DNA of 64,000 nt, taken from positions 56,712,255 through 56,776,254 of the forward strand of contig OZ024933.1 in assembly GCA_964017235.1 (NCBI GenBank), written 5' to 3'. The translations under genes were made by a program, and so were the position numbers. Positions 1-64,000 of the stretch are shown here, in pieces (the stretch's first letter is position 1; the number at the start of each line of letters is the position of its first letter). Under the pieces are notes generated by a model, which saw only the letters and a program-made list of their open reading frames with translations, made no database searches and was not told where the DNA came from. This DNA is from Sabellastarte sp. h YS-2021 (Eukaryota; Annelida; Polychaeta; Sabellida; Sabellidae).

Positions 1-2739
1 GGGAATTCACTGTTTATGAATTTAAGTAATTTTCAGGTATGTACATTGCGTTGGTGGTTGTGGCCCACTTTAATAATACAACTCATGCAGTTATTCATTG
101 CATTGTAGTGGCAGTATAGTGATACAAACAATAATACAATGGGCCTTTCTTTGCAGAACATATTGTTCTAACACTCAATAACTTTGTTTTCTTTTTCACT
201 ATCCAGTGTATTTTCTGTCCAATTATTGCAATGGTGACAACAGCTTAAACAGCAATATTGCGGTAATCTAAGTCTTCACACAACCTAAATGACCGATTTC
301 ACCAGTTTGACAGAATATTAAAGTCACCATCCATGTAATATATTTCTATATACATCACATTCAGTAGTTGTTTTTTAAAAGAGTTTCTTCAAATGGTGGT
401 TAAATTTACTTTGTGGTTAAGAGACAAAAACACCTCCGTGACGAAAAAAAACAACAACAAAAAACTCATTTGGTTAAGTTGACAGTCCAGTACCCGACTA
501 AAATATCATTGAGGTTTTTTTTCTTATGGGTGGATTGGCTAGAACTAGAAGCAATGGATTAACTGTTGAAACAAAACTGATCCCATGAGAGAGCCAAGGA
601 CATTAAAACAAATGGAATGGTCCCTTCTCTCTGCAGAGCATTGCTATAGAGTTTCAATAGTGTCTTTAGTCACTTTTGACAATGGGTTTTCTAGATGGCA
701 TTTGTTATTATGCTAATTAATTGGGTTCTTCATTAACATTTTGTACTAGATATTTGTATATTACCAAACTGTTTAGCATATTAACGTTATCATAAATACA
801 GGCATTTCATAAAGGTTATCATACTTGATTCAGTAACATGAAACATCAGCCTACATAAGGAGCAAAACTGGAGTAGATTGCGCTACAGCCAAGTATAAGG
901 TGACAATAAAAAGTGTCATTCACAATCACAGGTCTGTAATACCAGTCTATTACCTTCTACCACCCACCCCAATGTATTTTTACTCACTCCAGAAAGAATT
1001 GGGGGTTATTTTGTTGAGTGGGTTTTAAGGGAATTACTGATTTAGATACAATTGTGAGTTATTTTAGTGGGGGTGGCAAGTCTGATCAAACCCTTCACAG
1101 AACAAGCATCAGTAAGAGTGTTTTGTAGAGAAAAATCTAGAAAGCCTCTACTCGAGTACAGAAGTACAAACCATAGCAGATTAAGGGCATCACACAGCAA
1201 TAGCTATAGCATTGCCCAGAGTGTCCCAGGATTACATCAAGCAATTTTATTAAGACTTCTAGGTTAAGATTTTTCAAATATCTATGATACATGGTGGAAG
1301 CTACTAGTATATGGCCAAACCTGTTTTATGTCTTTTTCATTGTTCACTACAAGCAGTTTATGAGTTAAATAGGGGGAAGAGGGAGATATATTTTGTTTTT
1401 ACACCCGTCGCCACTTAATATGGATTATTACCGTTCCAAATTACAAACTACCCTTTCCTTAATATTTCTGACACACAGTAACCTACAAATATATTATACA
1501 GATCATAAGAAAGGTATTTTACTGATTCTTGGTAGTTTTTTTATTGTGTTAACATACATGCAGCAATGAATTTTTACTAGTATACACGTATATAATATAT
1601 AATATTACAGCCATTGCTGCATTATTTCGTTAAAAGTGGATTTAGTTTATTTATTAGTCACATAATCAGTGGGAATTACTCTGAATAAAATAAATGTTTA
1701 TTGCCCATTACATTAATACAACTACACACACATATAATATTGTCATCTTCAATTCTGATATATTGTCTCTGTATACATCACTCTGGTCATTTTCTTTTTA
1801 ATTCAAAATGAGCCAGCTGCATATAATCACTGACATTATTCAGATAGATTTCACACTAGTTCAACTCTGAAGTGTTGAGGTATGATAAGGCAATAGTCTT
1901 TAAGCTATCAGTAGACATTGGCGACCCGGCTATTCTGTAAGTTTGGCCAATGATGAGACCAGATTCCCTAATTGGCTGGTGATATATCATTCTCAAGGAG
2001 AGTGAATGCGATATGTGCAACCATCTTTTTCACAAATGGCTTCAGTCAGTGCAGTAACATCCTCGTGTACAAAGCCCTATGAATTTCATTAACTTTAACA
2101 TGCCCTAGTCAAAAAAGGTTGCTGACATAAAGATGTAAGAATATTTGTGTGTGCCTGGTAAAAAGTCGGTGACAGACATTAAAATTCTGCAATAATATTA
2201 TTGGGGGTGAAACACATAACTGATCACCGATGGATAGGCTAGGGTCTGAAAAAGATTCTGAGAAAATATCACAAAGTTAATTATTCTGCTTCCTGCAACT
2301 GAGGTTGGACTGGGTCCAACTTGGTACCATCAGTGTTATGAAGCACTGTAAAGAATAATATAATAAATATCAAAAGCAACAGATTGGTCTAACAGTGCAC
2401 AAACACTTGCCTTGTACTTGCCACCAGAAACAAAAATTTTGCTTTGTACCTTAAGCAGTGGGTAGTTCCCTTTTGAATAATAAAACTATAAATATCTTTT
2501 GTCCTTGTGTTTGTTTTACAGTATTACTGTATTTCAGATGTTGGAAAAATACACAAGTTTACTACTGGTGTGTGATTCTGTCAAGCCTCAGTTTTTGTTT
2601 GTTATGTTTTTTTTAGATACCAGTTTTTGTCATCATGATGAAGAACTGAGAGATGACTCAGTTTTGTAATGAGTTCAATGAAGGCACATGCGTACTAACA
2701 ACAATACATACAAGCCAGTATTATATATCAGGTCGTGGT
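1..2739. other. Gene-free AT-rich DNA
   Basis: No open frame here has the length or composition of a real gene, and I recognise no repeat family. The longest frame (1067-1267, 66 residues) has no recognisable motif. It could be intron or intergenic sequence. Confidence 0.6.
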
Positions 2740-2890
2740 CTGCAGTGGCCAAGTGACTTAGCAGGTTTTCGTTAAATCACAGGCTGTAACTTTGAGTTTG
2801 ATTCTCACAACTGACAATGCTGAGGACCTGTTCCAGTATGGTCCTGGCTATTGAACGGGCTGTAAAACACCAACTTTGACCTGTGACTAT
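2740..2890 (+). repeat. tRNA-like SINE, family C (diverged copy)
   Basis: A box-A-like stretch (GTGGCCAAGTGACTTAGCAG) is followed by the block ATCACAGGCTGTAACTTTGAG, a degenerate box B, and the family's 3' signature (TATTGAACGGGCTGTAAAAC, then ACTTTGAC). The same order is present at 7556, 12460 and, reversed, at 11140. Several substitutions in box B suggest an old copy. Confidence 0.65.
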
Positions 2891-4430
2891 ATAGCTGGTC
2901 ACTTCAGATCATTGACAATACAATACAACTGATATGTATCCCTAGCATACAATACATGGATCCATTAAAAATCAACATAACTTCCTTATAAATGGAATAA
3001 TTTAATTTTGTCACCATTTTTCTCCTTTTCATGAGGAAAGCATATCATATAAGAAAAGATGTTATTGTATTTAGGTTTGGTACAGACAACCCGTAAAAAT
3101 GGCCAAACATTTCAAAACAGATTATTGTTGGGATTAGATTAAGTTACACAACTTACCTTGGGGAGGGTTTGACAATTTTAAGAATTTCATCCTCTGATAT
3201 ATCATGAGAAATATTGCATCTAATGTGGGTGTACTCTCTGTTTCATGTCATTTACTTAATCTACATATTTCCACGCTAATTGCTACTTCAACAAGCTCAA
3301 AATGTAATGGACAAATAGATGGCCGTGAATAATCAATAATTTGTGGCTTTTTAATTACATCTTATCAATCTCTTTTTGTAAGATTTCTTTACTACGGAGC
3401 ATCATTGTAGCAAATATCCATTACAGTATCAAACAATCGATACTTGATGGATTAAAAGAAACTAACACCAAACTACAATATTTTTTCTTAAAGCAAGTGG
3501 TTCTATGAATCGGTAGTGCATCTTTCTTTCTTATTATACTTCTTTGTTCTGTTTTGCACATATTTGCCATGTTGTCACAACACATTGCAGTCTCATTATA
3601 TTTTAATTTGCAAATGCAAAAAAAAAAATAAATAAATTTCATCTTATATATTGTTAGAAAGACAGAAGAGTCAACAGATAAAAAGAAGTCCATATTTTCA
3701 ACAGTACTTTGTCCATAGAGCAGTTTTAGGTTGTCTTGCGACCACCTAAAACTTTAAGCTCCAGCAAGGTAGAGTATCTTCTGCTATCGTGGTAAAGCTT
3801 TTTTTATCTGCCTGTACTTCAGATATCAGTGTCATTAAATCTACATGATAACTTCCAAGATGATGGTGGAAGAGAGACTTAATTTGTTTGCCCTCTTCTT
3901 GAACAAAGGGTCTCATTTTCTTTTCCTTGGTGTAATCACCAACTGTTGTCATGGGTTGTTTTTCCACTAAGGAAACTATTTCTGCTTACCAGATGGTAGT
4001 TATTGCTACTTCCCGTAAGAAATTATCAAAGATAGTATAACAAGAATGTGTATTTTGTATTCACAGGTGCAATCTTACAAACTTGATAAATTTGTTATAA
4101 GTAATTTAAGCCAAAAAGCAACGGGAAATTAACTCACGTTAGAAATAAGTGAATTTATAGCACATTCACAAGACATTGTCTTTTGCAATGGGCAAAGCAA
4201 AAAGGGGCTTTGTGATAAGAAAATTTAATTTTATGGATACCCAATCTTTCAGCAAAGTATGGCTTTTCAGGAGTGAGTGAGTATCTTAACCGGAAGCTTG
4301 ACATGATTTTATCACTTTACAAATTAAACATGCATTAATTGCTATGATTTTAAGTTCAGACAGATTAGTTTTTTTTGATGAACTTCACAGAAACCAAGAC
4401 CAAACAGGGTTTCAGTCTACTACCAGGAGC
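2891..4430. other. Gene-free DNA with a diverged local repeat
   Basis: No gene is recognised. The stretch near 3822-3905 resembles 5034-5100: both contain CAGATATCAGTGTCATTAAA, then a GATGATAACT-type block, then GACTTAATTTGTTTRCCCTC. This implies a two-copy diverged repeat. Short frames around it show no protein-like pattern. Confidence 0.5.
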
Positions 4431-4600
4431 CAAAAAGCCATCTGAGACACGAGTAGTGCACTGAAGCAGTCACCCCTCCTAGTACTAACCTAGCCCATTG
4501 CTGCTTAACTTCAGTGAACAGACAGATACTCATCATGCTACGCCACAATTCATTAAAGTCCGGAGACAAAGAAAATGTGACCTCTGTGAGCCTTGCTAGA
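4430..4600 (-). repeat. 5S rRNA-derived SINE, copy 1
   Basis: Read on the minus strand, about 4535 down to 4467 resembles the part of 5S rRNA that carries the internal promoter and the conserved segment ending GTTAGTACT. On the plus strand it appears as TAGTACTAACCTAGCCC, then TGCTGCTTAACTTC. It is flanked by GAGACACGAGTAGTGCACT on one side and GCCACAATTCATTAAAGTCC on the other; both flanks recur at 8600-8800. Shared non-5S flanks make this a dispersed SINE-like element, not a lone 5S pseudogene. An internal pol III promoter would be minus-strand. Confidence 0.7.
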
Positions 4601-6270
4601 GTTTGCATTTAAAAATGTTTTCCAAGAATTAAATGGCCAAACATTTGAATATTATTACCATCACTATTTCTATGTGTCATTGCATCAACTTATTTTTCCC
4701 TGTCTTTTTAATTCTGTTACTTGCTCTTTGAGATTACCTCGACAGCAAAAATTTCCATTTCCTTTTTGTTTATATTAATTACCTTAATACCACCTACATT
4801 CTAATTTCCATTTTGATAATGTTACTCATTACCTACAATGTTGTACAAAGGCACAAATACAAAAAAGATAACAACAACACACACACAAAAAAAAAAGACA
4901 GTAGCTTCAATATAAGATCAAAATTTGCATTATCATTAGATACAGTTTATTGCTGCACTAAGAAAACCACAAAGTAGCAAACAGTAGTGTCCAATAACTG
5001 CTAATGTGTTCATGAGTGTTTGCCTGACCCCACTTCAGATATCAGTGTCATTAAAGCCGGATGATAACTCCAGAGGGACTTAATTTGTTTACCCTCTTCT
5101 GGCACCAAGAAGGCTCCTTCATTGTGAAAGGTAATCCGGCTTTTTGTGGTATGCTTTTTATCAATGGAACTCGTTTTTTATTTTATTATATTTCAGTGTG
5201 GGTAATTTGTAAAAAAAAGAACCAATCGTATACATTTGGTGATCGCTTACAAACTTTTTTCATTCTTTGGAGGAATGTTTAAAGGTTCTAATTACAGCTT
5301 TTGGCTGTTAATGTGTTACAAACATTTAAAACAAAACTGTCTCTCAATGCTTCTTTTACTGACATTCACTTACTTGCAATAAATTTCATGTTAACCTAGA
5401 TCCGTGGGTTCTAATTCTGTTAATTTTAAGACAGCTTCTTGAAGTACAGCAAATTTGAAACTTCCAAGGTTGCAGAAGGATTTTATTATTACTATCATTA
5501 CTTAGTATCATGCAATAAGCTTTTAAGGGGTTAGCTCTGGCAGTTTTATAAGGAAAAATTTGTAGCAATGATATCATATATCAAATTTAATAATAAAATA
5601 TTATGCAAATTATATTCAAAATTACACCGAAATAACTTTTAGCTCAAAGACTTTGTATTTCAAGCTTGATCCTGAGGATAGCTTATACTTTCATTCAAGA
5701 ATTTGATTGGCTAGGGGTTATAGATAGATGAAAAGTGATAAACTTTTAAATCTATTAAGATAGATGTGAAATGGTAGATTCTAGATTATGTGGAAATAGT
5801 ATCAGTCAAAAAGATTGCAAAGATGCTTAATGCATTTATTGGTTAAATAGTTACTAATTCGATACCTTACTCTGACATTTCAGGGACACTTATACCAGTC
5901 ATCTATCCCTGTTTTACACAGTTACATTAAATGTGATGCTTTACATGTTAGTTTGGAATCCAAAAGGCTTGGGCGTCAATAAATATTTACACACTTTACT
6001 TTTTGGCACAGTAACTTCACGCCCCAAAATAGTGCTAGTGTTATGAAACAAACAAAAAGATTGTCACTTAAAAACTGCCATTTCACACTGCAATCCTGGT
6101 CTGAACAAAGTCCCATCTGCCATAATCACCAATCAGACAGGACAGATTTGTCTCTTATTTTTATTCGCTGGTGTGATTAAAATTTCATAGATGCGAGACA
6201 GGAGTCTCATTGGCAATCCCAGTTTGCCTTGGCAAAAACTTTGCGTTTTTGTCGTTTGTTCCGAGTATTG
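4601..6270. other. Gene-free DNA
   Basis: Apart from the second copy of the diverged local repeat near 5034-5110, I see only AT-rich sequence with short frames. No gene or mobile element is recognised. Confidence 0.5.
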
Positions 6271-6273
6271 ATT

Positions 6274-6376
6274 TATTGAACTGACAAAATGGACAAAGTG
6301 TACATTCATTGAACTGACAATATGGACAAAGTGTACATTCATTGAACTGACAATATGGACAAAGTGTACATTCATT
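6274..6376. repeat. 33-bp tandem repeat, three units
   Basis: The unit contains ATTGAACTGACAATATGGAC followed by AAAGTGTACATTC. Three consecutive units are nearly identical; the first has AAAATGG where the others have ATATGG. The period is a multiple of three, so the minus strand reads as an 11-residue peptide repeat, but nothing else supports coding. Confidence 0.9.
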
Positions 6377-6544
6377 GAATCTCTTGTATATTTTTATAGT
6401 TTAAAAGCAAATAATAATGTAGTTCTGAAATGGCCATAAATAAACTTAATGTAACTAAATGTATCAAAGAAATTCAGTTACAAATAATTACCGAGTAAAT
6501 TAGCAATCACTCTATTTATATCTGTAATGTATATTATGTACTCG

Positions 6545-6830
6545 CGTAATTCATAATGCTAGTAGTAATTCACAGTGTTGATAGTAACTCATAAACATAC
6601 AGTGTTCATAGTAATGCACACTGCTTTAAGTTATGCACACTGCTGCACAGTGCTCATAGTAACTCAGTAATGCACACTGTTCAGGATCACTCACAATATT
6701 CATAATAGGTCACACTATGCAGTAATATACAGTGTTCAGGGATACATTGTACATTGTTCATGTAATGTACACTGTTCAGGGTAATGCACAGTGTTCATGT
6801 AATGTACAGTGTTCATATAATGCATTTTCT
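6545..6830. repeat. Degenerate tandem array of ACTGTTCAT/GTAATGCAC motifs
   Basis: At least ten degenerate repeats of a unit of roughly 18-25 bases are visible, built from CAGTGTTCATAGTAATGCAC-like words with variants such as CACTGTTCAGGGTAATGCAC and CAGTGTTCATGTAATGTAC. Units vary in length, so this is an ageing minisatellite. No protein frame spans it. Confidence 0.75.
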
Positions 6831-7555
6831 TTGTTTCAAACTTGACATTATTTTGCCCCAGCTCATTTTGCATAATACCCTATTTTAAGATGTATAAATT
6901 CAATATCGTTGTCAAGAATACTACTTGCTTTGGATCTCCACTTTAACTTAGCAGAAAAAATAAAGCATAAAATATAAAATCATATCTAGCCAGTCAAGAT
7001 CGCTGAGTGGATGGAAATTGTTATTTATAAGCTTTATATTTACTGGGCATGTGCCAAATTTCGGCTGCTAATTTGAAATAAAAATTGATATTATTGCCTC
7101 TTTAAAATACCTCAAATAGAAAATATATGAGTGTGATTGTGTCAATGCTTATTTTTTGTTAAAGTAAATTCACTTTAAATTCCACAAACAAAATGCAAAT
7201 AACAAACTGTGTTTTAGTTGTGCCAGGTCACAGTGGGGAACAGCAAACACGACTGAGCGAAAACATTACCAAGATGGACTTGTAAACCATAGCTTATCAC
7301 TTATCTGTGCCACAACCAAATTTTGAAGTTATTCTCCTTTTAGATCTGCAAATAGAATCCAAGCCTAAATGAATGATTTCATTCTAAGAACATAACAACA
7401 TTAGCGCTAATAATAGGAAAAACCCCTACTGCAACTACATATCTCCTTAAATGAGGCACACTTTATATAAAATTAATTTATGGTACATTCTTGACATTTT
7501 TAGCCATGATATTGCAATGCAACATAGTGATAACATCTTATAATGTACTATTTAA
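6831..7555. other. Gene-free DNA
   Basis: Nothing recognisable: AT-rich sequence, no long frame and no clear repeat family. Confidence 0.5.
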
Positions 7556-7705
7556 AGGGCATCGGTGGCCTAGCTTCTTGCAAGTTTGCTATCTTTAATC
7601 ACAGGCTGTCAAACCTATGTGGGTTCAAACCCCAGAAGTGACAAATGCTGGGGGCATACATAAATATGAACCTGTTTATTGTAAAACCCTAACTTTGACT
7701 TTAAC
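7556..7705 (+). repeat. tRNA-like SINE, family C
   Basis: The copy opens GGCATCGGTGGCCTAG (box A region), continues through AATCACAGGCTGTCA and box B (GTGGGTTCAAACCCC), then the family body (TGCTGGGGGC) and the 3' part (GTAAAACCCTAACTTTGAC). Box B is close to the pol III consensus GGTTCRANNCC. Confidence 0.8.
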
Positions 7706-7729
7706 ACTGAATGCATCACTCCTTTGTAA

Positions 7730-8062
7730 ACCTCATTGGCAGGTTTTGACTATTGACAGACATGTCCAATACTAATCGGTACTGGACACTTTCACTTTTC
7801 AGAAATTACAGAATTTGGGGACAAAGTGTCATATATCTTCTCACTAGGCATCAACTGTGATAGAGAGTGGGTTTACAACAGCCAAACTTCTCAAAAGCGG
7901 CCAATGCATGGAAAAATTGAGAATCTTGGCCCTTTTGGGCCTCGCTCTCCAATATTTTCTGGTATTTTTGGAGTTTAACTGTATTAATAAAAAATAGCTG
8001 CAGGGACATTGCTCTGACTAACAGGAAAATGATTAACTTGACATGTTCACTGGACCACAAAG
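7730..8062. repeat. Palindromic interspersed repeat, family P (copy 1)
   Basis: The left part contains GTCCAATACTAATCGGTACTGG; the middle contains CAGAATTTGGGGACAAAGT; the right part is an inverted repeat around TCTTGGCCCTTTTGGGCCTC whose arms carry CAATRYYKGRAAAA-like sequence. The same order is present at 45515-46235 and 56150-56465. The copy at 45.5 kb is interrupted by a MITE, while this copy preserves the empty site. Hairpin structure and short length suggest a non-autonomous element. Confidence 0.7.
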
Positions 8063-8595
8063 ACACCTTGTTCCAGTTCTAGCCACCAGTTTAAAGAGAC
8101 TGCAGCAGCTCTGGAAAAAAAGGATCTGATTTTACAAAGTTTGCTAAAGAAGAATAGCAAACAGAATAGAAAAAAAATTGTTTAATCATTCGAATGTATA
8201 AAGTTACTAGTCACACAGATGCTCATTTACTCATACATTTCCACATACAAACAGGTATTTTGAAATATTAGTTCAGAAGCACAGCCTCACCATAGAATAC
8301 CATACGGTCACAGCAATTCTGCAGGCCATAATTAGATTCATACGAGATTTATGGATCAGTAGTTTGCAATAACTTTGTTTGGTCAAGGTTATCTGACACA
8401 CAAAACAAATTACATCACTGGCCTTGAGAACAAAGATGTGATCAGGACCAATGAGATGTGGCATATTCTTCATGTCCATTTATTGCCAGTAAAGTAAATA
8501 ATTATATTTCCACATGCTCTAATTTTGCACAAGAACACTTTCTGCAATTTGGGCCTAAATTAAAACGAGGCCAAAACGTGTTTTGGTCCCCTAGC
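8063..8595. other. Gene-free DNA
   Basis: No gene or repeat recognised. The minus frame at 8273-8479 has no family resemblance that I can see. Confidence 0.45.
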
Positions 8596-8599
8596 ACAA

Positions 8600-8945
8600 G
8601 TGCAAAGCCATCAGAGACACGAGTAGTGCACTAGAATTTACGAAAGTCTCGTGACACAAAGAAATTGCAATTTAGATACATCTCATAGCTGGTCCCGAAC
8701 TGAGACGGTCACCCATCCAAGTACTAACATAGCCCATTGCTGCTTAACTTCAATGAGCAAAGAAATAGTCATCACTCTGCCACAATTCATGAAAGTCCAA
8801 TGCAAGAAGGACATATGTATAGAAAAATGCCTAAGGGACATGTGTCCTTTAGCTATTGGAGAGCAAGACAGGCAAATTCAGAATGCACAGGTGTTGTCAA
8901 TTTCGTCAAAGTCCGGAGGCAGAAAAAAAAAATTGATCTGTAGAA
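8600..8945 (-). repeat. 5S rRNA-derived SINE, copy 2
   Basis: The clearest 5S match is at about 8690-8752. On the plus strand it contains CATCCAAGTACTAACATAGC and TGCTGCTTAACTTC, the complement of the 5S core (GTTAGTACTTGGATG). The flanks GACACGAGTAGTGCACTAG and GCCACAATTCATGAAAGTCC are shared with the copy at 4430-4600. The region to 8945 includes AAAGTCCGGAGGCAG followed by an A-run; part of it may belong to a longer SINE body. Short plus-strand frames across it are incidental. Confidence 0.7.
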
Positions 8946-9290
8946 GCTCAAGCTCTATCAAGACTAGTGCTTAAAAATCTCTTTCACATTGCGTACACTT
9001 GCAAGATGTTGCCATGGAGACATTTCTGGATAAACTTGCTCTTGCCAAGATGTAATGTCCTCATTCACAATTGTACAAGAGTATTGTGAATTTTGCCTAT
9101 GTATCCTTACATGGATGATCTTGAACAAGATAAGAGCAAAAAAAATCCATTAACAGATCTTGGAATCCAAATCGGGATCTGGATTGTATTCGATGAAAGA
9201 CTGAGCAAAAGGTGCACCTCGCCTTGTGTAAAATAATACCCCCAATCTTATAGCTTTGTGTTAAATAACAGATAATAGGAAAACTTCCCA
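8946..9290. other. Gene-free DNA with a possible fragment of the GGATC-rich repeat
   Basis: On the minus strand, 9110-9190 contains GATCCCGATTTGGATTCC and AATGGATTTTTTTTGC, which resemble the GGATC-rich repeat seen at 25.4 kb and 57.8 kb. The match is weak. Confidence 0.35.
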
Positions 9291-9294
9291 AGTA

Positions 9295-9445
9295 ACATAT
9301 ACAGCAAAAAATATATCATACATGAAGATAATATTATACGAATGCGTAGCATGAGTATTATATTGCTAATCTTCATGAGTGATATATTTTTTCTGCATAT
9401 GTCTCATGAGGGATGTTTTACTTTTATTATCCACCCGTTTGTATG
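9295..9445. repeat. Hairpin element, family H (copy 1)
   Basis: Inverted arms at about 9302-9345 and 9355-9396 pair GCAAAAAATATATCATACAT with the complement of ATGAGTGATATATTTTTTCT. The right flank carries the complement of GGATAATAAAAGTAAA, which also sits beside the hairpin at 11370-11485. The shared flank plus hairpin indicates one repeat family inserted in opposite orientations. Confidence 0.6.
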
Positions 9446-10542
9446 ACTCCAATAAACCCATATTTATATAAAGAATGTGACAAAGACTTTCACGTATACA
9501 GGGACACCAGTTAATGTAAAACCTTGATTTTTAACTTGCAATTTCTCAGCCATGTCTGCATGGATTTTCAGCAACAAACACCAGCAGAAGCACTATAAAG
9601 AGACCTTTCTAATGATATATAATGCATATTTGTAGGTTATCTAATTTTCGGGATATTATTGGAAAACCGAAAGATATTAACACTTATTATCCATGGTACG
9701 GAGGTGCCGTTGTATACAAAAAATATATCCCTCTCTGAATATCCCTCTATACTGGTCAAATACGGTGCACTGTGGATAATAAATGTAAAAAAAATCCCAG
9801 AAAGCTTTCGTAGTTGTGGTCCAGATCTGACCATCGTTTGCAAGTTATGCCAATAAAAATGTTTATTTTTACTCCTTCAAAAAGTATTTTAATGTTTAAT
9901 TGGTATGTTATTTTTAACCATATAAGGTTTGTATCAATGCATAGTTTTAATCCAAGAAATGCACATTGATTTAAATATTACAAGTTTAAATATATGGATT
10001 TTGTGTTCAAATTGTGTTCCAGGTTGCAAAGTCAAGCAGTGAGGTCGCATAGGCTGTTATTTAAACCAAGGTCAGTCCACCATATTGTAACGTCTAATTT
10101 CTCGAGAGAAAAAGTCATATTTGCTACTGGGGAAATTCTCTTATATTTCTATGCTGTTTGAGGAATTTTGATCACATTTGTGCTCATTAGAACATTCCCG
10201 AATTCTGTAGAATTTTCTACTTGATGGTGTTTAGTTTAAAGTGGCTATCCCAGTGGTGAATTTTAAGTGCTGTAGCATTTTTTTTTATTTTCACTTTTTT
10301 CTACACACACCATCTTAGGCTCCCAATTTATGATGGAGATTAAGATAAAATTACAATCCTTGCCTTTTCTAGGTCAGTAGTTTGTAATAACTTACAAGGT
10401 TATCTGGCAGTCAAGAAAATAGAGAAATTCCTTCATGGGGCTTTCATACATTTTCGGAAGAATTGATCTGTTCTGTAACTTGGACACAGCAAATCAAATG
10501 AAAATGAAAAATGGAATTCATTATCAAAAAAAAACTGAATGC
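9446..10542. other. Gene-free DNA
   Basis: No recognised gene. Overlapping frames on both strands at 9637-9856 cover the same sequence and show no protein family pattern. The rest is AT-rich with homopolymer runs. Confidence 0.5.
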
Positions 10543-10614
10543 GTTTGACCTAAATAATGAGGAATTCAGAAATTAAAGGTTTGACCTAAATAATGAGGAA
10601 TTCAGAAATTAAAG
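10543..10614. repeat. 36-bp tandem duplication
   Basis: Two adjacent identical units begin GTTTGACCTAAATAATGAGG and end CAGAAATTAAAG. Perfect identity implies a recent local duplication. Confidence 0.95.
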
Positions 10615-11139
10615 GTGGAACTATTTACTTGGACAAAGTTCAAAGCTGGGGTTTTACGTCCCATGCAACAACCAAGGTCATATTAAGCTTCTCATCATAC
10701 GTGTAAACATAGTAAGTGTGCAGCAAATATTGTTGAAAAATATGAGCATGGCCTGGTAGTGGGGTAGTATAGATTGGTATATGCAAACAGGTGAATTCTT
10801 TCAACAAGAGTGTCACCACTGGAATGTCCATAAACACACTGCAAACCAGCTGCAAGTCGCACAGTAGGTTTATACACATCCAAGGTACACGTGAGTGTAT
10901 GATAGGACAAACAATATAAGTATATTGGGAAAACCTACAACATTAGCAAATTGAATGCACTTGCCCAAGTCTCTCGTAAATACCCCTTGAGACATGTATG
11001 CATTTGTACCTACACTGCATGCATGCAGACAATAACGTACATGTCAATTTTCATTGCTGGGTGTCTGCGACCTTGATATTCTATTATAAAATCTCATGTG
11101 TAGCTTAAGTGTGCCTTGCAAATTAGGCGATTTTTCTCT
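10615..11139. other. Gene-free DNA with a possible SINE 3' end
   Basis: Position 10638 onward (GCTGGGGTTTTACGTCCCAT) resembles the complement of the SINE 3' signature with ACGTAAAACCCC. The remainder has no recognisable gene. Confidence 0.4.
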
Positions 11140-11285
11140 TTAACCAGGACGCATGTGCACGTACAATGGGATGCAAGAGAGGCTTTAGGACAGGCCCACA
11201 ACATTTGTCACATATGGGAGTCGAGCCCACACAGAGCCTGTGATGTCATACTTGCTAACCAAAAGGCCACCGTGGACCTCACACT
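11140..11285 (-). repeat. tRNA-like SINE, family C, minus strand
   Basis: Read on the minus strand: CACGGTGGCCTTTTGGTTAG (box A region), then ATCACAGGCTCTGTGTGGGC with box B (GGGCTCGACTCCC), then ATATGTGACAAATGTTGTGG. The order and spacing match the copies at 7556 and 12460. Confidence 0.7.
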
Positions 11286-11289
11286 GTAA

Positions 11290-11495
11290 CCTGTAACTAT
11301 GGATACCTTTCACACCTATTTTCTGCATTATATTGGCTAATAATGGCTTATTTCACTAATCTTTGAACCAGAGTGGTGGATAATAAAAGTAAATCACCTT
11401 TCAATAGACATACAAGAAAAAATATTGCAGTCATATCATATTGTTATCTTTATTCATGATATACTTTCTTGTATATATCATTCTAACAGGTTTCA
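11290..11495. repeat. Hairpin element, family H (copy 2)
   Basis: It contains AACTATGGATACCTTTCAC, then CAGAGTGGTGGATAATAAA, then an inverted repeat from ACATACAAGAAAAAATATTG to the complementary ATATACTTTCTTGTATAT. Related left-hand segments are at 25580-25680 and 46560-46630/46960-47010, without the full hairpin. Confidence 0.55.
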
Positions 11496-12040
11496 TATTT
11501 TGTATGTCAATTCCTTTAATCTGTGACATAATTCCAACAGAAATCATATAACCCCTTTACAGTTAAAACGTAGGCAAAATAGCATTAACCTGTTCCTGAT
11601 GTAACAGAAAAGTGACAAATCATGACACACAGTGGATCAAAACTTTTGATGTTAGGTATGTAACGACTTGGTATCACTTAATCTAAATTAACCTTAATGG
11701 CCTCCAAAACTGCTCCGAAAGAACTTATTTAACACATCAGATAATTGTAGGCTCTAATATTCATATGCTCCGTTTCCAATAGGGGTAAGGTTTGCAACTT
11801 GGGTACCCAGACAGAAGTGTGCAACAGGGGTTTAACAAAACAAATTACCTCTGTAACCTTGAGCACAGTGATACGATCAGGTCCAAATGAGAAATGGTAG
11901 ATCTTTTATAAAGGTTTATTGTTGATATAGTAACCTTTTCCCATTGCAATGAGGCCCAATGTGATGGCACTAGATCATTTGCACTTTGTTATAAGACAAA
12001 AAATTAATTATGCAAATGCTACATGTTCTAGACTCACAAA
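11496..12040. other. Gene-free DNA
   Basis: Nothing recognised beyond AT-rich sequence. Confidence 0.45.
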
Positions 12041-13195
12041 TGGTCAGTTGAAATAGACGCCAAAGGATTTTAAACAATGCTGCTAGACTAATCACGCTTA
12101 ATTCTAAATCAGTCGTATAATTGATATTTCCTGTAAGCTTCCCTGGTTTGTTAAACAACATAGAATTTATTTTAGCTTCAAAATATTTTGATAACCAATG
12201 TGTTGGACACTATACACCAGTAAGGCTATGTCTAATAATAGAGAGATCTTTAATGGAGATTTTTTTCTAATAAGTGTGAGTATTTGGTAGTATTGTAACA
12301 ATTCTAGCAAGTCTGTTTTGGGCACATTGCAGCTAACACAGATCAACAACAGAGAGACCCCTAAGCAAGGAATAACAGTAGTCAAGTCTACTACCAACCA
12401 GAGCATTTGCAGCCATAAGAGCAGCACCATTTGTGAGACACCCTTTGAGATGCTTGAGAGGTTCTCAGTGGCCTAGATTAGCAAGTTTGGAGTCTAATCA
12501 CAGGCTGTCACTTATGTGTGGTTCGAGTCCCATATGTGGCAAAATTTTGAGAGCATTGTCCCAATATGACACTGGCCGTTGAAGGGGGCGTAAAATCCCA
12601 ACTTTGACTTTGAGATACTTGAGATCACAGATTTGAGCAATGCAAGGCTGATAGGTGTTCCAAATATGCCTTAAGAATGCAAATCTAAGTCAAACCACAT
12701 ACCAAGGTTCCTGACTACCTCAGCTGGAGAGAGGAAATTACCATGTTTTTCATGTTGGATGATTAAGCCCATAAGAATGAATGCATTTTTACATCATCTA
12801 AGTATCTAAATAGGCCAGACCAGAACTATACCATCAGCACCAAATCAAGTACTCGGTCAATCTAGGAGCATGTCATGTTCAATGGTATCAAATGCTGCAG
12901 ATTGGTCAAGTAGCACAACAGCATCTTAATCAACAATAAACCAGTTTCATTTGAGTGAGCTGACTGAGATTCTCAGTCGATTAGAGGTGACTCAGTCATT
13001 TAACTGGAATGTGACCACCCACTCCAAAAGTTCGGAGATGAAACACAAGCCTGACACAGGTCCGTAGTTCTTGAATTCATCAGGTTGTAATGAGGCCTTT
13101 TGATCAGTGAAGTGGCAATAGTTTGTTTTGAAACCAGCTGGAACAATACCTACGGACATGGACCAATCCAAAAGTTTAGTTACTGAAAGCAAAAT
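12040..13195 (-). pseudogene. Decayed CR1/L2-like LINE fragment (RT), split by a SINE
   Basis: On the minus strand three pieces of one LINE pol are visible. About 13190-12992 reads like the region before the RT core (KNYGPVSGLCFISELLEWVV resembles the 'nyRPVSnL.f.SKllE' motif). About 12950-12880 carries DQSAAFDTIEHDMLL, the first RT catalytic region. About 12440-12300 carries the post-RT block ANALVGSRLDYC in mixed frames. The same blocks occur in better condition at 43466-44570. Many stops and shifts mean it is dead. A family C SINE (12460-12608) has inserted into it, with target duplication. Confidence 0.75.
12460..12608 (+). repeat. tRNA-like SINE, family C, with target-site duplication
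   Basis: The copy contains AGTGGCCTAGATTAGCAAG, AATCACAGGCTGTCAC, box B (GTGGTTCGAGTCCC) and GGGCGTAAAATCCCAACTTT. It is flanked by TTTGAGATGCTTGAGA (12444-12459) and TTTGAGATACTTGAGA (12609-12624), a 16-bp duplication with one mismatch. This fits target-primed reverse transcription and fixes the element's ends. Confidence 0.85.
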
Positions 13196-14384
13196 AATGT
13201 TTAGGCACTGTTTATACCACTTGCTAAATGTTCTGAGTTTTGTTTTTGTTTTCTATTTTCTTCTAAATATTGAGGCAATACACAAATCATTGAGGCCTCT
13301 ACAATTTGTCTTTTATGTGGGTACTTTCAGAATGATGTATGGTCTACTGTTATTTTGTCAGTTTTCATTAATGATATGCTCATACCAGTGGGGAAATTAC
13401 TTTCTTAGGCGTAAAACAACACACTTTTTTGGTATTTGTGCAGTCATACCAATATTTCATTAGTATTTAATGTAAAAAGCATTTAGGTAAGTTAACACTA
13501 TCTTAGGTAGACGATGTTAGTGCTAATAGTGAAGATTTATTGCTAATGTTCCAATCCTTGGAGACAAAGACAAAAAATCTACCATTTTACAGTGTAGAAT
13601 TTCTATATCTATAAATGGTGGATATGCACGTGAATATATTATGTTGTAAGAAACTATAGTATTTTAACAGGGAAAACAATGGATGAATGGCAACTCTAAA
13701 GATATTTTTAAATTAACCGTCACATGCATCGGCTCTTCACAAGTTGTAATCTCCTCCACATGGCAATTATTTCTGCTTGGTCGAGACAATCAAAACAAAA
13801 GCCTGTCGCTGATTGATTACATTGTTACCATATCCATTGTATGGGGGACAGAATGTGACACTGATATATTGAAGCAATCAGCAAGGCAACTGCAGTAAGA
13901 AACACAAATAACTATATTTCCGTGTCTGGACTGAGAAATGGACTTTCTGAAATAAAAAAGAATGCCTCACCTCAGTGTAAATGTAATTTTTGCACGATGC
14001 GCAGTTATGTACTGTCACATATGATCACATGACGTCCTGAACTATGACATAACAAAACATGAGATCATGTTTTGTACCGGTAATTAAATAGTACCAAAGA
14101 TGAAAAGGGCATATTAATTAGGTAGTTTTATCGCTGGTAAAAATGCCAACAGCAATATTTTCGGGGATAAACTTCTCTGCATGAATAAAATCAAGAGTCA
14201 TTGGTTGTGTCCCAGTTTAAAATTTTTTTTATTATTTTATTCTTTTTATTTAATTTTATTTGTTTATTTATTTGCTTATTTTTTGCAATTGGCTCCATGG
14301 TATCAGGTTGTGTTAAAAGTATATCGATTTAATACATTTGCTCGCCCATATCTCTTGAACAACCAGTAAATGTTGATTATTGAC
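13196..14384. other. Gene-free DNA
   Basis: The frame at 13128-13463 (111 residues) partly overlaps the LINE fragment in the opposite sense and has no recognisable domain. The frame at 14181-14369 is a T-rich artefact. I do not call either as a gene. Confidence 0.5.
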
Positions 14385-14520
14385 CTCCAACAGGAAGGTA
14401 TATGTAACTATTTGTTTGTTTGTGTAATAATTCAAAAAGGTTTTGGAGGATTTTAAAGGACATTAATTTCTTATGATGAGCCGGAATCTTGTCTGGATCT
14501 GAGATTTTTCAAAAAGGGAT
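14385..14520 (+). repeat. Fragment of the GGATC-rich interspersed repeat
   Basis: It contains CCTCCAACAGGAAGGTATAT, ATTTGTTTGTTTGTG and GTCTGGATCTGAGATTTTTC, in the order seen in other copies (25385-25570, 57735-57955, 58845-58900). Confidence 0.5.
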
Positions 14521-14713
14521 TTTTTATCATTGCACTCGTAAGCCACAGTGGGGGTTTGAGCCTTTTTACACCAAACCAGCAGGTTTATTGGAAATAAATT
14601 ATAGTCTGCTTCCATTCGAATGCATAAAGTTCTACAATTTTTAATAACATCAACTCACTTCTTTATCAGGGCTGCTTGCGTTGTAGCATTTTATTTCCAT
14701 TCAGCAACTTTTA

Positions 14714-16147
14714 TTATATAGATAATGGCCAAGTGGCGCTCCATAATGTAAACTTAATGGCCTGAGGCCCTGAAAGGGCTGAAGAGGCATTAAGTTTACA
14801 TAATGGAAGCGCCACGAGGCAATTATCTATTATAAAACCCTGTAAATTAAAACCAATTTATTAATTCAATAATTTAACACCTTGTACCAAACGATCAACC
14901 TAGACAATCTCTGCAATGTTTTCTTGGGTGTGCATACCATATGGATCTTTCACTAAATTAGTTCTATGGTTGTTTTTGTAGTTCACAATAAACATTGTTT
15001 CACCATGTGTACCACTGGTTTGCCTTTATCGGAAAATATAATTTTGGATAAAGCTTGAAAACTTTTAATATAATTTGACTACCACAAAATTTAACCATGG
15101 ATAATAATCGATAAAATATGGATCTGTGACTTACAGAAAGCACTTTCCAGAAAAAATTTGACTGCTTATTTAACAATGCTGTGGATAATTTGTTGTGGTA
15201 AGTGTTTCATGTTACTTTATTCATCTGTGCTTATTTTAAGATAATAAGCTATTATTTTTGTATTTCAGGCATTGAAAGTACTAGAAACTGGAGAATTACT
15301 TACTTGTTTTTTTGTGTTGAAGTTTTTGGGTTTCTCAAGATTTTTATTTTGTGTGCTTCTTTGTCTCTTAATTTGGAATCAAGGAAAAATGCCTCCTGGA
15401 AAGACTGTCTCCTGGAAAAAAAGCCTCATAGAAAGAATGCCTACTCCACATTTTGTATTTTAGTAATACCTCCTATAAAAATTAATCCACAACATTAAGA
15501 ACAAAAAACTGTAATAAGGTAAATTAAAATTTTTGTTTTGAACTTAAACACATCGAAAATTTACATCAAATTTAAACCCAGTAATCCATTTCAGTACTGC
15601 ATTTTTGCACTACATTTTTTTTTCTCATTTTACTTGAGTAAATGTTGAGGAACTAAAAACACTCCTTTTAATATAGTATGCTGGGCTAGATTTTCACAGT
15701 AAGTTTGTTTGAAAGTTAGCTGCTCCTTCGTTTAAGTTCACAGAAGATTATTGTAAAGTCAGATTGTAAAGAAAGGCAAGGAATTAAAAAATATCCAACT
15801 TTATAAATTAAATTGCTTGTTTTGTATTTGTCAAGAGGTATGTTTTCAAGGTAGCATTTTTCCATGAGGTATTTTTCTATGAACTCTGAATGTCATTCAG
15901 AATTGAAGAAACTTTGTAAATGTACCCACTAAACTAATTAATATGAAAGAAGTTGTGAAAACATTTCAATATTGAATGCATTCTGCTGAGGATGACTGGC
16001 AAATACTAAGTACCCTTTTGTTCTTGGCAGACTGGCCATTGAACTAAACCACAATCCACTGTTAGAAAATAATGTAATGTTAACTCTCCATTATGCAAAA
16101 ATAATGGAGAGTTGAGACAATGGAAGGATCGCCCTTCTGGGTTTTAT
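14714..16147. repeat. 1.4-kb interspersed repeat R1, copy 1
   Basis: This segment is repeated, nearly identical over most of its length, at 32349-33879 in the same orientation. It begins TATATAGATAATGGCCAAGT, and its first 120 bases form a hairpin: GGCGCTCCATAATGTAAACT pairs with AGTTTACATAATGGAAGCGC. Its right end holds a second small inverted repeat (AACTCTCCATTA / TAATGGAGAGTT) and finishes near GGGTTTTAT. It has no recognised domain; frames at 15202-15498 differ between copies. A non-autonomous DNA element or a segmental duplication are both possible. Confidence 0.75.
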
Positions 16148-18280
16148 CATTGATGAATTACCAAGCAGGAATGAATTAGTAGATAAGACTGACATACACT
16201 TCTGTAATTGTCCTGTATGTCCTGTGTTTATGTATTGTTATTCATCTACAGTAATGTGAGAACAAATTCAAAAGATGTATGGACCAACATACCATGAATA
16301 ACAGTGTGATATAGCTAAAGCCTGTATTTTGTAAATTCAGTGTTATATGCAAATACTGAAGGATGTAAAATGTAAGCAAGTGGTAAAAGTACACCCAACT
16401 TGATAGTCAAAGCTGATGAAATAAATGGAATTTGTATTACATTACATTCCAGACAGACCCTTGGCACACAGTGTGATGTAGACAGCTCAGGTTTGCCTGT
16501 TACATATCTAATACGACTGTTCCATTGGTATGATTGATTAATCTTACTACATACTATTAGCTGATAAAAAATGTTTCCCAACTTACTGAAGTTGGTCTTA
16601 GAATAAGGTAAGTGAATACAATTTAGGATACTTTTGAATTTATTTGTACAATTTCCTTATATTTTAGGTCAACCTATGAACAAACTGCATAACATTGTAA
16701 AATACTTAAAAATGCTAAAAAAGCTCCTTATGTTCTTTGTCATATGTGTACTATCCACTCCCGAACCCTGACTTATCAAACCTTATGTATAGTACTAAAA
16801 ATGACATGCATTGAACCTTAAATTATCTCTAAGTTAAATATTTAGCACTTGTATCTGGTTCATGAGGCCAGCATGAGGCCAGTATCTCACTTCTTTTCCT
16901 GATACAAATGTATAATTACATACATCACAATTGGTTTCTCAATTGTGAGAGCATGTTATGGTAGTTGAAGGGAAACGTGAAGTATTGCAAAAAAAAAAAC
17001 CACCTAAATCTGAAGATGTTGCATGCGTTTATCTGATATTTTTGTACATTTGGTTACTTTTATAGTTATTTTATTGAGAGGAAACTGCCATGTTTTGGTC
17101 TCACGAGTTTCACTTCCTGCCAGTGGCATATTCGTGTTGTGGCTGTTCAAACATGCATCTTTATTGGAATGCCAGGATCAAAAGGGGCGTTTATATGGAT
17201 AAATATGGTAGTTAATGTACTAACTCTACTGTAGTTCTTATACTATTATCATGATTTACAAATTAAATTGTATTATTATTATTACTACTAATAATAAACA
17301 TGGTGATTACTTAACACAGGATTCTCATTTGCTGTAACTACTCTCCTGACCTGATTGAGTAAAAAAACATTGTGTCATTATGACTACTCTCGGAACTACA
17401 TTATCATCAGGGCGGTCGGATGGACAAACTGTGACTGTGGAACAGGGATTAGTAGAACATTCTTTGTTGCAGGTTTTGTATTCTTTTAGCCGAGTATCAC
17501 AGCTCAATTTCCTGAGATAGCTGTCTAATTACTTATTGACCTGGACCTGTCTGTATTTATATCTGACTAATGACAAGCTCATTGGAATAACCGATTTTTT
17601 TATCTTGTTCTATCAGTAGGAGGGTAGAAACATGTCTCGACTGCAATCGATTGCACCTGTTTAGCAGAAAAAAAGTACTGTAAAGATATTAATGGTTAAA
17701 GTGAGATCAAGAGAAATTAAGTAAATATTTAAAAATTTGATTAAATGAGTGCTTACAAAATTAAGTAACTTTTTCACCCTAAATTTGAATAAATATTGAA
17801 GTAACAAATATCTACAGCGGATTGGTTGAAATAAAAACTATATTTGTGTTTTGTTATGGTATGTGTTATTGTCACTATTTTATAAATCAATGACACAGTA
17901 ATATTTTATTGTTATCAAAGATCCAGAAATTAATGAAACTTACATTATATTAAATTTCAGAATATTTTCTCACAGTAGGATATTGCCAGCCTTGTTTGGC
18001 TCACGTTTATCTGATGCACAATGTCGTGTAAGACAGTGTGTTTTTACCTCAACATGAAAACTGTCTAATTACCCATTGATCTAAAACTGTCTGATTTTAT
18101 GTCTGTCCAGTGAGAGACAACACACTTTATTTCGCGATAATAGTGTTACTATAAATTTCTTACTATAATATCATTTCGATTTCTTTGCAGGGAAACAAAG
18201 CAGATGTTTCTTTATGTTTTGTACACTTTAGGCATGTACCTTTACCAGCTTAAGCTATACTATACTATACTATATTTAAC
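16148..18280. other. Mostly gene-free DNA with one Cys-rich frame
   Basis: No confident gene. The minus frame at 17325-17507 contains closely spaced cysteines (see findings). A stretch at 17512-17580 resembles 18055-18120: both contain ACTGTCTAATTAC or a close variant, then CTGTCTG. This implies a local duplication. TATAC units at 18256-18275 form a short microsatellite. Confidence 0.4.
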
Positions 18281-18282
18281 CC

Positions 18283-18540
18283 AACCGACTGTACAAGTAC
18301 AGCCCAGGCTCTCCAGTAACTGATACTCCCCTAAACTGAAAGACAGAGGGCTAAGGATGAGCATTTATCAATGTCCTTGAGGTTCTATAGCCTGCCACTA
18401 TGGATAGGACCCAATGACAGTGGATCGCCATTTTAAGTGGTTATCTGAGCCACTATGTATCTGCCTGTACCTTGGTTTAAACCCACGTCCTCTGTGTTCC
18501 TAAGCAAGTGCATTACCCACTAGGCAAAAGTGGTAGATTG
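18283..18540 (-). repeat. tRNA-like SINE, family A, minus strand
   Basis: On the minus strand: box A region TTTGCCTAGTGGGTAATGCA, box B (GTGGGTTTAAACC), then CAGGCAGATACATAGTGGCT, AAAATGGCG, ATTGGGTCCTATCC and a body ending near CAGTCGG. The same order is at 46630 (plus), 27995 (minus) and 35970 (minus). Confidence 0.8.
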
Positions 18541-18544
18541 GAAC

Positions 18545-21500
18545 ATTTGTTGACACAATAATTGGAGCTCTAACCAAAAATCATGGTATCATATGAATAG
18601 GCTACAGATAACAGTAAGAATAAACAAATAGTCAACTTTTCATGGGAATGGTTGATTTATACAAATAATTCTTTAGATATACATTTTGCTTCTGAAAGCA
18701 GTGATATAAAATAAACTCCTTTACCTAGAATTGGTCACAGAAAGATTAAATATGAGTTCTATGTTAGATCAAGCCCCACATGCTTTAACAAAATGATGTA
18801 AACTCCAACCGGAAGTGTTTTCTGTAAACAGTCAGACAATTAATAAACAAACATAATTAAATGATCTTACAACGTCCTTTGCAAATGTTGTAAATCAGGC
18901 TAATTCTAACTTTCCTCCAAGATCTATAATACCTTTTATCCAAAGCAGTTTGCATCTGTTGGAAAGTGTTGGGTTGTTCTGTTTCTAGTTTATGTATTTA
19001 GCTATGTATTTAGTTATTGCAACATTTTGTCAGCTTGGTTTTGTATACGTATAAATAATTCACCATTGTGACTGCACAAACCTGCTCTCCTACAAAGATT
19101 TTGAATAGTTCACAGTTTCTATGCATCCAACCTAATGGTAACTTATGCCCATAGACTCTCTCCAAGAGAAAAATTAAACAAAATGATAAGGATAAAATAA
19201 CCAGAATGACATATGTTTTTAAATTTTATCCCAAAGAGAAGAGAGTTCTGTCTTTAGTAGCCCATATTCAAGTTTATTATCCATCAAGCATTGTGTTTGG
19301 ATTAAATACTATGGAATGTCTTTGTTATTCACGGCGCCCCATACTATGGATATATTTAGTCGATTTCATGTGAACAGGTGCCCCTTTTTCTTCAAAATTT
19401 TTAGATTAAGTAAGTGACAAAATGTTTTATGTGTATATATAATGGAAAAATATTATGTTGCTTTAAAAACCATGCAGAAATGACTGAAAATTAAAGTTAA
19501 TACTGAAGTTTTTTTATTTATTAATGCCCCTTATTATGGATATGTTTTAGAGCCCATTTTCTGCATTCCTTTGGTAAATAAGGACTTGTTTACTTATTAA
19601 TGAAGCATGCGTAAGTGAAGATAAAAACCCTCTATGCTCATATTTAACAATTAATTTGAGGTCATTTTCTATTGCATGCAATTCACAATAACTTATTACT
19701 GATCTATGATGAATAAATTGTACGCCCATCTTAAACAATTATAATGCATAAATTTCTCTACGTGTTTAAAAATTTAAAATGCAACATAAATTGACAGGAA
19801 CACTTTACTAAATCTCCTATTGCTTGTTGCATTTGCATATGTGGAAATATTTGAGTAGATCAATATGTTTATGGCATGTAATCTTATCCATTAGGGCTAT
19901 GGCATGTTTCTACTGCTTGTTGTTCACTGTAAAATCACTGTGCTACCCTTTCTACCCTTTGATTATGTTCATAGACCTAATTTGTCTTTTTATACATTTT
20001 TTACTACTCCAATTATTGTCATTCAAAGGCCCATGCTTGCTTACGTAGTGAAGTGGGTTTTTTTTCAGTTTTTACCATTTTCACTTTCCACACAGAAAGA
20101 AAATTGAAATTCCTCCACGTCTGCAGGATAAAAAAAGAAATTTTGCATAGGAAGTCAAAGCAAAATATATTTGGATTATAATTATTGGAAATAATTTCAT
20201 TTTTGAAACAACTGTATGTCAATGATCTAATCTTTTCAAATTTTTAACAAAAGTTTTCTCATTGTTCATTAACGTAAAAAATGGGGTCTCATTGATAAGT
20301 TTTCCACGCTGAGATAAAATTCACTTCCTTATGCCTAAACTGTGGTTTTCAGAATGCTGTTCACTTTTAAAGCTCATTTGAAGAATGTTTCCTCGTCACA
20401 TCACATAACCAGACAATCTCCATTCATCTTTTCCCTTAGAGGATGATTACAATTTGGTGTAGTAAATCATTTTTGTTTTTACTTCAAAGAAGATCTGGTC
20501 ATCAGTAAAGTACATCACAGAATCATGGTTTGCTGATTGATAGTTAGAAACATCTTTTAAAGTTATAGCATAGCTATTGATGTCTAAAGCAGTTTGGTTT
20601 ATTTTTGAATTACACAATGGGTATAGCTGTATCTCCTACCACGCAGAAATGGTGCAACAGAAGATTCTCATAAGAGGCCATATTGAGGTGTTTTCCTTAT
20701 CTGAATACACCACTTTTTCTACATTTGGCTGTTATGTGCTGATAAGCAGGATGTAATAAATCACTGTCATCTTATGTGGACTTATTCTGTTGTTGTGGTG
20801 ATTTTTTTCTTGCCAAAATGTCATTCACATTCAGGTTGATTTATCCTGAAAGAGGAAGGCCTCCTAAGAATTTTTTTGCAGCTTATTTATTATCGCTGTC
20901 ACCATTTAAAGAAAGGTGACTATTCTCCCAAACATTCATCTAGTTTATCAGTACTTTATGTAGTGTTAGCCTATTTCAGAAATAATAAAAATATAAAATA
21001 ATAGAAGTATTTGTACATTGCAAAATTGATGAAGATCCTCTAATCACTTGGGGTGTTCTGGGCACCCCAGAAGTCAGACCTGCCCCAATGGCATTTTTGG
21101 TATGTATCACCTTAAAGTGAAACATAAAGGGACCAGTCTAAGGTTGCCACTAACCAAGTGACCTAAGGTTACTAAGCAATGCTATAAACAAGTAACCCCA
21201 TTGGGGTCCTCCCTGTTTTATAATTTTACATCCTTGAACCCTAATTCTTAAACTTTGGTGTCACATTGAATTTGACTTTGGAGGGAACACATGTAGAAAA
21301 AGTTTTACTTTCAAGCTTTTAGTTTTTTATTTTCTTTGTTATTTTAGGCTTTTAATTTGTATAAAGTGTATATATTGAACGGTCATTTATCTGCAACAAG
21401 TGTTTTAAGCCTATGCTATTATGCAGGAATATTGTGTGTGACAATGGAAATCTAGAACTGAACTGTGTGACACGTCAAGTTTCTGACGCCAGGAGATTCT

Positions 21501-21640
21501 TAGTCATCTTGTCAACCTCAGGCTTTTGTGTTCTGCACATGAGGGACGGTCTACCCTATATTAATTTTTGTGCATTTTTATGCTAATTTTGGCCGAGTTT
21601 TATACAATTTGTCCCTGATTAAGCCTGAATTTGCCAAGAG
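18545..21640. other. Gene-free DNA
   Basis: No gene recognised. AT-rich, with a short relative of the family H left flank near 19540-19610 (TTTTCTGCATTCCTTTGGTA). Frames at 19824-20222 overlap on both strands and look like chance. Confidence 0.5.
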
Positions 21641-21652
21641 TGCTTGTGAATC

Positions 21653-22058
21653 ATGCTTGTTCAATGGGAAATGTTGATGTGTCCGTTAAAAGAAAGGTTT
21701 CATAGCCCCCATGAGCCCATTTTGGATGGGGTCAGTAGGCAGAGAGTAACATATGATAACTTGTCCCTCACCCAGTGGGTGCAGGGTTTTTGTAAAAATA
21801 TATTTGAACAAAAATCCTCTGATAGAAGAGAGATAATGGTTTCCTATCTGGGTGATCTCATGGAAGTCGCCAAAGGCAGCACATGCTGTGCTGCTGTGTG
21901 AGATGGAGTGGGGTTCCCTTCAGTGGGAAGACTTGGATCACATTGATCGCATCCGTAGTGCCCATGCTCAGAAACATGTGTCAGGTAGGTCGGGGTGGGC
22001 CAAGCCATCAGATCACTCAGGTAGGAAGCTATGGTATTGTAAAAATTACCAATTTTGA
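21653..22058 (+). pseudogene. Ngaro-1 Gag remnant
   Basis: The first frame (21653-21901) has VTYDNLSLTQWVQGF, matching VSYDNLSMAQWIAGF of Ngaro-2 and the YDDMSLQQWAAGQ block of Ngaro-3. Near 21880 it shifts into the second frame (21852-22058), which continues AHAVLLCEMEWGSLQWE and HIDRIRSAHAQ, again matching Ngaro-2. The zinc-binding C-terminus is not intact. The break and missing tail show it cannot encode a working Gag. Confidence 0.8.
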
Positions 22059-22294
22059 ACTTGCACTCACTCATGTTACGACGAATCAAATTGGAAAATT
22101 CATAGACATATTTGCTCATTTTGTTTGGCTGGGGGCAGGCAGGTGGGGCATCCAGAAAAAGAATGCCCTCATAGGATGCAAGATTCAAAAAACGAACAGG
22201 CAGCTGCCCATCATTAGGGTGCAGCAGCTGCAGGGAAACTGGGTCTGGTGGCAGGGAAACACTTATCACTGAGGCCACAGGTGTCACTGGTGCA

Positions 22295-23233
22295 TTGCGT
22301 AATACTAGTGATGTGTCAGGTAATGTAGGTGATATCAGAGATAAAAAGGTGTACAAAACTAGGTTTTGTTATAATTTAAGAGTCGTCCCTTCAAAGGTTG
22401 ACGCCTTGTTAGCCAGAAGGCGTCAGAGATGTGAAGTATTGAGTTCTAATACTGTCAGGTCACGTGTGTTCAATAAGACAGCACAACAAGTCTGTGATAC
22501 CAGCTTAGGTGCTGGTCAGTGGGTGTCCAAGGTCACACACAATGGTGTCAGCTGTCCCAGCGTCCACTCCAACAGAGGCGTCATTCACGTCACCATTGGT
22601 AATGACACTGATGTACTCAAAATTCCATTCAAAATCCAGCAACAAACAAAACTCCTGGGTTTGAATCTGATGGTCCTGGGTTTGAATCTTTGACAGCTGG
22701 GTATGAATCTAGTGGACATGAAACTGAGCAGAATACTTCTAAGTATGTATCCCGGCACTTGGTGGTAGCAGAACCCACTGGTCATGGGTTTGAATCTTCC
22801 CAGGTGAATGACCTTGTTCCTTCCATGAACCAGGAAGGGACAGACTCTTGTGACCAGTACAAGTGCTCTGTAAGTGATCCCGATTTGAGCGTTCCAGAAA
22901 GTGTTGGTCCTGGGCATGGAAGAGAAGTTTGTAAACACCATTATTTTTGCAAATCAGGGTAATAAAGACCTGTCACAAGGTGTGAATATCCTTATTTTTA
23001 ATCACTGGCAACAGCAGTTTAATTTTGAGTTTGGTTTTGTTCCTCTGGGTAGTCAGTTAATGTCAAGTAATGCCACACTGTGTAATTCCCATGATTATTT
23101 ACCCATTGAAACGCACAAAATTGTCAAAGAAACTGGCAAACCAAATTTTCTCCAAGCTCGTTTACCTGGGACGTCACAACTAAATGTTGATAGATGGAAA
23201 ACTCTTTTGAAGTATTACTGAGACCAGCAACTG
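22295..23233 (+). pseudogene. Ngaro-1 Gag-Pol linker and RT amino-terminal region
   Basis: This is low-similarity linker sequence followed, in the frame 22901-23221, by HKIVKETGKPNFLQARL and LNVDRWKTLLKYY, the block that precedes RT in all three Ngaro copies (compare the NYQEARIP and MWEKYL blocks of Ngaro-3). An in-frame TGA at 23219-23221 interrupts the protein; the same frame then continues into the RT fingers. The repeated phrase GGTTTGAATC in 22660-22800 gives this linker a locally repetitive look. Confidence 0.6.
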
Positions 23234-24643
23234 TTGCAGTTGCTGCAGTTTGGGTTTCCACTTAATTTTAACAGGTGTTGCCCTCTAAAACATGAAGTTG
23301 GTAACCATAGCTCTGCTAATGAGTTCCCAGCAGATGACGCTTACATAGAGGAGGAATGCAAGTTTGGTGCCTTGTTGGGCCCATTTGACGTCAATCCCAT
23401 AGAAAATGCTCACAACTCACCATTCATGACCAGAAACAAGCTCAACTCAGATAGGCGTAGAGTTATTATTGACTTGAGTTGGCCCTTGGGGGCCTCAGTG
23501 AATTCTGGGATTGATAAAAACACATACCTTGATGCCCCGTTCATGTTGACGTTTCCCACTGTTGATGACATTACGTCAGAACTTAAACGCCTTGGGCGTG
23601 GTGCTCTTCTGTACAAGATAGACATAAGTCACACGTTCCATCACGACCTACTAGGTTTGCGTACTTTAATACGTGTGTTCCGTTCGGGACAAGGCACAGG
23701 AGCCAGATTTTTCAACATTTAAGTGATGCAGTGCATCACATAATGCATCAGAGGGGCTTCCGTGTCATTGATTACATTGATAACTATGTCGGATTTGGCG
23801 TGCCGAGCGTCGCACATGCGTCGTTTGTGTCATTATTTGACTTGATGAAAGATCTGAATCTCACCATTAGTGATAAGAAACTCATACCTCCAAGCACCCA
23901 AGTAGTTTGCCTTGGTGTTTTGATTGATACTGAAAGAGGCACAGTCTCCATCCCACCTGAGAAATTGTGTCAGATAAATGACATGGTCAAGGAATGGCTT
24001 ACAAAGAAAACATGCACTAAGCATCAGCTTCAATCTTTGCTTGGCTTGCTTCTGTACATTCACAAATGCATGAAACTGGCACGTGCCTTCTTAAATCGCA
24101 TGTTAGCACTTCTTAGATCTGGGCGTGACCTTAGGTGGTTTGGAAAATTTTTACTACTCTACAATGGGGTTTCCCTGCATGATCATAGTCCTGTTGATTT
24201 AACCTTGGAGCTAGATGCCTGTTTGACTGGGCTGGGAGGAAGGTGGAGCAACTTTGCGTATCATCTCCCCATAGTTCATGGCTTCATGAACTGGTCCATT
24301 GTTCACCTTGAAATGGTCAATATCTTGTTAGCCGTTAGATTGTTTCAGGTTCAATGGTCTGGTCGGAAGCTCCTTATCAGGTGTGACAATGAAGCTGGGG
24401 TGTCAGCACTTAGGTCTGGGAGGACTAGAGATCCCTGCCTTGGGGCTTGTGCCAGGAATATCTGGTATGTCTCGGCCCTGGCTGACATGGACCTTCATTA
24501 TGCCCATTAGGGGGCTGGACAATGGGGTGGCTGACCTGCTTTCTCGTTGGACTGGTAGTCCTAATGACACCAGTAAACTGTTGCCCCAGGTGCAGGACCC
24601 TGTTTGGATCCCAGTGAAAGAATTTGTTGGATATAGATCCTAA
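23234..24643 (+). pseudogene. Ngaro-1 reverse transcriptase and RNase H, inactive
   Basis: The frame 23234-23722 holds the RT fingers and palm start (RRVIIDLSWPLG; then LLYKIDISHTF with the first catalytic Asp). A deletion and shift near 23640-23730 removes the following palm. The frame 23731-24510 resumes at the active site but reads YIDN where active copies read YIDD, so one metal-binding Asp is lost. RNase H follows: LELDACLTGLGG, IVHLEMVNILLA, IRCDNEAGVSALRSG. The last part (GVADLLSRW) is in a third frame (24383-24643). At least three independent lesions mark it as dead. Confidence 0.85.
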
Positions 24644-24737
24644 ATTGTAAAGTGTCATTATTATTAAGATATCATCCCAAGCAGGGGCCTAACCATTATA
24701 TATATGCTAACAGTTACTATACTTTGATGTAGATAAT

Positions 24738-24835
24738 GTGGCTCTGAGGTGCTTGTCTCAAAGAGCAGCCTCCAGAACCCAGGCGGCCTTCAGACCTAAG
24801 ACAAGGCAAGCCTATATAATGCATATAATGCCCAT
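24738..24835 (+). pseudogene. Ngaro-1 tyrosine recombinase, amino-terminal stub
   Basis: CLSQRAASRTQAAFRPKTRQ and the residues after it match the first helices of the Ngaro-2 YR (YSKAARRMQLAFAESTRRSY). The similarity stops near 24835 and no catalytic residue remains. The longer frame to 24992 is unrelated after that point. Confidence 0.6.
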
Positions 24836-24840
24836 GTTCC

Positions 24841-25384
24841 CATTCAGCAGATTAAACGCCATGGCACATGGTCCTCTGAATGTGGGAGCCTGTTCCATTC
24901 CATTGGTGCAGCCGAGGCAAAACCACACCTGCGAATGGTCTTTCTGGGATGGACTGAAGAAAATGATAGTCTATTTCCACTTGCCAGAATAATCAATGTT
25001 TTGTAAATGTCAATATGTGTCTTCTCACATGCTACCCATTCATGTAATATTGTGATTTATTATCCACCACGAGCTGTATTTGACCAAATTATTGCTAAAT
25101 ACAGACCAGTCAATATTTGTTTTGTATTCGCTAGAGCCACATATTATACATAATTAGTGTAATACATTCGTTGACAAGTTCTGATTTCTTGTTAATATAT
25201 TGTTACTCTGTATTTGGAAAATTCTTTTACAGAGCTTTTGTTCATTTATGTTGCATAGAAATCTGTGCAAAAATGGTGGAGAAATCTCAAATTAAATAAT
25301 AGAAGTTTTCACAATCACTTATCACTGTAACTATGGATATGTTTCACAATTGTTTTTTTTTTTACATTTTTTTAAATATGGATT
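24841..25384. other. Gene-free DNA
   Basis: Nothing recognised apart from a TATGGATATGTTTCACA stretch near 25335 that is shared with family H neighbourhoods. Confidence 0.45.
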
Positions 25385-25570
25385 TATTAACTCTGCCAAA
25401 GAGGTATTAAGTTCAGGAGTTAAGATAAATCTTGCTCAAATCCAGTTACATTTTGAGAGTGATGCAGATCACCATCTGGATACAAAAAATATCGAACGTC
25501 TGATTTTTCCATTTACTTATTATTGACCCATGTTAAAAAATATCACAGACTCCTTGGCGGAGGTAAGCAG
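25385..25570 (+). repeat. GGATC-rich interspersed repeat (reference copy)
   Basis: It contains AAGAGGTATTAAGTTC, GCAGATCACCATCTGGATAC, ATTTACTTATTATTGACCC and ends near CCTTGGCGGAGGTA. Parts of this order recur at 57735-57955, 58845-58900 and, split by Ngaro-2, at 47880-47936 with 55479-55515. It carries no open frame. Confidence 0.65.
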
Positions 25571-25689
25571 TCTCAAAGTGCTCTTACTTTACTTATCATT
25601 GAAGCAAAGTGGTAGATACTAAAAGTAAAACAACCCTCGAGAATACAAAAGCTTTGTCTACCAACATTAACCAATCTAATCTCACCAAT

Positions 25690-25960
25690 TTAAAATATGC
25701 ACCACTAAGCTAATTAGTGGTGATGTACGATCTGCCACTTCTATTGCTTCCTTCAGAAAAAAACTTAAGGCATACCTATTCTGCCAAGCTTATCCTCCTT
25801 AGTATTTTCCACCCCATATGGCATTCTCCGTGATGTCGACCATTGCTATGGATAAGGACAATGATTTTTTGTGGCTATGCTTATGATGTTGTGCCTTAGA
25901 GTCTGTCACTTTGGCAGAGATTTAGCGCTATAAAAGTTGAATTGGAATTGGAATTAATTT
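25690..25960 (+). pseudogene. CR1/L2-like LINE 3' end
   Basis: The start encodes SIASFRKKLKAYLFCQAYPP, the terminal block of the LINE at 43466-44047 (LSSFRSKLKSYLFGKAYPP). The 3' UTR ends TTAGCGCTATAAAAGTTG, followed by TTGGAA-type short tandem units. A 5'-truncated copy with a microsatellite tail is the normal result of CR1/L2 retrotransposition. The complement of the same 3' signature lies near 43340-43390. Confidence 0.75.
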
Positions 25961-27990
25961 TCACATTATAGATCTTATATATAGAGTTATGATAACAAAT
26001 TGTAGTGATGAAGTTGAGCATACTTATGATAAGAGTGGTCATTTTCAGACGATGAGTTAGAATAATTATGTAACTTAATAATGAAGTAATATACTTAATC
26101 TTGTTAAAAAGATGGCTTTTCACCTACAACTATATAACTGAATGCAAAAACCATTTTGCCCATCTGAAACCCCCTTGGCAATTAAATCTTCGCATATGTG
26201 GGATGTCATTTATAGGATCTGGCTTAAAATTCCTCACACATTGCAGCTTTTCAGCTAGTATGCAATATTTACCGTATCTGGAAATCAACTGCAGTGTGTT
26301 AATTTGTGGTCACATAAACACATTTTAAGAAATGAGTAATTCATAATTATTTATACCTTGAAAGTGCCAGCGAGAATGAAGTCCCTTTTCATGCCTCACA
26401 TTTATGAGTTTCTTTTTTGTTTATTTTCTATATAATCATACCTCTTTCATAGCCCAAATATATAAAACATGAATATCTTGTTTTGGTGTCTTATCAATCT
26501 AAAATTCGTGAACAGGGTGATTTAGAAAAGCTTGAAAAGTGAGTTTTTGTGAAATTAATGGTTCTCTTTGGGTCTTTTGTCATAAATTTGCCTCAACAGT
26601 GGCAGTGTTATTTCAAATTTGACTGTGTGGCATCTATTACTTTTTTTTCATAAGAAATATATCCACAATTCTAGATTTCTTTTCCTCATTCCTGCAAAAT
26701 ACTGAGTATTGACATTTGCAAAGTGAATGAGGATTTCACTGATGAAAAATTGGCCTTTTCAGACGTCTAAATTGGTTTAGCAGTGGAGATGTAAACTTGC
26801 TAATAAGCCGTCTGCATCACATGGGCACCCATACACATACCCAGCCACACCCACACACTCAAACACAGTATTTTACAGGCATTTTTTGTGACCTGGAAGT
26901 GCATTTACCGACCTCCTTGTTTTTAGAATTATTGAACATGTTAAATCAAATATTGCTAAATTAATTTTAGCAATTTTAGGTGATGATCTTGGAGAGTAAA
27001 AATAATTCCCAGTGAAATTATATATCCAGATTTATCTTCTCAGTAAAAAGTGAGCATTAGTGGAAATTAACTTCAGTGAAATTCTAAATATTTTTACTTG
27101 TCCAATATTCTAGAACCTTTACAGGATAATGTTCCACAATAATTCCATAGTAGTATACATATTAGTGATAATCTGTGTTGTATCTGGCTATTGTACCTAA
27201 TAAGTCGAAAAAATTCTCAAGAGATTTGGAAGTGCTTGAAATTATTTTTCCTATAAAGTTTTAATAGAAAGAATCCTTCCATCTGTGAGAATGTTGAAAC
27301 TATTGGTACATACAATGCAAAGATTCTTTTTCAAACATGACAAAACAAGGTTTGTTGTTTAACACTGTTGTTATTGTTATTGGTCATAGTTTGCACTAAT
27401 ATAAAATATTAGAAATAATAAAATGGGACTATATAATTACATGGGTCCAATGGTTTCTAAATTGTAAGTGGTCAAGCTTTCAAACTTCAGACAGCTTCCA
27501 TCCATTGTTCGAAAGCTGAGAGCTTGCATCATGCATAATCTTAATGTGTTCATACCATTGCAAAGGAAGTTTTAAAAGTATTTGTTATAGACCACATGCT
27601 TAAAACATGCTTATCCCAACCTTGTTTAAAAAGTTCAAGTATCTATAACCAATGTAACAGTACATGACACCTTGATTCATATTCACTTCTGTACACCTCT
27701 TCCAATAATACCAGGTGAACTAGGCCGGACAGAAGCTTCTTTCTCAGTGTCTACATTGTTGCTGACCCTTTCCATGCCTCAGATGTTTGATTTGCTTGGA
27801 CTCACTTTTGTGCATTTGTTAAGCGTTAGAATAAAAGTCACCTTCACTAAAAGATGATGCTAACTATAAAACCATTCTTCACTTGTGAAGTGACTGTATT
27901 TGAAAATTGTACACATTGTATATTGTATTGTTTCCTATATTCAGTGCAATATCTCTTTTACTAATGAATTCAAAGGACCATTTCATCCAT
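25961..27990. other. Gene-free DNA
   Basis: No gene recognised; short frames at 26101-26328 and 27672-27857 lack family resemblance. Confidence 0.5.
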
Positions 27991-27994
27991 CCCA

Positions 27995-28215
27995 ATTGCA
28001 CAAGTACAGTCCAAAATGAAGTGGCTGACATTCCCTTAACTGAAAGACAGAGGCTCAACGACCATTTATCATCGTCCCTGGGGTTCTTTTTCCTGCATCT
28101 GGGTATAGGACCCAATGAAAGAGGACTACCATTTTAAGTGGTTTTTATGCCACTATCTAACTGTCCATACTTGGGATTGAACCTAGGTCTTCTGTGAATC
28201 TATTTCCAGGTGATC
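27995..28215 (-). repeat. tRNA-like SINE, family A, minus strand (diverged)
   Basis: On the plus strand it shows ACTGAAAGACAGAGGCTCAA, TAGGACCCAATGAAAGAGGA, CCATTTTAAGTGGTTTTTAT and TTGGGATTGAACC (box B complement), in the order of the 18283 copy. Overlapping frames on both strands here are incidental. Confidence 0.7.
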
Positions 28216-28940
28216 CCAGGGTATCAAAGTCAGATTAAATATCCCCTTTTTAACAACGGGTGATATAGGGACAGTTCATCAGCATTTGCTTTTTATAGGC
28301 ATGAGCTCAGTTTGAACCCTTGACCTCTGATGTAAGAGCTAAGTCCTCATTTCTTCAACTACAGACATTGGCAACTAAGCCCTGTATGCACAAAGTGCTG
28401 ATTGAAAAAAAAAACTAAATTTAAGCCATCTGACTATATAATAACATATATATCTTTTAACTATAATGTAAATGTTAAAATATAGTGATAGCATCCGAGT
28501 TGATAAAACATCCCATTTTTATCTTTTAAAAATGTGTCATGGATATATTTACATAGTGAAATGCAAATAGCAAATCCAATTGAGCAAAGTCAAAATTTGT
28601 TTCAGACTGTATGCTCGAGGCACAGTGCAATCAAAAACAGGAGTAGTGCACTAGAGAAGTGCACTATTTATGAATGTCTAGAGACAAAAAAAAGCCTAAA
28701 GAAAGTGATTTCTAGAAGAGTGGGTGTTGGAGAGCTTGCACTTAAAAAGGGACCAGGAATAAGTTTTCAAAAGAATACCAAAGAACACGCTGGGAGTGTG
28801 CATTTTCTGCTCAGACAACATACTGATAACTGGGCTTTAAAGAGCCTGTAGCACCCTCAACACAACCAAATAAAACCACATAAAGAAAACACCTACAACA
28901 TTTTGAAAACTGCTATGTTATAAGGGATATATTTCCCTTT
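28216..28940. other. Gene-free DNA with a partial 5S-SINE flank
   Basis: 28620-28700 contains CAGGAGTAGTGCACTAG and TGAATGTCTAGAGACAAA, like the non-5S flank of the copy at 8600, but the 5S core is absent. The frame 28534-28851 runs through it and is not called. Confidence 0.45.
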
Positions 28941-28944
28941 TTAT

Positions 28945-29165
28945 GAGGCAGAGTGGTAACACTTTTGCATCCCACCTCTGAGATTGGGGTTCGGTTCCCG
29001 GCCCAACATCAAGTGGGAAAGCTGGTAGTTGCTTGCCGTTGGTCGGCAGTTTACAGTACAGAACCTTGACCAACTGTATGTACTGGTTTCCTCTGCCCTC
29101 CCAACTACCCATCGTGATATGACCTGTACAGTGTTGAAAGCGATGTAAAACCCCAAATAAATAAG
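28945..29165 (+). repeat. tRNA-like SINE, family B (5' truncated)
   Basis: It contains GAGGCAGAGTGGTAACAC, box B (GGGGTTCGGTTCCCGG), then AAGTGGGAAAGCTGGTAGTT, GTTGGTCGGCAGTTTACAGT, and the 3' signature GATGTAAAACCCC with an AAATAAATAAG tail. It matches the complete copy at 55809-56048. Confidence 0.85.
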
Positions 29166-30680
29166 TAAATTCGATTTTTGTGCAGCTCCCTCCCCACACC
29201 TTTCAAACATAAACAGCCATGTTAGCAGAATGCTGTCACGTATTAGAATGGATTGCTGTCTCAGGGCCAGTTATATCCTAGTAGTATTGCACTATTAACT
29301 GTACAGTAAAATTTTTGTCTGGTGCACACACATTATTTTAATTTACATAAAAAGTTATTCTACTAGAGTAAATGGCCAAAAATTACTCAAAGGTAGTATT
29401 ATAAAGGAAATAAAAAACAAATACAAATACACAGTTCACACAGTAAAAGTTTTGTCTATAATTTGCATTTCTTGGAGAAAATAGTGACAATGGATGGAGA
29501 ACTTCACTATTGAATAAATCTGGGTGTCTTTTGTTTAAATAATAGAAACTTTAATATGACAATTTGAATAAAATTAATCTTGATGGTTTGTTGATGTGTG
29601 CATTTTGTCATCACCTGTTTCTGCTAAATTACCATAATTGTATTTTTCCCGTTCCGATATAATCAACAAATAACAAATCCTGTTTCTGTTATATTATCAC
29701 TACTGTATTTTGCCTGTTCAGCCAGGAAAATTGTTGATTGCAACCATGTTCTTATTTTGATTTCAAAATTTTATTTGTGAAAGTAATCATATAATAGTTG
29801 AGTATCTATCTGACTAGGGTTCATAGGGTTACGAATTTACACTGTGACGTATTATATGCATGCCCTACTAGTTTAACATGCAAGCACTTATAAGTATAAC
29901 AAAGTTAGATTATCTACTTCTGTCCGATTACAGAGATGACAAAAGTGTCACACTCACTTTAAGGAATCTATTGTTCGGTTTTCATATCAAGGAAATGTTT
30001 CATCTTAAAAAGTGTATGTAATGTTCAACATAATCTATGGTTCTTTTGATTGCACTCAAAGTGTAATGATTGACTATCATTTGGGTTATAGTTTTCCTTG
30101 TTTTATTAAAAGAGATAGTGAAATTTCAGAAAACCTTTATAGGACTAGTTTTATTACTAATTGTATAAGTAGGACAAAGATCTTATCCTTACAGTGATGC
30201 CAATATATTATTTCAACAAAATGCAACATCATCTTTCATTTCCATGAGTAACAAAAACGAGTAAACAGAGCAATACATCATCTTACAACATAATGACACT
30301 GGCTTGTTTGACAATTCAACCAAAAAATGAGACAGACTTTTTCACAGCTAAAACTTGATGTTAATAAGGGACTGCAATGCAATGCAAATACACCCTCAAT
30401 GCTGGAAGTTTTTTTTTGTGGGAATTTGTTATTTTTTATTGCCTCAGAAGCTTTTCTTGGAAATTCTTTGTAAGGTGCCTAAGCCACTTTTATCTAAGGA
30501 AATATGGGGATTGGCCTTTGGAAAATGAACAGGATGAAAATTCATAGTTAGAAATAGGTTTAAGCAGTGCAACATTTAATCCCATAATTATCCACATACT
30601 AGATTATATTACATTTCATCAACATAATAGTTTTATGTCATATTTAAATAATGCAGAGTTGTAACCATTGTTTATCAATC
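29166..30680. other. Gene-free DNA
   Basis: AT-rich with no recognised gene or repeat. Confidence 0.5.
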
Positions 30681-30683
30681 ATA

Positions 30684-30895
30684 GGGGCGCCAGAGTGGCA
30701 TGGTGGTAACACACTCACCTCCCATCTCTGAAGTCAGAGTTCGAATCATCCCCTTACCTCATGTAAATCTGGTTAGTAGTTTACAGTACAGAACCTTGAC
30801 CAGCTGTATGTACTGGTTCCCTCTGCCCTCCCAGCTACCCGACACAATATAAGCGATAAGGTACTAGGTGTGATATATAACACTAAATAGAACAA
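30684..30895 (+). repeat. tRNA-like SINE, family B (diverged)
   Basis: GGGGCGCCAGAGTGGCATGG with GGTAACACAC, a degenerate box B (AGAGTTCGAATCATC), then TAGTTTACAGTACAGAACC, TGTACTGGTTCCCTCTGCCC and a weak 3' end. Point changes are more numerous than in the 55809 copy. Confidence 0.75.
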
Positions 30896-31635
30896 TAAGC
30901 AAATGCTTATTAGTCATAGCTTTTCCCCATACACAGGCATAAGATATCATCAAGTATTGTAATTTATACTCTAATGTATGAAAACTCTCCATTTTCAGTC
31001 AGACTGATATTCTTTTTGTTTCCTTTTTTACTAAATGTGATTTCTTAACCTAAGAAGTGAACAACATATTAAAGTATGCCTTGTCTGTGAGTTACCACTT
31101 CTTATTAATGGTGTTCGTTGGAATTTTTCTATTGGCAAAGAGCATTACAAATCTGTCCAGGTTTCCAGGAAATAGAAAATTAGGGATTTGCAAGAGGAAG
31201 TGAATGAGTTTACTTGCTAAATATAGCTCTGATTTAGAGCGACATTTGGTTCAAAAGATGGATTAGATTTTGATAGCTTGTCTCTGTATTGAGCCAAGTA
31301 AAAACGACCACAGTCAAATGGAGCTGCTAATTTTGAACAAAACTTATGCATGCCTGGGGCCTTTTCTATAAAAAAACAGAACCCTTGAGATACTTTCAAA
31401 GAGTAAGTTCATTATCTGAAAATCAATACATATCTGTATAGTATTTTTATTGGTTTGAAGTGACTCATTGTGGATAAAAGGGAAAAGTATTTGTTGTAAT
31501 GGTGCTGTTTCATCATCATTGTTATCACCATGTAAACGGAGATGGCAATTTTTCTTTAAATGATTACTGTCATAATTTTTAAGTTCTGAAGTGTTTTTGA
31601 GTACATCAATAAAACTTTGTATTAACCAGTTGGGT
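30896..31635. other. Gene-free DNA
   Basis: No gene recognised; the minus frame at 31217-31399 has no family resemblance. Confidence 0.45.
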
Positions 31636-31639
31636 TACT

Positions 31640-32050
31640 TGCATATATCTACCACTGAGCTAGAGAACAACCCAATTCTTCTTTGATAACACAAGAGAGC
31701 TGGGTTCCATCCATGGTACAGGTACAGATACATGTGCCTCAAATGACCAATTAAAATGGCAGTCTGATGTTGTGGGTTAATGCATCTGCCACTTTAACCT
31801 GGTAGCTACCACTATCGCCTAGTTATAGGGTAACAGAGGACCTCTGTTCAATCCCAGGTACAACAGATACCCAGTGAGACTTAGCATAGCAGTCTCTAGT
31901 AATGGGGTCCTATCCTCAGTGAAAGGCTAAAAAGCATTCAAGATGTAAATATACGGTTCTTGAGACTATATTTCAGTTTCAGGGAAATATCAGTCAGTAG
32001 ACCTTGGGTCTACATATACTTTTGAGTCCTGCAGTAAAAGAGATATTGAG
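31640..32050 (+). repeat. tRNA-like SINE family A, two partial copies head to tail
   Basis: The first partial copy covers 31640-31770 (ACCACTGAGCTAGAG, GGGTTCCATCC, CAGGTACAGATACATG, AATTAAAATGGCAGTC). The second covers 31780-32050 (CTATCGCCTAGTTATAGGG, CTGTTCAATCCCAGGTAC, TGGGGTCCTATCC, TTTTGAGTCCTGCAGT). The direct order suggests insertion of one beside the other or a tandem SINE transcript. Confidence 0.65.
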
Positions 32051-32348
32051 AAAAGTATCATTATCCAATTGATAGAATATATTGTTCTATTATGAAGCTT
32101 GCTTTACAATAGAGTGACATCAGTTAAAAGCCTTTGACTCAGTTGACCATAGTTGTTAAGGTGATTATGGCAGAGACAAAGAGTTGATACCCAGGGAGGT
32201 GTAGTTGTTAGAATTTGTCAGCTGAATAGCGGCTCTTATAACAGCTCATATAACCAACTCATACATAAAATTTGGCAGATCAGAGCTTTCCTACATATGC
32301 ACTGACTTCATATTACATTACATCTTCCTGAATTACTTTCAGTGAATT
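32051..32348. other. Gene-free DNA
   Basis: Nothing recognised. Confidence 0.4.
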
Positions 32349-33879
32349 ACTATATAGATAATGGCCAAGTGGCGCTCCATTATGTAAACTTAATGGCCTG
32401 AGGAACATTAACATTAAAACCATTGAAAAACCCTGTAAATTAAAACAAATTTATTAATTTAATAATTTAACACCTTGTACCAAATGATCATCCTGAGGAA
32501 CATTAACATTAAAACCATTTAAAAACCCTGTAAATTAAAACAAATTTATTAATTTAATAATTTAACACCTTGTACCAAATGATCATCCTAGACAATCTTT
32601 GCAATGTTTCCTTTGGTGTGCATACCATATGGAGCTTTCACTAAATTAGTTCTATGGTTGTTTTTTTTATTTCAATACACAATCAACATTGTTTCACCAT
32701 GTGTACCACTGGTTTGCCTTTATGGAAAAATATAATATTGGATAAAGCTTGAAAAGTTTTAATATAATTTGACTGCCACAAAATTTAACCATGGATAATA
32801 ATCGATAAAATATGGATCTGTGACTTACAGAAAGCACTTTCCAGAAAAAATTTGACTGCTTATTTAACAATGCTGTGGATAATTTGTTGTGGTAAGTGTT
32901 TCATGTTACTTTATTCATCTGTGCTTATCTTAAGATAATAAGCTATTATTTTTGTATTTCAGGCATTGAAAGTACTAGAAACTGGAAAATTACTTACTTG
33001 TTTTATTTTGTGTTAAAGTTTTTGAGTTTCTCAAGATTTTTATTTTGTGTGCTTCTTTGTCTCTTAATTTGAAATCAAGGAAAAGTCCCCCCTGGAAAGA
33101 TTGGCTCCTGGAAAAAAAGCCTCATAGAAAGAATGCCTACTCCACATTTTGTATTTTAGTAATACCTCCTATGAAAATTAATCCACAACATTAAGAACAA
33201 AATTCATTTCAACCACACACAGTGTATTATTTTAGAAGTATATAACAAACTGTAATAAGGTAAATTAAAATTTTTGTTTTGAAATTAAAAACATTGAAAA
33301 TTTACATCAAATTTAAACCCAGTAATGCATTTCAGTACTGCATTTTTGCACTACGTTTTTTTTCTCATTTTACTTGAGTAAATGTTGAGGAACTAAAAAC
33401 ACTCCTTTTAATATAGTATAGATTTTCACGGTGAGTTTGTTTGAACGTTAGCTGCGCCTTTGATTAAGTTCACAGAAGATTATTGTAAAGTTAGATTGTA
33501 AAGAAATGGAAAGAATTAAAAAATATCCAACTTTATGAATTAAATTGCTTGTTTTGTATTTGTCAGGAGGTATTTTTTCAAGGTAGCATTTTTCCATGAG
33601 GTAATTTTCTATGAACTCTGAATGTCATTCAGAATTGAAGAGACTTTGTAAATGTACCCACTGAACTAATTAATATGAAAGAAGTTGTGAAAACATTTAA
33701 ATATTGAATGCATTGTGCTGAGGATGACTAGCAAATACTAAGTACCCTTTTGTTCTTGGCAGACTGGCCATTGAACTAAACCACAATCCACTGTTGGAAA
33801 ATAATGTAGTGTTAACTCTCCATTATGCAAAAATAATGGAGAGTTGAGACAATGGAAGGATTGCCCGTCTGGGTTTTAT
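32349..33879. repeat. 1.4-kb interspersed repeat R1, copy 2, with internal duplication
   Basis: This copy aligns with 14714-16147 from TATATAGATAATGGCCAAGT to GGGTTTTAT. The right half of the 5' hairpin is missing. Instead a 95-bp unit starting CCTGAGGAACATTAACATTA is present twice in tandem (from 32397 and from 32492). Downstream the two copies differ by scattered substitutions and a roughly 40-base insertion near 33210. Confidence 0.75.
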
Positions 33880-35320
33880 ACTTTGGATAATTGCAGTGTT
33901 GGTCGCAAACATGACTTTTATTAAGAGTTGAGAGTGAATGATGTGAATTTAGCAAAATCTGCTTAATAAACATTGCAACCCATTGACTGCTTCTGCCGGA
34001 AATAAAAACTCTAAGACAAATTTCTTCCAAATTTCCAGGCATTTAAAAATATAGACTGACAAGAAAAGGTCAAGGACTTGACCTGTAAAATATTGTCTTG
34101 TCTCTTAGTGGCATTGACCTCCATTGGATTTTAAAGGGTTTAAAGAGTATGGAACTCAATATGGATTCACTGTTAACAATTTTTTAAGTCTCTGCATGAC
34201 CAGGGCTATTAGTACAAATAGGAGCTCAGGAATACTTTCAAAAATAGTACATTACATAATTTATATTTGTGTTTAACGTCCCTTTCAACACAATGTACAG
34301 GTTCTATCATGATGTGGAATCGACTGGAGAGAAAATGGAGATGCATACTAATACAGGTAAACTCCAAGGAACTCTACAGTACCAGAAAATATTGGAGAAC
34401 AAGGCACGCTGGGGCCGAGTTCTTCAATTTTTTTGGTATTGTAGGGTTCCGAAGAGTTTGTCTGTTGTAAATCCCATTTAACATTACAATAATACCCCCT
34501 CAACAAAGTCTGTCCCTAAAATTTATTTTCCTTGTGTCCATAAACAGGCAATTATACTGAGTATTATTCATTGAGTATTGGAGAGTTGTTTTGACTATGG
34601 GAGAGTTAGTGGTCATCGAATATTGGACAGTCTTTTGCAGAATACAGACAAAAAAGCATGTCAGCCATGGATAGGGATAATGGTGATAGTCTTTTTTCAC
34701 AAGACCAATTTTCTTTAGATAGTCTTTTTTCACAAGACAAATTTTCTTTAGATAAGTCTTAGAAAACCTGAAAAGTTTCAATTTAATTGCTGAAACTGAT
34801 CACATATCTATACCAAACCAAGAACTGCAAGTGGATAATACAAGTCAAAGCAACTCAAAAATTAGACCAAAGTATTTTTATAAAAAAAAAATCAGTAAAT
34901 GCCAGTTCAAGACCAGATCAGGAGCCCAATTAGTAACGAACAAGCAGGAAAGCTGTGATAAGGTAATTACATTTTGTAATGTTAAGATTTTTATGTCATC
35001 CAACTTTTAACAAACACATTGTGAGCTATGATATTTTTGTATAAAATATTGATCTTTGTGGCACTGTGGCATCCAAGTCTCCCAAATACCATATGGATGA
35101 ACACTGATGATGCATATATCACATTAATCTTTGCACCACCCAAGACCATTTAGAATTTTGAACATAGCATACACAACTTCATGTAAAATATTATTATATT
35201 TAGGTGCAAAAAATATTACATGTTGACTGTAGAGCATGGAATAGTTTATGAACCCCTTAAATAATATTTTAATATAATATTGTTAAATTATAGAAATAAA
35301 GTCAATTTACAGCGAAATAT
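33880..35320. other. Gene-free DNA with SINE and palindrome fragments
   Basis: 34268-34320 is the complement of the family B SINE 3' end (TTTAACGTCCC, AATGTACAGG, ATCATGATG). 34370-34480 resembles the palindromic family P (CCAGAAAATATTGGAGAAC, GTTGTAAATCCCA). 34688-34753 is a 33-bp tandem duplication starting AGTCTTTTTTCACAAGAC. No gene is recognised. Confidence 0.5.
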
Positions 35321-35326
35321 TTAAAT

Positions 35327-35632
35327 ATGAATTCATATTGTAAAATATTTTTAGATATGCTGAATATACAGAGAAGAAATGAAACGGGTCAAATCATTCT
35401 GGTGAAAGTTGAGGATATGACTGTAGATGAATTGAACTACAGTATTTGTCATTTTAGAAATGAGGATCGACATGCAGATAAAGGAGAATACCCACCAGTT
35501 ACCACAAAATTATTGGTGCTCATGTTGCACCTGTATCTACAGAGCTGTATCTACATACCCTGGGATGAATTACCTGGTTTTTATTTTAGATCACTATCTG
35601 CATCTACCTCTAATGTGTGGTATAGCAGATAA
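35327..35632 (+). pseudogene. Possible fragment of a Crypton/DUF3504-like protein
   Basis: The 101-residue frame contains MTVDELNYSICHFRNEDRH followed by KGEYPPVTTKLLVLMLHLYL. This spacing resembles the helical motif 'EL...l..F..E.r..dG..YPP.TL..l...l..yL' of Crypton-derived DUF3504 proteins (ZMYM, QRICH1, KCTD1 relatives). The frame ends soon after. Sequence to about 35870 has stops in all frames but possible short continuations. I see no catalytic recombinase residues. Resemblance by chance is possible. Confidence 0.3.
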
Positions 35633-35969
35633 CCATTAAGAAGGCATAGACTGGGATGCATGGTTAAGAATATTTGTAGCAAAAGAAATATTTGGCTATT
35701 GCACAAATCACTCCCTACAAGCAACAGTGTCAACACATTTGTTTGATGCAGACATAGACAAACAGTTAATTGTGGAGGTGACTTTTCATAGATCTTTGGC
35801 TGTTTGCAATTATAAATGTGTCAGTGACACAAAATGTGAAAAAGGTAAATGATGTCATTCAAGGAACATCTTCAGATACAGCTTAGAGTGGGGTAACTGT
35901 CACAACTACGCACTCCTCTTCTGAAAACAGCGATGAAAAAGTGTCATTTACAGTAAATCTGAAATCAAG

Positions 35970-36130
35970 CCCCGGGGCTCTTTAACCTGCCACTGGGGAT
36001 AGAATCCAATGTCAGCAACCCACTTGAAGTGGTCATACAAGCCACTTTTTATTTGTCTGTACTTGGGATTGAACCCACTTCCACAGTGTTCCTAGGGTTA
36101 GCATGCTACCCAATGTGCCACAGTAGCAGA
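35970..36130 (-). repeat. tRNA-like SINE, family A, minus strand (partial)
   Basis: On the plus strand: AACCTGCCACTGGGGATAGA, CACTTGAAGTGGTCATACA, GGGATTGAACCCAC (box B complement) and AATGTGCCACAGTAGC (box A end complement). The SINE 3' part is missing. Confidence 0.75.
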
Positions 36131-36139
36131 CAAAGCTAC

Positions 36140-36830
36140 TCACACCACGACTGTGTCTCGCTATCCTCATAGGAAATTACTACATATATCCACTGAGCAT
36201 TACTGTGATGAAGAGTAATAATTTGGTTACAAAAGAGGCATACGTAATGCCAACAAAAAGGCAGGGAAATTATTAAATAATCTGATTTATGAGAAAATTT
36301 CTGCGAAACACTAAATAAGCTTCAGCAATTTTATTTTTTATTTGATATGAAATATACTTAGTCATCGGTTTGTTACCAGAAGAAGCACATCAATAAACCC
36401 CTATGGTAAATATGGAGGGAATTTAATAAACACAAAGGCATATTTCTTCTTTTACTACAAAAATTCTGCTGCCTCTGGCATTACACTTATTTTTCAGAGT
36501 CAATGTTATTTTACCAACAATCCACTTTTATATAAAAATGGGAATAAGATGTTTAATTGCACTATTGCACTCTGAATAAATAAAACAATAAAACAGATGT
36601 GTCATGAAACTTGGTGAATATTTAAAGGTTGAAACTGTTACGTAGTTGTTCCACTGTGGCAATAAACCTTTTTAATTGGGTTACGTTCCTGGGCTTGACA
36701 CTAGGGGTTAAACTTTGGAAGCATTCCGGAGTGAATCATGTGTGTTCCCCATGAATTCAAACTGTTTCAATTTTAATGAGCTTTCTTCAATGTTCTACAA
36801 CAGATCAGATATGGCATTCAGGAACTCAAT
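36140..36830. other. Gene-free DNA, possibly LINE 3' UTR at its end
   Basis: No gene recognised. The 3' boundary of the minus-strand LINE lies somewhere between about 36650 and 37150; I see no clear poly(A) tail or target duplication to place it. Confidence 0.4.
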
Positions 36831-37149
36831 CAGAGAGCTATATCAACATTCATAAAGCAATATTTAGATCTTAGGTTGACAGTAAGGATTATATAGACCT
36901 TTGCAAGGTTAGTAATCCATTTGAAATGCTTCAGAAAGTAATCAGAATATCTTCCGGAAGAGAATGGCAATATTGCTTGGAAAGCTGTTGTTTTTAACCA
37001 TAAAATCCACTCCTTCTTCTTCGTTGGATTATGACCAATCCCATTTTTTTCCAGTGGTATCCAGTGCATTTTTGTCTTCCTTAATCAGTTACCACTGGTA
37101 TTATTTTTTCCATTTGTTCTTTTTAAAAGTAGGTTAGCCTCTCCTTTTG

Positions 37150-37809
37150 CTACAAAATGATTACTGACAACAGATACTTGATTGGTCCTGTTTCATCCTG
37201 TTGCCAAAAGGTGTGACTGTGCTCACAGTAGTAAAAGTAATGCTCAATATTATCAATGGTCTGACACAGGTCGCATTGTGGTGATTCTTTTATATTCCAT
37301 TTTGCTAAATTATAGTTACAGTTTGTAACTCTATGCAAAATTTTATATTGTAGGGCAACAACAAAAGAATCTTTGACAATTTTTGAGGGTAAAGAGTAAA
37401 TCTTTTTCCAGTCAACCAAGTCTAAGAAGGGATAATACTCTATCCATTTATATTCACTAGTTGGAACAATTTGCTGAGATTCAATCAAATGGTTATATAC
37501 TTTTTTTAAATTAATCTTGCCAATGTTTTCAATACATAAGTTTGGAATGTTTAGAAGCAGGTTGACATTTGATTGTTTAGGCAACAAGTTTATCTTAGAC
37601 TTCATGCAGCTAACTAGCTTATTGTATCTCAGTAGGTCCAGGGAAACCCCAAATTTGGTTTCAATACTCTGTTTACTCAGGAATAACCCATCTTCATTAA
37701 CTATGTCCTGAACTTTGTTTACACCAACAACAGCCAAGTCATTGTATTCAGTAGTTATAGCCTTTTTTCCAATAAGTATAAGATCATTATAGAATAGTGG
37801 CTCAAGCAA
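37150..37809 (-). pseudogene. LINE ORF2 carboxy-terminal region with zinc motif
   Basis: This 219-residue frame matches the end of L1-type ORF2. DWKKIYSLPSKIVKDSF, then LQYKILHRVTNCNYNLAKW, then the zinc-binding series C-D-L-C, I-E-H-Y-F-Y-Y-C and H-S-H-T-F-W (about residues 180-206) resemble the zf-RVT element, thought to bind template RNA. The true protein would continue past the frame's stop, possibly in the adjacent frame (36830-37069). A 112-bp tandem duplication at its start separates it from the preceding piece. Confidence 0.8.
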
Positions 37810-37947
37810 AAATTTGGTTTTGGTTCAATTGTAATTAAACAACAGCCAAGTCATTGTATTCAGTAGTTATAGCCTTTTTTCCAATAAGTATAAGATCATT
37901 ATAGAATAGTGGCTCAAGCAAAAATTTGGTTTTGGTTCAATTGTAAT
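37726..37947. repeat. 112-bp tandem duplication inside LINE ORF2
   Basis: Two copies of one segment starting AACAACAGCCAAGTCATTGT lie at 37726-37835 and 37838-37947 with essentially no difference. The period is not a multiple of three, so the duplication breaks the ORF2 frame. The identity shows it arose after the LINE inserted, or very recently. Confidence 0.95.
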
Positions 37948-38460
37948 GAAATTATACCACGCAGATATGAGGCTACAGTAAAAAGAAGTTTTTGGTTTTG
38001 ACTTAAAACTTTTGTAGAAGCGCTTTTTGAGCAACTTTTCTTTGTCGAAATTCGACAGTGATTCCAGTAAAACCTTCCATTTAGCTTTAACAGGATCACA
38101 GTATCTTTTAATCCATATAACTTTCATTGCTGTAACAGTATCTAAAACAGATACCATCTTTAAACCCCCTCTTTCTATTGGTTGGAGGAGAGTGCTTTTG
38201 GAAACGAGATGTTTTCTATTGCTCCAGATAAAATTGAACAACAATCTATCTAGATCTGCTAAATATTTATCAGACAGAGGCACAACAGAAGCTAATGATA
38301 GAATATGTGGGACAACTAGACTTTTCACAATAGTAATTTTACCTTTCAAGGTTAGCGAACGTGGTTGCCATGAAAACAAAATATTTTTTATACTATCATG
38401 CTTTTCCTTAATATTTAAAGCAATTATTTCATCAGAATTAAGGGAAAACCATGTTCCCAA
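37867..38460 (-). pseudogene. LINE ORF2 segment after the RT core (thumb region)
   Basis: The frame contains LGTWFSLNSDEI at its beginning, then LTLKGKITIVKSLVVPHIL and FIWSNRKHLVSKSTLLQPIERGGL in separate blocks, all characteristic of the region after RT in L1/Tx1-type ORF2. Upstream, coding continues in another frame (LKLNKNKTEAM) between 38589 and 38500; the break lies at an A9 run near 38500. The carboxy end is cut by the 112-bp duplication. Confidence 0.8.
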
Positions 38461-38588
38461 GGTTTTAAATGGTCTATTTATCCAGCTTATTCCTATTTTT
38501 TTTTGTCTTCATATAGTGATCCGTCATTATATACTATCATAGCTTCTGTCTTATTTTTGTTCAGTTTAAGGCCTGCATATCGATCAAA

Positions 38589-39266
38589 TTATTCAAATGT
38601 CTGTATAGCTGACCTCACTGACCTGCTATCTTTTAAGAATAGCGTCATATCATCCGCTAACTGGCACAGCTTGATGCATGTATTATTTATGGTTATTCCT
38701 TTAACAACAGTCAAAGAACGCAATATAGTAGCAATAACCTCTGCTGGCAATAAAAATAATAGGGCACTAATAGGACAACCTTGTCGGATGCCTCTAGAGA
38801 GCTTAAAGTATGTGCATTGGTGGCCATTATTTGAGACACAGCTCTCAGTATCGCAGTACAGAATGGATATCCATCGTTGGAAGTTCACATCAAAACCATA
38901 ATGTTTCAAACAAATATTAAGGAAATTCCAATTTATGGTGTCAAAAGCCTTTTCAAAATCAACAAGAAGGATAATGCAGGGATGTTGATTTAGGTTATAA
39001 AATTCAATCATGTCGCCAATCAGTCTAGTGTTTTCACCACAAAATCTATTTTCCATATAACCTATTTGATCGGGATTTATAATTTCTTTCAAAGCTGTGT
39101 TCAATCTATTTGATAGTAATTTAGCCAAAATTTTGTAGTCTGCATTTAGAATTGACAATGGGCGCCAAGATTTCAAATCTGTTAGGTCTTTACCTTTCTT
39201 GGGTATCAAACAAAGGACACCTTGAGGTTGACTTAGTATCAACTTGCCTGATTCAAAGGCTTCCAA
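38589..39266 (-). pseudogene. LINE ORF2 reverse transcriptase core
   Basis: The RT domain synthesises cDNA at the nicked target. Visible in order: LIPKKGKDLTDLKSWRPLSI, LLVDFEKAFDTINW (first catalytic Asp), SRGIRQGCPISALLF, and QLADDMTLFL (the two active-site Asp; Leu replaces the usual aromatic residue before ADD). The frame ends at a TAA after QTFE, and the next codons read FDRYAGLKLNKN in the same frame, so this is a point nonsense mutation. Upstream, NKTPGPDGFPAEFYK is in a different frame near 39340-39300, after an A-rich run. Confidence 0.88.
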
Positions 39267-39351
39267 GTAGGTTTGAAAAACAATATCTGATATATCAATC
39301 CAACATATCTTGTAAAACTCAGCCGGAAAGCCATCAGGGCCAGGTGTTTTA

Positions 39352-39837
39352 TTATTTTTTCAATTCTAGGATTGCTTTTTTAACTTCCTCTAAACAAATT
39401 GGACGATCAAAAATTTCTTTTGATGTTTTGGAAATTTGAGGGAGGTTGCAGCTAAATAAATACTCATCAATACATTCATTAGAGACATTGTTAGGAGGAC
39501 ATGTATATAATTTAGAGTAGAATTCCTTCTGTGCTGAAAGGATTTCATCAGGCTTCTTCATGATCTTGTCTACGATAATTAAAGAACGAATGTGCTTTTT
39601 ATTGCTATTTGCCTTTTCAAGATTAAGGAAAAACTTTGTCGGTTTTTCATACTTCTCTGTAAATTTGGACCTTGTCCTTATGATGCAACCTCTTGCACAT
39701 TCGTTATAAATATTTTCAATTTTAGATTTTGTCCGATTTATTTCGTCAAGATAATCCAAAGTAGGTTGGGTACTTACCAACTCCTCTAATTCTGCCAACC
39801 TGTTTGACAGAGTTTTTAGTAAATCATTTGAACACAT
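39352..39837 (-). pseudogene. LINE ORF2 segment between endonuclease and RT
   Basis: The 161-residue frame covers the helical linker of L1-type ORF2: RGCIIRTRSKFTEKYEKPTK, FFLNLEKANSNKKHI, then ILSAQKEFYSKLY and EEVKKAILELKK. The motif 'R.r.k..e.GEk.tkyFlnLEk' is typical just before RT. It shifts frame at both ends: near 39880 against the endonuclease and at the A-run near 39355 against RT. Confidence 0.82.
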
Positions 39838-39841
39838 GTTT

Positions 39842-40765
39842 TTACGTATAGCAACGGTGATAGACTCTGTTTTGGATTCTGCATTTAATAAAATCCCAGA
39901 CTAAATTTTTATTTTGAAGATTTTGAGCATCTAATTTTGCTATGTTAATAGTATCTTTTATCACATTAATGTATTCATTATCTAGAAGAAGACCTGTGTT
40001 TAATTTCCAAAGACCCCTTCTACGCTTATTCTCAACTTCAATGTCGAAAATTAGAAGAAGTAAACTATGGTCTGATTTTATATTAGGAACAATATCTGTT
40101 TTGCACAGATGGTATTGCAAATGAGACAAGATAAGAAAATAATCAATTCTTGATTGGGAAAAACCAAAGCTGGTCTGTTCTCGTCTGGTAAATCTAGTTA
40201 TATTTGCATTCTTAAGTCGCCAAATGTCCATTAAATCTAATGTTTCACACATTTGCGAAAGAGAATCACCATAGGATGGGGTGCCAGTTGAGTTTGAATT
40301 TTTCAAATTATACAGACATATGTTAAGATCACCCCCTAAGATGATATTATCACCTACAAAATTTGACATTTGGTCATTAAGAAAACATCCAAAGTCAATC
40401 TGCTGAGACCTTTTATCAGATGTAGGGGCATATAGGTTTACTATTGTCAATGGGTAGGTGCCATAGTTGCACTGCAATAGGAGGAATCTACCATCGTTAT
40501 CACGAAATACCGAGCTAATATCAATCGGTACGTTTTTTGTTATAAGGATTGCCACACCTCTACAGTTAGAATTGCCATGTGAAAATTCAATTCTACCATC
40601 CCAATCCTGCTGCCATATTTGTTCTGAGTTAGCGGTTGAATGGCATTCTTGAAGTAAATAGACTCCAGAACCTTTAGATTTCAGCCACAGAAAGACTGCC
40701 ATACGTTTTTTGCGATCACCAAGACCACGGGCATTAAAATTAAATAAATTTAGAGTGTTACTCAT
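39842..40765 (-). pseudogene. LINE ORF2 APE-type endonuclease domain
   Basis: This 307-residue frame starts with MSNTLNLFNFNARGL, a normal ORF2 start. Catalytic landmarks of the APE/exonuclease III fold are all present: N11 (NFNARGL), E40 (LLQECHS), NLYAPTSDKRS, D146 and N148 (GGDLNICL), D208 (SRIDYFL) and S-D-H at 231-233. It would nick target DNA to start reverse transcription. The domain itself looks intact; the frame is lost just past it near 39880. Confidence in identity is high, in activity low because ORF2 is broken downstream. Confidence 0.9.
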
Positions 40766-41676
40766 GGATGTTAAAGTAAAAGTTTAAGTGCTCATCGCTT
40801 TGGTCAAATAACATTTGTAAAAAAGTACACACTGTACCACAATATACCAGAAAAGAAAAACATGCCAACTTGCATAAAAAAGGGGGAAAAAAAGAAAAAT
40901 GAAACAAAACAACATACAACAAAGCAAGCATACAAAACACATAACATAGTCATATACAAAAGGAGTGTGCAAGAAATACAGATAGTAAATAAAGAAAATC
41001 AACAGCTGGGCTTGACAAGCATCAGATGATGCAAATATCTTCATTTAATCAATATTTTAACTGACCAGTGTATATACTTTTCAACAAATTGGAAATAAAA
41101 GTTATCAGCTCAAATATTTGGTTTAGTTGTTCTTTAGCTTTAAACCAGCTTAAGTGCACAATATTTTAACAACAAATGATACAAACCCCAAACAAACCCC
41201 ATCCCCCCAGACTTGCCTACAGTATATGCTTTAGGAAAATTAGGAAAATAACAATAGCTAACTGGAGTGTAATTTCTTGTTTTCTACAATGCAACTGTAT
41301 GTGGTATCATGCTATCCTTATAAAAGGATTCTTGTTTTAACTAAATAGATTTGAAAACTATCAATCTTTTACTGGAATATACCGTAATAAAGGATATTAA
41401 TATGATACAGAAATATTTGCATACTTTAAAACAGTTTTAATGTGAATAGCATATACTTTTAATCTCTTACAAAAGTGTTCAACGCTTCACAATAATAAAA
41501 TGTAGGTATGTACTGGTACTTAATATAAGGATATAGTACTTTCATTATACAAACAGTCTTATGCCAAAAACTATTTGCAGGCATAAAAGCTATCCCAACA
41601 TAGTAGATGTATCTGTTATCTAAACAGGATGCCACTGCAAAGAAACATGTCAGATACTGAAAGTTAAGTTTTGAGT
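40766..41676 (-). other. LINE inter-ORF region
   Basis: About 910 bases separate the end of the ORF1 reading (41677) from the ORF2 start (40765). The minus strand here is T-rich, producing a very hydrophobic spurious frame at 40784-41044. I see no domain in it. It may be a genuine long inter-ORF spacer or hold a small insertion. Confidence 0.5.
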
Positions 41677-41856
41677 TTATTTAAGCATGTCTCTCACCTT
41701 CATCAAGGCCATACCCAATTGGTTTTTACCTTTCCAGTCATCTTGATTCCACAGCCCCTTGTCGTAAAGAGAGAGCCCAACACCAAACAATCTGTCATGA
41801 GGATTGGCTTCTGCTAAAAGAGTTTGTCCTGTGGCCTTCAGGAAGCAGAGCAGCTC
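41677..41856 (-). pseudogene. Carboxy-terminal third of the NADAR domain, shifted frame
   Basis: Starting at the last base of the CAG codon (41856), the minus strand reads ELLCFLKATGQTLLAEANP, then HDRLFGVGLSLYDKG, DDWKGKNQLGMALM and KVRDMLK before TAA at 41679-41677. This is the usual end of NADAR proteins ('L..TG...L.EA.P.D..wG.Gl', 'W.G.N.LG..LM.vR..L'). Restoring frame needs one missing base, so the LINE's ancestor had one continuous ORF1. No slippery sequence is present at the joint. Confidence 0.85.
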
Positions 41857-42974
41857 TGTAAGAATTTCGCTGTGAGACCAGTGATAAGGATTGCCTCAAT
41901 TTCTGATTCCCAGACGTCCTGTTTAAAGTTTTTCACTTCCTTCCCCCATTGCTTAATCAGAACTGGATTGTCTTCCTTCTGAATTTCATACAGGTTTTCT
42001 TGATCATTGAAGACTCGAGCCTTTTCACAAATTAAGAACTGCTCCATGCTGGTATAGGTGACATCGCGAACATTAAAGGTACACTTGAAATGGTTGAACA
42101 GCTTGCTGTGGGATCTAAAAAAGCCTGTTATGCCATTCCTTGATACATTGAATAGGTTATCTAGTGTGAATGGTTGTGGCAACCTGCAAATGTGCTTTAC
42201 ACCATAAGACTTGGCATTGAGTATCAGTTTGTCCCCTCTCAGCTTCAGGCTCTGAATCGCGGCTTGGTCATTATGTTTCTTTAAGTCACGCAAGGCTGCA
42301 AATATAGGGTAAAGAGCTCGATTGTCAGAGTCCATCTGTTGAGACATGTCATCAGTAAGAATGATGTTATACTTTTTCTTCGGGGCTTCTCTGGCTTGCA
42401 GAGCAGTGATCTTGTCTTTATAATGTGCAAACCTAACCATAACCATTCTGTCACCATACTTCTTAAATTTCCCAAGTCTGTGTATCCTCTCGAATGTCCT
42501 TGGCCCAAATCTGTTTTCAGGATGCAGGAACTCATTAAAAAGTCCAGTAACACGTACTTCCAGATTCTCACCACTTGATTCTTTCAGTTTTATTATTCTG
42601 AGATTGTTTTTGCGCTGATAGCTTTCTACCTTCTCAATTTGTTGCTTTAGTGCTATATTTTCTGTTTCCAGGTCATTTATTTTTTGTTGTAGGCTTGTTG
42701 TTGTCTTCTCATGATTACTTTTTAAAATTTTTATATCCATTTTGACATCTGCTAATTCTGCTTGTAGAGGTGACATGTATGTTTCAAACTTTTCTTCTAA
42801 AAGGTCAGACAGTATAGAACGCCATTCTTTTTTGTCTATCACGGTGTGTGTTTCTGGAGAGAAAGACATCTCTGTATTAAGTCTCTTGCTAGCAGGAGTT
42901 GACATTATAATATATCTGGATGTGCCATATGTTGGCAAACCAGAAAATCCAATGTAACAGTTAATCTCTGTCAC
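41838..42974 (-). CDS. LINE ORF1: coiled coil, RRM-like, CTD, then NADAR domain
   Basis: 378 residues from the first Met; the more likely start is the Met at residue 24 (42905, MSTPASKR). Residues about 66-118 form a coiled coil (EENTIAL-like heptads), for trimerisation. Residues 119-195 are the RRM-like core of L1/Tx1 ORF1 proteins (YQRKNNLRI, FERIHRLGKF, MVMVRFAHYKDK). Residues 196-258 match the CTD (IILTDDMSQ, LRGDKLILNAKSYG). From about 280 the protein turns into a NADAR (YbiA-like) domain: GFFRSHSKLFNHF, YTSMEQFLICEKARVFND, NPVLIKQWGKEVKNF, VWESEIEAIL, GLTAKFL. The frame then breaks at 41856 and the domain's last third continues in the overlapping frame. The first part should bind RNA; NADAR domains handle ADP-ribose-linked substrates. 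Fusion is direct, with no stop between parts. Confidence 0.87.
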   Translation of the reverse strand: MTEINCYIGFSGLPTYGTSRYIIMSTPASKRLNTEMSFSPETHTVIDKKEWRSILSDLLEEKFETYMSPLQAELADVKMDIKILKSNHEKTTTSLQQKINDLETENIALKQQIEKVESYQRKNNLRIIKLKESSGENLEVRVTGLFNEFLHPENRFGPRTFERIHRLGKFKKYGDRMVMVRFAHYKDKITALQAREAPKKKYNIILTDDMSQQMDSDNRALYPIFAALRDLKKHNDQAAIQSLKLRGDKLILNAKSYGVKHICRLPQPFTLDNLFNVSRNGITGFFRSHSKLFNHFKCTFNVRDVTYTSMEQFLICEKARVFNDQENLYEIQKEDNPVLIKQWGKEVKNFKQDVWESEIEAILITGLTAKFLQSCSAS

Positions 42975-43310
42975 AGTATATTATTAACACAACTGTATCC
43001 TAACTGTTTGATAAAGTCTTCAAAAGAGTTTCTAGAACAAAATATTTATCCCTTTAATACCGCTAAGGGTACCAACTTTAAAGGCTTAATGCCTATAACT
43101 GTGAATTCCACCGTCTAGTTTGAACAACATTTTGAACACAAAATGGGGCAACCTGGGAGGTGGTTCAACCACTGAGGAACACCTTTAGCCCAGGATGTAC
43201 CTCGTGTAGTGTGAAAGGGACATAAAAAACCTTTCAATACAAATTTAATTACATTAGAGACTTTTAACATGTTACACTTTTTAATAAACTGTCATCGTAA
43301 AGGATTTAGC
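42975..43310. other. Possible LINE 5' UTR and unassigned repeat
   Basis: No frame recognised. It contains CTTTAATACCGCTAAGGGTA and GCCCAGGATGTACCTCGTG, which I cannot assign. The LINE's 5' UTR should lie here on the minus strand but its end is not visible. Confidence 0.35.
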
Positions 43311-43465
43311 AATAGGACACTAATTCTAATAGCACTTTTATAACGCTTAATCTCTGTCAAAAGACAGATTCTAAGGCGCATCACACAAAAACATTGTTTA
43401 ATATTGAAAAACCAGAGACATTGCAGGGGTCAGCACCGCGGAGAAAGCAGAAGGAGATTGGAAAT

Positions 43466-44047
43466 TTAGGGTGGGTATGCTTTTCCAAAGAGGTATGACT
43501 TCAACTTTGACCTGAAAGAGGAAAGTGAGTTTGCAGAGCGGACCTCATCAGGAAGGTCATTCCAAATCATAGGTGCATCATACGCAAAACTGAGTCCAAA
43601 ATGTTTTCGAGACTTGAAAACTGAAGCAAAGTGGGGAGCCTCAAGAAATATGCCATCAGATTGACTTCGACGTGTGTTATATGCACTATGTCTGGGAATC
43701 AGGAAGGGTTCAAAGTATTTGGGGTTACCACTGTGTAGGAACTTATATACCAGCATGGCAGTCTTAAAGATAGAACGGTACTTAATCGGCAACCAATGTA
43801 GTGCTTTTCTAACTGGAGTGATGTGTGAGTACTTGGTGGTGTTGGCAACAATTCTGGCAAGGCTATTCTGAACACACTGAAGTTTGCGCAGATCTAGAAT
43901 TGAGAGACCTCTGAACAGAGAGTTACAGTAATCAAGTCGACTTCCGACCAGAGCATTGGCAGCCATAAGAGCCGCTTCATGTGTCAGATGTCCTCGGAGT
44001 CGCTTAAGATCCCGGACATGAGCAAAACAAGCCTTGCAGACCTTCAT
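43466..44047 (-). pseudogene. CR1/L2-like LINE pol, carboxy-terminal block
   Basis: 193 residues: NALVGSRLDYCNSLFRGL, LQCVQNSLARIVANTTKYSH, then ITPVRKALHWLPIKYRSIFK and MIWNDLPDEVRSANSLSSF. This is the long conserved post-RT block of CR1/L2-group pol proteins and ends with the normal KAYPP-type terminus. It is separated from the RT frame by a break between 44047 and 44217. Confidence 0.85.
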
Positions 44048-44216
44048 AACATGGCAAGAAAATGAGACATCTGAATCAAACCAGGTGATATAAGATTACC
44101 AAGTATGTTGACCGGGAAGGACTGATTAAGTTTTTCGCACTGAGACTTTGAGCCAAACACAATGAATTTGGTCTTATCAGGATTTAGCTTGAGCTTATTT
44201 GTACAGAGCCATCTCT

Positions 44217-44570
44217 TTACATCTTCAAGGCAGTGTGACAGCTTATCAAGGGCCGAGGCAACAGATGTACATACAATTGTGTGTCATCAGCGTAGAACTG
44301 GAAACTAATACCAGGATGATTCTGTATGACTTTACTCAGTGGAGTAGTATAGAGTGAAAAAAGGATTGGCCCCAGGACAGAGCCTTGAGGCACACCATAC
44401 AACAACTTTTTGGCATCAGATAAAATTGACCCAATCTTAATGCACTGAACACGGTCTGAGAGATAAGACTTAAACCAATCGAGGACAACCCCGCTCACAC
44501 AAAACCAGGAGCTAAGAGAATTAAGTAGCGTATCATGATCAATAGTATCAAACGCTGCAGATTGATCCAA
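44217..44570 (-). pseudogene. CR1/L2-like LINE pol, RT catalytic part
   Basis: 117 residues carry the first catalytic Asp region (MDQSAAFDTIDHDTLL), FKSYLSDRVQCI, LYGVPQGSVLGPILFSLY and the active site FQFYADDTQLYVH, with the aromatic-A-D-D intact. Upstream coding continues to at least 44610 (VVLLDQSAAF). The frame is lost after YVHLL. It is a dead, 5'-truncated copy. Confidence 0.88.
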
Positions 44571-44617
44571 GAGAACGACAGCAGTAGCCTCACCTTTAGC
44601 TACTAAAAACTACACTA

Positions 44618-44851
44618 CTGCCTTGCTACCAATTATCACCGGCTACCAATTATCACCAGACAGAATTCAAACAGATATAACTTCACCAAAGTAGAATCCT
44701 AAGTCTAGCAAATAAGGTAAAACTATTTCCAAAGTGAATGGAACTAATACACAACAAAAAGCTTTCAAAATATATGACCATTACTGAAATATAAACGTTT
44801 TATTTTCTGATGGCGATAATTGGTAGCCGGCGATAATTGGTAGCAAGGCAG
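44618..44851. mobile_element. Tc1/mariner-type MITE with TA target duplication
   Basis: 234 bp with inverted ends. The left end reads CTGCCTTGCTACCAATTATC, then ACCGGCTACCAATTATCACC. The right end is its complement, with G for A in two places. Each end contains two copies of GCTACCAATTATCRCC. TA flanks both sides (44616-44617 and 44852-44853), the signature of Tc1/mariner-type transposases. No coding capacity. The short tandem sub-terminal motif may be the transposase binding site. Confidence 0.85.
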
Positions 44852-44853
44852 TA

Positions 44854-45514
44854 TCCTAGGTTATTTTATATACAAAGAAAAGGTGAAATGTTTAAATCAT
44901 CCGTGTGTTTATATGCTTTGTTTCACTCCTCAGGCAAAAGACCTGTAAATATCACTTGCCTATGTACTATGTGTTAATTGAAGCATTATTGCTTCACAGG
45001 GTTATCAGAGAATGAACTGAAAAGAAAAACACACTTCCCCCACACAGATCGTCCAACAAGGACAACATTAAAAAGTTGAATATGGTTTAAAACAAAATAG
45101 GGTGAGCTATTTTTAACTCAATCACTGTACTTGTGTGAACTCAGAAACACACGCAAAGCCACTGTCCTAGCACAAATCACCGGTAAAGTGCAAAACATAA
45201 AACTCATAGTTTTATATGAACTGTAATATACTTTCCTTTCTTTAAATGGATGCAGCTCTGAACTTCTTGTTTACCAAATGCTGTGAATTTGGTTCTAACT
45301 GTCAATGTCTTTCATAGGAACAAAACACAAATTCATTTAATTATCCCCCAATTGGGTTTGTTAGCTTGATATCCAATACACAACTGACAAATATGGTCTA
45401 TTTCTGGGATGTCACCATCATTGCACATGATTTCTTTATGTACGAGAAATTGGGTCACTACTAGGGTCAGCTGGGGCTAACCACAATGTAGACATTGAGA
45501 GCTATCGTTCAGTA
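44854..45514. other. Gene-free DNA
   Basis: Nothing recognised. Confidence 0.45.
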
Positions 45515-46235
45515 AACCCCACTGTTAGGGTTTCACTATTGAGTAATATGCCCAATACTAACAAGTACTGGGGTCGGTTTCACTAAAGGACTTAGCCCGG
45601 ACTTAGATTTAAAAGTTAAGACTTTGTTCTTAAAATGAGGCTATGTCTGTGGTCTTAGACCTAGAGGATTTCACAAAGCTCTTAAGTCTAGTCTTTGGTT
45701 AAGTCTAGCCAGGAATGGACTTTGTAAACAAAGACTTAAATATGACCGCCATATATTTTTTCTCACTTAAAAATTTGAAATGCTTGAAAGTAAAGAATAA
45801 ATACATAGAAAACTTCCCTAAGTTAGTCTTTGGGATATTTATGTGGGTACAAGGATTTCTATTGCAAAACAGCATTTTTTGAAAGATAATATGATGAGGT
45901 AAACAAAGGATACATGTCACCCATAAAATATTTTGGCTAGAAAGTCCTGGCCAAGTCTGAGACCCTTTGTGAAAACCGGCCCCTGGAACTAATTGAGAAA
46001 TGTGAAACGACAAATCACAGAATTTGGGGGCAAAGTATTCATATACCTTGGGGCTGGCCATCAAATAGGGATATAGTGGGGTTTATAATAGCCACACTCC
46101 TCAAAAGTAGCAAAAACCATAAAATTTGGCAGATCTCGGCCCTAACGGCTCTTGCTATCCAATATGTTCTTGTAGTTCCTAGTTTTTTTGGGTTTTTTGT
46201 TTTGCTTATTTGTTCTTCCTCCATGTGCTGTCAGA
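45515..46235. repeat. Palindromic family P (copy 2), interrupted by a MITE
   Basis: The left part has GCCCAATACTAACAAGTACTG and then is interrupted at 45571-45982. The right part resumes with ACAGAATTTGGGGGCAAAGT and the inverted repeat around TCTCGGCCCTAACGGCTCTTG. Without the insertion it matches 7730-8062 and 56150-56465. Confidence 0.7.
45571..45982. mobile_element. 412-bp MITE, CTG target duplication
   Basis: Ends are GGGTCGGTTTCACTAAAGGA and the complement of CCCTTTGTGAAAACCGGCCC, an imperfect inverted repeat of about 20 bases. CTG flanks both sides (45568-45570 and 45983-45985). The related repeats at 7730 and 56150 carry a single CTG at this place (GTACTGGA), so they serve as empty sites. 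A minus frame at 45705-46064 crosses its border and is not a gene. A 3-bp duplication fits PIF/Harbinger-like transposition, but the family is not certain. Confidence 0.85.
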
Positions 46236-46629
46236 TTTCTGTCAGTAAAGTTTGTGTGCTGTGGCATTCCCTGCTTTCCGTGGCCCCCCACATGGATGTA
46301 TAAACTGTTGAAAATTAGGCCTTTGCCTTTGTGATCTAAACTAAGAATTCGTGTTCTAAATTTGTGTAGAGCAAGGACTTTTATGGTATATCCATATAGT
46401 CCCTTGACATCCCTTACTGTAGATGATTATAATGACAAATGTGAAAACAAGAGCATCCTCTTGATTTTGTTTTATTAAAATCTAAGCAGTAATGGCAGAA
46501 AATCTCAAGTTAAAAATTGAACCTCTTATTTGTTCTCGTGCCCACAATTAATTGATCCGTTTAGTTTCGCATTCATTTGGTAAATAAAGGCTTTATTTAG
46601 TTATTGTTGAAGCAAACTGGTGTTAAAGC
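46236..46629. other. Gene-free DNA with a family H left flank
   Basis: 46560-46630 contains CATTCATTTGGTAAATAAAG and GAAGCAAACTGG, like the family H neighbourhoods at 11340 and 25590. Confidence 0.4.
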
Positions 46630-46930
46630 ATCTGCCACTGTGGCCTAGCAGGTAACACACTTGTCTAGGAACTCAGAGGGCGTGTGTTCAAACCCAGGTA
46701 CAGGCAGATAGTGGCTCAGATGACCACTTAAAATGGCGGTCCTCTGTCATTGGGTCCTATCCCCAGTGGCAGGCTAAAGGACCTCAAGGACGTTGATAAA
46801 TGGCCATACTTGAGACTCTATCTTCCAGTTAGGGAATGTCAGTTACTTGTAAGTTGGGGCTGTATCTGTGCAGTCGGATTGGTTAAATAGCTCTTTGAGT
46901 CCTGTAGTATATGGAGATATTGCACTGAGT
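46630..46930 (+). repeat. tRNA-like SINE, family A (best copy)
   Basis: It opens CTGCCACTGTGGCCTAGCAG with GTAACACACTT (box A), then GTGTGTTCAAACCCAGGTAC (box B close to consensus), AAAATGGCGGTCCTCTGTCA, GGGTCCTATCCCCAGTGGC, GAGACTCTATCTTCCAGTTAG and TTTGAGTCCTGTAGTATATG. Flanks GCAAACTGG (left) and GCAAAGTG (right) may be a worn target duplication. Confidence 0.85.
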
Positions 46931-47664
46931 ATTAATACACAATACAAAAAAGCAAAGTGTTGGATAATAAATTAACAAACAACCTTAGAGGTGCGTATTT
47001 TCAAAATTTCATCCCTCCAGAAGACAATTCACCAAATTCTAGTACATCATCCTGTATTTAATAAAATATAAACCACTCGGTTAATCTTATTGTTTTATTT
47101 TATATACCTGAAGCACCCTTCATCTTATATTAATATCATCCTTCATCATCCTTCTTCATCCTCCGTCCTATATTTAATAATATACACCACCTGGTTAATC
47201 CTCTTGTTTTATAAAATATACCTGACAAGTTAAGATAAATCACGCAGGTATAGAGTAACATTATATTTACCATGTAACATATTCTTCATTTTTTGTATAT
47301 AAGATGACCAACCTGTGACAGAACAAGATCCTATTGCAGCTGACGTTATGGCAAACACATATTTTTCCAGTCACGTTCGCCTATATATTTACTTTAATAG
47401 AATCTATCACAATAGGGTGCAATCAGACTTTTCTCCTGGAAAGGATATTCATGGCATATACTCCTTGCTTTTCATTTGTTCCAGACATTTGTCATGTTAC
47501 ATTAGTATTTCTGACACCATCGATTAGGCCTTGATGGTCAGTTATCGAGAATTTATGGCTATTTTCTAGTCCTGGGGAACCGGCTCTACACTTTGTTGGA
47601 CACACAAGAAGTTACTAAAAGTGTATTTATTTGGAAATATTAGCTTGGATAGTTCACTGACGTT
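46931..47664. other. Gene-free DNA
   Basis: No gene recognised. 47040-47230 contains two diverged copies of a segment with ATATTTAATAAWATAWACCAC and TTAATCYTMTTGTTTTAT, a small local duplication. Confidence 0.4.
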
Positions 47665-47870
47665 GGTTTATTTATTCGGGTTTTAACGTTGACACTGCAT
47701 AGGTCATATCACGACGGGTAGTTTAATAGGCAGAAGAAACCAGTACATACAGTTGTATAGTAAACTGCCGACCATTAGTAAGCAACACCCATCTTTCACA
47801 TGGGGTTTGGGGTTTGAACTACAGACCTCAAATGTGGAAGACAGAGTGTGTAGTAGGCCCTAGCCAAGAC
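47665..47870 (-). repeat. tRNA-like SINE, family B, minus strand
   Basis: On the plus strand: TTTAACGTTGACACTGCATA, GTCATATCACGACGGGTAG, GAAGAAACCAGTACATACAG, AAACTGCCGACCATTAGTAA and GGGGTTTGAACTACAGACC, the complement of the 55809 copy's order. It lies just left of Ngaro-2. Confidence 0.75.
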
Positions 47871-47936
47871 GTGATTAAATTTTGGGAAAGACCTGGATCA
47901 TATTCTGGATACAAAAAATTGCAGAATTTTTGGAAA

Positions 47937-48123
47937 TGTTGGTCAGGCATGGTGGGTGGCTGAACTGTCAGTGGCGATGGCAAAAAATATTCTTGTTTAT
48001 GTAACCTTCCTGTAAATAATGGGGTCATGACCTTTGAACTTCATATTCCCGCCAAATGCAGCCATTTTCATTAACTTTTAAGTTTTCAACGGGGAAACAC
48101 CCCTTTTATAAAATCAAAAGCTT
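47937..48123 (+). repeat. Ngaro-2 A1 repeat (left end)
   Basis: 187 bases starting TGTTGGTCAGGCATGGTGGG and ending AAAATCAAAAGCTT, identical or nearly so to A2 at 53794-53980. It contains GGGTCATGACCTTTGAACT (48022-48040), which includes two RGGTCA hexamers facing each other and a direct repeat spaced by one base. Confidence 0.92.
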
Positions 48124-48450
48124 TTATACATGTCTCGATTTTATTCGATTTGATTTTAACTTTTGGAAACTCTGAAGCTTCAGACACACTGAAACTCCAG
48201 AGTTTCAGTGTTCTTTCAGAGCAAAGGCTGTACCTAAGACGTGATGTACAAGATCTGATGTGACCTGATGTCGGATGTGGCTTTATAAATCTATCTAAGA
48301 TTATTGAGACAGGCGATACTGGCTCTGGGGTGACTTGGAGCAGCTTTAAAGGGCTGTATAAATTCATTATTATTTATAGAAGTCATCTCAGTCCTAGTAC
48401 GAGTGAATCAGTGATCTGATTACAATATTATTTTGTTATAGATCTTCAAT
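48124..48450 (+). other. Ngaro-2 5' leader
   Basis: Non-coding sequence between A1 and Gag. It contains a 10-base-arm palindrome (CTGAAACTCCAGAGTTTCAG, 48188-48207) next to GAAACTCTGAAGCTTCAG. It may hold the promoter or packaging structure; no TATA-like element is evident. Confidence 0.5.
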
Positions 48451-49408
48451 ATGCCAAAGACATTTGACTGTAACGCCTGTGGTGACAGGCATCAGAGGCC
48501 AATCAATAGCAAATGTACCAGGACTATGGATAGTGAATCAGAAGATGGAATTAGTGTGGCAAGTACGGGACTATCAGACATAAACTTGCAAATACTGAGC
48601 GAATTGAAAAGTTTAAGTGGCAGGATGACAGCCATGGAACAGAGAGTGGACAAGGTGGAGAAGCCAGGCAGCCAGAAGTCTTCAAAGGCTCCAGAAACTA
48701 CAGTAGCAGCGTCAACCACACCGTCAGGCTCAACGTCAGACACGGTTATCCCATCTATAGACTTCCTCAAAGCATCGGACACCATTCAAGCCAGAGTGGA
48801 CGACAGGATCAGGGAACTGCAAGCTGTGCATCCACAAGGCAAGTTCAAATCACAAAGGGGTGGGTCTGATACTTATTGGTGTAGAAGGGAAATACCTTGG
48901 CCACAGAATCATATTTTGAGTGGCACCAGTAAATCCAGAGTATCATATGATAATTTGTCCATGGCCCAGTGGATTGCTGGTTTTTGTACTATTATAAAAG
49001 AAGAAAGTAATGTCCAAACCCAAAAATAACATGTTAAGTTATGTCGCTGACCTCATGGAGGACTGTCACGACTTTGGGTGGCAGTCAGCCAAGGGTGCCC
49101 ACGCTGTAGTACTCTGTCACATGGAGGAAAACAAAGTTACTTGGGAGGAAACCAATAAGCTTGACCGTCTTAGACGGGTACATGCCCAGAGAAGTCAAAA
49201 TCCTAGCTTGTCAGTGGGTAAAAAGTTCAAATCTAAAGATAAGGGCGTTCCATACCGTTTTTATCAGAAGGGCACATGTGGGCAAAAAGCTGAACATGAA
49301 AATGGGGGACAGTTATATCTCCATGTATGTGAGCACTGCTTTCTTAAAGGCAAGTCTCATCCCCACTCAGGCAAGGATTGCAGACAAAAATTACCAAAAA
49401 ACGAGTAG
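48451..49408 (+). CDS. Ngaro-2 Gag (two overlapping frames)
   Basis: The first frame (48451-49029, 192 residues) begins MPKTFDCNACGDRHQRP with a later KC, a Cys/His cluster seen at the start of many Ngaro-type Gag proteins. A short coiled-coil-like stretch follows (about residues 45-75), then an acidic, Ser/Thr-rich part, and PWPQ and YDNLSMAQWIAGF. Near 49010 it shifts into the second frame (49010-49408), which continues LMEDCHDFGWQSAKGAHAVV and a carboxy-terminal zinc-binding region: C-G, then H-V-C-E-H-C-F, K-G-K-S-H-P-H, K-D-C. Gag should coat the RNA. The shift probably inactivates it. Confidence 0.8.
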
Positions 49409-50541
49409 GGCACTGCAGAAATGCAGTGCCTCAAAGTGCTAGTCAAAAGTATTTCAATACTAGGGTTATTGTAAATAGTAGCAAGTATTGTATGCAAAGT
49501 GAAAATTGGAAACAAGATTGGTGGCTTTCCAATCGTGTACTGTATTCAGATGTGCTTAAAAATAAGGGTAAACTTGTGAACAACGTACAAACTTCACATA
49601 TTGTTCAAGGTAGAGATTATGTGGAAAATCACAGAAATGTCAACAACAAAGGTGAGGTTAATATGCGTAAAAATGTCACAGTTTATTGTGGGAAAAACAT
49701 CAGACCAAAACATGGCCAGAATACGTCAAAAGTGTCAATATCAAAGAAAAACAATCATATTGATCGTACCAATCAGTTCTGGAGCACTAAAAGTGCATGT
49801 TCTCGTGTTAAAAGTAACAAAGAACCACATAGAACAATGGTTAATTACCCAGACATTAACAATGGTCAAGGGTGCGAATCTGACAACAAAACCCAATTAG
49901 TGAACAATGGCTTTAGTAACAGGTGCGACTCTGGGAATAATAAGCAAAGTCGCACCTCGAATGACACTGATAAAATCAAATGTCACAGAAATTACACAAC
50001 AAGTGTTAAAAATAGGTTTTGGCCGTTAAGTACTCAGGACAGTGTTAACCCAAGTTCACATGTGTCCGAACACATAGTGGGAGTCCGTCATAGTGACACT
50101 ACAGCAAAGGAAAAAGTGTCAAAAAGTGTCAGTCATACCAATAAGCATCAATCCACACTACCAATACACAGTAGGGTGACTTTGGACGCCACGAATAGAC
50201 ATAACAGCATCCCAGTCCCTCAAACCAAAGCTTTAGACATAGTCAAGAAAAGTTATCCGGTTAGTGAAAATGTTTCGGATCCGGACAAATACGCTTTGGA
50301 CTTGAGATTTCGTCCTCGTCATCGACTTAGAATTCAGGAAGCCAAAGATTGTCACACTTTTAAACTTTGGGACGCCCAAATGTCGGATAAATTTGGATAT
50401 ATTCCTCTTCAGGATCAGATTATTCCGAATAGGGATCATAAAAGAGGTAGCACTACTGATGTGTTAAAAATGCATGAGATAATAAGTAAGTCGGAAACTT
50501 ACAATTTTTTACAATGTCAAATCCAACTCAGTCGGAATTAA
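49378..50541 (+). CDS. Ngaro-2 Gag-Pol linker region
   Basis: 387 residues with very high Asn, Ser, Lys and His content and no recognised fold. Only the end is conserved with other Ngaro copies: FRPRHRLR, FKLWDAQMSDKFGYIPL and SKSETYNFLQ, which lead into RT. The frame breaks at the T6 run near 50505, just before the RT frame, while in Ngaro-3 the equivalent joint is continuous. I infer a spacer between Gag and RT. Confidence 0.6.
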   Translation: MQTKITKKRVGHCRNAVPQSASQKYFNTRVIVNSSKYCMQSENWKQDWWLSNRVLYSDVLKNKGKLVNNVQTSHIVQGRDYVENHRNVNNKGEVNMRKNVTVYCGKNIRPKHGQNTSKVSISKKNNHIDRTNQFWSTKSACSRVKSNKEPHRTMVNYPDINNGQGCESDNKTQLVNNGFSNRCDSGNNKQSRTSNDTDKIKCHRNYTTSVKNRFWPLSTQDSVNPSSHVSEHIVGVRHSDTTAKEKVSKSVSHTNKHQSTLPIHSRVTLDATNRHNSIPVPQTKALDIVKKSYPVSENVSDPDKYALDLRFRPRHRLRIQEAKDCHTFKLWDAQMSDKFGYIPLQDQIIPNRDHKRGSTTDVLKMHEIISKSETYNFLQCQIQLSRN

Positions 50542-51650
50542 ATGCTGATGTCTGGGAACAATACTTGGGCGAATACTGGGATACTCAGTTGAAATTCCTC
50601 ATAAGATATGGGTTTCCACTAGATTTCAACAAAAATATACAACTATCTCATAAGTTGGGCAACCATGGTTCAGGCAATAAGTTTCCAGAAGATATTAAAG
50701 CATATTTATCAGAAGAAATGGAACACAATGCCATTTTAGGCCCTTTTCACAGTCCCCCAATAAAAGATCTTCATATATCTCCATTTATGACTCGTGAAAA
50801 GCCAGGAGCCCCTCATCGCAGAGTCATTATAGACCTGAGTTTCCCTGCTGGCGAGTCTGTCAATGCTGGAGTCAACTCTGACCAGTACCTGGGTTCAAAA
50901 TTCCTCCTTACTATTCCCACTATAGATACAATCACTAGTAAATTGGTTAAATTAGGTAAAGGAGCCCTAATTTACAAAATTGACATATCAAGAGCGTTTA
51001 GACATGTAAAAATAGATCCGGCTGATTATAAGTACTTAGGACTTCACTTCCAAGACTACTTTCTTGATAGTTGCCTACCCTTCGGCTTTCGGCACGGTTC
51101 GGCAATCTTCCAACGCCTCAGCGACGCCGTCAGATACATCATGGGTACCAGGGGTCACAATGTGACAAACTATATTGATGATATCATCGGATATGCAGTT
51201 AAATCCCAGGCTCAGGCCTCTTTTGATAACCTATATAACCTTCTTCAGGACCTAGGTTTCAAGATTAGTAAAAACAAGTTGGTTGAACCTACTACAAGGG
51301 CTACCTGCCTAGGCGTCGAACTAAACACTGAGAAATTCACAGTCGCTGTGCCCCAAGATAAATTAAATGACATAAGGCAAGAATGTAAACAATGGCTAAG
51401 TAAAAGATCCTGCAACAAGCGCCAACTTCAGTCATTGCTTGGAAAACTTCTTTATGTAACCAAATGCGTTCGAGCCTCTAGACCCTTCTTAAATAGAATG
51501 CTAGACACTCTGAGAGCAGCTCATAAGCAGGACACCATTATCATAGACCGCAAATTCAGAAGAGACCTAAATTGGTTTACCAATTTCTTACCAAAATTCA
51601 ATGGGGTCGCCTTTTTAGCCACACACCAATACACACTCATGTTGAATTAG
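50514..51650 (+). CDS. Ngaro-2 reverse transcriptase
   Basis: 378 residues. ADVWEQYLGEYWDTQLKFLI and the GNHGSGNKFPED block precede the fingers; HRRVIIDLSFPAGESVN and LIYKIDISRAFRHVKIDPADY hold the first catalytic Asp (D157); the active site is Y-I-D-D-I-I-G-Y (D222, D223); LGVELNTEKFTVAVP and NKRQLQSLLGKLLYVTKCVR are the thumb motifs of DIRS/Ngaro RTs. The Met is convenient but coding likely enters from the linker frame. The frame is lost by one base near 51630, where RNase H begins in the next frame. All catalytic residues are kept. Confidence 0.92.
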   Translation: MSNPTQSELNADVWEQYLGEYWDTQLKFLIRYGFPLDFNKNIQLSHKLGNHGSGNKFPEDIKAYLSEEMEHNAILGPFHSPPIKDLHISPFMTREKPGAPHRRVIIDLSFPAGESVNAGVNSDQYLGSKFLLTIPTIDTITSKLVKLGKGALIYKIDISRAFRHVKIDPADYKYLGLHFQDYFLDSCLPFGFRHGSAIFQRLSDAVRYIMGTRGHNVTNYIDDIIGYAVKSQAQASFDNLYNLLQDLGFKISKNKLVEPTTRATCLGVELNTEKFTVAVPQDKLNDIRQECKQWLSKRSCNKRQLQSLLGKLLYVTKCVRASRPFLNRMLDTLRAAHKQDTIIIDRKFRRDLNWFTNFLPKFNGVAFLATHQYTLMLN

Positions 51651-52090
51651 ATGCCTCCCTCCAAGGCCTAGGAGCCATGTGTGGCCAAGAAATTTACGCA
51701 ATTGCACTCCCTAAGGGCTACCAGAACTACAATATAGTACACCTGGAAATGATAAACATTCTTGTGGCAGTTCGAACTTGGGCCCATCAATGGCAAGGTC
51801 GTAAGGTAGTCATTCATTGTGACAATCAGGCAGTTGTATCAGTATTGACCTCTGGCCACACTAGGGATATGACCTTGGCTGCCATAGCTCGCAATATTAA
51901 CATGATTACTGCATTTAAGGACATAGACCTTATCACAGTCCACATTGAGGGCAAGTTAAACATAATAGCTGACACTTTGTCTAGATTATCTATAAATCCA
52001 GCTTTGATTCACAAAATCCCTCAGTTGGTCCCTGGACACACATGGGTCAATCCTTCGGCCAATGTACTGACATTGGATTGGTCATTCTAA
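51572..52090 (+). CDS. Ngaro-2 RNase H
   Basis: The frame carries the four acidic RNase H positions: THVELDASLQGLG (Asp), YNIVHLEMINILVAV (Glu), VVIHCDNQAVVSVL (Asp) and IADTLSRL (final Asp). It digests the RNA of the RNA-DNA hybrid. In Ngaro-3 this domain is fused in frame to RT, so the break here is a lesion, not the normal arrangement. Coding overlaps the start of the YR frame. Confidence 0.9.
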   Translation: MVYQFLTKIQWGRLFSHTPIHTHVELDASLQGLGAMCGQEIYAIALPKGYQNYNIVHLEMINILVAVRTWAHQWQGRKVVIHCDNQAVVSVLTSGHTRDMTLAAIARNINMITAFKDIDLITVHIEGKLNIIADTLSRLSINPALIHKIPQLVPGHTWVNPSANVLTLDWSF

Positions 52091-53076
52091 TTCCAGGTTC
52101 CAATTCCCACTTGACAATACTATACAGCAAGGCAGCTCGTAGAATGCAGCTGGCTTTTGCAGAGTCCACTAGAAGGTCGTATACAGCTATGTTTAAAATC
52201 TTCCTTGCTTTCTTAACTTTTATAGACATTCATCCACTATGTATCTCTTCCAACCATATTCTAGCTTTTCTCGAATTTTTGGTATATAACAAAGTTTCTC
52301 ATTCACAGATCTCCAATTACTTGTCAGCCACAAAGGCAAACTACTCCATGCTGGCTTTAGATATCTCTCCTTTCTTTGACCAGAGGATTAAATACTTCAC
52401 CAAGGCTGTGGCAAGATGCGCTCCTCTCACTGTTAAGCTTAAAGCCTTTGTCGAACCCTCTCTCCTCATTCAAATTATTCAACAATGTGACTACCTTTAT
52501 ATGGGCTATGTCTTTAAAGCGGCCATTCTCTTAGCCTATTTTGCATTTTTGAGAATTTCCAACCTGGTCCCCCACACCATCAATGCTTATGATCCCCTAA
52601 AACAGTTAGCCAGGGCAGATATTTTCTTTGAACCCCCTGGGGCCCACGTATTGTTAAAATGGTCCAAGACTATGCAAATGAACAACTCAGTTCGGGTCAT
52701 CAAAATCCCTGCCCTTGGGGCTTCCCCCCTTTGCCCTGTCACAGCCTTACAACACCTACTTCGTAACACCCCTCATCAACCAAACAGTCCCCTCTTTCAG
52801 GTAAAGTGTTATTCAAAGTGGGTCCCTCTTACAGATACTAGATTGAGGAAAAATTTTTCAACAATACTAAATAACCTCAACCTTACCCAGTCAAAAATTA
52901 CTTTTCACTCACTTCGACGTTCAGGTGCCACCCTGGCCTTTAATTCCAGTGTTCCTATTCAAGACATCCAGAGTCATGGCACCTGGACGTCGGAGTGCGT
53001 CTGGTCTTATATTACACAAGACCACCGAGCTTCTGACAAAGTGGCCTTAGCTTTCAAACAACTACTACACCCCTAG
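52042..53076 (+). CDS. Ngaro-2 tyrosine recombinase (YR)
   Basis: 344 residues by the longest frame; the real start is likely downstream, since similarity with Ngaro-3 begins near residue 28 (YSKAARRMQLAF). The amino-terminal SAM-like domain ends near 130. Catalytic residues of the lambda-integrase family are visible: R171 (FAFLRISNL), H289-x-x-R292 (TFHSLRRSGATLAF), H312 (SHGTWTS) and the nucleophile Y323 (VWSYIT). It integrates the circular DNA without target duplication. It overlaps RNase H by about 49 bases. The frame is intact, so it may be active. Confidence 0.92.
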   Translation: MGQSFGQCTDIGLVILIPGSNSHLTILYSKAARRMQLAFAESTRRSYTAMFKIFLAFLTFIDIHPLCISSNHILAFLEFLVYNKVSHSQISNYLSATKANYSMLALDISPFFDQRIKYFTKAVARCAPLTVKLKAFVEPSLLIQIIQQCDYLYMGYVFKAAILLAYFAFLRISNLVPHTINAYDPLKQLARADIFFEPPGAHVLLKWSKTMQMNNSVRVIKIPALGASPLCPVTALQHLLRNTPHQPNSPLFQVKCYSKWVPLTDTRLRKNFSTILNNLNLTQSKITFHSLRRSGATLAFNSSVPIQDIQSHGTWTSECVWSYITQDHRASDKVALAFKQLLHP

Positions 53077-53090
53077 ACTACCTGGGCTTT

Positions 53091-53795
53091 GGGGTTTTCT
53101 TTCTACTCCTCATACTGCAGCTTACCTCTGACCTACAACTACTCTCAATCTAAAATCAATTTCTTCAACTTCACTTTAAGTTTTTCCTCATTCACACAAA
53201 TATTAACATCAGTAAGATGTACTCTCACTATCCCACAAAATCAATTGTCTTAGGGTCACCTTACGGCCACCCTAACTACCATTTTAACATCTTACTTTAG
53301 GGTCACCCTAAGTCACCCTCTTATCCTTGGTTTTTCAGATTAAGATTATCTTAACTCTTCAAATTTCATCTGAAAAACTCCCAACCTCCACTTTAAGGTT
53401 TATACATATCCCAATTTAACTTAAACGTAAATGTCAGTTTATGGTCACCCTAAGTGACTGTCAAAGTAAATGTCAGGGCACGTCGTGTCACGTGCTGTGT
53501 TAATATAAAGTGATTTGATATATAAGGTCACCTTAAAAGTGACTGTAATGTAACTGTATAAATTTCAGTTTAGGGTCACCTTAAGTGACTGTCAAAGTTT
53601 AAAATGTCAGGGCACGTAGTGTCACGTGCTGCGTTGATGTATAATCATTTTAGTGTATATAAGGTCACCTCAAAGTGACTTTAATGTTAACTCTATTGTT
53701 TGTCTGATTGTGTACAAAGGTTAGATTGATAACATAGAAAAGCTAATAAATATATAAACCCCACCTGCTTGTGTCACTGTAAATGGGCCACTGTG
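53091..53795 (+). repeat. Ngaro-2 B1 repeat
   Basis: About 705 bases starting GGGGTTTTCTTTCTACTCCT and ending AATGGGCCACTGTG; repeated as B2 at 54774-55478 (offset 1683 bases) with only a few differences. It follows the YR stop by 15 bases. It contains two tandem units of about 130 bases, each with GGTCACCYTAAGTGACTGTC and GTGTCACGTGCTG. Confidence 0.92.
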
Positions 53796-53980
53796 TTGGT
53801 CAGGCATGGTGGGTGGCTGAACTGTCAGTGGCGATGGCAAAAAATATTCTTGTTTATGTAACCTTCCTGTAAATAATGGGGTCATGACCTTTGAACTTCA
53901 TATTCCCGCCAAATGCAGCCATTTTCATTAACTTTTAAGTTTTCAACGGGGAAACACCCCTTTTATAAAATCAAAAGCTT
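53794..53980 (+). repeat. Ngaro-2 A2 repeat and circle-junction sequence
   Basis: It is a second copy of A1 fused to the end of B1; the junction reads CCACTGTGTTGGTCAGGC. This is the sequence expected when the two element ends are joined in a circle. It probably forms the recombinase crossover region, with TGT as a shared core. Confidence 0.88.
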
Positions 53981-54773
53981 CCCTAAACCCACCCAAGGCC
54001 CAAGGTAGGGGCTTAGGCTTAGGTCATTTGTATGTATCATTTGCCTCACTGAGGCCTGTACATAATAAAACATATTCTGCTGGTGTAGTTTATTTTCAGA
54101 TAATACATGAATAAAACGTGAATAGACAGAAAGCTGCATCCTGGTGGCAATGCTCCAAGTCATAACCAACGACCATGGAGAGGTCGGACATGTCGCACAT
54201 TCTGCACTTCGTTAACTTGCCAGAAGATTTGGTTCTCACAGTTGTTGAGGGGCTGCTGTGGCCCTGCTTCCGGTCCAAAGGACATAATATTTCTACAAAT
54301 AAAATCAGTAAAGTCTTAATTTGTCTCATGTAGTGCGACTGTCTCTTCCTGCTCAGCAGTAATATAATTGTGTCTTGGTCTGACATGCAAGTAATACAGC
54401 CATGATGCTACCATTGATATGTAACTTATTTCTGAAAGCAAGATTTTCTTTTAAATCACATGTATCTTGTGGCTGGGGGCAGCCGCGGCGTCCGGAAGTC
54501 AAGTAGGGTGTTCCAGTCTGAGATAAGGGGGCTGTATTGCTCAGTCCAGTAAGGAGTCTTAACCATGAGCTAGTGCCTGCCCCTAGGCACAAGATTCTTA
54601 ATATATTATACTCATATATTCATTCATTTTAGCTGTATTGTATTTATATGTACTTTGTTTTACTGTGTTTTATCCTGTATTCTGGCGAGTTGGTTATATA
54701 ACTTGGAACTTATCTTTTAGTATTTTAGTTAACATTATCTATCTGAGGCCGCCTTAATTTGGCCATTCAAATG
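53981..54773 (+). other. Ngaro-2 spacer between A2 and B2
   Basis: 793 bases, unique in the window. It holds several AATAAA words (near 54064, 54111 and 54298) that could serve for 3' processing, and a GC-richer block near 54470-54500 (GGGGGCAGCCGCGGCGTCC). Minus-strand frames (53963-54592) have no recognised domain. It has no sense-strand gene. Confidence 0.6.
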
Positions 54774-55478
54774 GGGGTTTTCTTTCTACTCCTCATACTG
54801 CAGCTTACCTCTGACCTACAACTACTCTCAATCTAAAATCAATTTCTTCAACTTCACTTTAAGTTTTTCCTCATTCACACAAATATTAACATCAGTAAGA
54901 TGTACTCTCACTATCCCACAAAATCAATTGTCTTAGGGTCACCTTACGGCCACCCTAACTACCATTTTAACATCTTACTTTAGGGTCACCCTAAGTCACC
55001 CTCTTATCCTTGGTTTTTCAGATTAAGATTATCTTAACTCTTCAAATTTCATCTGAAAAACTCCCAACCTCCACTTAAAGGTTTATACATATCCTAATTT
55101 AACTTAAACGTAAATATCAGTTTATGGTCACCCTAAGTGACTGTCAAAGTAAATGTCAGGGCACGTCGTGTCACGTGCTGTGTTAATATAAAGTGATTTG
55201 ATATATAAGGTCACCTTAAAAGTGACTGTAATGTAACTGTATAAATTTCAGTTTAGGGTCACCTTAAGTGACTGTCAAAGTTTAAAATGTCAGGGCACGT
55301 AGTGTCACGTGCTGCGTTGATGTATAATCATTTTAGTGTATATAAGGTCACCTCAAAGTGACTTTAATGTTAACTCTATTGTTTGTCTGATTGTGTACAA
55401 AGGTTAGATTGATAACATAGAAAAGCTAATAAATATATAAACCCCACCTGCTTGTGTCACTGTAAATGGGCCACTGTG
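54774..55478 (+). repeat. Ngaro-2 B2 repeat (right end)
   Basis: Copy of B1 ending AATGGGCCACTGTG, directly followed by host sequence CCCTCTGTTGCAGG. The low number of differences between B1 and B2 argues for a fairly recent insertion. Confidence 0.92.
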
Positions 55479-55808
55479 CCCTCTGTTGCAGGTCTGCACT
55501 CTACACATGCTTTCTAAATCAGTTTTACTGTTAGTTGGATTTATTGTTTTTTTTTCTTGATTGATATTAATAGATATATGGGGTCATTGATAAATACGCT
55601 TACCTTGCAAAATATATCTACTGGTTAATTTAACACTTAGGCTGATTCTTTGGATTAATTGGCTAACTCTCTGGCAATGTTTTAGCCGTTAATTTGACAT
55701 TTTGGTTGATACTTTGGCAACAGTTTCAATGATTTATGGAATATGCTTTGTTATCTTACCAGCAACTAAGAAAACAACATTAGTATAAATCCTTTAAGTA
55801 TTGGTTTT
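55479..55808. other. Gene-free DNA after Ngaro-2
   Basis: The first 35 bases resume the GGATC-rich repeat (GGTCTGCACTC). The rest is AT-rich, with nothing recognised. Confidence 0.5.
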
Positions 55809-56048
55809 AGGGGGCCACGGTGGCAGAGTAGTAACACTCTTGCCTCCCACCTCTGAGGCCGGGGTTCGGTTCCCGGCATGGCCTAAAGTGGGAAAGCTGG
55901 TAGTTGCTTGCCGTTGGTCGGCAGTTTACAGTACAGAACCCTGGCGAACTCTCTGTACTGGTTTCCTCTGCCCTTCCAACTACCTGTCATGATATGACCT
56001 GTACAGTGTTTAAAGCGACGTAAAACCCCAAACAAATAAATAAATAAA
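55809..56048 (+). repeat. tRNA-like SINE, family B, complete with perfect 15-bp target duplication
   Basis: It starts AGGGGGCCACGGTGGCAGAG (box A region), box B is GGGGTTCGGTTCCCGG, the body has AAAGCTGGTAGTTGCTTGCC and GTCGGCAGTTTACAGTACAG, and it ends with CGACGTAAAACCCC and an AAATAAATAAATAAA tail. TTAAGTATTGGTTTT flanks it exactly on both sides (55794-55808 and 56049-56063). Box A and box B give an internal pol III promoter. Plus-strand frame 55801-55992 is incidental. Confidence 0.95.
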
Positions 56049-56149
56049 TTAAGTATTGGTTTTCCGCTTTTTTCTTGAATATATTAAAATCGTCATGCAT
56101 TTCATTTTGTTGATAAAATTCCCCTCAAAGTATTCTGCTACACTCTCAT

Positions 56150-56465
56150 GCTGTCACAACTTTGACCTTTGACTGATACTTTGTCCAATACTAATAAGTA
56201 CTGGATACTTTCTCTAAGTGACCATTTTTGGCAGATTAATTTATTCCTGTAAAAAGAGAAATTACAGAATTTGGGAACTGAGTATCATGTATCTTGGGAC
56301 CAGGCATCACATAGGATATAGCGTGGGGTTTACAACGGCCAAACTCCTCAAAAGTGGCCAATACCAGAAAATATTGAAAATCTTGGCCCTATCGGGCCTC
56401 GCTCTCCAATATTTTCTAGTATTGGCCACTTTTTCAGAGTTTAACTGTATTATTAAGTTACACTT
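56150..56465. repeat. Palindromic family P (copy 3)
   Basis: GTCCAATACTAATAAGTACTGG, then GAAATTACAGAATTTGGGAA, then a clean inverted repeat: AAAAGTGGCCAATACCAGAA pairs with TTCTAGTATTGGCCACTTTT around CTTGGCCCTATCGGGCCTCG. This is the best-preserved hairpin of the family. The frames on both strands (56218-56495) are its by-products. Confidence 0.8.
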
Positions 56466-57400
56466 GTGAGTTTTTCTTTTGTTAAAAGTGTCCAATATCT
56501 TTCATTATTGAACCAAATTGCATTTAAACTAGACAATATATATCACACCATTCACTAAAGTTACCTTCACTCCCATGAAGTAGGATTTTTGCATCCGCCT
56601 GTATCCTCTTTTGTTGACATGGCAACCAGTTCAAATTTGAACTTTGGAGGGAGTGCAGAAAGTGGTGTATTCTACAGCAACTGTCTCAACAGATTACTTA
56701 TTGTAATTCACAACTGATCACAATTACAATGTATTCCAGGTCATTAACTGAACTTATATAATGCATAAGCTTGTAATCATAATGTGTAAATTAGAAACAA
56801 TACAGTGAATGTATCTTTTGACATCAATGTTTCTCATAAGTTTCCTTATAAAAACGGAAAAATAACCAATTATGGTTACTATTGTTTGAATAATCATGAT
56901 ATTCTGATCTTCTGATGAGTTCCCAGCCTGACATATGGTTTGATATCAGAGCATATTATATGAAAACTATATTTTATATACATGACATTTAATCTAGATA
57001 CTATTTGTCTGTGCTGGGACAATCAGCTAAAATCAAACATCCAAGCTTGTCACAATGGGACATAAATCTCTATGTGATAGTGGCCCAATATAAAACAAGA
57101 GAAAAATACAGGGGCACTACATGTAGGCATCAGGAGTGCAATAAGAGAGCACTATCTATAACATGTTTTGTTGACTGTCAAACAGTTGTGTTGGGAAGTC
57201 TAGAATATAAAAATAAAACAAACACATGTACATGTTTATAAGAAAGACTTCCTATCCAACACACTGTAAAACATGCAGTTCTATACCCATATCATTATAT
57301 TTGTATAATGAAGTAGTACAGATAATTAGTAAACTTTTCGTTGTTTATATAAAAATCCTGATAATTTTCAGGATTTTGGGGGGCTTGTAATTTTATTATC
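56466..57400. other. Gene-free DNA
   Basis: No gene recognised. The frame 57005-57241 has no family resemblance. A small perfect palindrome, AATCCTGATAATTTTCAGGATT-like, lies near 57354-57375. Confidence 0.45.
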
Positions 57401-57408
57401 TGAATGTT

Positions 57409-57511
57409 GATGATTTAGGTATGAGTTCATGAAACAGTAATTATGTTTGTCATGACATAATATTCCATGACAAACAAAATTACTGTTTCATGAACTCATA
57501 CCTAAATCATC
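57409..57511. repeat. Near-perfect 46-bp inverted repeat (hairpin)
   Basis: The left arm (57409-57454) starts GATGATTTAGGTATGAGTTC and the right arm (57466-57511) ends GAACTCATACCTAAATCATC. The arms differ at one base, with an 11-base loop (ACATAATATTC). There is no coding content. The low divergence means it is recent or maintained. It could fold as RNA from either strand. Confidence 0.95.
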
Positions 57512-57734
57512 AGGGATTCTTACAGAATGCAAACTATACTGTTAGTAGTGTGACAGTACATGAAGGAATGATTAAATATACAAAACAACCAATCAACGTA
57601 GCCACTACCTTCTATAATCTGACTGGGGCTTTAGGCTCTTTTTATACATATATCATTTTATATTGCTTTTATTTATTTTGTATTAATTTTAGTGAAGATC
57701 TGATTAGATGTCAAACTTGCCCTCTGCCAATAAG

Positions 57735-57955
57735 ATATTAATCACAGTTTACTCGTTAGCAGGATTATGCAAATACTACTGGTAAGATCTTAATTAAAAA
57801 TGTAAAGCTGGGTCTTCATCCAACTTCATCCCATTAAATTTTGAGAGTGGTCTGGATCACCGCCTGGATATAAAAATATCAAGATCCAGATTTTCACATT
57901 TACTTGTTATTGAGCCATTTTTGAAAAAAATAAATCATACAAGCTTAGCAGAGGT
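57735..57955 (+). repeat. GGATC-rich interspersed repeat (copy)
   Basis: It contains GTTAGCAGGATTATGCAAAT, CCCATTAAATTTTGAGAGTG, GTCTGGATCACCGCCTGGAT and TTTACTTGTTATTGAGCC, then AGCAGAGGTATG. It shares its first part with 58845-58900 and its last part with 25385-25570. Confidence 0.7.
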
Positions 57956-57959
57956 ATGT

Positions 57960-58840
57960 GCTATTGTTTATTTTGTATCAATTTTGGTACAGAACTATCA
58001 AACAAATTTTAACATCAATCACACCAGACATATTTGCCAGTATTTCACAATACTTATAATTGCGTGTAGTTTAGTATGAACTTTACTGGACCTTTACTGA
58101 TGCAAATTAAATGTTTCTTTTCCTTTTAAATTCTGTTACAGGAGTAAAAAATTCTTACGTTTTTACTAATCATCAATAGATTCTTTAACCAGGAAGTACA
58201 GTGCATTTAAATATGACCTTACTACTAAAGCCTTCTGTTTAACTTCCTCATAAGAAAATCCCCCATCCTCGCTTTTTTCACCTGTGCAAGGCAGATCTTA
58301 TACTTAAGTCTGATCTGATATAAGAAATGAATATTCACCATTGGATTCAACCCTTAAAAATAAGCAACAATATACAAAATACATTAATAAATTCTTCAAC
58401 ATATTGGACAAAAATGGTATTAAAATGTCACAAAATCCCACGTCTGGAAAAACATTGGCATTAAGTCTAAATAATGGATAGTTTCTTAGTGGCAAAATTG
58501 TCATTTCTTAACAACTCTAACATTTGCAGAGTGCAGAGGATTTAGCTAAAAAGAAATAATAGGCCTTTTCAGACTTACAAATTGGTTTAGCAGGACAAAT
58601 GGAAAGCCTGCTTTAAGAATAAGTAGCAAGCAGTACAGGCAAGTGGTGCCATAGAAAACCTGACTGAAGCCATAAACAATACAACTGCAGTAGCTCTTCT
58701 TCGAATCCTTAATGTTTTAAATATATTTGCTGTTCTTCAATGGACTGTTGATGCACAAGCTGGTAACAACGAAGATTGTTTTATCATCACAGATAACATG
58801 TATACATGATGTCCAGTGAAATAATATAATACATCATTAC
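57960..58840. other. Gene-free DNA
   Basis: No gene recognised. Confidence 0.45.
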
Positions 58841-58844
58841 CTCT

Positions 58845-58900
58845 ACTAAGGAGGTATTAAATTCATGACCATCTATTTGTTTGTTAGCAGGATTACAAAG
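58845..58900 (+). repeat. Fragment of the GGATC-rich repeat, cut by Ngaro-3
   Basis: GGAGGTATTAAATTCATGAC, ATTTGTTTGTTAGCAGGATT and ACAAAG lead directly into the Ngaro-3 right end at 58901. The remainder of this repeat copy should lie beyond the other end of Ngaro-3, outside the window. Confidence 0.65.
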
Positions 58901-59097
58901 ACAGTTACTGATTTCCACCTAAGGTCAAGTTGGGTGAGAATAAAGGTCAGTTCCAAGGTCATGTTAGGGTTTGAGATCAAAGTGGATTTATGCTTGCGGT
59001 TTTTATTTTACATGTTAGTTTTATTTTACATGTTAGTTTATGTACAAAGAGTTAAAACCAGTAAAAGGTTTGGAAATTAAAAATTTACAAAACACCA
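58901..59097 (-). repeat. Ngaro-3 B2 repeat (right end)
   Basis: 197 bases; copy of 59648-59826 plus an extra direct duplication of a 20-base piece (TTTTATTTTACATGTTAGTT) near 59000-59040. On the minus strand it ends CAGTAACTGT, then host sequence. It contains three AAGGTCA words on the plus strand. Confidence 0.9.
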
Positions 59098-59647
59098 GCC
59101 CACACAGGGCATATACAGATACTAAAAACATTAACAGCTTGCAAACGCCAGCCCAGAGAGGGCATACACATATTATAATTCATGACGTGACTAGCACCAA
59201 TAAGCACTTTTACTTTAAGCACAAGATAACGTATAATACTGATGACTAGCATTTAAAATTTTTGTTATACTAAAAATCAATTCTAGAGGGGGCTACCAGG
59301 AATTGCTGGCCCTGCCTTAGTCTACGTATTAGTACACCTGTTATGTCATATTCGAGAGGGGGAACCAGGGTCTGCCTGGCCCAACCTTAGGTCAACCGGA
59401 TCCGAGTTTACCTAATCAGTTTCTCCCTTGTACCAGGGAAGGGATGGAGGGAATAAAATAACCTTGTTTGTCCTTTGACTACTTGATTCAATATGCAAGA
59501 CCCCTATCGCCAACAGAAGTTAAATGAAGCATGACCTAATTTGTGATTGGATGTTACATTTAACAAGAACCCTTTTTTATTATATAATGTCTAATTAAGG
59601 TGGGACAGAAACTGAGGAAGCAGGCCCCTATACAGGCCGTGCTTGAC
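59098..59647 (-). other. Ngaro-3 A2 and spacer
   Basis: About 550 bases between the B repeats. On the minus strand the part next to B1 (GTCAAGCACGGCCTGTATAG) should be A2, but A1 is outside the window, so its length is unknown. The spacer includes a worn duplicate pair (GCCCACACAGGGCATATACA / GCCCAGAGAGGGCATACACA) and another at 59285-59400 (AGAGGGGGCTACCAGG / GAGAGGGGGAACCAGG). No frame is recognised. Confidence 0.6.
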
Positions 59648-59826
59648 ACAGTTACTGATTTCCACCTAAGGTCAAGTTGGGTGAGAATAAAGGTCAGTTC
59701 CAAGGTCATGTTAGGGTTAGAGATCAAAGTGGATTTATGTTTGCGGTTTTTATTTTACATGTTAGTTTATGTACAAAGAGTTAAAACCAGTAAAAGGTTT
59801 GGAAATTAAAAATTTACAAAACACCA
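59648..59826 (-). repeat. Ngaro-3 B1 repeat
   Basis: 179 bases starting 9 bases after the YR stop on the minus strand. The B1-A2 junction reads AACTGTGTCAAGCACGG on the minus strand, which can be compared with CACTGTGTTGGTCAGGC of Ngaro-2. Confidence 0.9.
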
Positions 59827-59834
59827 AACCCAAA

Positions 59835-60812
59835 CTATAGGGAAGGTGGAATGATAGAGGCGAAAGTGGAGGGGACGATGGAAGGGGCTATTGATGCCTG
59901 TTGCAGGTACTGCCAGACAGCTGCACTTTTCCAGAGCCCGTGTGCCATGATGTCCTGAAGTTGAATATTTGAATCAAAGGCCAAAGTTGCTCCTGATCTC
60001 CTAAAGGAGTGGAACCCGTGTCCTTGCAAAGGGATGTTTAAATAATTTAGGACTGTTTTTAAAGCATCTCTAATGGTGGTGTCAATAACTGGGTGGAACG
60101 GTGGAAATTTATGAACGAATAGTGGAGCATGTTTAGGGAGAGGTCTAGTAAGCATTAGTTCTTTCAAGGCTTGAACAGGACAAAGGTCAGGGTTTTCTAA
60201 TCTAGGGATCTGGACAAAATGATGGGCTGAGGTATCTTGCAAGGTCTTGGTCCACTTAAGGAGGATATGAGCTCCAGGGTCTAAAAAGAGGATGTCTTGT
60301 CTAAGTATGTGTTTGATGGGGCTGAATAGAGCTTTGGAATGTGGAGCTATATTAGACATCCTAAGGAATGCAAAGAAGGCCAACAAAAAGGCCGCTCTAA
60401 ATAATGGGGGGTCACTCAAAAGGTCACAGGCTTTTGAAATGGCACTGAGTATGGGGAGTGAGAATATCCCTCTGGCAGTGGGATTGAAGCCTGAATTTCT
60501 TGCAATACTTTTGAGATAAGAAGTAACTAACTGATGAGAAAGGGGTTTTTGATCCCAGTCATATCGTTTGGCTAAGGCTTTGAGTGATGATACATAGTTT
60601 AACATCACCCTGTGGGATATGTTATTAATATGAAGGTATTCTAAGAAACTCAAGGTTGAATGAACTGTAAATTGTAATGGAAGGTCCATGACAATGACAA
60701 ATGATAGATACGTCTTGAGATGGGTGGTATGTGCAGATCTGGTGGCAGGTCTATAGGCCATGCTAATTCTATTCCAAGCTGCCTGTGCTAATGCTGATGA
60801 AGGAGCCTCCAT
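59835..60812 (-). CDS. Ngaro-3 tyrosine recombinase (YR), intact
   Basis: 325 residues from MEAPSSALAQAAWNRI. The amino-terminal core-binding domain runs to about residue 110. Catalytic residues: R151 (FAFLRMSNI), H268-x-x-R271 (GFHSFRRSGATLAFD), H291 (AHGLWKS) and nucleophile Y302 (VWQYLQQ). The start lies 9 bases after the RT/RNase H stop, so the two frames could be read by reinitiation or readthrough. Length and all key residues are normal for the family, with no visible break. Minus-strand terminus SIIPPSL. Confidence 0.93.
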   Translation of the reverse strand: MEAPSSALAQAAWNRISMAYRPATRSAHTTHLKTYLSFVIVMDLPLQFTVHSTLSFLEYLHINNISHRVMLNYVSSLKALAKRYDWDQKPLSHQLVTSYLKSIARNSGFNPTARGIFSLPILSAISKACDLLSDPPLFRAAFLLAFFAFLRMSNIAPHSKALFSPIKHILRQDILFLDPGAHILLKWTKTLQDTSAHHFVQIPRLENPDLCPVQALKELMLTRPLPKHAPLFVHKFPPFHPVIDTTIRDALKTVLNYLNIPLQGHGFHSFRRSGATLAFDSNIQLQDIMAHGLWKSAAVWQYLQQASIAPSIVPSTFASIIPPSL

Positions 60813-60821
60813 ATCTGTAAA

Positions 60822-63215
60822 TTATACATGAAGACTGAGGTCAAAATATGCATGATCCACGTTATCCCAGTTATAATTATCTAACAAATCCTGTAAAATT
60901 TCGTTATTCACAGGTTTTGGTGAATAGATTCTTGACAAGGTGTCGGCTATACTATTCTTAACACCAGGTATGTGATTAATCTCTATTTCAATATCATTGT
61001 GAGCTGTAAGCAGCCACAAATTCCTAATACAAAGGGCCAAGAATGGGTCCTTGGTCTTGCCAGACCTGATCACCTGGACCACACTGTAATTATCGCAAAA
61101 GATGTGTATTCGCATATGTCGCCATTGACTACCCCATAATCTCAAGGCAATTACTACATTCAGCATCTCTAGATGCACTATTGTAAGTTCAAAGCCTGGG
61201 ATTTGCCTAACAGGGGTGGCAAACACCCTACGTCTCCAGACCCCCCCCAATGAGGCATCCAGGAAAAGAGTCTGACTTTCATCGACTTCCGGCTTCCTAA
61301 AATAAGTAATTCCATTGAAGGTTGGGAGGAATTCTAGGAACCAAGCGATATCTCTCTGAAATTCTTCATTTAATTGAATTCTGGCTCTGCCTGAATTCTG
61401 TCTGAATAAAGCTAATATTCGATTGATAAAAACTCTTGCTGAACGAACACATTTTTGAATATAGAGAAGTTTCCCCATTAGGGATTGATATGCTCTTTTT
61501 GTCAAATATTTTTGGTCCTTGGCCTTAGCACATTCTGCCATAATTTCACTTAGTTTGGCCTGAGGGATGGACAGAGTACTATTATTGACATCTATATCAA
61601 TACCCAAATATGTAACTGTTTTACTGGGGGCCGTAAGCTTCGCAAGATTCAATGGTAGACCGAGTTCACTCAGGAGAGTGCACAAGTTTTGGAAAACATT
61701 GTCAGCCTTAGATCGAGGGAGTACGGCGACATAGTCATCGATATAGCAGTGTAACTTGGTTTGATCCCTCATAATGTAAGCTACTGCATCGGATATTAAT
61801 TGATACGAAGCCGTGCCATGGATCCAGCCGAACGCCACCGACTTATCAAGAAAATATTGGTTATTGACTTTAAGACCAAACTTAAGGGTATCAGCTGGGT
61901 CTACAGGTAAATTCCTAAATGCCCTGGCCACATCCACCTTGAAAAGCACAGGGTCGTTTACTGTGTCAATTATATCTTGAACAACATTGTCAATGGATGG
62001 AAGTTTAAGTGCAAATAGGTTACCATCAAAGCGATCTTTTGACACATGGTCATTTAGAGATTGGCCCCTGGGGTAGGACAGGTCCAGAATAACCCTCCTG
62101 TTGTCTCCCTCTTTGGGTCGGGACATCAAGGGGGAACAATGATATTCAGGGTGGTCCACACTATCCTGGGGGCCTAACATGGCCCCTAATTCAATCTCTT
62201 TATGTAAATATTTTTGAATGTCAGTTGGATACTGTAATGCTGAGTAATGGTTACATACATTAGTGTTATGCAACTGAGAACGATCCTGGATGGACAAGGG
62301 AAAACCGAACTTAATATACTGGATTAATCTATCATCAGGGTAATCCTGTAAGTATTTTTCCCACATTTTTATGTTTAGACCCGAGACTATGGGGATCCTA
62401 GCCTCCTGATAATTTGGTTTGGCAGTGGACAAGATGATGTTAGCTACTTGTAAGCATTTGTCGATCGAAGTTATGTCCACTGGAGAGCGATCAGGACCAA
62501 TGAATCTGAAGGTTGTTGGTTCTAAAGCGAGATATCCCACAGTCTTGTCAGGGAGATTAAAGTCGCGCAAAATATCTATGTTGGGGGTGGGGTACAGTCT
62601 ACTAACTAGTCCACTACCCTCGGGGGTGTCCTTCATGACCTCATCCTTACTACCTGTGAGCAGGTTGACTTGGTGATCACAATACCCCGCACCACCTAGT
62701 TGGTTTTCCTCCCCCAACATGACTTGAGATGAAGTTTTGTCCCTTGTAAGTTCATCAATAATGTTAACCATATACTGAGTGTAGGAGCAACCATGGTGAT
62801 CCCAATATTGTTTATCTTTGTAAAAATCTCTATGTGCAGTCTTGGCTGCCACTATTTCTTGAGGCTTGTAATACCTAACTCTAGTGGATTGCATCAAAGA
62901 CAAATGAAGATTACATATGATTCGAAAGGGGCCTAAAGTCCCCATGAAAGGGACCAGGGAAACCAACTGCTCCCTGTGGTTGACTGCCCATATATAAAAA
63001 CCCTGAGAAAATTCAATTATGTCTCGAGTTATATACGCAATTTGACCCCAAAGGTCACCATGACTGCTCCAATGGTCAGTAAAAGCAATGTTCACCATAA
63101 CCTGGTTCACACTGAGGGACTCCGTCCCTTCACAGATATAGGCTACCCCTGGATCCCCAGCAGTCACCAAAGACCTCAAGCTAAGTACATTATCATAAAT
63201 AGCAAAAGTAAACAA
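60822..63215 (-). CDS. Ngaro-3 reverse transcriptase and RNase H polyprotein
   Basis: 797 residues. The first 270 are the linker, ending NYQEARIPIVSGLNIKMWEK, the block before RT. RT: RRVILDLSYPRGQSLN (fingers), FKVDVARAFRNLPVDPADT with D428, active site Y-I-D-D at 491-494, LGIDIDVNNSTLSIP and LTKRAYQSLMGKLLYIQKCV. RNase H: LFLDASLGGVW (D653), IVHLEMLNVVIAL (E683), IFCDNYSVVQVI (D708), SIADTLSRIY (D758). The first codon is TTG, not ATG. The frame is open about 45 bases further upstream (to near 63261), so coding enters from the linker. No lesion inside. Confidence 0.93.
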   Translation of the reverse strand: MFTFAIYDNVLSLRSLVTAGDPGVAYICEGTESLSVNQVMVNIAFTDHWSSHGDLWGQIAYITRDIIEFSQGFYIWAVNHREQLVSLVPFMGTLGPFRIICNLHLSLMQSTRVRYYKPQEIVAAKTAHRDFYKDKQYWDHHGCSYTQYMVNIIDELTRDKTSSQVMLGEENQLGGAGYCDHQVNLLTGSKDEVMKDTPEGSGLVSRLYPTPNIDILRDFNLPDKTVGYLALEPTTFRFIGPDRSPVDITSIDKCLQVANIILSTAKPNYQEARIPIVSGLNIKMWEKYLQDYPDDRLIQYIKFGFPLSIQDRSQLHNTNVCNHYSALQYPTDIQKYLHKEIELGAMLGPQDSVDHPEYHCSPLMSRPKEGDNRRVILDLSYPRGQSLNDHVSKDRFDGNLFALKLPSIDNVVQDIIDTVNDPVLFKVDVARAFRNLPVDPADTLKFGLKVNNQYFLDKSVAFGWIHGTASYQLISDAVAYIMRDQTKLHCYIDDYVAVLPRSKADNVFQNLCTLLSELGLPLNLAKLTAPSKTVTYLGIDIDVNNSTLSIPQAKLSEIMAECAKAKDQKYLTKRAYQSLMGKLLYIQKCVRSARVFINRILALFRQNSGRARIQLNEEFQRDIAWFLEFLPTFNGITYFRKPEVDESQTLFLDASLGGVWRRRVFATPVRQIPGFELTIVHLEMLNVVIALRLWGSQWRHMRIHIFCDNYSVVQVIRSGKTKDPFLALCIRNLWLLTAHNDIEIEINHIPGVKNSIADTLSRIYSPKPVNNEILQDLLDNYNWDNVDHAYFDLSLHV

Positions 63216-63256
63216 GTTCGCCTCGCGCCATTGACTGCTAGGGAACCAGGGGGGGG

Positions 63257-63465
63257 CACATTAAATCACAATTTGATAATTTTACATTGTTTTCATTGAT
63301 TACATTATTAGACAAAGTCACTGAACAACATGTCTCTGCTCCATCACTTACACTAGATTTCCAAAGTTCATAGTCCTGATCCTGAAATTCTGTTACTTTA
63401 CCATTACTGTTTTTACTACAACTAAAGTTATTTACTTTTAACTGTTCTGTATTTGCAGTGTGTCA
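63257..63465 (-). CDS. Ngaro-3 Gag-Pol linker segment in another frame
   Basis: The minus strand between Gag and the RT frame is open for about 70 codons in a different frame: NSNGKVTEFQDQDYELWKSS, then TLSNNVINENNVKLSN and CDLMCPP at an 8-C run (63249-63256). Across that run the reading shifts into PWFPSSQWREANLFTFAI of the polyprotein. It has no fold I recognise, but polar, Asn/Ser-rich composition resembles the Ngaro-2 linker. Whether the shift is a lesion, a sequencing error at the homopolymer or a regulated slip cannot be told. Confidence 0.5.
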
Positions 63466-63503
63466 AGGTGATCCTACAGGATCCTACCTTGAAGTGTTAG
63501 GTT

Positions 63504-64000
63504 TCAGTTCCTGAGATCTGCTACCATTCTTGGCTGTGCACTTGGATGAGACATAGAACGTCCTTGCTTAAAACAGAATGTACAAATGTGCCTGTAGACT
63601 CCATGGTGGCTGTCATTCACACAGCTACCTTCATTAAAAAATTTACAAACTCTGCTCTTGGCTGAGGTGCTGACATTCTGGCTGTTGAGAACTGCAATTT
63701 GTGAAGAACTTACGCGGTTAAGAGCCCACTGTGTCGTATCATCCCAGGCTAATCTCCCCTCCTCCACCTCAGTCATGGAAACAGCCCAGGCGGATCGCAC
63801 GGCTGGCCACGGCAGAGCCACGGCATCGCGCAGAGCAAGAGTTACCTGAGTAAGGACTTGTCGTAACAGAGTGTCATCCTGAATCTGCAAAACATTACTC
63901 AGTTGACCTGCCGCCCACTGCTGGAGGCTCATGTCATCATAGACGGGCTTACGTGTGTTAGCTGCTGCCACAAATCCCTCATTAGGCCACCTTCCCTCGG
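63504..64000 (-). CDS. Ngaro-3 Gag, carboxy-terminal part (cut by window end)
   Basis: The frame is open to the window edge (reading EGRWPNEGFVAAANTRKPVY), so the apparent GTG start at 63971 is not real. YDDMSLQQWAAGQL matches the Ngaro-1 and Ngaro-2 Gag block, followed by LPWPAVRSAWAVSMTEVEEG and LNRVSSSQIAV. The zinc-binding end is C-K-F-F-N-E-G-S-C, H-H-G-V-Y-R-H-I-C-T-F-C-F and S-H-P. The final Cys of the motif seen in Ngaro-2 (KDC) is absent. It ends VADLRN. Confidence 0.85.
   Translation of the reverse strand, partial: EGRWPNEGFVAAANTRKPVYDDMSLQQWAAGQLSNVLQIQDDTLLRQVLTQVTLALRDAVALPWPAVRSAWAVSMTEVEEGRLAWDDTTQWALNRVSSSQIAVLNSQNVSTSAKSRVCKFFNEGSCVNDSHHGVYRHICTFCFKQGRSMSHPSAQPRMVADLRN

What the first reader, a model, noticed from the sequence alone, without database searches (positions are those of the whole stretch)
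41677..42974. LINE ORF1 protein fused to a NADAR (ADP-ribose-handling) domain
Seen: one minus-strand reading carries coiled coil, RRM-like and CTD blocks of an L1/Tx1 ORF1 protein, then the NADAR signature series (FFRSHSKLFNHF; TSMEQF; EKARVFND; VWESEIEAIL; TAKF) and, one frame over, TGQTLLAEANP, FGVGL, WKGKNQLGMALM. Known: NADAR/YbiA-family proteins act on N-glycosidic ADP-ribose or related riboflavin-pathway compounds, and some remove ADP-ribose from guanine in nucleic acid, reversing DarT-type modification; shellfish make guanine-specific ADP-ribosyl transferases (pierisin/CARP-1 type). Inference: the element carries its own eraser to protect its RNA or cDNA from ADP-ribosylation, a counter-defence role for an ORF1 protein. 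I know of no described LINE with this domain.
Basis: partly seen in the sequence, partly recalled or inferred. Interest (0 to 1): 0.92.

Follow-up and report, generated by a model that had tools for sequence, protein, structure and literature searches.

The report
LINE ORF1 protein with NADAR domain
A broken copy of a jumping gene carries, fused to its RNA-coating protein, an enzyme domain of a kind known to strip ADP-ribose from guanine in DNA and RNA; many unbroken relatives in the same genome keep it, so it looks like a working part of the element, possibly a shield against a host defence.

Summary
The minus strand at 42905-41677 encodes an L1-type ORF1 protein (coiled coil, RRM, CTD) ending in a NADAR domain that one frame break splits in two. 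Both halves match Pfam NADAR (3.8e-14, 5.5e-14). ORF2 (EN, RT, zf-RVT) follows on the same strand. The window copy is dead, but the fusion is not a one-off: 20 of 20 loci fetched by ORF1 match carry ORF1-NADAR, 18 of 20 with EN and RT downstream. One family has six protein-identical copies. In the one usable family pair NADAR shows dN/dS 0.12, RRM-CTD 0.16. LINE NADARs lie on one branch of the NADAR tree. The catalytic glutamates are kept in 26 of 26 family representatives, the catalytic lysine in 18. Prior art: a 2025 paper notes NADAR in ORF1 of several oyster Tx1 LINEs (PMC12477816), so the fusion is known, if barely. Most likely it is an ADP-ribosyl-guanine (or similar N-glycoside) hydrolase tethered to the element's own RNP; this is inferred. 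A counter-defence role is plausible without direct evidence here.

The parts
37191..43059 (-). extent of the LINE copy by DNA homology (pieces of 94-97% identity) to copies L029, L030, L031; relatives share about 0.1 kb more 5' and about 0.5 kb more 3', so this copy is cut at both ends
   Evidence: blastn
41677..42905 (-). ORF1 from the ATG to the stop, in two frames (one frame break inside the NADAR part)
   Evidence: intact relative P0001/L029 is 411 aa
42612..42833 (-). coiled-coil helix (P0001 residues 25-98)
   Evidence: AlphaFold model secondary structure; position mapped from P0001
42141..42611 (-). RRM and CTD of L1 ORF1p type (P0001 residues 99-255)
41853..42107 (-). NADAR domain, first part (Pfam profile 11-104); holds the E and K equivalent to E43 and K50 of the P. 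nicotianae NADAR
   Evidence: residues
41680..41853 (-). NADAR domain, second part in the other frame (profile 107-163); holds AEANPHD (E125 and D130 equivalents)
39842..40783 (-). ORF2 endonuclease (EEP) frame
   Evidence: PF03372 E 3.2e-07; LINE-1 ORF2p E 4e-21 in PDB
38589..39359 (-). ORF2 reverse transcriptase
   Evidence: PF00078 E 1.7e-28; LINE-1 ORF2p E 2.5e-39 in PDB
37150..37824 (-). ORF2 C-terminal zf-RVT frame
   Evidence: PF13966 E 5.1e-06

Best explanation
This is a dead copy of an L1/Tx1-group LINE whose ORF1 protein is a coiled-coil/RRM/CTD RNA-coating protein with a C-terminal NADAR hydrolase. The fusion is kept in many diverged LINE families of this genome (shown) and fits a single origin (inferred from the tree). 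Most likely mechanism (inferred): the ORF1 oligomer coats the element's RNA and places several NADAR domains on the RNP, where they cleave the N-glycosidic bond of ADP-ribose attached to guanine (or a closely related base adduct) in the element's RNA or cDNA. The template would thus stay copyable in a host that ADP-ribosylates foreign or exposed nucleic acid. Shown: fusion, order, several families, conservation, predicted fold, catalytic glutamates. Inferred: oligomer, catalysis, substrate, benefit to the element.
Against: The lysine equivalent to K50/K95, essential in a bacterial NADAR, is L, Q or I in 8 of 26 family representatives. W133, a pyrophosphate contact of 8bau that 9 of 9 free-standing NADARs keep, is F, Y or C in 24 of 26; R79 is K in 20 of 26. 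Within-family dN/dS of NADAR, from few changes and partly broken copies, is higher (0.19 to 0.66), and young-copy pairs were uninformative. L049, an RT relative, shows no NADAR in 4.7 kb upstream of ORF2. No ADP-ribosyltransferase writer was shown in the host: DarT search 0 matches. E. coli YbiA cleaves riboflavin intermediates (PMC11543638, passage), so fold alone does not fix the substrate. No expression, activity or modification data exist here.
Confidence: 0.45

Rival explanations
1. The NADAR is kept as a binding or structural module (binding ADP-ribosylated RNA, DNA or PARylated protein, or shaping the RNP), with catalysis unimportant or lost in part of the lineage.
For: Loss of the catalytic lysine in 8 of 26 representatives and replacement of W133 in 24 of 26; ORF1p is a binding protein; purifying selection does not need catalysis.
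Against: Both glutamates that coordinate the distal ribose are kept in 26 of 26, including families without the lysine; the one Q seen (L044) is copy-specific, since its family member P0010 has E.
Confidence: 0.25
2. The domain acts on small molecules or signalling ADP-ribose derivatives made by the host's immune response (quenching), not on the element's own nucleic acid.
For: PMC9503650 (passages) posits that viral NADARs, phage ones above all, may prefer soluble ADP-ribose derivatives; NCBIfam TIGR02464 (N-glycosidase of riboflavin intermediates) matches P0001 at 2.3e-33.
Against: Tethering to an RNA-coating protein in cis would be a poor way to clear soluble molecules (inference); [quoted passage not shown]
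Confidence: 0.17
3. House-cleaning of damaged riboflavin intermediates (YbiA activity) carried by accident.
For: TIGR02464 match.
Against: No reason for a LINE lineage to keep it at dN/dS 0.12 (one family pair) and in many families; the fused clade lies apart from the sampled free-standing molluscan and bacterial NADARs.
Confidence: 0.06
4. Non-functional passenger: a host NADAR fragment inserted into one LINE copy or one young family.
For: The window copy itself is broken.
Against: Open in many families, conserved, same order.
Confidence: 0.02

Closest known systems
Crassostrea gigas Tx1 LINEs with NADAR-type ORF1 (Repbase), reported in PMC12477816 (Genome Biol 2025)
   Same: L1/Tx1-group LINE, ORF1 protein with YbiA-family NADAR domain, bivalve
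   Different: In the passages read one sentence names them and points to a supplementary figure, which I did not see; those passages give no domain order, selection, copy number or tree of the LINE NADARs.
[quoted passage not shown]
   Same: NADAR captured by a retroelement
   Different: LTR element, different place in the protein; the paper suggests possible horizontal acquisition from bacteria; an independent capture is my inference, they are not in my tree
RNA-virus NADARs embedded in polyproteins (for example yellow head virus; PMC9503650)
   Same: NADAR next to an RNA replication machine; fold hits
   Different: Viruses with RdRp, not LINEs; no ORF1p
DarT1-NADAR and YarT-YbiA toxin-antitoxin erasers (PMC11543638, PMC11125620)
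   Same: NADAR fold; the glutamate in the last strand is as in the YbiA type
   Different: Free-standing antitoxins with a partner toxin; no partner gene was seen in the elements read
Human LINE-1 ORF1p
   Same: coiled coil, RRM and CTD
   Different: no NADAR domain (recalled)

Membership tests
NADAR superfamily (PF08719) | Sequence match over the curated cut-off | tested here: met
   Window pieces 53.7 and 53.2 bits against 35.1; P0001 128.4 bits; 17 of 17 relatives match at E up to 0.1
NADAR superfamily (PF08719) | YbiA fold | tested here: met
NADAR superfamily, YbiA type | Glutamate in the last strand (E125), not Asp or His | tested here: met
   E in 26 of 26 family representatives (with P0010 standing for the family of L044, which itself has Q); AEA present in the window
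NADAR superfamily | Catalytic lysine K50/K95 | tested here: inconclusive
   K in the window and in 18 of 26 representatives; L, Q or I in 8
NADAR superfamily | Hydrolysis of ADP-ribosyl-guanine | not testable with these tools
   needs enzyme assay
L1/Tx1-group LINE | ORF1p with coiled coil, RRM, CTD | tested here: met
L1/Tx1-group LINE | ORF2 with EN and RT closest to L1 | tested here: met
   Among solved structures: EN best match LINE-1 ORF2p 4e-21; RT best 8c8j 1.5e-39, then LINE-1 ORF2p 2.5e-39, against R2 at 9e-16 or weaker
Tx1 clade proper | RT groups with Tx1 in a LINE tree; target-specific insertion in some families | not tested
   no Repbase reference set on hand

The most novel reading that the evidence does not exclude
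Molluscs defend against retrotransposons by ADP-ribosylating guanine in retroelement RNA or cDNA, and this LINE lineage carries its own eraser in the RNA-coating protein, so selfish elements reveal a nucleic-acid ADP-ribosylation defence in animals.
Probability: 0.25. Interest if true: 0.88.

Novelty: new member of a known kind. Interest (0 to 1): 0.62.

Why it matters
The physiological role of eukaryotic NADARs, animal ones included, is stated as unclear in PMC11125620 (passages). A LINE that has kept a NADAR on its ORF1p through many families makes one answer directly testable: does it erase ADP-ribose from retroelement nucleic acid? If so, it points to an unrecognised ADP-ribose-based control of retrotransposons in molluscs. 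ORF1 proteins are described as RNA-binding and nucleic-acid chaperones (PMC11203168, passage), so an enzyme domain on one would widen what they do.

Tried and rejected
One-off insertion of host NADAR: rejected. The highest-scoring NADAR hits of the genome (L001-L008) as LINE copies: rejected, they are a free-standing NADAR in another repeat; L001 groups with molluscan and brachiopod NADARs, not with the LINE rows. A further conserved ORF between ORF1 and ORF2 as a partner gene: in nine loci read by eye no ORF of 110 aa or more looked like a known domain recurring between families; L034 and L039, one family, share one of unclear meaning. A host DarT writer: 0 matches with Pfam PF14487 (one of 14 control genomes rang). 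A pierisin/CARP-1-type search was asked with PF22596, a number recalled and not verified as that family, and never answered. NADAR-less close relatives: not settled. Of 148 scored RT rows (of 23752 candidates), 24 have an ORF1/NADAR hit within 12 kb upstream on the same strand; 0 hits lay downstream or on the other strand within 12 kb (without the rows); the ORF1 lists were capped, so the other 124 are open. Of two RT rows fetched blind, one has NADAR (L050) and one has none within 4.7 kb upstream of ORF2 (L049; could be truncated). P0018-like ORF1 hits near other RT rows have frames such as 422 and 526 aa, long enough for a NADAR, but their sequence could not be fetched. Young-copy dN/dS was too noisy to use. 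The other rows of the pdb_via list are mainly RRM proteins and were not used.

Full report
Observation. On the minus strand, frame 42980-41838 codes for an ORF1 protein (ATG at 42905) of which residues 292-376 of the frame hit Pfam NADAR (3.8e-14, profile 11-104); the frame 41895-41677 continues the same domain (5.5e-14, profile 107-163) after one frame break. Downstream on the same strand lie EN (40783-39842), RT (39359-38589) and zf-RVT (37824-37150) frames with further breaks. DNA homology to three other copies bounds the element at 43059-37191; relatives share about 0.1 kb more 5' and about 0.5 kb more 3'. The window copy is therefore truncated, frame-broken and dead.

Other copies. The own genome (1.786 Gb, 647 contigs) gave 150 scored NADAR matches of 2705 candidates, each over the cut-off, and 101 scored matches to P0001, partial ones included, of 2394 candidates; these counts are lower bounds. 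I fetched 20 loci of 8.5 to 9 kb around hits, so they were chosen for ORF1, and some are the same family. ORF1N and NADAR are adjacent in 20 of 20, in different frames in a few broken copies. EN and RT follow on the same strand in 18 of 20; L039 shows only the start of EN before the locus ends, and L038 shows none. From L009-L048, which hold some places twice, 32 open frames qualified as full ORF1-NADAR, 23 of them distinct in DNA. Two loci were fetched by RT alone: L050 has a 428-aa ORF1-NADAR, L049 has none in 4.7 kb upstream of ORF2. The L050 ORF1 has six copies of 100% protein identity on six large contigs, with RT 2.7 to 2.8 kb downstream in five and 8.6 kb in the sixth, so an ORF1-NADAR family moved recently (inference). 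P0013, from another data source, is 76-77% identical over its length (78% over a part) to the nearest copies in this genome, so the fusion probably occurs in another species too.

Selection and history. L029 against L032 (69% protein identity): NADAR dN 0.126, dS 1.05, ratio 0.12; residues 96-255 0.16; part of 1-95 0.24. L032 against the other copies and the window gives 0.12 to 0.16 in NADAR, not independent of the first. Pairs within the window's family, with few changes and broken copies, give 0.19 to 0.66 in NADAR; the window and L014 values include frame-break tails (all). Very young pairs were uninformative. Across 14 families dS is saturated and median dN is lowest in NADAR (0.50 against 0.62 and 0.61). 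Pairwise distances correlate: ORF1N-NADAR r 0.92, NADAR-RT 0.62, ORF1N-RT 0.55 in 11 loci, those of the 20 with both an intact ORF1 and a nearly complete RT (0, 0 and 1 of 2000 permutations as high). The RT tree and the ORF1 trees differ (L034/L035 move), so some ORF1-ORF2 shuffling is likely. In a tree of 94 NADARs (22 LINE rows, L001, P0020-P0089 and P0130; one search found 187), 26 rows lie on one side of a 99/98 branch: the 22 I had labelled LINE and four unlabelled. Because of those four, the formal label count gave 5 changes and 0% of bootstrap trees with one. Reading them afterwards, P0020, P0021 and P0025 carry ORF1-like sequence upstream, and P0057 is a 135-aa fragment nested with L042. 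That fits one origin of the fusion among the sampled rows; rooting and unsampled NADARs (RNA viruses, Ectocarpus Gypsy) were not tested.

Active site. Against the 8bau ligand contacts described in PMC11543638 (passages), the 26 family representatives (85% identity clusters of 32 rows) have E43 26, K75 26, W89 26, E125 26, D130 25, an aromatic for Y84 25, K50 18, R79 as K or R 21, W133 2, R93 1. Nine free-standing or bacterial NADARs have K50, R79 and W133 9 of 9, but R93 only 2 of 9, so R93 is no special loss of the LINE set. D86 varies in both. For the L044 family the sister sequence P0010 stands in, because L044 itself has Q at E125. The mapping to 8bau numbers was read by me from the alignment. 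The window copy has E, K and D, and its AEA glutamate lies in the second frame (the S printed at 368 comes from an out-of-frame alignment tail). The catalytic core is thus largely kept, the pyrophosphate pocket is altered, and one clade of nine rows (97/88) lacks the essential lysine. That argues against one uniform activity.

Mechanism. PMC11833690 (abstract and passages) reports NADARs as the only tested hydrolase family that reverses guanosine-base ADP-ribosylation of RNA. [quoted passage not shown] A NADAR on an RNA-coating protein fits an in-cis eraser. ZAP, a PARP-family protein (recalled), restricts human retrotransposition (PMC4441479, search listing only), and the clam enzyme CARP-1 modifies guanine (PMC11543638 passages); neither shows such a defence in this host.

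Prior art. PMC12477816 (passages) states that ORF1 proteins of several C. gigas Tx1 LINEs in Repbase appear to hold YbiA-family NADAR domains and suggests processing of RNA intermediates. Among the rows listed by searches of the held library for NADAR or DUF1768 with retrotransposon, non-LTR, ORF1, YbiA and bivalve terms (the lists are cut, and NADAR is also a surname) I saw no other report. In some searches it is the only listed paper with all three terms. Most subscription papers and all bioRxiv preprints are not held. Two mollusc TE papers do not mention NADAR in their main text. Hence 'new member of a known kind'. What is added here: order, a recently active family, selection, single branch, active-site survey, and the lysine-less clade.

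Source organism: unnamed.

Noticed in passing
L001-L008 (whole loci, 3435 bases each): A second, unrelated carrier of NADAR: a free-standing ~160-aa YbiA-like ORF inside a dispersed repeat of at least 3.4 kb, two subgroups with copies up to 99.9% identical on different contigs and a ~166-bp tandem array of 2.6-6.9 units downstream. L001 groups with molluscan and brachiopod NADARs. About 38 of the 150 NADAR rows look like this by open-frame length and score; eight were fetched. Element type not determined; Helitron-like is a guess.
   Followed up: partly
L044, L045, L047, L048; P0006, P0007, P0016, P0021: A set of LINE families in which the catalytic lysine of NADAR is replaced by L, Q or I while the first glutamate stays in all and the second in all but the L044 copy: possible change of substrate or loss of activity. 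In the tree they form one clade, nine rows, 97/88.
   Followed up: partly
L029 3031-4001 and L031 2999-3929 (element orientation): About 0.95 kb extra sequence between ORF1 and ORF2 that the window copy and L030 lack: two subfamilies with different inter-ORF spacers.
   Followed up: no
37719-37958: A roughly 120-bp tandem duplication in the ORF2 C-terminal part of the window copy; the same unit is single in L029 and L031.
   Followed up: no
43466-44609: Pieces of a second LINE-like reverse transcriptase on the minus strand next to the element's 5' side, recognised by eye, no family search; a similar piece lies between ORF1 and ORF2 in L047 4318-5343.
   Followed up: no
G000:C11:82865680-82866891: One ORF1-NADAR match sits in an 867-aa open frame, perhaps a longer fusion; not fetched.
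   Followed up: no
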